Position numbers and translations under genes: made by a program. Shown in pieces: positions 1 to 50,754 of a stretch of 50,754 nt of DNA (the first letter of the stretch is position 1; each line of letters begins with the position of its first letter). Source of the DNA: a bacterium (lineage in GTDB: Bacteria; Patescibacteriota; Gracilibacteria; Peribacterales; Peribacteraceae); the NCBI GenBank assembly GCA_027623015.1, contig JAQBVR010000005.1, positions 1 to 50,754 on the forward strand, in the 5' to 3' direction. The notes under the pieces are model-generated. The model was not told the origin of the DNA. It made no database searches and saw nothing but the letters and a program-made list of their open reading frames with translations.

Positions 1-64
1 TCGACTTGCATGTGTTAGGCGCACCGCTAGCGTTCACTCTGAGCCAGGATCAAACTCTTCAAAA
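1..64 (-). rRNA. rrs: 16S ribosomal RNA, 5' end only (runs off the window edge)
   Basis: Reverse complement reads GAAGAGTTTGATCCTGGCTCAGAGTGAACGCTAGCGGTGCGCCTAACACATGCAAGTCGA, the canonical 16S 5' region (27F primer site). Confidence 0.96.
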
Positions 65-442
65 AAGAGTATGACACTGTTATGTACCGTATTGGCCGGA
101 GCCGTTACGACACATGGTCAAAGAAAAAAATAGCTTAATTTATAATTTATAGTTTTATAGTTATGATTCTTGCAAGACAACAAGTTGCCTTGAAGAAATA
201 GACTTAGATTACACTTCTCTACTCAACAATGCTGTGAATGATCACTGAGCATTCACCCTGACTTTATGGAACGGGTGAAGGAGCTCTTGCCCATACACAC
301 GATAGAGGGCAAAAGCCGACTAGAGGTGTGAGGGTAAATTGACTAGTCTCTCCGATAAGAGGAAAGGTAGCCGAGTCATTGTAGAGCCGATATGCTTCTG
401 GTCAAGGAATTCTAAGGATTTTCTTGATATACTACTTTTGTC

Positions 443-1168
443 ATGACTTCTCTTTCACTTGTTATTCCGGCTTACAACGAAGAAGCTTCTCTGGAAGCCT
501 TAATTGTTGAAGCATTGCCGATTCTACATGATTCTTGCGATTCATTCGAAATCATTATTCTTGATGATGCAAGTAGTGACAAGACGCCCGAAATCATTCG
601 CAAACTTGCTGCGGACCGTTCTTCGGAGATCCGCGCGGCATATCATGAGAAAAATCTAGGCATAGGGAAGACGTTTGAAGAGCTATATCGCATGGCGAAA
701 AAAGACTATGTTTTACTTCTTCCAGGTGACGGTGAATATGGTCCAGATGTTATACCGCGGATCATTCCACTTCTAAAAGAGAACGATATGGTGCTCTGTA
801 TTCGCAGACGAGAAAACAAAAGTTTGTGGCGTCGTGTTGTCTCTCGTTTATATGCTCTCTTTACACGCATTCTTTTTGGCGTCGACATTCGCAGTCCAGG
901 AAGCATCAAGTGTATGAAGAGAGGGATCATCGAAAAGACTCCCATTGTGTCGCAAGGAGTATTTGCAGATGTGGAACGTGCTATTCGTGCTGCACGTGCG
1001 GGTTACAAGATCGCTACACTCGAAGTAACTCTTCGCAGTCGTAAAGGAGGAGTTGGCTCGGGTGCTAATTGGAAATTAATATTTGGGACGGTGGTGGATA
1101 TGATTCGCCTGCGCTACCGCTTGCTCAAAACTACAAATCCCAAATCCCAAATCCCAAATAATTCCTAA
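443..1168 (+). CDS. Family 2 glycosyltransferase (dolichyl-phosphate-mannose synthase-like)
   Basis: SLVIPAYNEEASLEALI...EIIILDDASSDKT...LPGDGEYGPD; C-terminal residues come from an AAATCCC repeat. Confidence 0.9.
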   Translation: MTSLSLVIPAYNEEASLEALIVEALPILHDSCDSFEIIILDDASSDKTPEIIRKLAADRSSEIRAAYHEKNLGIGKTFEELYRMAKKDYVLLLPGDGEYGPDVIPRIIPLLKENDMVLCIRRRENKSLWRRVVSRLYALFTRILFGVDIRSPGSIKCMKRGIIEKTPIVSQGVFADVERAIRAARAGYKIATLEVTLRSRKGGVGSGANWKLIFGTVVDMIRLRYRLLKTTNPKSQIPNNS

Positions 1169-1219
1169 TTGTCTTAGTTTGCAGTTTGCGATTTGCAGTT
1201 TGCAATTTACTATAGCTTC

Positions 1220-1711
1220 ATGCCCATCCACTCCACTGCCATCATCTCCGACCAGGCGAAGCTTGGTGACAATGTCTCAGTCTGGCACTTTACGATCATT
1301 CGTGAGAATGTTGAGATAGGAGATAACTGCATCATCGGAGGAAATGTGTACATCGATGAAGGTGTAAAGATTGGCAACAATGTAAAGATCCAAAATAATG
1401 CTTTGATCTACAGACATGCCATCATCGAAGATGGTGTGTTCATTGGCCCAGGTGCGATGCTCATCAACGACAAAGTACCGCGTGCGGTGAATCCAGATGG
1501 TAGCCTGAAAGATGCAAGTGCATGGGAGTGCGGAACAACAGTAGTGAAAAAAGGCGCATCGATTGGCGCAGGAAGTATCATTCTTCCCGATATGACTATC
1601 GGAGAAAGAGCGCTTATAGGTGCGGGGTCTGTTGTGACGAAAGATGTTGCAGCAGGGAAATTAGTTGTGGGGAATCCTGCGAAAGAAGTGGGGGAGGCAC
1701 CAGATAGCTAA
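1220..1711 (+). CDS. wbpD: Left-handed beta-helix N-acetyltransferase, WbpD/WlbB-like
   Basis: Hexapeptide repeats (IGDNCIIGGNVYIDEGVKIGNNVKIQNN); start trimmed to MPIHSTAI. Confidence 0.85.
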   Translation: MPIHSTAIISDQAKLGDNVSVWHFTIIRENVEIGDNCIIGGNVYIDEGVKIGNNVKIQNNALIYRHAIIEDGVFIGPGAMLINDKVPRAVNPDGSLKDASAWECGTTVVKKGASIGAGSIILPDMTIGERALIGAGSVVTKDVAAGKLVVGNPAKEVGEAPDS

Positions 1712-1857
1712 AAATTTCAAATACCAAGCACCAAATTTCAAAATCCAAATCTTAGTCATCATCCTATTACCCTTTGTCTGAACAGCAGATTTCGCAGATG
1801 TGGCAGATAAGAAGGATGGTTTGTAGAATCTGTGTAATCTGTGGTTCAGACAGTGTG

Positions 1858-2853
1858 CTACGCGTTAAGCTTCTCGTGTTTCTTTCCAGATTCTAACATC
1901 AGCTGTGCCAGACGGAGTGCTTCGAGACCATCTGCTCCAGAGACTGGAGGTTCTGTATCGTTGGTGATGCATTCCACGAAGCTGCGGATCTCGCGCTTGA
2001 GTGGCTCTTCTTTTTGCACTTTATACTTCATCATCATGCCTTCATTCACACCACGCCAGAGGCCCATGGCTTCCCAGTTACTGCTTTTTACTTCTTCGTT
2101 TTCGAAGAAGGTAAGGTCTTGTGTCAGGTAGTTCACGTGGAACGTTCCTGCCTCTCCTGTTACGTAGAGTTCGCGGATCTTTACTGGCGTTATCCAGTTG
2201 ATGTTGATGTTTCCGATGATCCCGCCTTCGAGTCGGACGATACTGCTGAGCAAGTCTTCATGTTCTCCTACACATGCTTCTATTTCTGCGTAGACGTTTT
2301 CGATCTTCGCATCTGTGACAAACGAGATGATGTCGAGGTCATGTACTGCAAGGTCGAGGACGACTCCTGTGTCTGTGATTCTTGTAGGGTATGGACCTTG
2401 CCTGCGCGCCTCTATGTAGCGTACTTGTCCGAGTTCTTTGTTCAAGAGCCTCTCTTTGAGTTGCTGCACTGCGGGGTTGAATCGTTCGATGTGTCCAACC
2501 ATTAGTTTTACTCCTGCAGCTTTTGCTTCGTTTATTAACTGTTGCCCTTCTTCAAGTGTTGCAGCGATTGGTTTTTCTATAAGAAGGTTGCAGCCTGCTT
2601 CTATGACCGTGCGGGCGATGTCTATATGGAGAGATGTTGGTACCGCGATGCTGACAACATCTGGCTTCTCTGTAGCAAGCATCTCTTGGTAGTTCGTGTA
2701 CGACATTGCACCATACTTTTTGCCGATGGCAGCGCCTGCATCTGCATTCGCATCTGCAACAGCAACGAGTTCACAGTTGCCAAGGTCAGCATACACACGT
2801 GCGTGGTGTTGGCCCATAGCTCCGACGCCGATGACAGCAGCTTTCAAGCTCAT
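1858..2853 (-). CDS. wbpB: Gfo/Idh/MocA oxidoreductase, WbpB/WlbA-like UDP-GlcNAcA 3-dehydrogenase
   Basis: MSLKAAVIGVGAMGQHHARVYADL...EKPIAATLEEG; adjacent to WbpD- and WbpE-like genes; 2865 is an alternative start. Confidence 0.82.
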   Translation of the reverse strand: MSLKAAVIGVGAMGQHHARVYADLGNCELVAVADANADAGAAIGKKYGAMSYTNYQEMLATEKPDVVSIAVPTSLHIDIARTVIEAGCNLLIEKPIAATLEEGQQLINEAKAAGVKLMVGHIERFNPAVQQLKERLLNKELGQVRYIEARRQGPYPTRITDTGVVLDLAVHDLDIISFVTDAKIENVYAEIEACVGEHEDLLSSIVRLEGGIIGNININWITPVKIRELYVTGEAGTFHVNYLTQDLTFFENEEVKSSNWEAMGLWRGVNEGMMMKYKVQKEEPLKREIRSFVECITNDTEPPVSGADGLEALRLAQLMLESGKKHEKLNA

Positions 2854-2934
2854 CCTACTTCGCATTCTAAGTAACCTAAAAACATATAGATAGACAATTC
2901 TAATTGTATTTCATTAGTGAATGCTACGAAGGAT

Positions 2935-4017
2935 TTATAGACTATTTACAGCAGTGACGATACGCTCTCTGTCCTCCTCACTCAATGAAGGATGTACAGG
3001 AATACAGAGTACTTGGCTGGAGATGCGGTCTGTTACGGGGAGATCTGGCGGAGTACCAATGGCCTCTCGGATGTGTGGGTGCTTTGTCAGAGACTTCGGA
3101 TAGAAGTTCGAAGAGCCGACTCCAGCTTCTTTTAGTGTTTCTGCTGCAGCGTCACGATCATCTAACAACACTGCATACTGATGCCATGCATGAATGTATC
3201 CATCTTTCACTATTGGCGCTTCAACACTGGTGATGTTTGCAGAGAAATACTCGGCATTTGCGGTTCGTTTAGCATGAAAGTCTGCGAGCTGTCCCATCTG
3301 TGCGAGTCCAATAGAGGAGCAAAGGTCGTTGAGGCGGAAGTTGTACCCGAGTATCTCATGCTTGTTGCGTTCTTTCATTCCATGGTTGCGTAACAGTCTG
3401 CACTTGTCTGCAAATGCCTCATCGTTGGTTGTGATCATCCCGCCCTCTCCACTCATGATGTTCTTCGTTGCGTACATGCTGAAACATCCTGTCGCAAATC
3501 CCCCTGTTGGAGTGCCGTTGTACGATGCACCAATTGCTTGGCATGCATCTTCTATCACTATCAGATTATGAGCCTCTGCAATCGCAAGAATCGCATCCAT
3601 ATCACAAGGGTGACCGTAGATGTGTACGGGCAGTATCGCTTTGGTCTTTGGTGAGATGGCTGCTTCTATCTTACTGGGGTCGATGTTGAATGTTTCTTCT
3701 TCTATATCGACGAACACTGGTGTCGCACCTACATGGAGTATCGCATTGGCCGTAGCTATAAACGTAAATGGCGTTGTGATCACCTCATCTCCGGGGCCGA
3801 TGCCATGTGCGAGGAGCGCTACGTGGAGTGCAGTTGTTCCAGACGATGTTGCTATGCCATGTTGCGATCGACACGTACTGGCAAACGACTCCTCGAGTTT
3901 TGCTGTAACAGGGCCTTGTGCCAAGATCCCTGAATCTAGTACAGCATTAACTGCATCTCGTTCTGCTTTACCTATGACAGGTTTGGCCATGTGGATGAAC
4001 GACTCTGGAGTGGGCAT
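2935..4017 (-). CDS. wbpE: DegT/DnrJ/EryC1/StrS aminotransferase, WbpE/WlbC-like
   Basis: HMAKPVIGKAERDAVNAVLDSGILAQGP...TPFTFIATANAI...EDACQAIGASYNG; ORF-track start at 4080 extends into a repeat and is not believed. Confidence 0.88.
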   Translation of the reverse strand: MPTPESFIHMAKPVIGKAERDAVNAVLDSGILAQGPVTAKLEESFASTCRSQHGIATSSGTTALHVALLAHGIGPGDEVITTPFTFIATANAILHVGATPVFVDIEEETFNIDPSKIEAAISPKTKAILPVHIYGHPCDMDAILAIAEAHNLIVIEDACQAIGASYNGTPTGGFATGCFSMYATKNIMSGEGGMITTNDEAFADKCRLLRNHGMKERNKHEILGYNFRLNDLCSSIGLAQMGQLADFHAKRTANAEYFSANITSVEAPIVKDGYIHAWHQYAVLLDDRDAAAETLKEAGVGSSNFYPKSLTKHPHIREAIGTPPDLPVTDRISSQVLCIPVHPSLSEEDRERIVTAVNSL

Positions 4018-4030
4018 GGGGAGAGTATGA

Positions 4031-4120
4031 TTAAGAAATAAGAGAAATAAAAGAAATAAGGGAAATAAGGGAGGGGTCACGTATTTCTCTTATTGCCCTT
4101 ATTTCCCTTATTTCTATTCG
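4031..4120. repeat. GAAATAAGR 9-bp-period array pair (inverted) between divergent genes
   Basis: agaaataagagaaataaaagaaataagggaaataaggg ... atttctcttattgcccttatttcccttatttc. Confidence 0.85.
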
Positions 4121-4137
4121 TCATTCATACTATCTGT

Positions 4138-5865
4138 ATGAAAAATTGGCACGTACTCGCTTTGGCAGTAGTAGTAGGGCTAGCAGTTTTCCTTCCTAAT
4201 GTTTGGCAATCAATGGATAGTCGATACCAAGGCATCCCCGTTCAGCTCAATACAGACGAACACGCATATCTCATTCATCAACAAGAAACATTACTGGGAC
4301 GGTTTGGGCAAGGAGGCAAGGGCATCGTCGCTGCGTACTACGATGAACCGAGTTTTGTCGTCACTCCTATAGAAGAAGTCTACGGTGTGCTCTTTGGATG
4401 GACGGGCATCTCTGCAGCAAAACTCTTTCAGCTGATGGATTTCATCATTCCGTTTCTCTTAGTACTCGTGATGTACGCGTGCAATAGATCACTTGGGTTT
4501 AGCAAACGCTCTTCACTGATCATCACAGCACTCTGGTGCAGCTTCGAGTTGTATCATCTTGGTCGACCGATCAATCAGCGAACATCTTTTCTGTTGATGC
4601 TCCTGACCATCTGGAGTTTTGCAGAGGTGCTGAAGGGTAGTAGATCTGCACAGTGGTGGTTCGTCGAGCTCACCATCACATCAATAGTAGCAGGTGCGCT
4701 GATGGGTGCACTTGTAGGAGTGTATCTTTGGGGGTGGCTAGCGGTGTGGTGTGTCGGAGCTTTGATTGGGATACTACTCATCGTTTCTGCTGATTGGTTA
4801 CTCGTTACTCGTTACTCGTTTATTGGATTGTGGGGAGCGGTATGTGCGTCTCCATTTCTGTACCACATCTATGCGATCCAAAGTCACCCAGCCTACGCAG
4901 ATGCTATGGAACGCACGGGAGTGCGCGCGTGGAATCTTCCAGAGTCGTGGCCGTGGTCCATTTGCACATTCATCATGGCTATCGCTACTACGGTTGTTTG
5001 GTATAAGCGTGGAAAGAAGACTGAGGAGTTAGGTATTACTGCAGTTGCACTCAGTGCATTTATCTTGATAAACCAACATATGATTCATGGTGTGGAAATT
5101 CTTTTCCGAAATCATTACCTCATGTGGATCGGGTGGGGGGCGTTGCTAACGGGTGGGTACCTTTTGAAAAATTGCAAATTGCAAATTGCAAATTGCAAAA
5201 AAATTCCAAATCCCTCCCCACGCCAAGGCTACGAGGGGCAGGCCAAATTCCAAATCCCAATGATTGGTTTGATTGCTTCCACTTTGATAGTTGGTGCTCT
5301 CTATACAGAGAACAGATACTACCTGCACCAATGGATGCGCACAGAGGGGAGGTTCGAAGAGCAGCATTTAGCGAGTGCACTACCTGTGTTGGACGCACTT
5401 GATACGACCACGATTCTTTCTGATTCGTATACGACAGGTTTTCTTCTTTCACACACCAAACACTACGGTGTGTATAGCGAGTACCTTTTCCAAGCGTATT
5501 TGGTTCCACATACAGAACTTGCAGAGCGCTACTGTGTGTCGGAGTATCCACTACCAGATGAGCTCAAACGTGATCCCCGTATTCTCAACTGGAACATCCA
5601 ACTTGACTCTGCTCTTCGCGAGGAGTTTCGCACACGACAAGATGCTCTTGTTGCGGATGCATGTGCGTTGGTCGAGACAGATATGAAGGAGAGATTAGAT
5701 TTATACGATGTGGAGTATCTGTTTTGGGATGAAAAGCGGCAGCCAGAGTGGGACGTCAAAAGCTATGGGGTGGAGGTGGAGTTTGTGGAGCGGGGGGAGG
5801 GGTGGAGTTTGTGGAAAATCGCAAATTACAAAGAAGAAGAATCTTTGGACGTTACAAACTTGTAA
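4138..5865 (+). CDS. Multi-TM membrane protein, GT-C glycosyltransferase-like
   Basis: Many hydrophobic segments; acidic NTDEHAYLIHQ in first extracytoplasmic loop; start trimmed to MKNWHVLAL; contains two in-frame repeat arrays. Confidence 0.7.
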   Translation: MKNWHVLALAVVVGLAVFLPNVWQSMDSRYQGIPVQLNTDEHAYLIHQQETLLGRFGQGGKGIVAAYYDEPSFVVTPIEEVYGVLFGWTGISAAKLFQLMDFIIPFLLVLVMYACNRSLGFSKRSSLIITALWCSFELYHLGRPINQRTSFLLMLLTIWSFAEVLKGSRSAQWWFVELTITSIVAGALMGALVGVYLWGWLAVWCVGALIGILLIVSADWLLVTRYSFIGLWGAVCASPFLYHIYAIQSHPAYADAMERTGVRAWNLPESWPWSICTFIMAIATTVVWYKRGKKTEELGITAVALSAFILINQHMIHGVEILFRNHYLMWIGWGALLTGGYLLKNCKLQIANCKKIPNPSPRQGYEGQAKFQIPMIGLIASTLIVGALYTENRYYLHQWMRTEGRFEEQHLASALPVLDALDTTTILSDSYTTGFLLSHTKHYGVYSEYLFQAYLVPHTELAERYCVSEYPLPDELKRDPRILNWNIQLDSALREEFRTRQDALVADACALVETDMKERLDLYDVEYLFWDEKRQPEWDVKSYGVEVEFVERGEGWSLWKIANYKEEESLDVTNL

Positions 5866-6601
5866 CAAGCATCAACGTTTCTTGTTTGAGAGATGTGCGT
5901 ATTCTTTGGAATTCTTTTTCATCAAGCAATGTATTGAGATCCTGATCAATAATGGTTTGTGTAACATGCTTTTCAATAAACTGCGCTAGTTGCCCGAAGA
6001 ATGTTTGTATGGGTACTCCAGCTCTTTCCTCAATAACCTGTGTGTTGTACGGCAATCCGTTGCTAAGAAATACATGAATATCGTAGATGTCTCGTCCAGC
6101 AATGCTTTGTGTTTTGGCAAATCGATCTACTGGGGTGACCAATTTGTTTGCAACTATTGTTGGTATGGTCTGACATGGGACGAAGCGATCGATGTCTACC
6201 ATTTTGATGATTTCATACGTGTTTGTTGTTGGTGGATTAGTCGTTACATCTATTTTTATCGTGTTTCTTTCCTGTGAATTTTTTGTAGGATATCGTAAGA
6301 AATACTGTGGCACTTGCGTGCTTGCATCTTTTATTTCTAGATCAAGTTTTGCAAAGATTGTTTCAAGCTGTATGCGAACGGTATCCATTTTTTCCTTATC
6401 AATGAGATCGAAATCGAGATCTATGGAAAAACGATCGAGAATATTGCGCATTGCAGCACAGGTACCCCCTTTAAACTTCAAATTTGTCGATAGGACATCG
6501 TCATCCACTATTGCGGAGAGGAGTCTATAGAGCCAGAGGCGATGCTGTGCATCTTGTGGTTTAGGGAGAAGCATTTGCTCTTTGTGTAATAGGATATCCA
6601 A
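5852..6601 (-). CDS. abiEii: AbiEii-like nucleotidyltransferase toxin
   Basis: KFKGGTCAAMRNILDRFSIDLDFDL nucleotidyltransferase motif; C-terminal part overlaps the convergent gene by 14 nt. Confidence 0.85.
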   Translation of the reverse strand: MDILLHKEQMLLPKPQDAQHRLWLYRLLSAIVDDDVLSTNLKFKGGTCAAMRNILDRFSIDLDFDLIDKEKMDTVRIQLETIFAKLDLEIKDASTQVPQYFLRYPTKNSQERNTIKIDVTTNPPTTNTYEIIKMVDIDRFVPCQTIPTIVANKLVTPVDRFAKTQSIAGRDIYDIHVFLSNGLPYNTQVIEERAGVPIQTFFGQLAQFIEKHVTQTIIDQDLNTLLDEKEFQRIRTSLKQETLMLVTSL

Positions 6602-7091
6602 CGTGCGTTTGTATAGCGTGTACCGCGCTCCAATCTATAGGTGCATCGAAGTGATATTTTGGATTGAAGTAGAGAAGATCTGCGATGGCTCTTTCGGGTG
6701 ATGCGGTATAGATACCATCGTGCAATGTTACTCCTTTTGTATTGTGCAGATGACCTGGATGTAACTGTCTGCTGATGAATGCATGCCCAGATAATTGCCA
6801 TTTTTTCGATAGTGTTGACACAAATGTTATTGCCTTTATTTGCTGTAGGATGATTCCATGTCGTGCGAGTACTGTTTCTGTTGAAAGGTAGCAATACTCG
6901 TGGAGTGACGCTGCTCCTATTTTTTCGGCTGATACGTTATTCGTGGGCATGAGGCTATAGAGTCCACGGTGTAGTCGATACAGCAGTCCTTGTTGGCAAT
7001 ACCGACGCAACGTAGTCCAGAGCGTATTTTCATTGTCGATATTCCATAACTTTGCGATGTCGTGTGTGTGAAACAGTACTTCGTTTGTCAC
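6561..7091 (-). CDS. abiEi: AbiEi-like antitoxin / winged-helix regulator
   Basis: Overlaps AbiEii start by 41 nt; VLFHTHDIAKLW...LRRYCQQGLLYRLHRGLYSL...TASPERAIADLLYFN; GTG start at 7091 preferred because the ORF-track N-terminus lies in repeat and promoter sequence. Confidence 0.78.
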   Translation of the reverse strand: MTNEVLFHTHDIAKLWNIDNENTLWTTLRRYCQQGLLYRLHRGLYSLMPTNNVSAEKIGAASLHEYCYLSTETVLARHGIILQQIKAITFVSTLSKKWQLSGHAFISRQLHPGHLHNTKGVTLHDGIYTASPERAIADLLYFNPKYHFDAPIDWSAVHAIQTHVGYPITQRANASP

Positions 7092-7131
7092 AGCAAGCTG
7101 CGCAATGCGGGATCCCGATGAGTTACGTAAA

Positions 7132-7151
7132 ACTGTACTTATATGTACAGT
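7132..7151. promoter_or_regulatory. Inverted repeat upstream of AbiE pair, candidate autoregulatory operator
   Basis: ACTGTAC TTATAT GTACAGT, 7-bp perfect arms in an AT-rich promoter-like region. Confidence 0.5.
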
Positions 7152-7269
7152 ATAGTGTAACGTAGTTGAATTTGCAAGAGGTGGAGTCTTTGGAAAATTG
7201 CAAATCGCAAATCGCAAACATTATTCATTCATAGTCTTTGCAATTTGGTTTTTGTCATTTGGTATTTCT

Positions 7270-7656
7270 TTACACATACACCACAAACTTATACAGAAAG
7301 AAATTCCACAGCACGACTGAAGCCATGGAGATGAGTTTGGCGAATTCTTTTGGTATGTCTCCGTATTCTACACATGCGTAGATGATGAGGGCTGCGACGA
7401 GAACATTGAAGAGTGCAAGCAAGCAGTAGCGGCCGAAGTGCTTTGCGAGTTTTCCAGACTTACGAAACACGCCGTATTTGTGAAACGTGAATGTTGCGAC
7501 GAAACCTACGCCATCACTGTAGACAGATGCTGCTACGTAGTAGATATTGAAATGCAATAAGAGGAGATACGATCCATAGGCGATGAGTGCAGCGGACGTT
7601 CCCGATATGAGATACAAGATGAACTGCCCTATGTGTGGGTAGATACGATTGAACAT
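7270..7656 (-). CDS. GtrA family membrane protein
   Basis: HIGQFILYLISGTSAALIAYGSYLLL...FTFHKYGVFR; adjacent to a GT2 gene. Confidence 0.85.
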   Translation of the reverse strand: MFNRIYPHIGQFILYLISGTSAALIAYGSYLLLLHFNIYYVAASVYSDGVGFVATFTFHKYGVFRKSGKLAKHFGRYCLLALFNVLVAALIIYACVEYGDIPKEFAKLISMASVVLWNFFLYKFVVYV

Positions 7657-7658
7657 GC

Positions 7659-8540
7659 CTAATTACTTTGGCGGTGGCGAACGATGATGTCTGCAAGCAA
7701 TCCAAAGAGTCCTATCTGCAGACCTGTCATAACAAGGAGAAGTCCTGCATCGGAGATGTTGTTATCCATAGTGATGGTTCGGTACATCATGAAAAGACCG
7801 CTAAATATAAGAAGAGCACTTGGCCACATGAAAAATTTCAAAGGTCGGAAGTACATTACGATTCGGATGATGAGATTTATAAAATGTATAAAATGCTTCA
7901 CACCATTGAATCCAGAAGACATGGAACTTTTTCCTTGTCTCTTGAAGTAGTCGATAGGGTAGTACTCCACAATGTGATGGTTGGTCAGTGCTGCAAGAGT
8001 GATAGTCATCGTAAACGAAAATCCTTGTGGGTAGAGGTGCATGTACCTTTCTGCCATGTCTCGCTTGAAGATGCGAAGACCAGAGTTGAGGTCGGGGATC
8101 TTCATTCCTACGAGGATGTTTGCCAATGTGTTCAAGACTGCTTTTGCAGGCCTGCGGATCAATGGTATCTGCACCCCCTTCTTTGTTCGTGCTCCGACGA
8201 TCATCTCCGCCTCTTTTTCTCGCATCTCTGCAAGCATTGGCTTGATCTGCTCGATAGGGTATGTGCTGTCGGCATCTGTCGTACCGATGTACTCCCCAGT
8301 GGAGTGGCGAATACCTGTTTTCATGGAAGCGCCGTACCCGAGGTTACGTGAGTGACGGATCACTTTGCAGTGAGGGATTTGGATTTTGGCAAGGATCTCA
8401 CCTGTATTATCGCTACTTCCATCGTTTACTACGATGATCTCATACTCTTCACCAAGCGTACTGAGTACACTCGATGCACTCTTGAGAGTAGCTTCTATGG
8501 ACTCGGGTTCGTTGTAGACGGGGATGAGGAGGGAGAACAT
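7659..8540 (-). CDS. Family 2 glycosyltransferase with C-terminal TM helices
   Basis: MFSLLIPVYNEPESIEATL...IIVVNDGSSDNTGEIL...TDADSTYPIEQI; start trimmed to MFSLL. Confidence 0.9.
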   Translation of the reverse strand: MFSLLIPVYNEPESIEATLKSASSVLSTLGEEYEIIVVNDGSSDNTGEILAKIQIPHCKVIRHSRNLGYGASMKTGIRHSTGEYIGTTDADSTYPIEQIKPMLAEMREKEAEMIVGARTKKGVQIPLIRRPAKAVLNTLANILVGMKIPDLNSGLRIFKRDMAERYMHLYPQGFSFTMTITLAALTNHHIVEYYPIDYFKRQGKSSMSSGFNGVKHFIHFINLIIRIVMYFRPLKFFMWPSALLIFSGLFMMYRTITMDNNISDAGLLLVMTGLQIGLFGLLADIIVRHRQSN

Positions 8541-8556
8541 GATTGGATCATAAACT

Positions 8557-8638
8557 GCAAATTGCAAACTGCAAATTGCAAACACTGTAAATTTAGCACA
8601 GTTTGCGTTTTGTGATTTGCAATTTGCAATTTAGTATT
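8557..8638. repeat. AAATTGC 7-bp-period array pair (inverted)
   Basis: actgcaaattgcaaactgcaaattgcaaac ... gtttgcgttttgtgatttgcaatttgcaattt. Confidence 0.85.
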
Positions 8639-8643
8639 AGCAT

Positions 8644-11013
8644 ATGTCAGAAAATCTCCGTTCCATATACGCAGAAAAAGCCCTCAGTCAGATTCCTCGG
8701 CTTTTAGGTTTACAGGACAGAAATACGTTTTCACCCACGTATGGATGCTTCAAACGGACATACTGGCTAGATAAGACGGTAGATTTTCCAGATGCATTGC
8801 CGCAGTTTGGCGTACTTTCAATGACATTGGCCTATACCCACGATCTCCCAGGAAACATCTACAAAGACCAGCCGAAGATGCTTGAGTGGATCCTTGCGGG
8901 CATGCGGTATTGGACTACTATCCAGCATCGTGATGGATCATTCGATGAATTCTACCCAAACGAACACGGATGGACAGGTCCAACAGGATTCCTCCTCTAC
9001 GGCATGCTCAAGAGCTATATGCTTCTCAAAGAGCGGGGTGAATTTCCAGCGGAGTTCGAAGATGCGTTCTTTACCGCTTGCAGTAAAGCAGCAGACTTCA
9101 TCATCAAGTGGGATGAGCACGGTGTACTAGCGAATCACCATGCGATGGGAGTGCTTCCAGTGTATTACGCGTATCATGTGATAGGAGACAAGAGATTCCT
9201 TCATGGGTATGAGAAGAAGCTTGCAGAGTTTCTCGAGTTCCACACAGAAGAAGGATGGAGTTTGGAGTACGACGGTGCAGACATCGGGTACCTCTCTGCA
9301 ACAGTCAGTTTTCTTGGAAAGGTGTATAAGATTCACAAAGACCCACGACTCAAAAAAGTGATGGAAGAGTCCATCGAATTTCTCAGTCACTTCGCATATC
9401 CAAATGGTTTCTATGCAGGGTCGATGGGAAGTCGTAACACGTTACACTTCTATAGTCATGGTTGTGAGATCCTCGCACCCGAGATGCCACTAGCAGGTCG
9501 CGTAGCAGATGCTATGTTGGAGAGTCTCGGTAGCGACAAGATTATCTCTGCAGAGATCCAAGCAGATCGCTACTTCTTGTACCGCATCCCCGAACACTTG
9601 GAGTCGTACATCGATTACGGTCAGCGTATCGGAAATGCACAGCTTCCCTATGAGCGCGAAGACTTCCGCAAAGTGTTTGACCTTGGTCGATACTACGTTC
9701 AAAAGAAAGGAGACATGTACTTACTTGGTAACGCTGCGAAAGGTGGTGTGACGAAGTTGTTCTCTGTGAGTGAGAAGAAACAACTTACAAGTGACTGTGG
9801 GGTTATCGGTACACTGACAAATGGCGATGTAGTGTCGTCGCAGTGGATAGATCCTGACTATCGATTTGTGCCGAAAGAGAATGGGTTTTCTGTATCTGGA
9901 GCACTACATGTTGTACCTGCCAATAAGCTGTTCACACCTGTGAAACTGATAGTGTTTAGAGTGTTCTTGTTAGTCTTTGGGTGGCACACGGGCATGGCGT
10001 ATCGCATCAAGGGACTTATCCGAAAACTACTGATGCTTAAGAGTGGTAGTAGTAGCGCATTGTTCTATCGTGACGTTGAGCTAAGTGACACACATCTACG
10101 CATTGCAGATACCATCAAGATCACAGGGAAAGATCAGTTTGCTTCTCTGCAGCTTGGTGACGAATTCTTTGTACGGTACGTGCCACAGTCGCGGTACTTC
10201 CAGAGTCAAGAGTTCGATGCAGTGGGCGTGATGCTCAGTCCTCAGCAGCTGAAAGAGTTGAACACAGAGCGAAAGATTCGCATAGAGCGCAGTATCAATC
10301 TTGAGACAGGAGAGCACAGTGAGCCAGCAGTACTTCCAGTACTTGTGGGAACTATGGGACTCGAATACAGCGAAGGTCGCAAAAGTCGTAAGGCACTCAC
10401 ATATCGTTTGCGTCGTCGCGCAGACGAAGTGATCCGTAGTATCCAGACGTATCACCAAGGCACTCCACTAACACTCCTCGATCTTGGTCCTGCAGAAGGC
10501 AAGTCTCTGAGTTACGTACAAGATGTCTTCCCAGATATCGAGATGACAGGACTGGAGTTTTCTCCAGAGCTTATCGATGCGTGTACAGATAGTCGCCTGC
10601 GGATGGTCGAAGGTGATGCGATGGATCCACCATTCCGACCAGAGTCATTCGACATCATCTCCGCAACTGCACTTATCGAACATGTAGAGAGTCCTATAAA
10701 TATGCTCAAAAAGATGCACAGTCTTCTGCGCCCAGGTGGACTTATGATCATCACGACACCAGATCCATTCTTCGAACGTATCGCAGGTGCCATCGGCCAC
10801 CTCGATGATGAAGCACACCAAGAGACGATGACGACAAAAACACTCGATCGTTATCTGCGTGAGGCAGGGTTTGAACCAGTAGAAGTAGAGAAGTTTATGT
10901 GTTGGCCGTGGGGACTTCCAGGCGAGCTTGGTATCGAGTCGTTGATGAAGAAGATAGGGCTTCGGCCGTTGCTCTTGAATCAGTTGGCGGTTGGAAGAAA
11001 ATTATCAAAATAA
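8644..11013 (+). CDS. Fusion: N-terminal alpha-toroid glycan-modifying-like domain, beta-rich middle, C-terminal SAM methyltransferase
   Basis: DGSFDEFYPNEHGWTGPTGFLLYGML helical N-terminus; C-terminal LTLLDLGPAEGKSLSYV...FDIISATALIEHVESPINMLKKMHSLLRPGGLMIITTPDP methyltransferase. Confidence 0.72.
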   Translation: MSENLRSIYAEKALSQIPRLLGLQDRNTFSPTYGCFKRTYWLDKTVDFPDALPQFGVLSMTLAYTHDLPGNIYKDQPKMLEWILAGMRYWTTIQHRDGSFDEFYPNEHGWTGPTGFLLYGMLKSYMLLKERGEFPAEFEDAFFTACSKAADFIIKWDEHGVLANHHAMGVLPVYYAYHVIGDKRFLHGYEKKLAEFLEFHTEEGWSLEYDGADIGYLSATVSFLGKVYKIHKDPRLKKVMEESIEFLSHFAYPNGFYAGSMGSRNTLHFYSHGCEILAPEMPLAGRVADAMLESLGSDKIISAEIQADRYFLYRIPEHLESYIDYGQRIGNAQLPYEREDFRKVFDLGRYYVQKKGDMYLLGNAAKGGVTKLFSVSEKKQLTSDCGVIGTLTNGDVVSSQWIDPDYRFVPKENGFSVSGALHVVPANKLFTPVKLIVFRVFLLVFGWHTGMAYRIKGLIRKLLMLKSGSSSALFYRDVELSDTHLRIADTIKITGKDQFASLQLGDEFFVRYVPQSRYFQSQEFDAVGVMLSPQQLKELNTERKIRIERSINLETGEHSEPAVLPVLVGTMGLEYSEGRKSRKALTYRLRRRADEVIRSIQTYHQGTPLTLLDLGPAEGKSLSYVQDVFPDIEMTGLEFSPELIDACTDSRLRMVEGDAMDPPFRPESFDIISATALIEHVESPINMLKKMHSLLRPGGLMIITTPDPFFERIAGAIGHLDDEAHQETMTTKTLDRYLREAGFEPVEVEKFMCWPWGLPGELGIESLMKKIGLRPLLLNQLAVGRKLSK

Positions 11014-11017
11014 TTTA

Positions 11018-11085
11018 GTTGTAGGTTATAAGTTGTAGGTTTTGATTTTGTAACTTACAACATACAACTTACAACTCAGAACTAT
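11018..11085. repeat. GTTRTAR 7-bp-period array pair (inverted)
   Basis: gttgtaggttataagttgtaggtt ... aacttacaacatacaacttacaac. Confidence 0.85.
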
Positions 11086-11955
11086 TCATCTCTCCCGAAT
11101 CCAATAGTATCCTCCAGGGATTCCCATCAACAGTATCGTCACAAACATGAGTAGTGCTAATGCGATTGCCTGCTCAGGACCTACACCAAACGGGGCAAGG
11201 AGTATGAGCAGTGCGGCGTCTCGTGTGCCTAGTCCACTCGGTGCTATCGGGACCATCGAAAGAAGTCCTGTTATCGTAAATGCAGAGACGAGGATAGTGG
11301 CATCTATGGTGATGCCAATACTTCTTGCGAGCATGACCGCCCAGAAGAAGTACATTGCCCAAGCAACACATGTCAGAAGAACTATATTGCAGATCTTCAT
11401 CTTTGGCAGACTCGGCATGTAGAGTTTTACGAAGGGGAGAGCGATCTTTACCATTGGAATTCGCAGAATGATGAGTATACTAATGAGTGCAGCAAAGAGA
11501 GCTATTCCCGCAATGATGAGTGCCCATTGCACGCTGATAAGTACACCGATACCGAGGATGCCTACTAATCCAATCGCGATGACATCAGTAATGCGATCTA
11601 TGATAGAGAGTGCGATACCAATCTTTCCGGGGATTCCATGTTTTTGGAGGTATGCGGCTTTGCCAAGCTCCCCGATCTTTGCTGGTGTGATGGTTCCAAG
11701 GAAGATGCCAATAGCGTAGATTTTCCACGATTCTTTGAGTGTTGGATTCTTTCCTATAATCTTGGTGAGTGTGTGCCAGCGGAGTGTTTTTGCTATAAAT
11801 ATCCCCAAAATTCCCAAGAGAGATACTGCTGCAATAGAAAAATCAGTCTGTGAAAGTGCTCCAATAAGCTTATTGCGGTCGATATTGTACAAAATCCATC
11901 CAAAGAGTAGTACGCCGATGATTTTCAGCAATGGAAGGATGCTCTTTAGCTTCAT
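11086..11955 (-). CDS. Lysylphosphatidylglycerol synthase TM region / UPF0104 family flippase-like protein
   Basis: Start trimmed to MKLKSILPLLKIIGVLLFGWILYNID; ...GTITPAKIGELGKAAYLQKHG...PIAPSGLGTRDAALL. Confidence 0.82.
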   Translation of the reverse strand: MKLKSILPLLKIIGVLLFGWILYNIDRNKLIGALSQTDFSIAAVSLLGILGIFIAKTLRWHTLTKIIGKNPTLKESWKIYAIGIFLGTITPAKIGELGKAAYLQKHGIPGKIGIALSIIDRITDVIAIGLVGILGIGVLISVQWALIIAGIALFAALISILIILRIPMVKIALPFVKLYMPSLPKMKICNIVLLTCVAWAMYFFWAVMLARSIGITIDATILVSAFTITGLLSMVPIAPSGLGTRDAALLILLAPFGVGPEQAIALALLMFVTILLMGIPGGYYWIRER

Positions 11956-11974
11956 GCCGACTACAATAGCAGAC
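11956..11974. promoter_or_regulatory. Divergent leaderless promoter with overlapping -10 elements on both strands
   Basis: 19-bp spacer GCCGACTACAATAGCAGAC: TACAAT (+) and TATTGT (-) each 7 nt from their start codons. Confidence 0.5.
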
Positions 11975-13654
11975 ATGTTTCGAAAGATGTCATCAACTTC
12001 GCATGTGGTTCTCCTTCTCCTCTTTGCATGCGCAATGATAGGCGTTTGGCTTTTGCCGATGATCCTTGCAGGACAAGTGTACGACATCAATCCACTTCTA
12101 CTTGCGCGTAATGTGTCTGTGTCTGGCCAGTTTATTCTGACTGATGAGATTGGAAGATTTCTTGCACCACATCTTTTGACTGAAGCAGGAATCTTCTCGA
12201 CTGCAGATGGAAGACTGAGCGCACTCTTTTTTGCGTGGGTGCACCAGTGGGTTGCATGGGGTGACCATGTTATGTGGAGCGCAGTTGCTGCCAAAACAAT
12301 GGCACTATCCTTAGTTATTTGGTGGTTCTTTATCGTTAAGCTTTTCGATAGGCGCATCGCGTGGATCTCCACGATCCTCATCGCATTCATGCCACTGTAC
12401 TGGCGACAAGCGGTCTGGCTAGATGACTACAACCTTGCATTTGTATTCCTCTTTTCGAGTTTTGCTGCATATGTTTATCTTCAAGAGAAGTCACGCATAG
12501 GTGCGTTGTTACTTTCGGGTGCATTGTTTGGTGCATGTGCAGCGGCTAAAGATACGTTTCTTATTTTCGTGCCATGGTTTTGTATTGGATACTACTGGGC
12601 GCATCGTACAGACATGAAAAAAGTCATTATAGGCATCGCAGTCTTTGGTATAGCGGCACTTGTGGTATATCTCATTCTATACATCGGAGATATCCGTACT
12701 CTTGGTTACCCCGTGAACCACAACCTTGCTGCATTTTGGCCAGGTGCATCTGAGGTACGTGAAGGCTTCTACCTGCATGCGTATCCAGACCCCTATACGT
12801 ACTTTTTTGCGCGTGAGGCATACGACCAAACCTTACTGTCACAATTTACCGAGCTCACACGTATTCAGCAATACCAGCAATACAAGAGCTTCATCAATTT
12901 TGGCATTGGCGACATTGGGGTCATCGGAATTGTACTCAATGGCTTATGGTTGTTTGTCGGAAGTATTCCAGAATTATTTCAACAGGAGCACATTGGTGGT
13001 GCGGTACTGTGGCTGTTCATCCTTCCAGGATTTTTGATCTTACGCAGAGACAGACGTGTCCTTTCTCTGCAGATCGTTGGACTGATCGTATCTGCAGAAG
13101 TGATTATGCGATTCTTCCTGCATTACGGGCGTAACCACTTGATGGATTATGGTTGGATACTCGCACTTCTCGCTGCCATTGGTATCGCAGGCATTGCAGA
13201 TAAGGGACTACAGCATTCGAAGAAGATCGTGACAATGATTGTTTTGGTTCTCGTTGTCCAGCTTGTCCAAGCGAACCGCACCATCTTTGCTCGTCGGTAC
13301 GACCATCCATCTGTTTCCTATGTCGTTGCGGTATCCGATGCGATCAATCTTCTCGATAAGGATGCCGTCATCGCGCTTGGTATCGGTCCGACACAAGTTA
13401 CGCAGGTGGCACAGCTTAGCCATGCGACCGTTGTTCCTTTTGCTGAGAAGACAGTTGCAGCATTGCTGGATGAGAAGAAGGTTTCCGAAGCATTTGAAAC
13501 GTATGGCATCACACATGTATATGGGTACGGCGAAGACACACTACGGCGTGTGCGATTTCAGACGAGGAGCATAGAGAGTCTCGATGTTGACGTTGGGACT
13601 CAGTCAAAAAGTATCAGTCCTATCGTTACGTGGTTGTTGCATGTGATTCGATAG
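11975..13654 (+). CDS. Multi-TM GT39/ArnT-like glycosyltransferase
   Basis: Start trimmed to MFRKMSSTSHVVLLL; multiple TM segments, RRIAWISTILIAFMPLYWRQAVWLDDYNLAFVFLFSSF. Confidence 0.68.
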   Translation: MFRKMSSTSHVVLLLLFACAMIGVWLLPMILAGQVYDINPLLLARNVSVSGQFILTDEIGRFLAPHLLTEAGIFSTADGRLSALFFAWVHQWVAWGDHVMWSAVAAKTMALSLVIWWFFIVKLFDRRIAWISTILIAFMPLYWRQAVWLDDYNLAFVFLFSSFAAYVYLQEKSRIGALLLSGALFGACAAAKDTFLIFVPWFCIGYYWAHRTDMKKVIIGIAVFGIAALVVYLILYIGDIRTLGYPVNHNLAAFWPGASEVREGFYLHAYPDPYTYFFAREAYDQTLLSQFTELTRIQQYQQYKSFINFGIGDIGVIGIVLNGLWLFVGSIPELFQQEHIGGAVLWLFILPGFLILRRDRRVLSLQIVGLIVSAEVIMRFFLHYGRNHLMDYGWILALLAAIGIAGIADKGLQHSKKIVTMIVLVLVVQLVQANRTIFARRYDHPSVSYVVAVSDAINLLDKDAVIALGIGPTQVTQVAQLSHATVVPFAEKTVAALLDEKKVSEAFETYGITHVYGYGEDTLRRVRFQTRSIESLDVDVGTQSKSISPIVTWLLHVIR

Positions 13655-13733
13655 GGCTTAAGTCATTCTAGAGCCAAAGATTCCCGAGTAATTTACTTCC
13701 TTCAATTTCAGACTCGTACTACTCTTCTACTGT

Positions 13734-14759
13734 ATGAAAAAAGCTCTAATAACAGGTATCACAGGCCAAGATGGGTCATATCTTGCGGAGTATCTTCTTA
13801 AGAAAGGGTACGAGGTACATGGTATAGTGCGTCGAACGAGCTCTTTTAACAGGCAGCGCATCGATAAGATCTTTTATGATCAGCACCAAGATGCATATCT
13901 CCACTATGGAGATATGACTGATATGAATTCCCTTATTCATGTTATGTCACTTTGTAAGCCAGATGAAGTGTATAACCTTGCTGCGCAATCTCATGTTCAG
14001 ATCTCATTCAATGTTCCGTACTACACGGCAATGACTGATGCTATTGGCGTGCAGAATCTTTTAGAGTCAATTCGTATCCTTGGACTGGATTCGAAGTTTT
14101 ATCAGGCGTCTACATCTGAGCTTTTCAGTGGTGATCCCGCACAAGCACCCCAAAATGAAAAGACACCTTTTCGTCCACGGAGTCCATATGGCGCTGCGAA
14201 ACTCTATGGTTTCGAAATAGCGCGCATCTACAGAGAGTCTTATGGGTTCTTTGTTTGCAATGGCATCTTGTTTAATCACGAAAGTCCTCGAAGAGGGTCA
14301 AACTTTGTGACTCGGAAAATTGTAAAAAATGTTGTAGCCCTTGTACAAGGAAATGGAGAGAGTATTCCTCTTGGCAACCTTGATGCGAAGCGTGACTGGG
14401 GGTATGCACCCGAGTATGTCGAGTCTATGCATATGATGTTGCAGCATGACAAGCCTGGAGACTATGTTGTTGCTACAGGGGAGACGCATACCGTTCGTGA
14501 GTTTGTCGATGCGTCCTTTGCACATGTGGATATCGTTGTGCAGTGGGAGGGGTCAGGACTCGGAGAGAGAGGGCTCGATGCGAAGACAGGAAAGGAGCTA
14601 GTCGTCATCGATCCGCAATATTTTCGTCCAAATGAAGTGGATCACCTCTGTGGAGACCCAAGTTATGTAAAAGCAACTCTTGGTTGGGAGCCGAAAGTCA
14701 AATATGCGGAACTTGTATCCATCATGATGGATGCTGAGATGAAGGGGGAGGGGGTTTAA
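13734..14759 (+). CDS. gmd: GDP-mannose 4,6-dehydratase
   Basis: MKKALITGITGQDGSYLAEYLLKKGYEVHGIVRRTSSFN...FYQASTSELFSG...SPYGAAKLYGFE...NGILFNHESPRRGSNFVTRKI. Confidence 0.97.
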   Translation: MKKALITGITGQDGSYLAEYLLKKGYEVHGIVRRTSSFNRQRIDKIFYDQHQDAYLHYGDMTDMNSLIHVMSLCKPDEVYNLAAQSHVQISFNVPYYTAMTDAIGVQNLLESIRILGLDSKFYQASTSELFSGDPAQAPQNEKTPFRPRSPYGAAKLYGFEIARIYRESYGFFVCNGILFNHESPRRGSNFVTRKIVKNVVALVQGNGESIPLGNLDAKRDWGYAPEYVESMHMMLQHDKPGDYVVATGETHTVREFVDASFAHVDIVVQWEGSGLGERGLDAKTGKELVVIDPQYFRPNEVDHLCGDPSYVKATLGWEPKVKYAELVSIMMDAEMKGEGV

Positions 14760-14780
14760 TAATTCTCAAGCTAAAGAAGC

Positions 14781-15908
14781 ATGCCTCTGCGAGTACTCAT
14801 CATTACGACGACACTCGTGCCCAAAAGTGGCTGGGGAACCTTCGCGCGCAATACCGTTCTCGGTTTACAAGAACGAGGACACACTGTCGCTGTTCTCGTT
14901 CATGAGAAGTCCGATGACATGGAGTGTGCCCAGTACGTATCGTTACCGTGGGTCCTGAGCCTTCTCGGTTCGCCATTTGCTTGGGTGAAGACTGTATCGG
15001 CCATACGCAAAGCGATCAAAGCTTTTCACCCTGATGTTATTCATATACAAGTAGAGCCTTATGCACTGGCTATGCCATTTGCTGGACGTACTCCTTGGGC
15101 TCTTAGTCTTAATGGAACGTATTGCGTGAAGCCACTGTATAGCAGGATGACTAAATACTTGATGACACTGGTCTACAAGCAGGCGCATCATATTTTTAGT
15201 CCAAGTATGTATACGAAAAAACGATGCATCGCAGCGGTAGAGGAACAATGTGGAACTGCGCTTTCGCAGGTTGTAGAGCAGAAGATCACGACATTTAAGC
15301 TTGGTATTGAGCTCTGTCCTCCTCTTGCACATTCTGTTGATGCAGATGAGCGACACGTGCTCTATGTGGGAGGTATAAAACCACGCAAAGGCATAGCAGA
15401 GATTATCGAAGGTTTTGCGTCGTATGCCAAGAATTCCGACGAACCTACACGGTTGCATCTGGTAGGTACAAATGACCCATGCCAGTACCGTGACTCTTTA
15501 CATGAGATAATCGAAGGACATGGGCTAACCGATAGCATCATCTTCCATGGGATGATCAGCCAAGAGGCGCTTGAAGAATTGTATGGCAAAGCAGATGTAT
15601 TTATTATGTTAAGTAAATCTCATGAATATCACTTTGAGGGCTTTGGCCTTGTGTTTCTTGAGGCAAATATGAGAGGTATTCCGACTATTGGCTCCAGAGA
15701 CTCTGGTTGCGCTGAAGCTGTAGACGAAGGTGTGTCTGGCTATAGTGTAGACCATGACGATCCTGAGATGATTGCAAAACGCCTGCAGTGGATCCTCGAT
15801 GAGAAACGCATAGATTCAGCAGATTGCGTTAATTGGGCACATCAACATAGTATAGATGGTCAAGTGCAAGAGTTTCTAAAAGTGTATAATGCTGTACAAT
15901 TAGCTTAG
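14781..15908 (+). CDS. GT4-type glycosyltransferase
   Basis: LYVGGIKPRKGIAEIIEGF...VFIMLSKSHEYHFEGFGLVFLEANMRGIPTIGSRDSGCAEAV. Confidence 0.92.
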   Translation: MPLRVLIITTTLVPKSGWGTFARNTVLGLQERGHTVAVLVHEKSDDMECAQYVSLPWVLSLLGSPFAWVKTVSAIRKAIKAFHPDVIHIQVEPYALAMPFAGRTPWALSLNGTYCVKPLYSRMTKYLMTLVYKQAHHIFSPSMYTKKRCIAAVEEQCGTALSQVVEQKITTFKLGIELCPPLAHSVDADERHVLYVGGIKPRKGIAEIIEGFASYAKNSDEPTRLHLVGTNDPCQYRDSLHEIIEGHGLTDSIIFHGMISQEALEELYGKADVFIMLSKSHEYHFEGFGLVFLEANMRGIPTIGSRDSGCAEAVDEGVSGYSVDHDDPEMIAKRLQWILDEKRIDSADCVNWAHQHSIDGQVQEFLKVYNAVQLA

Positions 15909-15926
15909 ATATTGTATAATATTGTT

Positions 15927-16334
15927 ATGGCAGAATCAGTACCATTATCTGCATTTGAGCAGGATCGGTTAACATGTATTGGCAACTTCCTTAGGGGTAA
16001 ACACCGAGAGGCAATTCAATTGCTCTTACATGACGATATGGGACTAGACTCTAACTGGAAGAATGTATCTAAACACTGTGTCAATGTCGCTCTTATAGGC
16101 TATACATTGGCTGATGCCCTTGAAATTCCTGAACAGGATCGTGATAGACTTGTCAGCACTCTAGTCATTCATGATGCACTCAAGCGTGTAGAGATCAACC
16201 CTGGAAATGCATTGGATGATAATCAAATACAGAAAGCACGTGATCGATTTGCATTACTTTTGCAGACCATAGATGTAGACGGCACAATTCAACTGGGGTT
16301 AGACGAAAGCAACACAGCTGTTTCTAGCATGGAT
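15927..16334 (+). pseudogene. HD-domain phosphohydrolase-like gene, 3' truncated at a rearrangement junction
   Basis: MAESVPLSAFEQDRLTCIGNF...SKHCVNVALIGYTLADALEI...LVIHDALKR; downstream part of ORF 15912-16859 is antisense of a GT4 gene. Confidence 0.6.
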
Positions 16335-16339
16335 CTGCT

Positions 16340-17256
16340 TCAAGTCATTGCACGCATGTCATCTTTTGCTAGCCATTCGATGTTGAGAATGTGTGCCGAA
16401 ATATCTTCTTGCACATGCGCTTCTTGTAAGAGTCCTGCCCATCTCTTGGCATCTCCTACTACGAGTAGGAGTACATCTGGCACTGTGCGAATTACTATTG
16501 AAAGAGCGTGTAGCAGAGGAGTACTTCCCTTGTCTCTGCTAAGACGCCCACCAAATAGAATCACTTTCTTCCCCTGCAGTGAATGTGTGTCTCGAAATGT
16601 TGCTATCTCTGAGTTGCTCGCTTCCCACGACTCTATGTCTATGCCGTTATGCACTACACACGTATGGGGGATTTTATTGGTATCGAGTGCCCTCTTTAGA
16701 GCTTCACTTACTGCTATCACTTTCGATGTGTTTTTTGTAGAATCCTTCGAATCAAGCGGTTTCGAAATGGGTTCCACTGTAGCCCCACCTGTCCGATATG
16801 ATCCAATGGTGTTACTTGTGTATCTACTCCTGCCGATGCCAGATACCTGTGAGTCATAAGTCTGCCGTAATTGAAACTCATAGTGTCATGCATCGTGATG
16901 CAGACTTTGTCTGTAAACGTACGCGCTATGCAAAGGGCATCGTACGTAAGGTACATGTGTAGGTTGTGTGCATGTACGATGTCTGGCTGTATGTTTTGCA
17001 TCTCCTGTTTTAGCATATTTGAAACAGTGCTTTGTTTTAGTGATTTGTAGTGCCGAAGAGATGGTGCGTAATCGATGGGCAGACTTATAACATTGCCTGT
17101 ACGGACAATGTCTTTTGACACATCTTTTCTATGTGATGTGATTACAGATACAGTGTGCCCTTTTTGTGCATATGCATCTGCAAGATTCTTCGTGATGTTT
17201 GCCACACTACTTTCATAGTTTGGAGGATACCTGTCATTGAGAAGGAGGATCTTCAT
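16340..17256 (-). pseudogene. GT4 glycosyltransferase, frameshifted at an A6 run and C-terminally truncated; paralogue of 19021-20235
   Basis: Two frames (17256-16717 and 16777-16340) together align along the 19021-20235 protein; sequence ends at WLAKDDMRAMT before the usual C-terminal UDP-binding region. Confidence 0.78.
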
Positions 17257-17975
17257 GAGTCAAGGAGAGCGCTATTTGGAGCGTGAATCACATCATCAAA
17301 TGTTGCAACGTATTTTAGGAATGATTCCAGATCATCCCAAAGATGGTACTTCTCTAGTTCGGAGCTGTGTCCTAGGATGTGAAACCAAGGCTGGTGAGAG
17401 CTGTATGCATGCATAAAGAGGTTTTTTGCGAAACTCAACCAACTGTGGCATTTGTACATAGGAATGTGCATCTTCTTTAAGTGTGGTCGTGCGCGCAGAA
17501 AAGGATTGAGGATCTTTCGGTTCATCACGGGGCGCAATGGATAGGGGTATACAAGAAGGGATATAGGAAGTGCGTGTGGATTTTCTCCTGAAAATGCAAA
17601 CTGGTCTACTGTTCTAGCACCCAGAAACCCAGCAGCTTTTACTGATGATTCTATGTCTGGATTTGTATCTCCATACGGATAACAGAACATAGTACATGGT
17701 TTGCCAGTATTGTCTTCTACCCACTTTTTACTGTCTACTATCTCCTTCTTTGCATCGTCCAATGTTATATTTGTGAGATGAGGATGCGTCAAAGTATGTG
17801 CACCTATTTCATGTTTTCTGCTGAGTTCTTGTACTTCTTTTTGTGACAGCATTTGAAGGCCAAATTGTTGTTTTGGAGAAACATAGAATGTACCTGTTGC
17901 TCCGTATGTCTCAAGTAGCTTTGCAACCCGAAGGTCCATAGCATATCCGTCGTCCCAAGACGTGGTAAATATCAT
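17253..17975 (-). CDS. Polysaccharide deacetylase (NodB/CE4-like)
   Basis: MIFTTSWDDGYAMDLRVAKLLETYGATGTFYVSP...EIGAHTLTHPHLTNI. Confidence 0.88.
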   Translation of the reverse strand: MIFTTSWDDGYAMDLRVAKLLETYGATGTFYVSPKQQFGLQMLSQKEVQELSRKHEIGAHTLTHPHLTNITLDDAKKEIVDSKKWVEDNTGKPCTMFCYPYGDTNPDIESSVKAAGFLGARTVDQFAFSGENPHALPISLLVYPYPLRPVMNRKILNPFLRARPHLKKMHIPMYKCHSWLSFAKNLFMHAYSSHQPWFHILGHSSELEKYHLWDDLESFLKYVATFDDVIHAPNSALLDS

Positions 17976-18259
17976 CGCTTTCGGGCAAGAAGATTATAGC
18001 CAATAGCAAATTTCTTACTACTGATACTGTGATCATATCCATCGCGCAATAATGCAAGGTGCGTCACCACGTATGTGTAGGCGAAAGTGAACTTTCCCCC
18101 TCGCAACCATTTATTTTCTAGTAGCCTTCGGATGTGCTGTTGGACACGTAGAGCAAAGTACCCTCCACGTTGTTCTATGCTTACAATTTCACAGTCATTC
18201 TCCAGAAGCTTTCTAAAGCTGTGATTCTTGGCTTCTATTAGTGCTCCACCAAGTGCCAT
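17972..18259 (-). pseudogene. C-terminal fragment of a SAM methyltransferase, paralogous to 18376-19020
   Basis: SIEQRGGYFALRVQQHIRRLLENKW...FAIGYNLLARKR vs KMEQRGGYYSLRTQVAIRFLIDKY...HAIGWAVLLEKPM; lacks the SAM-binding part. Confidence 0.7.
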
Positions 18260-18375
18260 GACGAAATGGCTAATACATTTGATTCGTTAAAAACGCCCGA
18301 AGGAAATCTTTTGCATTTTACGATTTTTCTTTTGTTAATGTGGGAAAGCCTTAGTTATTGAGATAATATTTACTT

Positions 18376-19020
18376 ATGATTGTTATGCAGCCAGATAGGG
18401 TAATTCTCAAGAATCAAGTCAGTAAATTTGCTAAGGAGCTTTCCGGATCAGTTTTAGATCTTGGTGGCGGGAATGGTGAACGTTATAAGCATTTTTTTCA
18501 GACGATAATATCACTGGATATTAATCCAGAGAATCATCCAGATATTGTTGGGTCTGCAGAGGATGTCCCCCTAGAGAATGGTGTAATGGATTCTATTTTA
18601 TGTACACAACTTCTTGAGCATGTTCCGCATCCCCTTAAGGTATTTTCGGAAATGTTTCGACTGCTCAAGCCTGGAGGTAAGGCATTTCTTACAGTTCCCC
18701 AATGGAATGAATTGCATGAAGAGCCACATGACTATTTTAGATATACAAATTTTGGCATGCGTCAAATGAGTGAGGATGCAGGATTTACTGTATTAAAAAT
18801 GGAGCAGCGTGGTGGTTATTATTCTTTGCGTACCCAAGTAGCTATCCGTTTCTTGATAGATAAGTATCATCCATATCAAAACTATTTTGCAATGCTAATT
18901 ATAGCCCCTATCAGTACTATACTAACAAAATTTGCAATAATGCGTGATAAATGGGATACCTCTGACGCGAATAGAAAACACGCTATAGGTTGGGCAGTAT
19001 TGCTGGAAAAGCCAATGTAA
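18376..19020 (+). CDS. Class I SAM-dependent methyltransferase
   Basis: GSVLDLGGGNGERYKHFF...MDSILCTQLLEHVPHPLKVFSEMFRLLKPGGKAFLTVPQW. Confidence 0.9.
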   Translation: MIVMQPDRVILKNQVSKFAKELSGSVLDLGGGNGERYKHFFQTIISLDINPENHPDIVGSAEDVPLENGVMDSILCTQLLEHVPHPLKVFSEMFRLLKPGGKAFLTVPQWNELHEEPHDYFRYTNFGMRQMSEDAGFTVLKMEQRGGYYSLRTQVAIRFLIDKYHPYQNYFAMLIIAPISTILTKFAIMRDKWDTSDANRKHAIGWAVLLEKPM

Positions 19021-20277
19021 TTAATTTTTTAAGATCTGCATGTATTTTTCAATCATGCAATGTGTAGAAAAAAATGTTTTTGCACGTTTTTCACCGGCTA
19101 TCCCCATTTTTTTTGCTTTATCTGGATGTGTGAGGAGGTCTAACAAGTGGTTTGCATATGCTTCCTTATCGCGTGGATCACAAATGAAGCCAGTTTTATT
19201 GTGTTCTACTACCTCTGATGGACCACCATACTTTGTAGTAACAACAGGCTTGCTTGCGAGCATTGCTTCTATATTCACTAGTAAAAATGGTTCTAGGTAT
19301 ACAGATGGCGTGGTAACAACATCCGCTATAGAATATGCAGCTTGCATTTCTTCTGATGATAGATAGTCAGTGAATCTGCAAGCTGGAAGTATCCTTTTTC
19401 CTGTTTTGGAATTACGAATATGAGATTCCCATTTTTGCTTATTGCCAACAAGTAGTAAGACTACATCTGGCATATGTTCATGTATTTTTTGGAATGCGCT
19501 TAGCAGGACATTTGCTCCTTTATCCTCAGAAAGTCTTCCAGCAAATAGGATGATCTTTTTATTTAATAATGAATATTTCTGAATAAAGTCTTTAGTAGAA
19601 CTAGTTTGTTGCATTTGGAGGTTAATACCATTGTGTATAAAAGTGGTATTTGTAATGCCATTTATACGTAGTGCTTTTTCTTGTTCTTTGCTTACTGCTA
19701 CCACTATGTTTACATATTTATTGAGAGTATTGCGAATGTAGTAGTTGCGGAATGGATTCCACTGAAGTCCACTGCTATGCCATTGGTCAAAGATGGATAT
19801 TTTTGGATTATTGTCATCAAGATATTTTTCTGTAGCAATGCGACCATAATGAACACTCATACAATCGTGAGCAGTGAGTATAATGTTTTTGGTATATCTT
19901 TTTGCTATTCGTAAAGAATGATATGTCAGATATGTATGAATGTTATGTGCGTGTACCACATCTGGTTGCTCCTCTTTGAGAATATCTTTCATCATTTTTG
20001 CTACTGCAGGGTTGTACAGAGAGAGCCAATGACGGAGTGAAATCCTGTAGGAGACTGGAATGCTAATAACATTATCTCTTCTTTGTATTGTGGGGTTATC
20101 TTTTTTTCTGTGCGTTGTAATTACTATTACGTCATGTCCTTTCTTTGTATATTCATCTGCAAATACTTTAGTCATATTAGCAACACTGTCATTGCCATAG
20201 GGTGGGTAGCTATCATTAAGAAGTGCTATTTTCATGTCTTCTGCAGTGCCGTCATCCCATGAGGTGGTTACTTTCAT
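19021..20277 (-). CDS. GT4 glycosyltransferase carrying a deacetylase N-terminal remnant (native GT start probably 20235)
   Basis: MKVTTSWDDGTAED (deacetylase-like) then MKIALLNDSYPPYGNDSVANMTK...FAGRLSEDKGANVLLSAF...EPFLLVNIEAMLASKPVVTTKYGGPSEVV. Confidence 0.88.
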   Translation of the reverse strand: MKVTTSWDDGTAEDMKIALLNDSYPPYGNDSVANMTKVFADEYTKKGHDVIVITTHRKKDNPTIQRRDNVISIPVSYRISLRHWLSLYNPAVAKMMKDILKEEQPDVVHAHNIHTYLTYHSLRIAKRYTKNIILTAHDCMSVHYGRIATEKYLDDNNPKISIFDQWHSSGLQWNPFRNYYIRNTLNKYVNIVVAVSKEQEKALRINGITNTTFIHNGINLQMQQTSSTKDFIQKYSLLNKKIILFAGRLSEDKGANVLLSAFQKIHEHMPDVVLLLVGNKQKWESHIRNSKTGKRILPACRFTDYLSSEEMQAAYSIADVVTTPSVYLEPFLLVNIEAMLASKPVVTTKYGGPSEVVEHNKTGFICDPRDKEAYANHLLDLLTHPDKAKKMGIAGEKRAKTFFSTHCMIEKYMQILKN

Positions 20278-21596
20278 ATTTTATTTGCGGAAGAGGTTTT
20301 CTCTTGAATAAGAAAATACACAGGGAAAATAACTAGGATCAAAATTAAGTGATAAATACCAAGCGCTATATAGAGTGCATATGTAGTTTTTGTTTTTTGC
20401 ATCAAAAAGAAGAATGTACCGAGTGAACAAGTAAGGCCGGCAAGATTTATTATTGTTGCAAGATATATACGAGAGTAGAGACGAAGGAATGGTGTTATGA
20501 GTGCGTGAGCTGCATGAGTGATATGCAGGATGGCAATGACGATAAAAGGGTATACAGCGACGCTGAAGTCGCTTCCGTACACTACGGGGATTAGGAGTGG
20601 AACGGTGATAAGGGCGCCGATTGTTGCCCCTGTGTGAATGAGGCCTGAATATATCGCGAGGCGTACGAGACTTTTTTTGAGGTTAGAAGCGCTGCTTGAA
20701 ATGGTTGGAATAACAGAAGCAGAGAGCTTACTGATATTACTGAGAACAAATGAAGATGGAAGGTTTCCGAGTTTGAATGCTAGGCGGAAGAGTCCTACAA
20801 CAGACTCCTGTACAAACATTCCAAGTACTACCATGAAGGCGTTTGGGTAGAGGTTTCCGACATTCTTATCGATAGCAATCCACACTCCATCTTTTCCGAA
20901 CTTCCATAAATGTTTGAATGAGTGGGTGCGGAGAATCTCTCCGAAAGAAGGAAGGTTGTATGCTGTGCGAATATTGCTGTAGACAAGAAGGCTTACGAGG
21001 CTCATGAGTGCAGTACCCAGTAGTGCTCCAAGGAGTATTCCTGCGACTCCCATTCCTTGGATCAGGAATAGGACAGACAGTCCGAGTTGCAATACGATAC
21101 GACTATTTTCAAGAATAGTAAGCTTGCGAATCTCACGAACGGATTGCAATACTATAGATCCGAAGACAAAGAGTGGGTCTATCATTGATGAAAGAAAAAT
21201 AAGACGTGCAAGGTGTCCAATTTCTGGATTGTTGTACATACCTCCTGTAATTGTTGGAAGAAAAGGAATAAGTATAGCCATGATGAGAGCGCTACAGGCA
21301 GAGAGGAAAAGGTAGTAGTGCAGTACCTCTTTCATGCGAGTTGTATCTTTTTTTCCGTAAGCTTGTGCAAAGAATGTGAGGGCAGTTGTTTGTTGGCCAA
21401 GATTTGTGATGAATCCGAGTAGCCCCGTAAATGCAAGTACGACTGCGTACTCACCATAGCCTCCGAGTCCAAGTAGTCGTGCATAGAGAATAGATGAAAG
21501 AAAACTACACCCTATAAGTACCGTGCGCCCAATTTGCATAGTAGCGATATCTCGCACAAAGGGGACTCCCATAAGAAACTGTAAACGTTCACGCAT
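20274..21596 (-). CDS. Polysaccharide flippase, Wzx/MATE-like
   Basis: About a dozen TM segments; FLSSILYARLLGLGGYGEYAVVLAFTGLLGFITNLG. Confidence 0.85.
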   Translation of the reverse strand: MRERLQFLMGVPFVRDIATMQIGRTVLIGCSFLSSILYARLLGLGGYGEYAVVLAFTGLLGFITNLGQQTTALTFFAQAYGKKDTTRMKEVLHYYLFLSACSALIMAILIPFLPTITGGMYNNPEIGHLARLIFLSSMIDPLFVFGSIVLQSVREIRKLTILENSRIVLQLGLSVLFLIQGMGVAGILLGALLGTALMSLVSLLVYSNIRTAYNLPSFGEILRTHSFKHLWKFGKDGVWIAIDKNVGNLYPNAFMVVLGMFVQESVVGLFRLAFKLGNLPSSFVLSNISKLSASVIPTISSSASNLKKSLVRLAIYSGLIHTGATIGALITVPLLIPVVYGSDFSVAVYPFIVIAILHITHAAHALITPFLRLYSRIYLATIINLAGLTCSLGTFFFLMQKTKTTYALYIALGIYHLILILVIFPVYFLIQEKTSSANKI

Positions 21597-21641
21597 AATG
21601 TAACTATTGTAGAACAGATATGTGCATACACCTCCTATTAA

Positions 21642-21730
21642 AGAGAAATAAGGGAAATAAGGGAAATAAGAGAATGTCTATTTCTCTATAATACCTTCCC
21701 TTAATTTCTCTTATTCCTCTTATTTCTTAT
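21642..21730. repeat. GAAATAAGR array pair (inverted)
   Basis: agagaaataagggaaataagggaaataagag ... cttaatttctcttattcctcttatttctt. Confidence 0.85.
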
Positions 21731-21754
21731 AAAAATATAGTAATCTAGACGTAT

Positions 21755-22420
21755 ATGGGCATGGTTGACCGCATCGGCATAACCCGAAAGATCACCAGAC
21801 CCCGTCAGGAGGCGTTTATCAAGCAATTTGCTACAGATGGTGCAGTTTTAGATATTGGCTGTGGTAACGACCTCTATAAGGATGCATTTCCCAATTGTAC
21901 GACGGTGGATATCGCAGCTCGCCCAGGAGTGAAGGTGGATATCATCGGTGATGCGCACGATTTACACATGATTCAGGATTCCTCGTACGACATGATCCTC
22001 TGTGCGGAAGTCTTGGAGCACTTACATACACCACACAAAGCTATCGCTGAGTTTCATCGGATACTAAAGCCAGGTGGAAAGCTTATTCTTACAACGCGAT
22101 TTCTTTTCCCTATTCATGATGCACCAGGAGATTACTATCGTTACACGAAGTATGGTTTGCAGCATCTGCTTTCCAGGTTCACCATCGAAGAACTACAAGA
22201 AGAAACATCTACACTGGAAGCACTTGCAGTCTTGTACCAACGCATTGGATTTCAATGTGAGACACTCGGGTTCAAGCCATTCAAATTATTTTGGTTTTTG
22301 AAGGCGAAGGTGATTCTTCTCTTTCGAGGAATTATTTCAAAAGAGTATGGAGATATAGGGCATACTATTGAGGAGAGCCCTATTATGACTTCGGGGTATT
22401 TTGTTGCAGCTCATAAATGA
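21755..22420 (+). CDS. Class I SAM-dependent methyltransferase
   Basis: GAVLDIGCGNDLYKDAF...YDMILCAEVLEHLHTPHKAIAEFHRILKPGGKLILTTRF; ATGA overlap with CotH1. Confidence 0.9.
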   Translation: MGMVDRIGITRKITRPRQEAFIKQFATDGAVLDIGCGNDLYKDAFPNCTTVDIAARPGVKVDIIGDAHDLHMIQDSSYDMILCAEVLEHLHTPHKAIAEFHRILKPGGKLILTTRFLFPIHDAPGDYYRYTKYGLQHLLSRFTIEELQEETSTLEALAVLYQRIGFQCETLGFKPFKLFWFLKAKVILLFRGIISKEYGDIGHTIEESPIMTSGYFVAAHK

Positions 22421-24111
22421 GGCGCTTGAAAATCATCGCCATCGGTCTTCTGATATTCACTGTCTTCCAGATGGTGGCGCTCCTTGGCATGACGCTTCTT
22501 ATGTATCAGATAACACCAAAGAGTGTTCTTGCACGAGACACATTCATAGGACGCATCCAACCACTCATGCTTATGGTCCGCTTGGCGGACCGTTCTCTTA
22601 ATACGTTTTATAGAGGACCGACACCTCCTGCAGAAGTTCCTTTCTATAGCATCGAGATAGATGATGCAGACCTTACACTTCTTGAAGAGAAGCTAGAGAA
22701 ACTGGATGTCTTCCTCGAAGATGATGCAAAGATCTGGATGGACATCACTTTTACAGCAGATGGAGAGAAATACGATGCGAAGATGCGTGTGCGAGGCGAT
22801 CGGTTTAATCACTGGCAGTTCCGTAAGAAGTCGTGGCGAGTGAAGTTTCCAAAAGATCACCTCTTTAGAGGCATGCGCGAGATGACTCTGATCATCCCCG
22901 AAGACCGTGCATGGCATGCAGAGATGGTTAGCTACCATAGAGCGAAGAAGCTCGAACTGCTTCAGCCACCGATGCAATTTGTTGGCGTGTCGATGAATGG
23001 CAGTGCACCACTTGCATACGTAGAAGTGGAACACTGGACGAAAGAGATGCTTGAAAAGCAGGGTTACCCCGGAGATGTAAATTTCTACAACCCAGGTGGC
23101 ACACAGACGTCTACATTTGATGGATGGGACCCTCTATACGAAGACTTGGAGTATTCAGGGAAGTACTTGGAGTCGGACATTAGTCCACAGGATTCATTTG
23201 AACAGTTAGAACTCCTTTTCTCCCTTGAAGAAGAAGGTGCATATCTTGAGCCAGACTTTCAAGCGAAGGTACTTTCCATCTTTGACTTTGATACATTGAT
23301 CAAATGGCATGCGCAGAGTTTTCTAGCGGGAAATCTTCATGCAGGTGGCGCAAATATGCGCGTGTTCTTCGACACCTCTAGGGGGCAGTTTGTTCCTGTC
23401 CCATGGGACATACACATCACGACACCGAAGCCGCTTCTGTCTCAGTATCCCAGTGCACTTTGGCAAAACATCTTTGCTATACCGGAGTGGAATCTTGCAT
23501 TGCATCAGTTCCTCTGGGAGTACTTGAGTAGTGAAGAGCAGGTTGGTGACGACTTGGTGTATATAGATTCCTATAGAGAGATGGTGGAAGAGATGGCATA
23601 TCGCGATCCGCATAAACTTCTGAGCAACCGTCAGATCAAAAATGATCTTGATAGGAGGTCTCGTGAACTTCGAGAGAATATGGATTCTCTGCGTGAGCAA
23701 TTACAAACTTCAGAATTACTTGTAGCACAGCGACTACCCACTGATGATGACCTAGCAGATGGTATCGGGTTGATTCTTGATATTACTATGCGGGGTCCAG
23801 TGGCTTCTATATTGACGAATGTTACGCTGCCATCGGAGATCGAGTTAGATATTTCACTCGATGGCGAGGAATTTATCCTTGGTGAAACACTTCTAGCTCC
23901 AGAGTCTCCTCCTGTAGATGATCTCGGGTTCCCTACAGAAACGCCACAGACACACTACCTCCTTGAACTTAGAGGATTTACTATCACAGCAGGAGACCTG
24001 CCACTCCCCTTAGATCTACGCAACGCTGTTACAGGAGAGCCTTCAGATGTCATAAATACTGTCGTAGTAGATGACAGTAGATATCAGGATTTTGTTCCCG
24101 ATCTACGCTAA
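22417..24111 (+). CDS. CotH kinase family protein (CotH1)
   Basis: N-terminal TM; YDAKMRVRGDRFNHWQFRKKSWRVKFPKDHLFRGMREMTLIIPEDRAWHAEM; FVPVPWDI metal-site-like motif. Confidence 0.83.
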   Translation: MRRLKIIAIGLLIFTVFQMVALLGMTLLMYQITPKSVLARDTFIGRIQPLMLMVRLADRSLNTFYRGPTPPAEVPFYSIEIDDADLTLLEEKLEKLDVFLEDDAKIWMDITFTADGEKYDAKMRVRGDRFNHWQFRKKSWRVKFPKDHLFRGMREMTLIIPEDRAWHAEMVSYHRAKKLELLQPPMQFVGVSMNGSAPLAYVEVEHWTKEMLEKQGYPGDVNFYNPGGTQTSTFDGWDPLYEDLEYSGKYLESDISPQDSFEQLELLFSLEEEGAYLEPDFQAKVLSIFDFDTLIKWHAQSFLAGNLHAGGANMRVFFDTSRGQFVPVPWDIHITTPKPLLSQYPSALWQNIFAIPEWNLALHQFLWEYLSSEEQVGDDLVYIDSYREMVEEMAYRDPHKLLSNRQIKNDLDRRSRELRENMDSLREQLQTSELLVAQRLPTDDDLADGIGLILDITMRGPVASILTNVTLPSEIELDISLDGEEFILGETLLAPESPPVDDLGFPTETPQTHYLLELRGFTITAGDLPLPLDLRNAVTGEPSDVINTVVVDDSRYQDFVPDLR

Positions 24112-24120
24112 TATCTTCCT

Positions 24121-26820
24121 ATGCGACGCCTACATGTCATTCTTGGGATCATCGGAGTACTCATAGCTATCCAAGCTATAGGGATGCTTCTCATGGCATT
24201 ACTTATATATCAAGCAACACCGAACAGCACGCTGGCACAGCGTACATTTATCGGAAAGATCCCAGGGGTACTTAGTTCTGTACGTATTATTGATCGGTCG
24301 TTGAATATGTTGTACCGTGGTCCGAAACCTATAGAGTCACTACAGAGTTACAGTTTGCGTGTCGACACTGAAGATCTTCAAAATATAGAGGATGCACTAC
24401 CCACAGAGCTTCCGTCTCCGTGGTATTCAAACTTGTTTCTTACAGAAGATGCAAAAGAGTGGGCTGATGCAGTATTTACTGCAGATGGAGTGGATTACAA
24501 TGTGAAGATCCGTGTGCGAGGAGACATCTTCAATCACTGGGCGTACCGTAAAAAGTCTTGGCGAGTACGATTCGATAAGGATCAATTGTTTAATGGCATG
24601 CGTGAGATGAATTTGATCATTCCCGATGATCGTTCTTGGTTTGCGGAGCCACTCAATGTATACCGTATGAAGAATTTTGATCTCCTGCATCCAGCTATGG
24701 AGTTTGTAACTGTCTCTCTCAATGGCAGTGCCCCAATGCTCTATACACAAGCAGAACATTGGACGAAAGAAATGTTTGAGAAGCAGGGTTTTACGGGTGA
24801 TACCAATGTGTATAAAACAGGAGGGGGAGTATCGCACTTCCAACAGTGGGATCCTGTCTTTACAGAGATTGGGTACTGGGATAAGTATCTGAAAAATCCA
24901 AATCGAGATACGTACGATGAGGTGGAGATTTTGATGCAGCTTGCAGAGGAGGGTGCACATGAAGATCCAGACTACCTCAAGAAGCTCAAGGCAGTACTCG
25001 ATCTCGATGACATGATTTCTTGGTACGCTGTTTCCCTTCTCTCGGGAAGTCGGCATGTGAGTGACTTCAATGTGCGTTTCTACTTCAATCCATCCAGTGG
25101 CATGATGATGCCGTTACCTTGGGATATCAGTCTCTATGCACCACGTACACTGCTTACTCTTCCTGGCAATGCATTGCTCAATGAGATCTTCCGCATTCCA
25201 AAGCTAAAGCTCGCAGTGCATAAGATTCTTTGGGAATACGTCAACGACGGCGAACAAGTCGCTGCAGACTATGCAGAGCGCGACCGCTTGCGTGCATCTA
25301 TGGAGCGTGCTGCATATCGTGATCCACTCAAGATCCAAAGTAACAGACAGGTAAAACATCAGCTTGATACGTTGTCGTGGAAAGTGGAGACGAACATCGA
25401 GCACATTCAAGACGAGCTCAAGATCTCCGAAGTGCTTTTTACCGAGCGCATACCAAGTTCTGATGACAGCCGCGATGGTATCGTTCGTATTTTGGACTTC
25501 TCAGCACGTGGCGTTGCATTTGCATCACTCAGTGCACTGGCTCTATCGGAAGAGTTTGCTTCTCTTGCGGTGGAGGAAGAGATCCAGCTCTGGAGAGATG
25601 ATGGCGATGGTGTTTGGACTGCAAATGATGATCGTATCGCACTTGGTTTGTCTGAAAAATTAGACAAAAAAGGACGTACCGTAGTCGAAACGCTCGATGA
25701 AGATCTCGCACTGCTTTGGAGTGGTGATCCTATCACCAATGAACATGGTGCGGTGGTAACAGCACCGCACACTCGACATCGATTCTTTGTTGTTGTGCCA
25801 TCTCGCGCAGTAGATCTAGATGCATTTACGATGAAGGTTACCGTACGCAATGCCGTGACAGGAAAAAAAGCAGATGTTATAGGCGAGACACTTGTAGATG
25901 AGCGTACATTTGAACGGCTTGATGAGGCGTACATGAGTCGTAGTGACTTCCTTGATAAGTACCCATACTTCCTCGCGAATGCTACAGATGGTGTGCAGCT
26001 TCGAGGCTTGCATCGTATTTCTGAGACGGTGATCGTTCCCTCCACAGTACAGCTCATCATTTATCCGGGTACGACTCTACGTATGGACCCAGGAGTTTCT
26101 ATTCTCTCCTACGCTCCTGTTACCATGATTGGGTACAAAGAGAGGCCGATAGAGATCAAAGCAACTGGAAGCGATCCATGGGGTGTCTTTGCAGTCCTCA
26201 ATGCAAGTGAGCCAAGTGCTGTGCAGTGGACGAGTGTCTCTGGAGGATCCGATGCGTACATCAATGGTGCATTCTTCTCGGGTATGTTTGCCTTCCATGG
26301 TAGCCCTGTGACTATTGTGGATTCTGTCATAGCAGATGCACATGGTGACGATGGGCTCAATCTGAAGAACATCTACGTAGACATCAACCGTGTTCGGTTT
26401 GAAGCAAATTCTGCAGATGGTCTCGATATAGATTTCGCTCTCGCAGGTGTAGTGGAGAATAGCCTCTTCATCGACAATGGAAACGATGGACTAGACATCT
26501 CTGGTTCTCCCATCATCATCCGAAACATCGAAGTCACAAACAGTGGCGATAAGTGTGTAAGTGTAGGAGAAGGTAGCACACCACTTATCTACGACAGCGT
26601 CTTGAAAGGATGCCAAATAGGAATCGCGGTCAAAGACGACTCTCATGCAAAGATAGAGCGTGTCGAATTTATCGACAACGATATTGCTATCTCTGCCTAT
26701 GTCAAAAAGCTCTTCTTTGGTGTCCCATCTGTCACGGTTATCGATAGTACATTTATCGAAAATGGTCAGAAGATACTTGCGCTCTCTGGTGCAGTGATTA
26801 CCCTTGATTCTGCTGAATAA
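24121..26820 (+). CDS. CotH kinase family protein with C-terminal right-handed parallel beta-helix (CotH2)
   Basis: Same N-terminal architecture as CotH1 (YNVKIRVRGDIFNHWAYRKKSWRVRF...MPLPWDI) plus DGLNLKNIYVDINRVRFEANSADGLDIDFALAGVVENSLFIDNGNDGLDISGSP repeats. Confidence 0.85.
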   Translation: MRRLHVILGIIGVLIAIQAIGMLLMALLIYQATPNSTLAQRTFIGKIPGVLSSVRIIDRSLNMLYRGPKPIESLQSYSLRVDTEDLQNIEDALPTELPSPWYSNLFLTEDAKEWADAVFTADGVDYNVKIRVRGDIFNHWAYRKKSWRVRFDKDQLFNGMREMNLIIPDDRSWFAEPLNVYRMKNFDLLHPAMEFVTVSLNGSAPMLYTQAEHWTKEMFEKQGFTGDTNVYKTGGGVSHFQQWDPVFTEIGYWDKYLKNPNRDTYDEVEILMQLAEEGAHEDPDYLKKLKAVLDLDDMISWYAVSLLSGSRHVSDFNVRFYFNPSSGMMMPLPWDISLYAPRTLLTLPGNALLNEIFRIPKLKLAVHKILWEYVNDGEQVAADYAERDRLRASMERAAYRDPLKIQSNRQVKHQLDTLSWKVETNIEHIQDELKISEVLFTERIPSSDDSRDGIVRILDFSARGVAFASLSALALSEEFASLAVEEEIQLWRDDGDGVWTANDDRIALGLSEKLDKKGRTVVETLDEDLALLWSGDPITNEHGAVVTAPHTRHRFFVVVPSRAVDLDAFTMKVTVRNAVTGKKADVIGETLVDERTFERLDEAYMSRSDFLDKYPYFLANATDGVQLRGLHRISETVIVPSTVQLIIYPGTTLRMDPGVSILSYAPVTMIGYKERPIEIKATGSDPWGVFAVLNASEPSAVQWTSVSGGSDAYINGAFFSGMFAFHGSPVTIVDSVIADAHGDDGLNLKNIYVDINRVRFEANSADGLDIDFALAGVVENSLFIDNGNDGLDISGSPIIIRNIEVTNSGDKCVSVGEGSTPLIYDSVLKGCQIGIAVKDDSHAKIERVEFIDNDIAISAYVKKLFFGVPSVTVIDSTFIENGQKILALSGAVITLDSAE

Positions 26821-26896
26821 TTAACTACATCCCAAATCCCAAATCCCAAATCCCACACTCCAAAAGCAAAGCGCCTCACCTCTTCATTTCCGTCGT

Positions 26897-27613
26897 ATTG
26901 AAATAAAATACGTGCTGCCCGATAGATTGATCCCTGCATTTCGAGATCGCATCGCTCCCTATACACAGCCAGATCCTTTCTTGGTAGATGAAGGAGCTCA
27001 CAGAAAGCAGTACCCTGTGACATCTCTCTATTTTGATTCTGTAGACTTGCATTCTTTGTATGAGAAGGAAGCAGGACTCCTTTCGCGACGTAAAGTGCGA
27101 CTACGTACATACGAAAAAGAATTTTCCGAACAGGGGTATGCATTTCTGGAGATCAAGCGTCGTCATGACTTTGTGGTATCGAAAGACAGACTATCTCTCT
27201 CTGTTGGCCACCTGAAGGCAGATCTTCCTATGGCAAATTTACTCGATCATGTTCTCCAAAGAGTAGAGGCTGACGAAGATGTAACAAGCGAAGTGCACCT
27301 ACTCCAGAGCTGGTATAATCTTCAGCCTACATCTCTTGTGAGTTATATTCGCACACCATTTGTTGGTATGCAGGACCGACGTTTTCGTATCACTATTGAC
27401 AGTGATATGGAGACAGTGTGGAAGCCAACTCAATTGATTGGTCATCAGCTACGTACTGCATGTCACGCTGGATGGAGTGTCGTCGAAGTGAAATGTAACC
27501 ATGCTATTCCATCGTGGTTTCACGATATCATCCAAGAATTTGAACTCAATCGCACCGCACACTCGAAGTATGCGTTGTGCGTGCAGCATGGTGCTGGTTT
27601 GGTTGCTGGATGA
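26897..27613 (+). CDS. VTC-domain (polyphosphate polymerase-like) protein
   Basis: RRIEIKYVLP...YPVTSLYFDSVDLHSLYEKEAGLLSRRKVRLRTYEKE...AFLEIKRRHDFVVSKDR...VEVKCNHAIPSWF; start codon uncertain (ORF track GTG at 26912; conserved residues begin upstream). Confidence 0.83.
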   Translation: MEIKYVLPDRLIPAFRDRIAPYTQPDPFLVDEGAHRKQYPVTSLYFDSVDLHSLYEKEAGLLSRRKVRLRTYEKEFSEQGYAFLEIKRRHDFVVSKDRLSLSVGHLKADLPMANLLDHVLQRVEADEDVTSEVHLLQSWYNLQPTSLVSYIRTPFVGMQDRRFRITIDSDMETVWKPTQLIGHQLRTACHAGWSVVEVKCNHAIPSWFHDIIQEFELNRTAHSKYALCVQHGAGLVAG

Positions 27614-27621
27614 TGTTTTTT

Positions 27622-27732
27622 TAAGAGAAATAAGGGGAATAAGGGAGTTCTTTGTATAGGGTTTCTACTAGGTATGGGAAATTGTCAGTTTTAATTTCTC
27701 TTATTTCTTTTATTTCCCTTATTTCTTTTTTA
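27622..27732. repeat. GAAATAAGR array pair (inverted)
   Basis: aagagaaataaggggaataaggg ... aatttctcttatttcttttatttcccttatttctt. Confidence 0.85.
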
Positions 27733-27748
27733 ATCTACCATTAGTTCC

Positions 27749-28441
27749 ATGCAACCAGTTATCCCAGATATCGGATCATTCTCAACGATGCTCAACCCTG
27801 TGGTCGCAGTGATTGCACTTTTTGGAAGTTGTCTTTTAGGACTCCTTACAGCATGGGTCTACAAGTCTACACACCGTGGACTTTCCTACTCTCAGTCGTT
27901 TCAGTTCTCTTTGGTGCTTCTTACTATTCTTGGATCAGTTGTGATGATGGTCGCAGCAGGAAGCCTTACGAGAGCTATTGGAATTCTTGGCGCATTCTCG
28001 CTCGTTCGTTTCCGTACAGCTATCAAAGACCCTAAGGACATGGCATTCATACTCCTGTCTCTTTCTACAGGTCTTGCTATGGGGGCGGAGATGTACATCC
28101 TCGCTGGTATGACAACAGTGTTCGTGTCTCTTGTGATCTTGGTACTCACATGGGCAAACTTTGGTATGTCGAGCAAGCATGAGTCTGTCTTCCGTCTTAT
28201 GTGTAAGGAAGGAGGGAAGGGGTCTGCAGTAAACATCGCAGTCTATGAGGCTATGTTTGATAAGATGGCTGACTCATACCGACTTCTCAGTGCACATGGC
28301 CGTGGTGATCGCATGGAACTGAGTTATGGTGTGCGTCCACGTAAAGGAGAGACAGCGATCTCCATACTCGATGCACTACGTAAAGACCATAGTGTAGAAG
28401 ATGTGGAGCTGTTTGATGCAAAGCACCAGGTGGAGTTTTAA
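27749..28441 (+). CDS. DUF4956 membrane protein
   Basis: Three to four TM segments, GSLTRAIGILGAFSLVRFRTAIKDPKDMAFILLSLSTGLAMGAEMYILAG. Confidence 0.85.
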   Translation: MQPVIPDIGSFSTMLNPVVAVIALFGSCLLGLLTAWVYKSTHRGLSYSQSFQFSLVLLTILGSVVMMVAAGSLTRAIGILGAFSLVRFRTAIKDPKDMAFILLSLSTGLAMGAEMYILAGMTTVFVSLVILVLTWANFGMSSKHESVFRLMCKEGGKGSAVNIAVYEAMFDKMADSYRLLSAHGRGDRMELSYGVRPRKGETAISILDALRKDHSVEDVELFDAKHQVEF

Positions 28442-28648
28442 ACGGTTCTGTGTTGTGAGTTCTGGGTTACGGGTTTTTGCTTTTAGCTTAGCAATGTATT
28501 GCCATGGTATGGCATGAGTTTTTTTCATGGTGCATAGCGTCTTATCGCGTCATAAATATTTGAGCAGGGGAGCCTCGTTGTTCTACTTATATATTTTTGT
28601 ACGTATATTCTCCAAAAAAATAATGCCACTCATTGCATATGTTGCTAC

Positions 28649-29851
28649 TTAAAGCGCCAAGTACTTCCTCCCGCTAGCTTCAATCTTCTTTTTATCGAGT
28701 TTGGATTTCAGATCGTAGATCAGACCTCCTTCTTTTGTGAGTGAAATAACGTACTCCTGATTGAATTCTTTGTGAGGTACAAGTAGTGCAACGACATCGT
28801 ATTCTCCACTTGGCTTTTCAGTACCTCCTGCGTAATGATCAAATGCGAAGACTGTGTGGCCTAAGCCTTCCAATGCTTTCACGACAGTCATAGATTGGCT
28901 GTTGCGTGTGTCTGGTACATTTTCTTTGAATGTCTTTCCAAGGACGAGGATATTCTGCGCGTCTCCAATAGCATCATGGATCTGCGCTGCAACATGAGCA
29001 CCCATACCATCGTTTACTGACCGTCCAGCTGCGATGACCTGTGTCTCCATGTTGAGCTGCTTTGCTTTCTCTACAAGGTAGTACGGGTCTACGCCGATGC
29101 AGTGACCACCGACGAGTCCTGGGGTGAAGGGCAAGAAGTTCCATTTCGTTTTGGCAGCTTCGAGTACGTCTTTAGAAGAGATGCCAATGGCGTTACTCAG
29201 TACTGCGACTTCGTTTACGAAAGCGATGTTGAGGTCACGCTGCGCGTTCTCTATTGCCTTGGCCATCTCTGCGACTTTGATGCTCGGTGCACGGTGCACG
29301 CCAGCTGTAACGATTGATTCATAGAGTTCTACGAGTGTGTCGGTGGTTGCATCATCTTCTCCAGCAACGACTTTGATTATTTTGTCTATCGTGTGCTCTT
29401 TGTCCCCAGGGTTGATTCTCTCTGGACTATATCCAAGTGTGCAAGATTTAGTTGCTCGAAGAATAGGTCCGCAGATCTCTTCGGTAGTACCGGGGTAGAC
29501 AGTGGATTCAAATACAACGATCGCACCGTCTTTCATATGCTCTGCTACAGAAGCTGTTGCAGCTTTGAGGATAGAGAGGTCGGGCTTATTATCACTATCG
29601 ACTGGTGTTGGTAATGCAAGAATCACGATATCTGAGTCTCCAATAGCACTTGGATCTGAACTGTATTGTATTGTGACATCATTCAACTGGTCTTCAGTGA
29701 GTTCTCCTGTGATGTCTTCACCAGATTGTAGATCTGTAATTCTCGTTTTGTTAATGTCGTAACCAACAACAGTGTGTCCTGCCTTTGCAAATGCGTGGGC
29801 GAGAGGGAGGCCGACGTATCCAAGTCCGACGATGCTGATCTTTTTACTCAT
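28649..29851 (-). CDS. tviB: Nucleotide sugar dehydrogenase (UDP-HexNAc 6-dehydrogenase, TviB/WbpO-like)
   Basis: MSKKISIVGLGYVGLPLAHAFAKAGHTVVGYDI...ALPTPVD...ESTVYPGTTEEICGPIL...GYSPERINPGDKEH; start trimmed. Confidence 0.9.
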   Translation of the reverse strand: MSKKISIVGLGYVGLPLAHAFAKAGHTVVGYDINKTRITDLQSGEDITGELTEDQLNDVTIQYSSDPSAIGDSDIVILALPTPVDSDNKPDLSILKAATASVAEHMKDGAIVVFESTVYPGTTEEICGPILRATKSCTLGYSPERINPGDKEHTIDKIIKVVAGEDDATTDTLVELYESIVTAGVHRAPSIKVAEMAKAIENAQRDLNIAFVNEVAVLSNAIGISSKDVLEAAKTKWNFLPFTPGLVGGHCIGVDPYYLVEKAKQLNMETQVIAAGRSVNDGMGAHVAAQIHDAIGDAQNILVLGKTFKENVPDTRNSQSMTVVKALEGLGHTVFAFDHYAGGTEKPSGEYDVVALLVPHKEFNQEYVISLTKEGGLIYDLKSKLDKKKIEASGRKYLAL

Positions 29852-29921
29852 AGAGAGATTATGAATTACAAATACAGAATTAAACATGTAAAATTGCGTG
29901 AAAATAGCATACCCTGTAAAC

Positions 29922-31085
29922 ATGAAGATTTCCCCTTGGTACGTCATAGGAGCACTCACAGCGGCTTTAGCATGGGCTGCAACCCATGCGACAGCATATC
30001 CCATGGACGATCATTTCCATTATCAGCTCTTTATAGAGACCCTTGCAGCAGGGAAACTAGACCTTTCGATTCCTGGATTTCATGGCATGAATATGCTCGT
30101 TGTTCCGTGGTATTGGATATCACATTCTCCTATTGCACAGATAGAATTTCAGATGGCGTCTGGTGTACTTCTGCCATTTTTTGCTTTTCTTGCTACACGA
30201 GAGTTGTTTAAATCCACTTGGCATGGTGTGGTGTTTGCGATCATTATCGCCCTTATGCCTTTTCATGCTTTTGGATCTTTGCGAGGGTACATGGTGGCAA
30301 CGTACAATTGTCTCTTCTTCCTTACGATTTATGGTGCAGCTAAAGGAGCGAAGTGGACGTGGTTACCTTTTGGCTTTTCGATCATTTCGTTACCGTTTTC
30401 TCTCGCATTGATCCCTCTTCTTATCTACCTGACACCGAAAAGCAATGAGCTTTTGTGGAAGCGGTATCGGTACATCGGGTATGGATTGATCATCCCTACT
30501 ATCTATGTACTTGTTCAGATCTATCAAGTTGGTCAGATAAATGTAGGGGTGCATCAAGAGTTTAATCAGATGAGTGTATGGGGAGGGCCCAAGCGCATGT
30601 TCTTAAATGCTGCTCATTCCATCCAGATCCTTTTCTCTGTGCATAATTATTACTTCATTGATCCTGCAAAGACAGGTCATGGCAATATGTTGCACACATC
30701 ACCTTTGCTTGTGATGCTGGGGATTTTTGCACTTATTGCACACAAAGAATATTTCAAAAATGCATGGTTTGCTCTTAGCCTATTCCTTGGATTTGCTATT
30801 GGTATCGGTTTGAATATCGCACTGGATCACATGGATGACTTTTACATGCAGACAGGTGTGTACTTTATCATGTTTGCTGCACTGCCGGTTCTGAAGAAGT
30901 ATCCACTGTGGATACCGCTCGTATTAGCGACATTGCAATTTCAATGGTTGTATTTCTATCTCCAATTTGGAAAGGTCTTTGCTCTCGGTCCGTCGTTCTT
31001 CGTTGTACCTGTGTTGGTAGATATAGCTTTTGTTGTTCTGGCAGGTTGGTATTTATTGGGCATTTATAGGAAACGCTCCTTTTAA
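29922..31085 (+). CDS. Multi-TM membrane protein, possible GT-C glycosyltransferase
   Basis: Hydrophobic segments throughout; AYPMDDHFHYQLFIETLAAGKLDLSIPGFHG; ATG at 29922 preferred (TACCCT-6 nt-ATG). Confidence 0.62.
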   Translation: MKISPWYVIGALTAALAWAATHATAYPMDDHFHYQLFIETLAAGKLDLSIPGFHGMNMLVVPWYWISHSPIAQIEFQMASGVLLPFFAFLATRELFKSTWHGVVFAIIIALMPFHAFGSLRGYMVATYNCLFFLTIYGAAKGAKWTWLPFGFSIISLPFSLALIPLLIYLTPKSNELLWKRYRYIGYGLIIPTIYVLVQIYQVGQINVGVHQEFNQMSVWGGPKRMFLNAAHSIQILFSVHNYYFIDPAKTGHGNMLHTSPLLVMLGIFALIAHKEYFKNAWFALSLFLGFAIGIGLNIALDHMDDFYMQTGVYFIMFAALPVLKKYPLWIPLVLATLQFQWLYFYLQFGKVFALGPSFFVVPVLVDIAFVVLAGWYLLGIYRKRSF

Positions 31086-31121
31086 ACTGGTATAGTCAGA
31101 GCACTTACCTCTCTGCTACCA

Positions 31122-31523
31122 ATGAAGCACTGGATTTTTGGACGTGTTACATCTCGACGTATTGAATTTTTTCGCTATGTATTTGTAGGAGCATCTGCTG
31201 CAGTTATCAATATACTCGCGTATGCTATTTTTACAGAGGTTCTAGGTATGCATTATTTACTAGCCGCGGTGATTGGTTACTGTTTGGGCTTTGTTTGGAA
31301 TTATGTTGTGAGCATTGTCTGGGTATTTTCTCGTAAGCACAGTCGATCTAAGGAGATCACCATTCTTGCATTTATTACACTAGGGGGACTTCTGTGGACA
31401 GAACTTATTCTCTATCTCTTTGTAGAATTTGCAGATCTCAATCATCTTTTCGCACTTTTTATTACACTGTGGATAGTGCTCCTGTGGAACTTTGGCATGC
31501 GGAAGTTGTATGTATTTCACTAG
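31122..31523 (+). CDS. GtrA family membrane protein
   Basis: EFFRYVFVGASAAVINILAYAIFTEVLGMHYLLAAVIGYCLGFVWNYVVSIVWVF. Confidence 0.88.
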   Translation: MKHWIFGRVTSRRIEFFRYVFVGASAAVINILAYAIFTEVLGMHYLLAAVIGYCLGFVWNYVVSIVWVFSRKHSRSKEITILAFITLGGLLWTELILYLFVEFADLNHLFALFITLWIVLLWNFGMRKLYVFH

Positions 31524-31556
31524 GCTTGGTGCTTAACTATTTTGAATTAATCGAGT

Positions 31557-31631
31557 AAATCCCAAAATCCAAGCACCAAATCCCAAAACTTCTTCACTAT
31601 TGGGATTTGGGATTTGTTATTTGGGATTTAC
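31557..31631. repeat. AAATCCC 7-bp-period array pair (inverted)
   Basis: aaatcccaaaatccaagcaccaaatcccaaaac ... tgggatttgggatttgttatttgggattt. Confidence 0.85.
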
Positions 31632-31689
31632 ACTTTAATAGTACAGAAATAGGTTTCTCACTTTTACTTTCACAAGTAGTATCTTTGCA

Positions 31690-33333
31690 ATGTCTGAACA
31701 GAAGATTGCCATCATCGCGGGTGCAGGTCCTGCTGGCTTAACTGCTGCCTATGAATTGCTTAAGCATACAGATGTGAAGCCTGTTGTGTACGAAGCAACA
31801 GATGCTATTGGTGGTATCGCACAGACGTATAACTACAAAGGGAATCGTATCGATATAGGAGGGCATCGGTTCTTTAGTAAGAGTGAACGTGTTATGAACT
31901 GGTGGTTCAACATCATGCCTGTGCAAGGGAAGCCTGCTGCAGACACTGAGGAAACTGGCCATGAGATAGACTATATCTCTGAGGCAGTTGTGAGCTACTT
32001 GTGTCCAGAGTGTTCACCAAATGGTGAAACAGATTGTACGATCCCTGCTCCAGACCCAGAGACAGATGACAACGTTATGTTGCAGCGTCCACGTATATCT
32101 CGTATCTACTTCAAGAGAAACTTCTTCCCGTACCCTATTGGCATTACACTTGGTATTGCATGGAGACTAGGACTCATCAATACGACGTTGATTGGCTTTA
32201 GCTACATCTGGTCACAAATTTTCAAGAAGAAAGATGAGACGTACCTCGATGCATTCATGATCAACCGTTTTGGTATGCGTCTCTACAAGACATTCTTCGA
32301 AGACTACACCGCGAAGGTCTGGGGTGTGCCATGTAGTCAGATAAAAGCAGACTGGGGTGCACAACGCATAAAGGGATTGTCCCTCCGACGTGCTGTCGTC
32401 CATGCGGTAAAAGACATACTCAGTTCAGAATTTGCAAAGCAACAAGAAGAGCGCGAGACGAGTCTCATCACACGGTTCTTTTACCCAAAGTTTGGTCCAG
32501 GGCAGATGTGGGAAACTGTGACAGACCAAGTACGTACGTGTGGTGGAGAGGTTCATATGAAGCACAAGGTCGTTGCTGTAAAGCATGCAGGTAATCGCGT
32601 GGTATCAGCTACGATCGAGAATATCGAGACGGGGGCTATAGAGGAGGTTGCGTGTGACTATTTCTTCTCGACGATGCCAGTGAAACATTTGATGAGAGGG
32701 CTAGACCCTCAGCCACCAGCGTCTGTACTCGAGGTATCTGAAGGACTCATCTATAGAGACTTTCTTACTGTTGGGCTTTTGCTTAGCAAACTTAACGTAC
32801 AAGAGAAGGGCCTACAGTCTCAGACCAAGGTTCCCGATAACTGGATCTATGTTCAAGACCGTGGTGTAAAGGTTGGTCGTATTCAGATCTTCAATAACTG
32901 GAGTCCGTACATGGTCGATGACTATAAAAATAATGTATGGATAGGACTGGAATACTTTGTCGATGAAGGTGATGAGCTTTGGGTGAAGCCTGATGAAGAG
33001 ATGATCGAACAGGGAAAAGCAGAGCTGAAGGAGATTGGGTTCATAGACCCAGCAGATGTAAAAGATGCGTGCGTGCTACGAATGCACAAAGCATACCCTG
33101 CATACTTTGGTACATACGACCGTTTGAAGGAGATCGAGGAGTATTCTCTTACAATTCCAAATCTGTTTCTCGTAGGACGTAATGGTATGCACCGCTACAA
33201 CAACCAAGATCATAGTATGCTTACTGCAATGACTGCGGTGGATAACATCGTTGCAGGAATCTCAGACAATCAAAACATCTGGGAGGTAAATGCAGAAAGA
33301 ACATATCATGAAGAACACAAGAAAAAAGGATAA
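31690..33333 (+). CDS. NAD(P)/FAD-dependent oxidoreductase (UDP-galactopyranose mutase / amine oxidase-like)
   Basis: [68 protein letters not shown]. Confidence 0.88.
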
Positions 33334-33370
33334 TCGCATAAACCACGGCGTAGCCCGCAGGTGAAGACGG

Positions 33371-33409
33371 GTGAACGCAGAGCGTGTGTACCACGAGGAG
33401 AAGAAGTAG
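33371..33409 (+). pseudogene. 3' remnant of a second copy of the FAD oxidoreductase gene
   Basis: gtg aac gca gag cgt gtg tac cac gag gag aag aag tag = VNAERVYHEEKK*, matching [15 protein letters not shown] of the upstream gene. Confidence 0.75.
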
Positions 33410-33425
33410 ATTACCTCGATCCACC

Positions 33426-34565
33426 TTATTTTTGTATAGTTTCACGTAGTCCTCTTACAGTACATACAATAGATGTAATATCATTCCGTTTGACAGTGAT
33501 ACCTTGTGTTTGCAGTAAGGAAGACATTTGTCTCTGGTTAATTTGCGCATTCCCTTTGTGATTCACAGCGATGTGTCCTCCTTGCCCTTGTTTTGTTTGA
33601 ACCTGGTAGCTAACTGTAGTAGGCATATGTCCGAGTATGAATTGTCGGTATTCACTTATGCCTGTAGTAGGATTAACAACTTGATATTTAGGATTTGGAT
33701 GCACACTCATGCTCTGAGCTAAGACAGTTCTTATTGGATCATCTTGAGGTAAAAGAAATGAATGTTCTCCTGGTTGCATTGGTTGAAACAGAGGTTGTTT
33801 CAAGAGGGTATCTGCCTTCTTTGGTGGAAGATGTGCATGGACTTGATCTCTAAAGTCATCAAATGTCGCATAGACACCTTCGCTTGTTGTGTGTTCATGA
33901 AGTGATTTGCACATTGCCCACAGCGTATCTTTTGTTGTTACACTAAAAGCATTCATAGCCATGATGCGCGTTAGATCATGGACGAAATTCTGTTGAATAG
34001 TGTTTCCAATTAAGGCAATTTGAGTATTATTATCTGTTCGAAGACCACACGTTCCTTGAAAACGTTTCGCGTTCCACTTACCTGCAAATCGTTTGCTACC
34101 TGGAACATTTCCTTCAGTTAAATATTCGACAACTCCTTCGGTAAGCATTTCGTATATCTCTACAGCGTTCATGCAGAGTGTGTGAATAAGTTCGTGACGA
34201 ATTTCCATACGGAATGTATCTATTTTGGGAAGATCAGAGCGTTCAATGCCAAATGCCATCGCATAGAGTTCGGCAGGAGATTTATGTATCACTTTTTCCC
34301 TCAGTACTCCGTTTGCATCAGAGGATCTCTCGGATGAAACAGTTTGATATCCACTCATCGTTGCATGATCTGGTTTTATATTTTTGGGCTTTATGTAGAC
34401 TGGAACTTCTCGTGGTACCAATGAGGAAAGATCTTCGCTCGTACCATTGGCAATAGCATCTATTTCTTTATGGATAGCAGCCATGAGTATACTTTTCTCG
34501 CTAGCCGTCCAACCGTCAAAGCCTGATGGATTACTTGGATGTACTCCAAGAGTTGATAGTACCAT
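33426..34565 (-). CDS. Uncharacterised protein with HExxH zincin-like motif
   Basis: 379-aa ORF; MEIRHELIHTLCMNAVEIYEMLTEGVVEYLTEG. Confidence 0.7.
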   Translation of the reverse strand: MVLSTLGVHPSNPSGFDGWTASEKSILMAAIHKEIDAIANGTSEDLSSLVPREVPVYIKPKNIKPDHATMSGYQTVSSERSSDANGVLREKVIHKSPAELYAMAFGIERSDLPKIDTFRMEIRHELIHTLCMNAVEIYEMLTEGVVEYLTEGNVPGSKRFAGKWNAKRFQGTCGLRTDNNTQIALIGNTIQQNFVHDLTRIMAMNAFSVTTKDTLWAMCKSLHEHTTSEGVYATFDDFRDQVHAHLPPKKADTLLKQPLFQPMQPGEHSFLLPQDDPIRTVLAQSMSVHPNPKYQVVNPTTGISEYRQFILGHMPTTVSYQVQTKQGQGGHIAVNHKGNAQINQRQMSSLLQTQGITVKRNDITSIVCTVRGLRETIQK

Positions 34566-34770
34566 TGGGTTTTGGCCTTCTATTAGGTTTGGGTGGGCTA
34601 TAGGAATAGTTGTAATATTTTACAACTATTATTTATTATGTCAATTATAATGCTACGTAACTGCTCACTGACCATATAGGAAGATTTTTCTTGATTACCC
34701 ATCTACACACACAGCAAACAGTACAGCGGGGCACCCCTCCCTTTTAGGGGGGGGATACAGGGGAGGGTTT

Positions 34771-34788
34771 AAAAAGGCATTCCTTTTT
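34771..34788. terminator. Intrinsic terminator-like hairpin
   Basis: AAAAAGG CATT CCTTTTT, 7-bp perfect stem with T-run. Confidence 0.6.
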
Positions 34789-35012
34789 CATACTTCAAAT
34801 CCATAGAGGATCTTATCCATAGCTTTGGGGCTAGCTAATACAATCATCAAAGCAGCTCTTTCATAGTGCGCTATTGCTAAAGCTATAGACCGCTCTTCTG
34901 CTAGCATTGCTTGATTCTCTCTTTCTAGGGTCTCTCCTGTTTCCCTTCTGTAGTGTATTGCCCACTCGTCGTCTATTGGTCTATTTCCATCATCATTCAT
35001 GTCTGTTGGCAT
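34788..35012 (-). CDS. Small hypothetical protein (may begin upstream at a non-canonical start)
   Basis: MPTDMNDDGNRPIDDEWAIHYRRETGETLERENQAMLAEER; reading frame stays open upstream (SSDGGDDEQLPETWSEWIEEN). Confidence 0.4.
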   Translation of the reverse strand: MPTDMNDDGNRPIDDEWAIHYRRETGETLERENQAMLAEERSIALAIAHYERAALMIVLASPKAMDKILYGFEV

Positions 35013-35110
35013 ATTTTCTTCTATCCATTCACTCCACGTTTCTGGAAGTTGTTCATCATCTCCGCCGTCCGATGATGATTCGTAATCTATAGTATCTAAT
35101 AGTGATTGTT

Positions 35111-35863
35111 TTAGACCTTTTTTGCAACTATATAGATCTGTGGTCCGAAGGGGATCACATCATGGAGCATGTAGCCACAATATGTGAGGCCAAAGACTAT
35201 TCGTTTGCGCAGTGTGAGACCACCTTCGAGGTAGCTATCTTGAATCTTTTGAAATTGCACATTTGTGAGGTACTTCTGAAGAGTGAAGAGTGGCCAGCCC
35301 CAGAGGCGACGTTTGACTATTTGTAGACCGAGATCTTCTATGAGCTTGCTCAGTGCAGTGATCTGAAAATGTTGTGTGTGACCAGTGTAATTATCTGAAG
35401 CATGTATACGTCCTGCTTGTGTTGTGACTATCATGATACCTCCCGGAGACGTATGTTCTGCCATCCAACGAAGGATCTTTTCATATTGCGTTGTATGTTC
35501 TACCACTTCGCTGCAGAGCATCACGTCATATGTTTTGCTCGATGTAGGATAGAGTTCATTGGAAATATGCGGGCTATTTAGCTTTTTCATCGCTCCATCT
35601 ACTGCCTGCTTCGAGATGTCACATCCGCCAACATTGTCTTCTTGTAGTCTAAACTTCTCTTGGATCGTTTTGAGCAATGTGCCTTCTCCACATCCAAAGT
35701 CAAACACACTCCAGTCGTTACCTTTTCGATGCTTTTGTAGCATGTTGAGGATAAAGCGTTTTCTGTGACGCACTGTCGGATAGTGCGGATAGGAGTCTTC
35801 TGTATCTTGCCAATATTGATCTGGATCATATCCGGATCCTCCATCATCTTGTAACTGTTGCAT
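35111..35863 (-). CDS. SAM-dependent methyltransferase
   Basis: WSVFDFGCGEGTLLKTIQEKF...YDVMLCSEVVEHTTQYEKILRWMAEHTSPGGIMIVTTQ. Confidence 0.9.
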   Translation of the reverse strand: MQQLQDDGGSGYDPDQYWQDTEDSYPHYPTVRHRKRFILNMLQKHRKGNDWSVFDFGCGEGTLLKTIQEKFRLQEDNVGGCDISKQAVDGAMKKLNSPHISNELYPTSSKTYDVMLCSEVVEHTTQYEKILRWMAEHTSPGGIMIVTTQAGRIHASDNYTGHTQHFQITALSKLIEDLGLQIVKRRLWGWPLFTLQKYLTNVQFQKIQDSYLEGGLTLRKRIVFGLTYCGYMLHDVIPFGPQIYIVAKKV

Positions 35864-35894
35864 GTCTAGAGCGCTTTATGAAATACAAATGGGA

Positions 35895-36803
35895 TTACGT
35901 GTTCTCTTTGTACCATTCCACTGCTTTTTCTATACCTTTATCAAATGAAATTTGTGGGTCGAAGCCAAGATGTTTCTTTGCTTTCGATATGTCTGCTGTG
36001 TACTTTACGATCTCTCCAGTGCGTACATCTCCAAGTTCGATGGTACTTGTACTTCCTGTCAGTTCTATTATCCGCTCTGCAAGGTGCAAAATAGTCGCAC
36101 CTTCTCCGTAGGCAAGGTTGTACGTTTCGTTCTTTGCGGTGTCAAACTTTTCTACCCCTTGGATGATGCCATGTACGGTGTCGTCGATGTACGTGAAGTC
36201 GAGACATTTGTCCTTGCCGAAGATCGTCAATGTTTCTCCTGCACGAGCTTGGCGGATGAAGAGTGGCACCACGCGGACACTGTTGTCGTACATGCCGTAG
36301 ACGTTACTAAAGCGGAAGATGATACTGTCGATGCCGTAGCAACGCTTGTACGCCTCAGTCAACGCTTCTCCGCTGATCTTGCTAGCAGTGTAGGGGCTTT
36401 CGCAGTTAGCGAAGTCTGCTTTGTCTTCGGAGAGGATCTCGATATCGGTATTGCCATATGCTTCGCGAGAGGAAGCAAACATGAACTTCTTAATGTTGTT
36501 CTTTCGAGCGTATTCTAGTGTGTTAAATGTCGAGAGGATGTTGTCTCTAGCTCTGTCTGGATTTTCGACAAGCTCATACACACGAGCATTTGCAGCAAGA
36601 TGGATGATGAGCTCTATATCTGTTGGCAGAACATCACACGCATTTTCGTCGCGCAGGTCTGCATTTATTGTGATCTTCGCAATAGCGGGATTCCAGTTAT
36701 TTGGCTCCCAATCTGCTCCTACGACTTCATGATTTGCTTCCATGAGCTTCTCACAGAGCCTGGTACCTATAGTCCCCGATGATCCTGTTACAAGAATTTT
36801 CAT
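35895..36803 (-). CDS. NAD-dependent epimerase/dehydratase
   Basis: MKILVTGSSGTIGTRLCEKLMEANHEVVGADWEP...SPYTASKISGEALTEAYKRCYGI. Confidence 0.92.
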   Translation of the reverse strand: MKILVTGSSGTIGTRLCEKLMEANHEVVGADWEPNNWNPAIAKITINADLRDENACDVLPTDIELIIHLAANARVYELVENPDRARDNILSTFNTLEYARKNNIKKFMFASSREAYGNTDIEILSEDKADFANCESPYTASKISGEALTEAYKRCYGIDSIIFRFSNVYGMYDNSVRVVPLFIRQARAGETLTIFGKDKCLDFTYIDDTVHGIIQGVEKFDTAKNETYNLAYGEGATILHLAERIIELTGSTSTIELGDVRTGEIVKYTADISKAKKHLGFDPQISFDKGIEKAVEWYKENT

Positions 36804-36808
36804 CGAAC

Positions 36809-36846
36809 ATACCGTAGCGCAGACTATGCACTCTCCGCTACGGTAT
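36809..36846. promoter_or_regulatory. 11-bp perfect inverted repeat between divergent genes, each arm containing TACGGT 6-7 nt from a start codon
   Basis: ATACCGTAGCG (36809-36819) / CGCTACGGTAT (36836-36846), 16-bp spacer. Confidence 0.6.
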
Positions 36847-36850
36847 TCTC

Positions 36851-37942
36851 GTGCTTTCTCTTATATTGCCCACCTACAATGAGGCTGAAAACCTTCCAGA
36901 ACTCCTTCCTGCTATAGAGAAGGTGCTAAAGGGGGTAGATCATGAGATCATCGTCGTAGACGATGACTCTCCAGATAAGACGTGGGAAGTAGCGCAAGAG
37001 ATGGCTCAAGACCAAGGCGACCTGCATGTACTGCGCCGTATTGGCCGTCGAGGACTCTCTTCTGCTGTTATAGAAGGATTTCTCGCAGCGAAAGGAGATG
37101 TGTTAGCCGTCATGGATGCCGATGGTCAGCATGATATGGACATTCTTCCAAAGATCTATGCAGCCGTACAAAAAAGCAGTGGCTTAGCAGTGGGCTCTCG
37201 CTATACCAAGGGTGGGAGTGTGGGAGAGTGGGATGAAAGGCGCTACCTCATGAGTCGTGTTGCAACGAAGATGGCATTGGCTTTGTGCGCAGTAAAAATA
37301 AGTGATCCTATGAGTGGTTTCTTTGCTATCGATCGTAAAACATTTGAAGAGGTGATGCCTCGACTCAATCCAAAAGGATTTAAGATCCTCCTCGATCTTC
37401 TTGTGCATGTTCCAGAAAAAACAAAGGCGACAGAGATTCCTTTTACATTTTCTTCACGTATCCATGGAGAGAGTAAGCTCTCTGCCAAAGTGCAGATCGA
37501 ATTTTTGGAGTATTTGTACGATGTCAGTATTGGGAAGTATATCCCGCTGATGTTTGTGAAGTATTGTTTGGTGGGTGCAGTGGGTGTTGTGATTCATGTG
37601 AGTGCGTTTCTTCTTATATCCAATGCACTCAAACATGGTGCCGATATTACATTTCAAGGGTTCTCTTTCTCAGTGATTGGTGCGACAGAGGTCGCTATCA
37701 TCTTTAACTTTTGGTTAAACAATATCTGGACGTTTTCTCGAGAGCGGCTTCATGGCGTACACATGCTTATCGGATTTTTGAAGTTCAATGGTGCGTGTTT
37801 GTTTGGCGCTCTTGCAAACTATGCAGTGAGTGCATTTCTTTTTTCCAATGGTACTGCACAGTTACTTGCTGTTGTTATCGGAGCGTTTACAGGAGTGATC
37901 TGGAACTACACGATGAATCGGTTGTTTACGTGGCGTGCGTAA
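36851..37942 (+). CDS. Family 2 glycosyltransferase with C-terminal GtrA domain
   Basis: MLSLILPTYNEAENLPELLPAIEKV...DDDSPDKTWEV...MDADGQHDMDILPKI; C-terminal FVKYCLVGAVGVVIHVSAFLLIS. Confidence 0.92.
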   Translation: MLSLILPTYNEAENLPELLPAIEKVLKGVDHEIIVVDDDSPDKTWEVAQEMAQDQGDLHVLRRIGRRGLSSAVIEGFLAAKGDVLAVMDADGQHDMDILPKIYAAVQKSSGLAVGSRYTKGGSVGEWDERRYLMSRVATKMALALCAVKISDPMSGFFAIDRKTFEEVMPRLNPKGFKILLDLLVHVPEKTKATEIPFTFSSRIHGESKLSAKVQIEFLEYLYDVSIGKYIPLMFVKYCLVGAVGVVIHVSAFLLISNALKHGADITFQGFSFSVIGATEVAIIFNFWLNNIWTFSRERLHGVHMLIGFLKFNGACLFGALANYAVSAFLFSNGTAQLLAVVIGAFTGVIWNYTMNRLFTWRA

Positions 37943-37957
37943 CTTAAATTAAGAATA

Positions 37958-38218
37958 ATGATGTTCAAAGCATACATTGCATTACTGGCAGTCATTACGA
38001 TCATACTGGTTCCAAGAGCGTGGGATCTGCGCTTGCTGTACATAGATGCAGATGTGCGTAACAAAGTAGAACTCGTTCTTCGCAATGAGGCAGAGCAAAA
38101 CGGGTGGGTTCTCTCCGATCTTTCTGTAGCGTCATTGACGCAGACAACAGCACGGCTCTGTTACCATGAGCATCGTACAGGAGAAGATCCTATCACGTGT
38201 TTCGATGCTGCATTATGA
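37958..38218 (+). CDS. Small secreted/membrane hypothetical protein
   Basis: N-terminal hydrophobic segment; ATGA overlap with next gene. Confidence 0.55.
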   Translation: MMFKAYIALLAVITIILVPRAWDLRLLYIDADVRNKVELVLRNEAEQNGWVLSDLSVASLTQTTARLCYHEHRTGEDPITCFDAAL

Positions 38219-39390
38219 AGCGCATTCTTATCATTATCGGCTTAGAGTTGTACGCTCTACTTTTGGCATTTATGCAGTCACTCGGAGGTGTGCGTACCGA
38301 TGAGGCAAAGTATTTGATGGATATTCCGTATCCACATCCACCTGCTATTCGTTGGTTTTTGAGTCTATTTGATGCACTGCCAATGCAAGAGATCATCATA
38401 CGTATTGTCTTTGCATCGTTGATGGTACATGCGGTGTGGTTGGTGTGGGATATGGCGAAGCAGATGAAACATGAGCAACGACTTGCACTTGCTGCATTAT
38501 GGTTGTTGTCTGGAGGGGTCATCCTTCAAGCGGGAACAGTGATGATCGCTCCTATTACTGCGTTGCAAGTACTCGTGTTGCTATGGATGGATGCAAAGAA
38601 ATCTCCATTACCGTTGATTGGAATATGGTGGCTCTTTTCATTATTTAGCGCGTATCAGGCAGTCTTATTTCTGCCGATCGTTTTGATGATGGTATGGCAA
38701 CGGAAGAAGTCGACTGCGGACAGCATGCTCTACTGTGCCATTCCAGTAGGACTTCTTTGTTTGTATACGGTTACCAATCCTCTTATTCCTGCGAGCATGG
38801 TGATCCACAGTGGACGAGATCTCTATTCCTCTCTTGGTGATCGACTTATTGCCACTTTGCGACTCTGGGCGATTGGTGGGAGTATCATTTTGAGTGCTAT
38901 GGGAACAGTGGGTATGATCCGTACTCGATCATGGGGCCTTATCGGGTCTTTTATTCTCGTGTGTGCATACATAGCATTTTCTCGATATGACTACTATGCA
39001 GTCTTATTCCTTTCGCTTTTCATAGGTGGCATAGTGGCATTTCCATCAGGCATGAGACTCAACCGTCTATCAGCAGTCGCATTCGCTGTTATTGGATTTG
39101 CATTGGTTGGGAATCTTTCAGGTGTTCTTACACGTTCGGATGCCCGAAAAGTTCGGCCATTTCTTTCTCGTATTGCAGAAGATCAGACGGTGCTCATATC
39201 AGGTTCTTTTGGTCACCAGTGGCAGTACGAGAGTCCAGTCTCTGTAAGAAGATACCATGAAGACCTTGTGGCTACAGCTGGAGCTGTTGTGTGCTTGAGC
39301 CCATGTGAGGGGTTTGACTCTTCTGGCTTTGTGAAGATTGATGGGGTGGGTGTGGAGGTGTGGGTACGAGATTCTAGTTATAAGTTATAA
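38215..39390 (+). CDS. Multi-TM GT39-like membrane protein
   Basis: MKRILIIIGLELYALLLAFMQSLGGVRTDEAKYLMDIPYPHPPAIRWFLSLF. Confidence 0.7.
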   Translation: MKRILIIIGLELYALLLAFMQSLGGVRTDEAKYLMDIPYPHPPAIRWFLSLFDALPMQEIIIRIVFASLMVHAVWLVWDMAKQMKHEQRLALAALWLLSGGVILQAGTVMIAPITALQVLVLLWMDAKKSPLPLIGIWWLFSLFSAYQAVLFLPIVLMMVWQRKKSTADSMLYCAIPVGLLCLYTVTNPLIPASMVIHSGRDLYSSLGDRLIATLRLWAIGGSIILSAMGTVGMIRTRSWGLIGSFILVCAYIAFSRYDYYAVLFLSLFIGGIVAFPSGMRLNRLSAVAFAVIGFALVGNLSGVLTRSDARKVRPFLSRIAEDQTVLISGSFGHQWQYESPVSVRRYHEDLVATAGAVVCLSPCEGFDSSGFVKIDGVGVEVWVRDSSYKL

Positions 39391-39462
39391 GTTGTAAGTT
39401 ACAGGTTATAAGTCTTAGGTTTTCTAGCCAACGTATAGCCTACAACCTATAACTTTCAACAA
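39377..39462. repeat. GTTRTAR array pair (inverted)
   Basis: agttataagttataagttgtaagttacaggttataag ... cctacaacctataactttcaac. Confidence 0.85.
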
Positions 39463-39511
39463 ATCTGTATTACATTTTATATACAGTGTATTACTTTTTA
39501 TATACAAGGAC

Positions 39512-40459
39512 TTATACCTTGTAGTAGTCGCGGTACCACTCGACGAAGTTGGGGATTCCTTCGGAGATCTTGGTCTTTGGGTCGAACCCAAGCTTTTCTT
39601 TTGCATGAGAGATGTCTGCAGAACTTCGTACTGTGTCTCCTGCTTGCATAGGGAGGTACTCTTTCTTTCCCTCTTTGCCGAGTGCTTTTTCGAGAGTGGT
39701 GATGTAGTCCATGAGCTCTTCGGTCTTTCCACAGCCGAGGTTGAACACCTCTTTGTCGTAGTTCTTGTCTATACTAGCGACGATACCAGCAGCGATGTCT
39801 GCTACGTACGTGAAGTCACGTTGCATTTTTCCTTGTCCGAAGATTGTCATAGGTTCGTCTTTCATGATCCAGTCTGTAAAAAGGAACAGAGCCATGTCTG
39901 GTCGTCCCCATGGTCCGTAGACAGTAAAGAACCGAAGGCCAGTAGTTTTTGTTCCGTAGAGTGAGTGGTATGTGTGTGCCATGAGCTCGTTATCTCGCTT
40001 GTTCATGCCATAGAGAGAGACGGGGTTGTCGACACGGTCGGTTTCTTTGGATGGGAAGTCTGTGTTACCTCCGTAGACTGAGCTAGAGCTTGCGTAGATG
40101 AGGCCAGGGATCTCTTGGAGCCGTACTTCTTCTATTACATTGAAGAATCCCTTTATGTTGATGTCGATGTACTCATCTGGATGGTCGAACGCGTAGCGTA
40201 CTCCTGCAAGTGCAGCGAGGTGACACATACGGTCTACTCCTGCCATAGAAGCTTTGAGCTTCTCACGATCGAGGATGTCTCCACGGATCATCGTGAAGTT
40301 TTCGTGCTTTTCGAGGAGAGCAGAGCGGTCTTCTTTGAGCTGTTTGTCGTAGTACTCGTTGAAGTTATCGTAACCAATAACTTCATCTCCACGCTCTAGT
40401 AGTAGCGTAGCAGTGTGGAATCCGATGAATCCCGCCGCTCCTGTTATGAAGATCTTCAT
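39512..40459 (-). CDS. UDP-glucuronate 4-epimerase-like NAD-dependent epimerase
   Basis: MKIFITGAAGFIGFHTATLLLERGDEVIGYDNFNEYYDKQLKEDR...ALAGVRYAFDHPDEYIDINIKG...FFTVYGPWGRPDMA. Confidence 0.9.
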   Translation of the reverse strand: MKIFITGAAGFIGFHTATLLLERGDEVIGYDNFNEYYDKQLKEDRSALLEKHENFTMIRGDILDREKLKASMAGVDRMCHLAALAGVRYAFDHPDEYIDINIKGFFNVIEEVRLQEIPGLIYASSSSVYGGNTDFPSKETDRVDNPVSLYGMNKRDNELMAHTYHSLYGTKTTGLRFFTVYGPWGRPDMALFLFTDWIMKDEPMTIFGQGKMQRDFTYVADIAAGIVASIDKNYDKEVFNLGCGKTEELMDYITTLEKALGKEGKKEYLPMQAGDTVRSSADISHAKEKLGFDPKTKISEGIPNFVEWYRDYYKV

Positions 40460-40476
40460 CTTGGCTATTCTACTGG

Positions 40477-40537
40477 GGAAATAAGAGAAATAAAGGAAAT
40501 AAGAGAAATATGAGAGCAGCCTATTTTTCTTATTTCG
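40477..40537. repeat. GAAATAAGR array pair (inverted, second arm short)
   Basis: ggaaataagagaaataaaggaaataagagaaat ... ctatttttcttatttcg. Confidence 0.75.
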
Positions 40538-40614
40538 TCGGTCTATGCAATTTCAATCGTTGAAAACAGCAGTACTACCATAATCCCTTATTCCACTTCT
40601 TTCTTCAAGGAGCG

Positions 40615-41922
40615 CTATTGTATCCCAATTCCCACATAATCCAATCCAGCGCCACGTACCTCATCTGGATCATAAACGTTTCTTCCATCGAAGAGGTGAT
40701 CACCTTTCATTGCTTGCTTTGTCGCTTGTAGATCTACGCCACGGAAGACGTCCCACTCTGTTAAGAGGATGACAGCGTCTGCATCTGTAGCAGCCTTGAG
40801 TGGATCACTACAGTAGTTGAGGTCTGGGTAGATCGCTTTCATATTATCCATCGCGATAGGGTCGAAGGTTTGAATGGTATGACCAGCTTTTGACAGTATC
40901 TCTATGAGGTCCAAGCTTGGAGCCTCACGTAAGTCATCGGTGTTTGGCTTGAAGCTGAGACCCCACAGACAGACGGTTGCATTTGCAGGCAATGCATCAG
41001 TTAACTTCTTGAAGAAGCGTAGACGCTGCTTGTTATTGATGTCATGCGTTGCATGGATGATGGGGAAGTCTATCCCCGTCTCGTTGCTCAGTGCGATGAG
41101 AGCTTTTACATCTTTAGGGAAGCAGCTTCCACCGTAGCCGATACCTGCATGGAGAAACCGTGGACCAATGCGGTCGTCGAGTCCCATGCCCTTAGCGATG
41201 TCGCGGATGTCTGCACCAGTTTTTTCGCAGAGCTCTGTAAGCATGTTGATGAAGGAGATCTTCGTCGCAAGAAATCCATTACTTGCGTACTTCACTATCT
41301 CTGCACTTTCGCGGTTGGTATAGACGATTGGCTTATTCGACCGTGTGAGTGGCTGATACAGTTCGTCGATAAGTTTGTGTGCCCATTTGTTTCCATTGAT
41401 CCCTACGACGATGCGGTCTGGGTGCATAGTGTCTGCGACTGCAGATCCTTCGCGAAGGAATTCTGGGTTTGAGACAACAGGCATCTGTATGTCGATTCCT
41501 CTTTCTTTGAGTACTGCTGCTATCTTTTCTTCGCATTTCTTTCCTGTGCCAACAGGGACAGTAGACTTGTTTACAAACACGGTATCTTCCTCTGCAAACT
41601 TAGCCACAGTTTCTGCGACGATAAACACTGCACGAAGGTCTGCACTGAAGTTTTCGTTTGGAGGAGTGGCTACTGCACTGAAGACGATCTTCGATTCGGG
41701 GAGTGCCTCCTTGATATCTGTCGTAAATGAGAGGCGGCCACTTGCGAGTCCGCGCTTGAGAACATCTTCGAGACCAGGCTCGTAGATGGTGCACTCTCCA
41801 CTACTAAGCTTGCGGACTTTTTCTTCGCCGAGATCTACACCTATCACAGTGTGTCCTAGCTCTGCGAAGCATGCTGCAGAGACGAGGCCGACGTATCCAG
41901 TACCGACAACAGCGATTTGCAT
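40615..41922 (-). CDS. ugd: UDP-glucose 6-dehydrogenase
   Basis: MQIAVVGTGYVGLVSAACFAELGHTVIGVDLGEEKV...NPEFLREGSAVADTMHPDRIVVG...GYGGSCFPKDVKALI. Confidence 0.95.
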   Translation of the reverse strand: MQIAVVGTGYVGLVSAACFAELGHTVIGVDLGEEKVRKLSSGECTIYEPGLEDVLKRGLASGRLSFTTDIKEALPESKIVFSAVATPPNENFSADLRAVFIVAETVAKFAEEDTVFVNKSTVPVGTGKKCEEKIAAVLKERGIDIQMPVVSNPEFLREGSAVADTMHPDRIVVGINGNKWAHKLIDELYQPLTRSNKPIVYTNRESAEIVKYASNGFLATKISFINMLTELCEKTGADIRDIAKGMGLDDRIGPRFLHAGIGYGGSCFPKDVKALIALSNETGIDFPIIHATHDINNKQRLRFFKKLTDALPANATVCLWGLSFKPNTDDLREAPSLDLIEILSKAGHTIQTFDPIAMDNMKAIYPDLNYCSDPLKAATDADAVILLTEWDVFRGVDLQATKQAMKGDHLFDGRNVYDPDEVRGAGLDYVGIGIQ

Positions 41923-42026
41923 GGAACTAGGGTACTGATCTCCCCTGTAGCTGTCAGCTATTTATCTACACTTTTACGTTACTGGTTACTGGTTACTGGT
42001 TACTCGTTTGGGTACGATGCTTCAGC

Positions 42027-42953
42027 ATGAAGACTCTAGTTTCAGGATCAATGGCATATGACCTCCTTCTAGGATATGAGGGTGCATTTGCTGATGGGTT
42101 GGATGCCAAGGCGGCAGATGATCTCTCGATGGCTTTCGTCACACCGTATTTTGCGAAGCATCATGGCGGGACAGGGGTAAATATTGCGTGGAGTCTTCGC
42201 TTGTTAGGAGGGGATCCTTTGCTCGTTTCAACCGTTGGGAAAGATGGCGGTGCGTATACAGCGTTAATCGAGGAGCGTGGCATTAATACTGGGTACATTG
42301 AGCAACTTGATGATCATATGACGGCGACAGCGATTATCGGTACAGATAATAGAGAGAATCAGATTATCTTCTTTCACCCAGGTGCAGATGCACATGGAAG
42401 TTTGCCAGACCTCTCGCAAGATAGAGATGACTTGTCGTATGCGATAGTCAGTCCACGCAACCAAACACTTATGATGGAGATGCTGCGGTGGTGTCATGAG
42501 TACGGTGTGCCATGTCTTTTTGATCCTGGTCAGCAGATGATGGCATTTAGTGATGATGATCTGGAGCGTGCTGTAGATCTTTGTACGGGTGTCATTGGCA
42601 ACGAGCATGAATGGAATTTGCTAACAGAGAGGCTCAATACAACAGAAGGAGACCTTCTTAAGCGTGTGGAATATATCGTTGTAACGAAGGGGGACAAAGG
42701 TCTTACGATTTATACACAAGATGATGAGATCAATATTGCAGGATGCAAGGCAGAGAAAGTCATCAACCCGACAGGTGCAGGAGATGCACTGCGTGCAGGA
42801 CTGCTAAAAGGACTCTCTTCTGGCTGGTCACTTCGTGATGCAGGTCGACTCGGTGCTGCGATGGGCTCCTTTGTTGTAGAGATAGAGGGTACACTTCTTG
42901 AAACCTTGGATGAAGGCATCTTGGAAGAGAGGCTGAAAAATGCGTATGGATAA
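42027..42953 (+). CDS. PfkB-family kinase, adenosine kinase-like
   Basis: GSMAYDLLLGYEGAF...HHGGTGVNIAWSLRLLGG...NPTGAGDALRAGLL. Confidence 0.82.
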   Translation: MKTLVSGSMAYDLLLGYEGAFADGLDAKAADDLSMAFVTPYFAKHHGGTGVNIAWSLRLLGGDPLLVSTVGKDGGAYTALIEERGINTGYIEQLDDHMTATAIIGTDNRENQIIFFHPGADAHGSLPDLSQDRDDLSYAIVSPRNQTLMMEMLRWCHEYGVPCLFDPGQQMMAFSDDDLERAVDLCTGVIGNEHEWNLLTERLNTTEGDLLKRVEYIVVTKGDKGLTIYTQDDEINIAGCKAEKVINPTGAGDALRAGLLKGLSSGWSLRDAGRLGAAMGSFVVEIEGTLLETLDEGILEERLKNAYG

Positions 42954-43045
42954 ATTTCAAATATCAAAAATCAAATATCAAAAATACAAAGTACATAGAA
43001 TAATAGTTTGGAATTTGTAGCTTGGAATTTGGAATTTTTCATTTG
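42953..43045. repeat. CAAATATCAAAAAT-type array pair (inverted)
   Basis: aaatttcaaatatcaaaaatcaaatatcaaaaatac ... tttggaatttgtagcttggaatttggaattttt. Confidence 0.8.
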
Positions 43046-43065
43046 TATAGGCTAAGCTTCGTCTC

Positions 43066-44319
43066 GTGTCTTACGTAATAGATCCATCACAGGCGGAACA
43101 AGGGCGAATGAATCTCGAGATAGCCGCCAAGCGCATGTCTGCGCTTTTGCAGGTGCGAGATAGATTTGCTAAAGAGAAGCCATTTGAAGGTCTTACTATC
43201 GGTATGGCTCTACACGTCACGAAAGAGACAGGTATCTTGGTCCGCACACTTACTGCAGGAGGTGCAAAGGTTGCGATCACGGGTTGTAATCCACTGAGCA
43301 CACAAGACGACGTGGCTGCAGCACTTGCAGAAGAGGACAACGTAGAGGTCTGGGGGTACAAAGGAGAGAGCGACGAAGACTACTACAAGTTCTTAAACGA
43401 AGTAATCCAAACAAAGCCAGACATCAGCATCGACGATGGGTGTGACCTCGTTACAGAACTACATCAAAAACATCCAGAACTACTCGAAGGCATGCTTGGT
43501 GGTTGCGAAGAAACGACTACAGGTATCATCCGTCTTCATGCGATGGTGCAAGACAATGCACTCAAGATCCCAATGATCGCCGTAAACGACAACAAGACAA
43601 AGCACCTTATGGATAACTACTACGGCACAGGTCAGTCTACGTTCGACGGTATCCTTCGATCATCAGCAATATTGATCGCAGGAAAGACAGTCGTGGTTCT
43701 TGGGTACGGAAGCTGTGGAAAAGGAGTCGCGATGCGCGCAAAAGGCATGGGTGCACGTGTGGTCGTGACAGAAGTAGATGCGTTCTGCGCTCTACAAGCT
43801 GCGATGGACGGACACAATGTTATGACGATGCGCGAGGCAGCTCCTCTCGGAGACCTCTTCATCACTGTCACTGGAAACCTTCACGTCATCCGCCAAGAAC
43901 ACATCAATGTGATGCGCGACGGCGTAGTACTTAGTAACTCAGGACACTTCGATAACGAGATTGATGTAGAAGCATTGGAAAAAGCAGCTACGAACAAGCG
44001 TCGTGTACGTCATTACTTAGACGAGTACACACTGCCTAGTGGTACAGTTATCTACTTGGCAGGAGAAGGTCGCCTTGTAAATCTTGCAGCAGCAGAAGGG
44101 CACCCAAGTGAGGTGATGAGTTTGTCGTTCTGCGGTCAGGCACTTGCCTGTGAGTTCCTTGTGAAGAACAAAGGAAAGCTTCCTAACGAAGTGATCACTT
44201 TGCCCCCGCACATCGATGATGACATCTCCAAGCTCCAGCTTGAAGCGATGGGCGTGAATATAGATGCTCTAACTCAAGAGCAGGAGAAATATCTCGCTAG
44301 TTGGCAGGAGGGGACGTGA
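43066..44319 (+). CDS. ahcY: Adenosylhomocysteinase
   Basis: GTG start; GMALHVTKETGILVRTLTAGGAKVAITGCNPLSTQDDVAAAL...VVLGYGSCGKGVAMRAKGMGARVVVTEVD. Confidence 0.96.
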   Translation: MSYVIDPSQAEQGRMNLEIAAKRMSALLQVRDRFAKEKPFEGLTIGMALHVTKETGILVRTLTAGGAKVAITGCNPLSTQDDVAAALAEEDNVEVWGYKGESDEDYYKFLNEVIQTKPDISIDDGCDLVTELHQKHPELLEGMLGGCEETTTGIIRLHAMVQDNALKIPMIAVNDNKTKHLMDNYYGTGQSTFDGILRSSAILIAGKTVVVLGYGSCGKGVAMRAKGMGARVVVTEVDAFCALQAAMDGHNVMTMREAAPLGDLFITVTGNLHVIRQEHINVMRDGVVLSNSGHFDNEIDVEALEKAATNKRRVRHYLDEYTLPSGTVIYLAGEGRLVNLAAAEGHPSEVMSLSFCGQALACEFLVKNKGKLPNEVITLPPHIDDDISKLQLEAMGVNIDALTQEQEKYLASWQEGT

Positions 44320-44325
44320 TCACGA

Positions 44326-44352
44326 TGTCATCCTGAGCCTGTCGAAGGGTGA
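44326..44352. repeat. Short dispersed repeat TGTCATCCTGAGCCTGTCGAAGGGTGA
   Basis: Sequence seen directly; related copy inside polX-like CDS (46423-46445, opposite orientation). Confidence 0.6.
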
Positions 44353-44436
44353 TATCGTGCTAGATTATTTTGTTATGTGTTCTGAGTTATGTGTTACGAG
44401 TTTGTAACGTTTTGCTGTTTGATTGCACACTGTCAA

Positions 44437-44508
44437 AACCGCAGATTACGCAGATAGAACTGATTATCTAGAAATCTGCGTCATCATAACTATCTGCGGT
44501 TCTGACAA
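44437..44508. repeat. GCAGATTAC-type repeats arranged as an inverted repeat
   Basis: TGTCAAAACCGCAGATTACGCAGATAG ... CTATCTGCGGTTCTGACA; related pair at 1780-1855. Confidence 0.75.
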
Positions 44509-45004
44509 TAGGTGAGTATGTTTTTGAATATGGTTCTCTCTTTTATGACTGATACTATTAATCAGCTAGTAGCCAGATAGTCCTCGCATTGCCTAATGTC
44601 AATACGATTGTATATCGTACCAATTATACGGTTGACTCAGACCCATATTTTGCAGTAATCACTTAAGGTGAGCGCATATTGACAAAACTCAATATTAGTT
44701 CTTGATCATTTACATCTATAGCAAAGAGAAACCTGTTCGAAAATACGTTCGTGTTTTCTTAGCCATTTCGGCGGCAGGAACTAGTCCAAGCTGGAGTGTG
44801 ACCGTGTCGAGAACTCAAAATCAAAAGCGGTATCAAGAGCTTATTTCTGAGGGTTGCCCCCCAGAGAAAGCTCGAGAAATCATGAGAAGTCAGGAAAAAA
44901 CTAATGTCTGGCTCGAGCGGTATCGTGCTAAGCAAAGTAGGCGCAAGGAAAAAGCCCGGCGTCTCGAAAAGCGACCCCGGTCGTAGGCCACTCCAGTGAA
45001 CCTC

Positions 45005-45039
45005 GGTCCCATGATCGTCACTTCGACGATCATGGGGCC
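45005..45039 (+). terminator. Strong hairpin, probable intrinsic terminator
   Basis: GGTCCCATGATCGTC ACTTC GACGATCATGGGGCC, 15-bp stem with one G-U, AT-rich downstream. Confidence 0.65.
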
Positions 45040-45524
45040 ATAATTTATTCGAATAGGTTTCTCTCTGTTCCTTTATATCATTTGTATTTCCTCATTCGCT
45101 CTTCTGTGTAGGAAGTGCGAGTTGTGAATTTTTTCACGTAATTGGAGGACTAGAATTGCGTCAGCACAATGATCACTGCTGTAAACGGCGACATCGTGGC
45201 GGTTTGCACCCGCGTCTCATTACTCTTCTGCGTGTGCGGGGTGGAAGCCTGCGCGTGCGTGCCCGATGCAGTAATGAAACATGCCCTGCCGAGAGACATC
45301 AGTGTATGTACTGTCATGTGACGGTCATTCACGATCTCGAAGGTCATCAGCAGTTTCGGTGTCCCGTTGTGCAGCAGTGGACAATCCTTGAGCTTTGGAA
45401 GCGTAGGAGTCTTATGACTCTCTTTCGAACTCGTGGGATCCGTGGGGTCAAAGTCTGACCCCTGAATCGTTTCCTTCAATGTGTCAGATCCCGTGGAAAC
45501 GCGGGATCTGGCTTTCTTTACTTT

Positions 45525-45554
45525 CATTTAAACATTTGCGCAAATGTTTAAATG
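45525..45554. repeat. 30-bp perfect palindrome
   Basis: CATTTAAACATTTGC GCAAATGTTTAAATG. Confidence 0.9.
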
Positions 45555-45579
45555 TTTATGAGAGTGAATGAGGAGGTAT

Positions 45580-45776
45580 TAGGCCTCATCCCCCAACCCC
45601 TTCTCCTTCGTTATTGTTCTACAAGGAGGAGTTTTTTTAATGTGATCCAGTTGTGATACAGGAGAAGGGGAGCTCTGATTAATGTGTAGTGGATAAGCCC
45701 CCTTCTCCTGCATCATTGGATAATAGTAGTTTTACGTTTGTTGTTGTGACTTAGAGGAGGAGAAGGGGGATGAGGT
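45580..45776. repeat. Nested inverted repeats of CCCCTTCTCC type
   Basis: Outer CCTCATCCCCCAACCCCTTCTCC ... GGAGAAGGGGGATGAGG; inner CAGGAGAAGGGG ... CCCCTTCTCCTG. Confidence 0.7.
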
Positions 45777-45795
45777 CTCTGCTATACTAACTTCT

Positions 45796-46746
45796 ATGGA
45801 AAACAACAAAGTCATAGCTTCTATGTTCCGCCAGATTGCTGCACTGCTCGATGAGCAAGGTGTGGCTTTTAAGCCTGCGGCATATCGACGTGGTGCGCAG
45901 GTTCTCGAGGAGCTTGATCGTGATGTGTCTGAGTTTGATGGTGTGAAGTCGTTGAAAGCATTGCCAGGCATTGGCGATGCGATGGCGGCGAAGATCGTGC
46001 AATATCTCGAGACTGGGGAGATAGAGTTCCTTGGAACGCTGCGTGCGCAACAAGGTGGGCTTCCTGCTGAGCTTATGGACATAGAAGGCCTTGGACCGAA
46101 GCGTGTACGGCAGATCCAGATGGAGCTTGGTGTGAATACCGTTGAAGGGTTGATCAAAGCTGCAGAAGAGGGAAAGTTGCGGACTCTTCCGCGTTTCTCT
46201 GAGCTCATGGAGTCGAAGGTACTCGAGTGGGCGAAGCGGAGAGATGAGCGTGTGAAACGGTTTGATCGTGCAGAAGTGACAGGAGATGTGGAGATGCTTC
46301 TCAAGACTATTTCTGCAGTGGATGGTGTCGATAAATGTGCAGTGGCGGGTTCATATAGACGCGAGAAGCCGACAGTGGGAGACATCGACATACTTGTCGT
46401 TACAAAGTCTTCTCAAGAGGTGCTTCGTCGGGCTCAGCATGACAACCTTATTCGAAATGTTGTTGCACATGGTGATACAAAAATTTCATTTGATCTACAC
46501 AATGGTCTTCGAGTGGATGTGCGCTTTGTGAAGCGTGCCGAATGGGGCAGTGCACTCATGTACTTCACGGGAAGCAAGGAACACAACATCGCAGTACGCA
46601 AAGTGGCGATAAGCAAAGGTTGGAAGCTCAATGAATACGGTCTATATGATGGTGAAGAGATCGTCGCGCAGCGCGAAGAAGAAGACATCTATAGTGCTCT
46701 TGGTTTGCGGTACTACGAACCGAAAGAGAGGGTGGGTAGTTTGTAG
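45796..46746 (+). CDS. polX: Family X DNA polymerase core without PHP domain
   Basis: MENNKVIASMFRQIAALLDEQG...LKALPGIGDAMAAKIVQYLETG...VAGSYRREKPTVGDIDILV...YFTGSKEHNIAVRKVA; 316 aa. Confidence 0.9.
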   Translation: MENNKVIASMFRQIAALLDEQGVAFKPAAYRRGAQVLEELDRDVSEFDGVKSLKALPGIGDAMAAKIVQYLETGEIEFLGTLRAQQGGLPAELMDIEGLGPKRVRQIQMELGVNTVEGLIKAAEEGKLRTLPRFSELMESKVLEWAKRRDERVKRFDRAEVTGDVEMLLKTISAVDGVDKCAVAGSYRREKPTVGDIDILVVTKSSQEVLRRAQHDNLIRNVVAHGDTKISFDLHNGLRVDVRFVKRAEWGSALMYFTGSKEHNIAVRKVAISKGWKLNEYGLYDGEEIVAQREEEDIYSALGLRYYEPKERVGSL

Positions 46747-46747
46747 G

Positions 46748-47869
46748 TTAGGCTGCATCATTAGGAGCTTGTCTACGAGCTTCTTCAAGCGTTTTGCCTA
46801 TGCGATTTCTAAACTCATCCATATTAAAAGTTCTTGCTTGTAGGACAGCTTGTTCGATAGCTTCTGGCTTTGAAGATCCGTGTGCGATGATAAATGGGTT
46901 GTCTACTCCGAGAAATGGAGAGCCTCCATGCTTTTCATAGCTGAGTTCTTCTTTGAGTTTTTTTATTGTCCGCCAATTGATTATCGCACCTGCAGCAGCA
47001 GTCATGATGGACCACGCATGTCGCATTGCGTGCTTTTCCACTTCACCCCTGAGGAATTTGATAGTCCCTTTTGTCGTTTTCAGAAATGCATTTGCTATAT
47101 CTGCGTCTGCGACAACGATATGAGATGAAGATTCAAATTCTCCGTAGCGTCCACCTACAGTATTGACGAGTATGTCACTTCCTTCGATGTTTCCTGTGAA
47201 GTTTGATACATGCTTTCGCATGTATTGATAGACTGCCTTTCTTTGGGGGTAGCCCTTGTATGGTTCTTGTCCAATATTGAGAAGTCCAACACCTAGTGGT
47301 ATATCATCGCTGAGGCCTAGTGTCATTCTGTAATATGCTTCGGCCATGATCATGCGGTCTACGTAGTGCCTTGGTTCTGCATCGGGGTCTGGTCTTGCTC
47401 CTGTATCAGATATAACTGTAGGGTGTTTTTTCCCTGGGACTATGGACGCGATAGCTGGACGCAGCCCTTCTTCTAAGACAGTAAATTCTTTGTGTGCACT
47501 ATAGACAGCTGCTCCTGTATCTCCCGCACTTACTGCTGCATAGGCATTACCATTGGCTACGATTTGCACTGCAAGCATCACAGGAGCATTTGGAGATCTC
47601 CGCATTGCTCGAATGGGATTATCGTCTGGTTTTTCTTTATCTATCTCAAATTTGTCATCGGTATGGAGTATTTCGATTTGGGATCTAGTCAGTCTGTTGC
47701 CGTATTTATCGAGCAGAGGTTTTACTTCTTCTTCGTTCCCAACGAGTATGATTCTGGTGATACCATTTTTCACAGCACCAATCGCTCCTTGCACCAAGGG
47801 CTTTGGACCTTTGTCGTGTCCCATAGCATCGAGAGCTACGGTGACCCTGCTGTTGAAACTTTCAGGCAT
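46748..47869 (-). CDS. plsX: Phosphate acyltransferase PlsX
   Basis: VTVALDAMGHDKGPKPLVQGAIGA...AAVSAGDTGAAVYSA...VGLLNIGQEPYKG. Confidence 0.93.
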   Translation of the reverse strand: MPESFNSRVTVALDAMGHDKGPKPLVQGAIGAVKNGITRIILVGNEEEVKPLLDKYGNRLTRSQIEILHTDDKFEIDKEKPDDNPIRAMRRSPNAPVMLAVQIVANGNAYAAVSAGDTGAAVYSAHKEFTVLEEGLRPAIASIVPGKKHPTVISDTGARPDPDAEPRHYVDRMIMAEAYYRMTLGLSDDIPLGVGLLNIGQEPYKGYPQRKAVYQYMRKHVSNFTGNIEGSDILVNTVGGRYGEFESSSHIVVADADIANAFLKTTKGTIKFLRGEVEKHAMRHAWSIMTAAAGAIINWRTIKKLKEELSYEKHGGSPFLGVDNPFIIAHGSSKPEAIEQAVLQARTFNMDEFRNRIGKTLEEARRQAPNDAA

Positions 47870-47907
47870 AACGACCCATTATTGGCTGTAGATAGCCAAG
47901 AAGCAAT

Positions 47908-50229
47908 CTATTTCTCTAGCATCTTCACGACTTTCTCATGGGCTTTTTTGGCCTCATCCTCTTTGAGAGTCTTATCTGCCGCTCTGTACGTACATCGCAG
48001 TGTGAGGTTTTGTTTATAGAGGTCGATGATGTCTATCGTTTCGACCAGTGTGTCACTTCCTCGTGCTTTGTCGAGAACTGGACCGATAGGTTTAGATGCA
48101 TCTACCGTGATAGTCACGTCATATTTCACTGCAGGGAACTGTGGGATTGGTTTTGCTACCTTGAGAGTAGGCGGAGTTGTGAGAAGACCTGTGCAGTTGA
48201 AGAGAACGATGGCAGTCTCTTTTGGTAGGTCAAAACGTGCAGAGACTTTTGGGTGCAGTTCGAAGAGTTTTCCGAGTGCCTCTTTGCCGACCATGATGTC
48301 GCTACAGCGACTCGTGTGTGCTGCGGGGTTCACAGTTTTACTCGGTGTAAGTGCAAAGCTGTATCCTGCATCTTCGAGTGCCATAGAGAGATCACGTTTG
48401 AGTTCTAAGAAGGCACTCTCTCCAGTGCGAAGCATGCCAAGAGCCAAGCAGTTGTCTTTGGTTTTTTCGAAGATGGTTCCAACATGGAATATCTGCAGGT
48501 CGTCACGTGTTTGTTCTGCATGTAGCTGTGCTTGTTCGAGGAGCTTGGGGAGCACGCAGGGCTGGAGCAGACTAAGCTCTTCGCCGATAGGGTTTTCTAT
48601 CTCTGCTGCGTTTGCTGGGTCCATCTCACACTTCTTCAGAAGGTCAGGGCCCATCATACAAAGAGGAAGGAACTCCATATACTTGCGCTCTTTTAGTCCG
48701 TCGCGGATGGTGCCAAGACGGAAGTCACGCTCGGGAGTGGCGATAGACTCTGCTGGCATCACAGGTTCGATGTTGTCGAGGCCGTAGATGCGTGCGACTT
48801 CTTCTATAAGGTCATGTGCACCAGAGATGTCTCCAAGACGGTCAAGCGGCGGTGTAACCGAAAGGTTGTGCGTGCCAAACTGTACAGTGAACTCCAGTGA
48901 TTCGAGTATCTCTTGGATGCGTTTGTCGTCTATATCTATGCCGAGCATAGATCTCACACGGTCGCAGGAGAGCGCGATAGGTTCTGCTGTCCCGTCGTCT
49001 CCCCAGCTATCTTCTGCTGAGGTGATCTTGGCACCAGGGACAAGTTCAAGAAAAAGCGATAGTGCACGGTAGAAGCCTCGAGGTGAGGCGACATTTGGGA
49101 TTCCTTTCTCGTAGACAGTCGATGCGTCTGTGCGGTGGCCTGTAGCGATGATGGTCCTACGGATGGAAACAGGGTCGAGTACTGCACTATGGAGGAATAC
49201 ACGCTTGGTGGATTCTTTTGTAGAGCTACGTAAGCCTCCCATCACTCCGAGAAGGTCGAAGATGCCGAGGTCGTCATTGAGGATTATCGAACCTTCTGGA
49301 AGGTCACGGTCTATGTCGTCGAGTGTTCGGATCTTTTCACCTTTCTTGCTTAAGCGAATGTGCACATCGCCTTGTAGGTCGTCGAGATCGAAGCTGTGTA
49401 GTGGCATACCCACTTCCATACTTACATAGTTTGTGATGTCGACAGGAAGGCTTACAGACCTCCACCCTGTAGCTTCAAGTCGTCTCTTCATCCAGTCGGG
49501 AGTTTCTCCTATAGAATCTATGGATAGTGTGCAGCAGTTGTAGCGTGGTACAAGTTTTGGACAGTCGACTTTGATCTTAAATGGCAGAGTAGCAGAGGTG
49601 AATCCTGGAGTGTTATAGCTAGGCTTGTTCTTCCATGTCGCCACCTTGATCGCAACGCATTCACGAGCGAAGCTTGCATGAGAAAAGAGGTCTGCTCTGT
49701 GTGTGATGGCATGGTTGTCTATGTGTAACACCGTATCGGTTAGTCCTAAGTACGAACGAAGATCTTGTCCTACGCCTTCGTCATTATCTCCCATATCTAT
49801 GACGTCTTTTTCGTCTGTCATCGGGAATTGTACTTCGAGACCGAGCTCAGAAGCAGCGCAGATCATTCCTTCGCTTTCCTCTCCACGTATCTTTGTTTTC
49901 TCTAGTGTTACCATCTCTTCTCCGTGCCAGCTGACTTTCGCACCGACGTGTGCAAATGCAACACGCATGCCTTCGCGAAGATTTCCACCTCCACAAACGA
50001 CAGCTTTCAATCCTTTATCTGTTTGCACTTGGCAAAGAGAAAGGCGGTCTGCACCTGGGTGCTTTGTAAGACTCAAGATCTTTCCTACGCAGCAGTGCTC
50101 TAGTAGGGCTCCTTGCACTTCTACTTCATCGATCTCTGCGATATGCGCAGTGATAGCTGCAGCTATCTTTTGTGTATCGCTTTCGGTAAATGTAATGAAA
50201 TCGCCGAGCCAATCGAGTGATATCTTCAT
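47908..50229 (-). CDS. pheT: Phenylalanine--tRNA ligase beta subunit
   Basis: MKISLDWLGDFI...VGKILSLTKHPGADRLSLCQVQT...FPAVKYDVTITVD; C-terminal anticodon-binding domain. Confidence 0.96.
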   Translation of the reverse strand: MKISLDWLGDFITFTESDTQKIAAAITAHIAEIDEVEVQGALLEHCCVGKILSLTKHPGADRLSLCQVQTDKGLKAVVCGGGNLREGMRVAFAHVGAKVSWHGEEMVTLEKTKIRGEESEGMICAASELGLEVQFPMTDEKDVIDMGDNDEGVGQDLRSYLGLTDTVLHIDNHAITHRADLFSHASFARECVAIKVATWKNKPSYNTPGFTSATLPFKIKVDCPKLVPRYNCCTLSIDSIGETPDWMKRRLEATGWRSVSLPVDITNYVSMEVGMPLHSFDLDDLQGDVHIRLSKKGEKIRTLDDIDRDLPEGSIILNDDLGIFDLLGVMGGLRSSTKESTKRVFLHSAVLDPVSIRRTIIATGHRTDASTVYEKGIPNVASPRGFYRALSLFLELVPGAKITSAEDSWGDDGTAEPIALSCDRVRSMLGIDIDDKRIQEILESLEFTVQFGTHNLSVTPPLDRLGDISGAHDLIEEVARIYGLDNIEPVMPAESIATPERDFRLGTIRDGLKERKYMEFLPLCMMGPDLLKKCEMDPANAAEIENPIGEELSLLQPCVLPKLLEQAQLHAEQTRDDLQIFHVGTIFEKTKDNCLALGMLRTGESAFLELKRDLSMALEDAGYSFALTPSKTVNPAAHTSRCSDIMVGKEALGKLFELHPKVSARFDLPKETAIVLFNCTGLLTTPPTLKVAKPIPQFPAVKYDVTITVDASKPIGPVLDKARGSDTLVETIDIIDLYKQNLTLRCTYRAADKTLKEDEAKKAHEKVVKMLEK

Positions 50230-50564
50230 AGGGCTGATCTTACACGAATTTTGGTACCTATATAATATTTTCTGATCATTTGAAGCCTATTCTACTATGC
50301 ACCTCTTCCTTCTTGGAGGGGAATACGGAGAGGTACCCCTCCCTTTCAGGGAGGGGACTAAGGGGAGGGTTTGAACACATATTCCATTGTTCTCCTGCAT
50401 ACCTCTTTCTTCTTTTGAGAGATCAAAAGAAGAAACAAGAAAAATCTTTGCGCAATGAACTTGCCTCGTCCCGCACTGGCGGGGACTCGGCTTCAAACAT
50501 GCATTGCGCGGAGAGAATGAGTAATCAGATTCTGCGTATATTGGCTAGCCATGTACTTGAATAT

Positions 50565-50754
50565 AGTCAGCCGTCGCTCTCCGCTTTGCTTCGAGCTATG
50601 GCCGACACAGTATCTTGCGATATTGAATTCATAACTCAGTCATAAAAGTCAGCCGTCGCCCCTCATCTGCTCTGGCAGATTCGGCGCTATGGCCGACACA
50701 GTATCTTGCGATATTGAATTCATAACTCAGTCATAAAAGTCAGCCGTCGCCCCT
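50565..50754. repeat. Tandem repeat, two complete units (82 and 91 bp) and a partial third
   Basis: AGTCAGCCGTCGC...CTATGGCCGACACAGTATCTTGCGATATTGAATTCATAACTCAGTCATAAA repeated at 50565, 50647 and 50738, with a variable 18/27-nt segment. Confidence 0.9.

Follow-up and report, generated by a model that had tools for sequence, protein, structure and literature searches.

A linked set of genes encoding CotH kinase-like proteins, a VTC-domain protein and a DUF4956 membrane protein lies within a surface-glycan region of a Candidatus Peribacteria genome, and the linkage of these three families recurs across the Patescibacteria. The set belongs, as a variant, with the known accessory group of Gram-positive Pel loci, cotH-PPP-DUF4956; what is new here is its strict, Pel-independent linkage in Patescibacteria, together with a clade of CotH proteins that carry histidine at the position of Asp228. 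As judged from sequence, a role in surface phosphorylation or linked to polyphosphate is plausible and constitutes the best reading of these genes.

Gene Content of the Locus

The window analyzed here is the whole 50,754-nucleotide stretch of contig JAQBVR010000005.1, from a genome of 1.10 Mb that is 99% complete. Five co-directional open reading frames occupy positions 21755–28441 of the forward strand. The first encodes a class I SAM methyltransferase (21755–22420; Methyltransf_23, 5.6e-16), and its stop codon overlaps the start of CotH1 in an ATGA at 22417, as the initial annotation had described. CotH1 (22417–24111; CotH, 2.8e-17) combines an N-terminal membrane anchor with a CotH kinase-like domain, and CotH2 (24121–26820; CotH, 1.3e-17; Beta_helix, 2.4e-12) comprises a membrane anchor, a CotH kinase-like domain, a beta-rich middle and a C-terminal right-handed beta-helix. 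These are followed by a VTC-domain polyphosphate polymerase-like protein (26879–27613, conserved from 26879; Pfam VTC, 9.6e-35) and by a DUF4956 membrane protein (27749–28441; 2e-9) with an MgtC-like transmembrane region and a C-terminal ACT/ferredoxin-like domain. Pfam matches for all five frames exceed the curated cut-offs, and the five domains first named by eye, including the CotH2 beta-helix, were all recovered, with CotH, VTC and DUF4956 each assigned by HMM search; an NCBIfam search yielded nothing useful for these three families. Downstream of the DUF4956 gene there is a terminator-like hairpin with a T tail (28500–28514, forward strand), which is a pattern match only; terminator-like sites in the window are not clearly above shuffles, and promoter-like sites are fewer than in shuffles.

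The methyltransferase had originally been counted as a module member, and it was dropped from the core because only 4 of 13 Peribacteria loci, the window included, have it immediately 5′ of CotH. The core is therefore CotH-VTC-DUF4956, with the methyltransferase as an optional partner. Upstream, positions 16717–20277 contain an apparent partial duplication with deacetylase, GT4 and methyltransferase fragments, and the GT4 at 19021–20277 has a short deacetylase-like N-terminus (MKVTTSWDDG).

Distribution and Linkage of the Trio

Among 59 relatives, VTC is found in 12 genomes, CotH in 11 and DUF4956 in 10, and in all ten DUF4956-bearing genomes the three families are encoded near each other. The window genome itself has one VTC. 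Since only 7 of the 36 genomes in the window's family carry the trio, it is accessory. Two TGA-recoding relatives (G048 and G057; loci L039 and L040) have VTC without CotH or DUF4956, and both have PPK2. A profile search of genome contigs with the VTC alignment retrieved records from Peribacteria/Peregrinibacteria plus one whose title says no more than Patescibacteria, so that evidence from other phyla comes from plasmid records and from published work. The gene neighborhoods show the core to be syntenic in 12 Peribacteria-type records: at every one of these loci VTC is preceded by CotH2 (by its beta-helix end where a contig edge truncates it) and followed by DUF4956. A second, shorter CotH lies 5′ of CotH2 in five of the twelve, and also in the window.

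In a set of 380 Patescibacteria genomes, VTC, CotH and DUF4956 each occur in 27, and 23 genomes hold all three, against 0.14 expected by chance. DUF4956 and VTC are shared by 25 genomes (Fisher p 1.4e-34); because the genomes are related, such p-values overstate the number of independent events, but gene orders and loci differ between families. In all 25 VTC-DUF4956 pairs the two genes share a contig and strand and lie no more than 4 kb apart, with at most 260 bp between matches in 21 of them; of the 23 genomes with all three families, 20 also have CotH on that strand and no more than 4 kb away. Four DUF4956 genomes miss a partner, and in three of these the match lies close to the end of a contig; in one family (f29) the VTC-DUF4956 pair has no CotH linked to it. 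One Patescibacteria locus has a 394-aa open reading frame between VTC and DUF4956 (L048:7879-9060).

Outside the phylum, the trio is present in plasmid records from Pseudobutyrivibrio, within a glycan locus, and from Planococcus (three unannotated loci of the plasmid collection were left out). Together with the Gram-positive Pel loci (PMC7112168), these bear out the co-occurrence in other phyla that the initial annotation had noted. No relevant publication on CotH in Patescibacteria emerged from a literature search.

The VTC-Domain Protein

The VTC match (PF09359) scores 120.7 bits against a cut-off of 23, and in a profile comparison yeast Vtc4 (3g3q) ranks first (4.8e-14), ahead of the other VTC subunits, which places the window protein nearest to the catalytic Vtc4 and not to Vtc2/3. 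The equivalents of Vtc4 K200, R264, R266, K281, K294 and R361 (K10, R74, R76, K93, K102 and R158) are invariant in ten divergent sequences; E203 is taken as the counterpart of E426 by pattern only. To inactivate Vtc4, a set of residues that includes R264 and R266 has been mutated (PMC9911596). By fold and residues, the protein would polymerize polyphosphate from ATP in the cytoplasm. None of the 59 relatives has PPK1, and the 36 genomes of the window's family are without PPK2, which leaves VTC as the only recognized polyphosphate maker. Similar to the yeast VTC complex (Vtc1/3/4; PMC9911596), the trio joins a VTC domain bearing Vtc4-type catalytic residues to a membrane protein; unlike that complex, it has no SPX domain and no identified transmembrane protein of the Vtc1 type, and the membrane partner is MgtC-like.

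The start of this gene was called at a GTG (26912–27613), which is too late, given that the VTC match extends from 26894 (6e-38) or earlier and that the conserved N-terminus, PLHFRRIEIKY, begins at 26879. The motif PLHFRR.E.K(Y/F) is common to VTC proteins of all the Peribacteria relatives, and its lysine is the K200 equivalent. Between the in-frame stop codon (26822–26824) and this N-terminus there is no ATG, GTG or TTG; candidate non-standard starts in the region 26818–26911 are an ATC at 26843 and an ATT at 26897. On the forward strand, the gap from the CotH2 stop codon to VTC holds an array of AAATCCC heptamers at 26831–26855 (the window has 7 matches versus 0.01 expected), in the place where the nearest relatives have an ATG as the VTC start. 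The gene is thus a candidate for start loss or for non-standard initiation, and it may be unexpressed in this strain because it has no evident start codon. The same heptamer forms arrays at 1132–1156 and 31601–31625, which are included in the seven matches. A second repeat, the nonamer CTTATTTCC, forms an inverted pair of arrays between VTC and DUF4956 (27626–27726; 16 matches in the window versus 0.08 expected), with further inverted pairs at 4034–4115, 21644–21727 and 40477–40604; these mostly intergenic pairs are possible mobile or regulatory repeats.

The DUF4956 Protein

The DUF4956 model (PF16316) matches at 37.8 bits (cut-off 30.6), and the MgtC model (PF02308) at 17.9 bits, below its cut-off of 31.4. 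All 26 homologs examined match DUF4956, and 16 of them also match MgtC weakly (best 1.6e-5), which makes the protein a distant relative of MgtC and not a member of that family. The motif G.LGA.S.IRFR.A.KD is present, with R87 and R89 invariant in the 26 sequences. An AF2 model of moderate confidence (pLDDT 66.7, pTM 0.54) shows membrane helices and, after them, a beta-alpha-beta-beta-alpha-beta domain, for which a fold search gave weak matches to ACT/ferredoxin-like structures; this ACT-like domain is probably cytosolic. The homolog from Streptococcus intermedius has likewise been described as MgtC-like with an ACT domain (PMC12345266). No solved structure related to DUF4956 by sequence was found and the fold matches are weak, so a role as a channel is hypothetical.

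The CotH Proteins

Each CotH protein has a single N-terminal hydrophobic segment (residues 6–24 in CotH1) preceded by K/R residues, and both are predicted to be membrane-anchored with their domains facing outside the cell. The AF2 model of CotH2 (pLDDT 81.7) has CotH (5jda) as its best Foldseek match in the PDB (E 1.1e-10), followed by alginate lyase and C5-epimerase beta-helices that match the C-terminus; in profile comparison, CotH aligns to 5jd9 at 5.7e-33.

In an alignment to 5jd9, both window copies and all Peribacteria homologs have histidine at the Asp228 position, which was set by the 23-residue Asp-Asp spacing in the B. cereus sequence (251 minus 228), and the profile alignment puts the histidine in the same register. 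The equivalents of N233 and D251 are kept, the latter in a PWD motif (D335 in CotH2, whose histidine is His312). The His-type proteins form one clade among Patescibacteria CotH sequences (support 0.905), and the Pseudobutyrivibrio and Planococcus proteins have aspartate. In B. subtilis CotH, D228Q and D251A each inactivate the enzyme (PMC7821199), and ordinary protein-kinase activity is therefore not to be assumed for the His-type proteins; conservation of the histidine suggests that CotH function is altered, not decayed. The fold and most active-site residues are shared with the Bacillus spore-coat kinase (5jd9/5jda; PMC7821199), from which the proteins described here differ in their membrane anchors, their glycan setting and their histidine.

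Glycan Setting and Absence of Pel Genes

The polysaccharide-locus setting proposed in the initial annotation is confirmed, and the window is a surface-glycan region: a flippase, GT4 glycosyltransferases, UDP-glucose and GDP-mannose dehydrogenases, a GDP-mannose dehydratase, epimerases, GtrA proteins, a GT2 and a polysaccharide deacetylase surround the trio. Most same-family relatives keep the trio amid this gene set. In other Patescibacteria, 70 neighboring proteins include up to 13 matches to group-1 glycosyltransferase models, seven to GT2 and seven to epimerases, as well as aminotransferases; in Pseudobutyrivibrio, too, the trio has glycosyltransferase, epimerase and aminotransferase neighbors. 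Two proteins of the neighbor set match Cthe_2159 (carbohydrate-binding), and in f29 genomes the two open reading frames likely to be these matches (L064:6283-7716 and L067:9018-10598) adjoin DUF4956. PelF (DUF3492) was found in none of the 59 relatives and PelG in none above the cut-off; the module is therefore not tied to Pel. Adjacent pelDEADAFG genes were likewise absent among the annotated neighbors of the trio.

Comparison with Known Systems

In Gram-positive bacteria, cotH-PPP-DUF4956 is an accessory group of Pel loci (Whitfield 2020; PMC7112168, PMC12345266). The S. intermedius genes SIR_1592-1594 resemble the trio described here in that the three families share one operon beside exopolysaccharide genes, with a secreted CotH, a polyphosphate polymerase domain and an MgtC-like transmembrane protein with an ACT domain. 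The Patescibacteria variant differs in that PelF and PelG were not detected, CotH is duplicated and has a beta-helix, Asp228 is replaced by histidine, and the hosts belong to a candidate phylum; the S. intermedius study did not find trio synteny outside Pel loci (PMC12345266). Another similar locus is NELoc-2 of Clostridium perfringens (PMC2879425), where VTC and CotH genes lie beside a glycosyltransferase; unlike in the window, the VTC genes there are duplicated and in another order, and the locus has genes called tubulin/FtsZ. The Planococcus layout is similar to NELoc-2, with DUF4956.

Proposed Function

We tentatively propose, with confidence somewhat short of even, that the trio is a surface-glycan phosphate module. 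VTC would supply polyphosphate in the cytoplasm; DUF4956, from its strict pairing with VTC, would anchor, regulate or conduct this polymer at the membrane; and the anchored CotH proteins would act extracellularly, where little ATP is available, possibly transferring phosphate to the polysaccharide that the neighboring genes produce or to its anchor proteins. The beta-helix of CotH2, being of the polysaccharide lyase/epimerase type, would bind glycan. Consistent with this proposal, deletion of the CotH or the DUF4956 gene in S. intermedius affects Pel, and in artificial sputum medium either deletion leaves less than half of the aggregation (PMC12345266). Counted against it are the histidine, with which CotH kinase activity may be lost or changed; the S. 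intermedius VTC homolog SIR_1593, whose deletion mutant still aggregated, with no aggregation phenotype reported (PMC12345266); the unlinked CotH of f29; and the lack of an evident start codon in the window VTC gene. Conduction by DUF4956 is likewise conjectural, its model being moderate and its fold matches weak.

A rather unlikely alternative is that the trio serves regulation and not polymer modification, with CotH phosphorylating synthesis or anchoring proteins and with VTC and DUF4956 sensing the phosphate or energy state via the ACT-like domain. Control by CotH phosphorylation was proposed for the Pel loci (Whitfield 2020; PMC7112168), and in S. intermedius the amount of Pel falls when the CotH gene is deleted and rises when the DUF4956 gene is deleted (PMC12345266), that is, in opposite directions; ACT-like domains are commonly regulatory, and MgtC affects phosphate physiology. 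However, the CotH domain is predicted to lie outside, where it would not meet cytoplasmic synthases, the beta-helix suggests that glycan is the target, and the conserved catalytic residues of VTC would not be needed for sensing alone.

We consider it unlikely that CotH is a pseudokinase or another kind of transferase serving as a glycan-binding surface scaffold, with VTC-DUF4956 making polyphosphate that is stored or forms a polyanion layer on the surface. The histidine is found across the whole clade, and a storage enzyme would be useful where PPK1 and PPK2 are absent; yet the lysine, the asparagine and the Asp251 equivalent (K144, N317, D335) are conserved, so that CotH probably retains a ligand or metal site, and an enzyme for storage would have no need to be linked to CotH and glycan genes. 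The notion that the genes are passengers in mobile surface-polysaccharide loci, with no shared function, would fit their patchy presence (7 of 36 same-family genomes) and the variable glycan loci, but it is very improbable, given the 23/27 overlap and the fact that the trio, whose members are almost never apart, recurs with varying gene order and at different loci in Bacillota as well as in distant Patescibacteria.

A more specific form of the glycan phosphate module, which we regard as decidedly speculative and improbable, would have VTC polyphosphate pass through DUF4956 and serve as the donor with which extracellular His-type CotH phosphorylates polysaccharide, possibly via a phospho-histidine at the Asp position. 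If true, this would be a kinase running on polyphosphate where no ATP is available.

That the trio is tightly linked in Patescibacteria glycan loci lacking Pel, and also in a plasmid locus of Bacillota, shows a more general module than a Pel accessory group. It raises the question of how phosphate is supplied to an extracellular kinase-like enzyme, for which the His-type CotH clade is a clear biochemical target, and DUF4956 becomes a candidate for the membrane partner of a VTC polymerase in bacteria.
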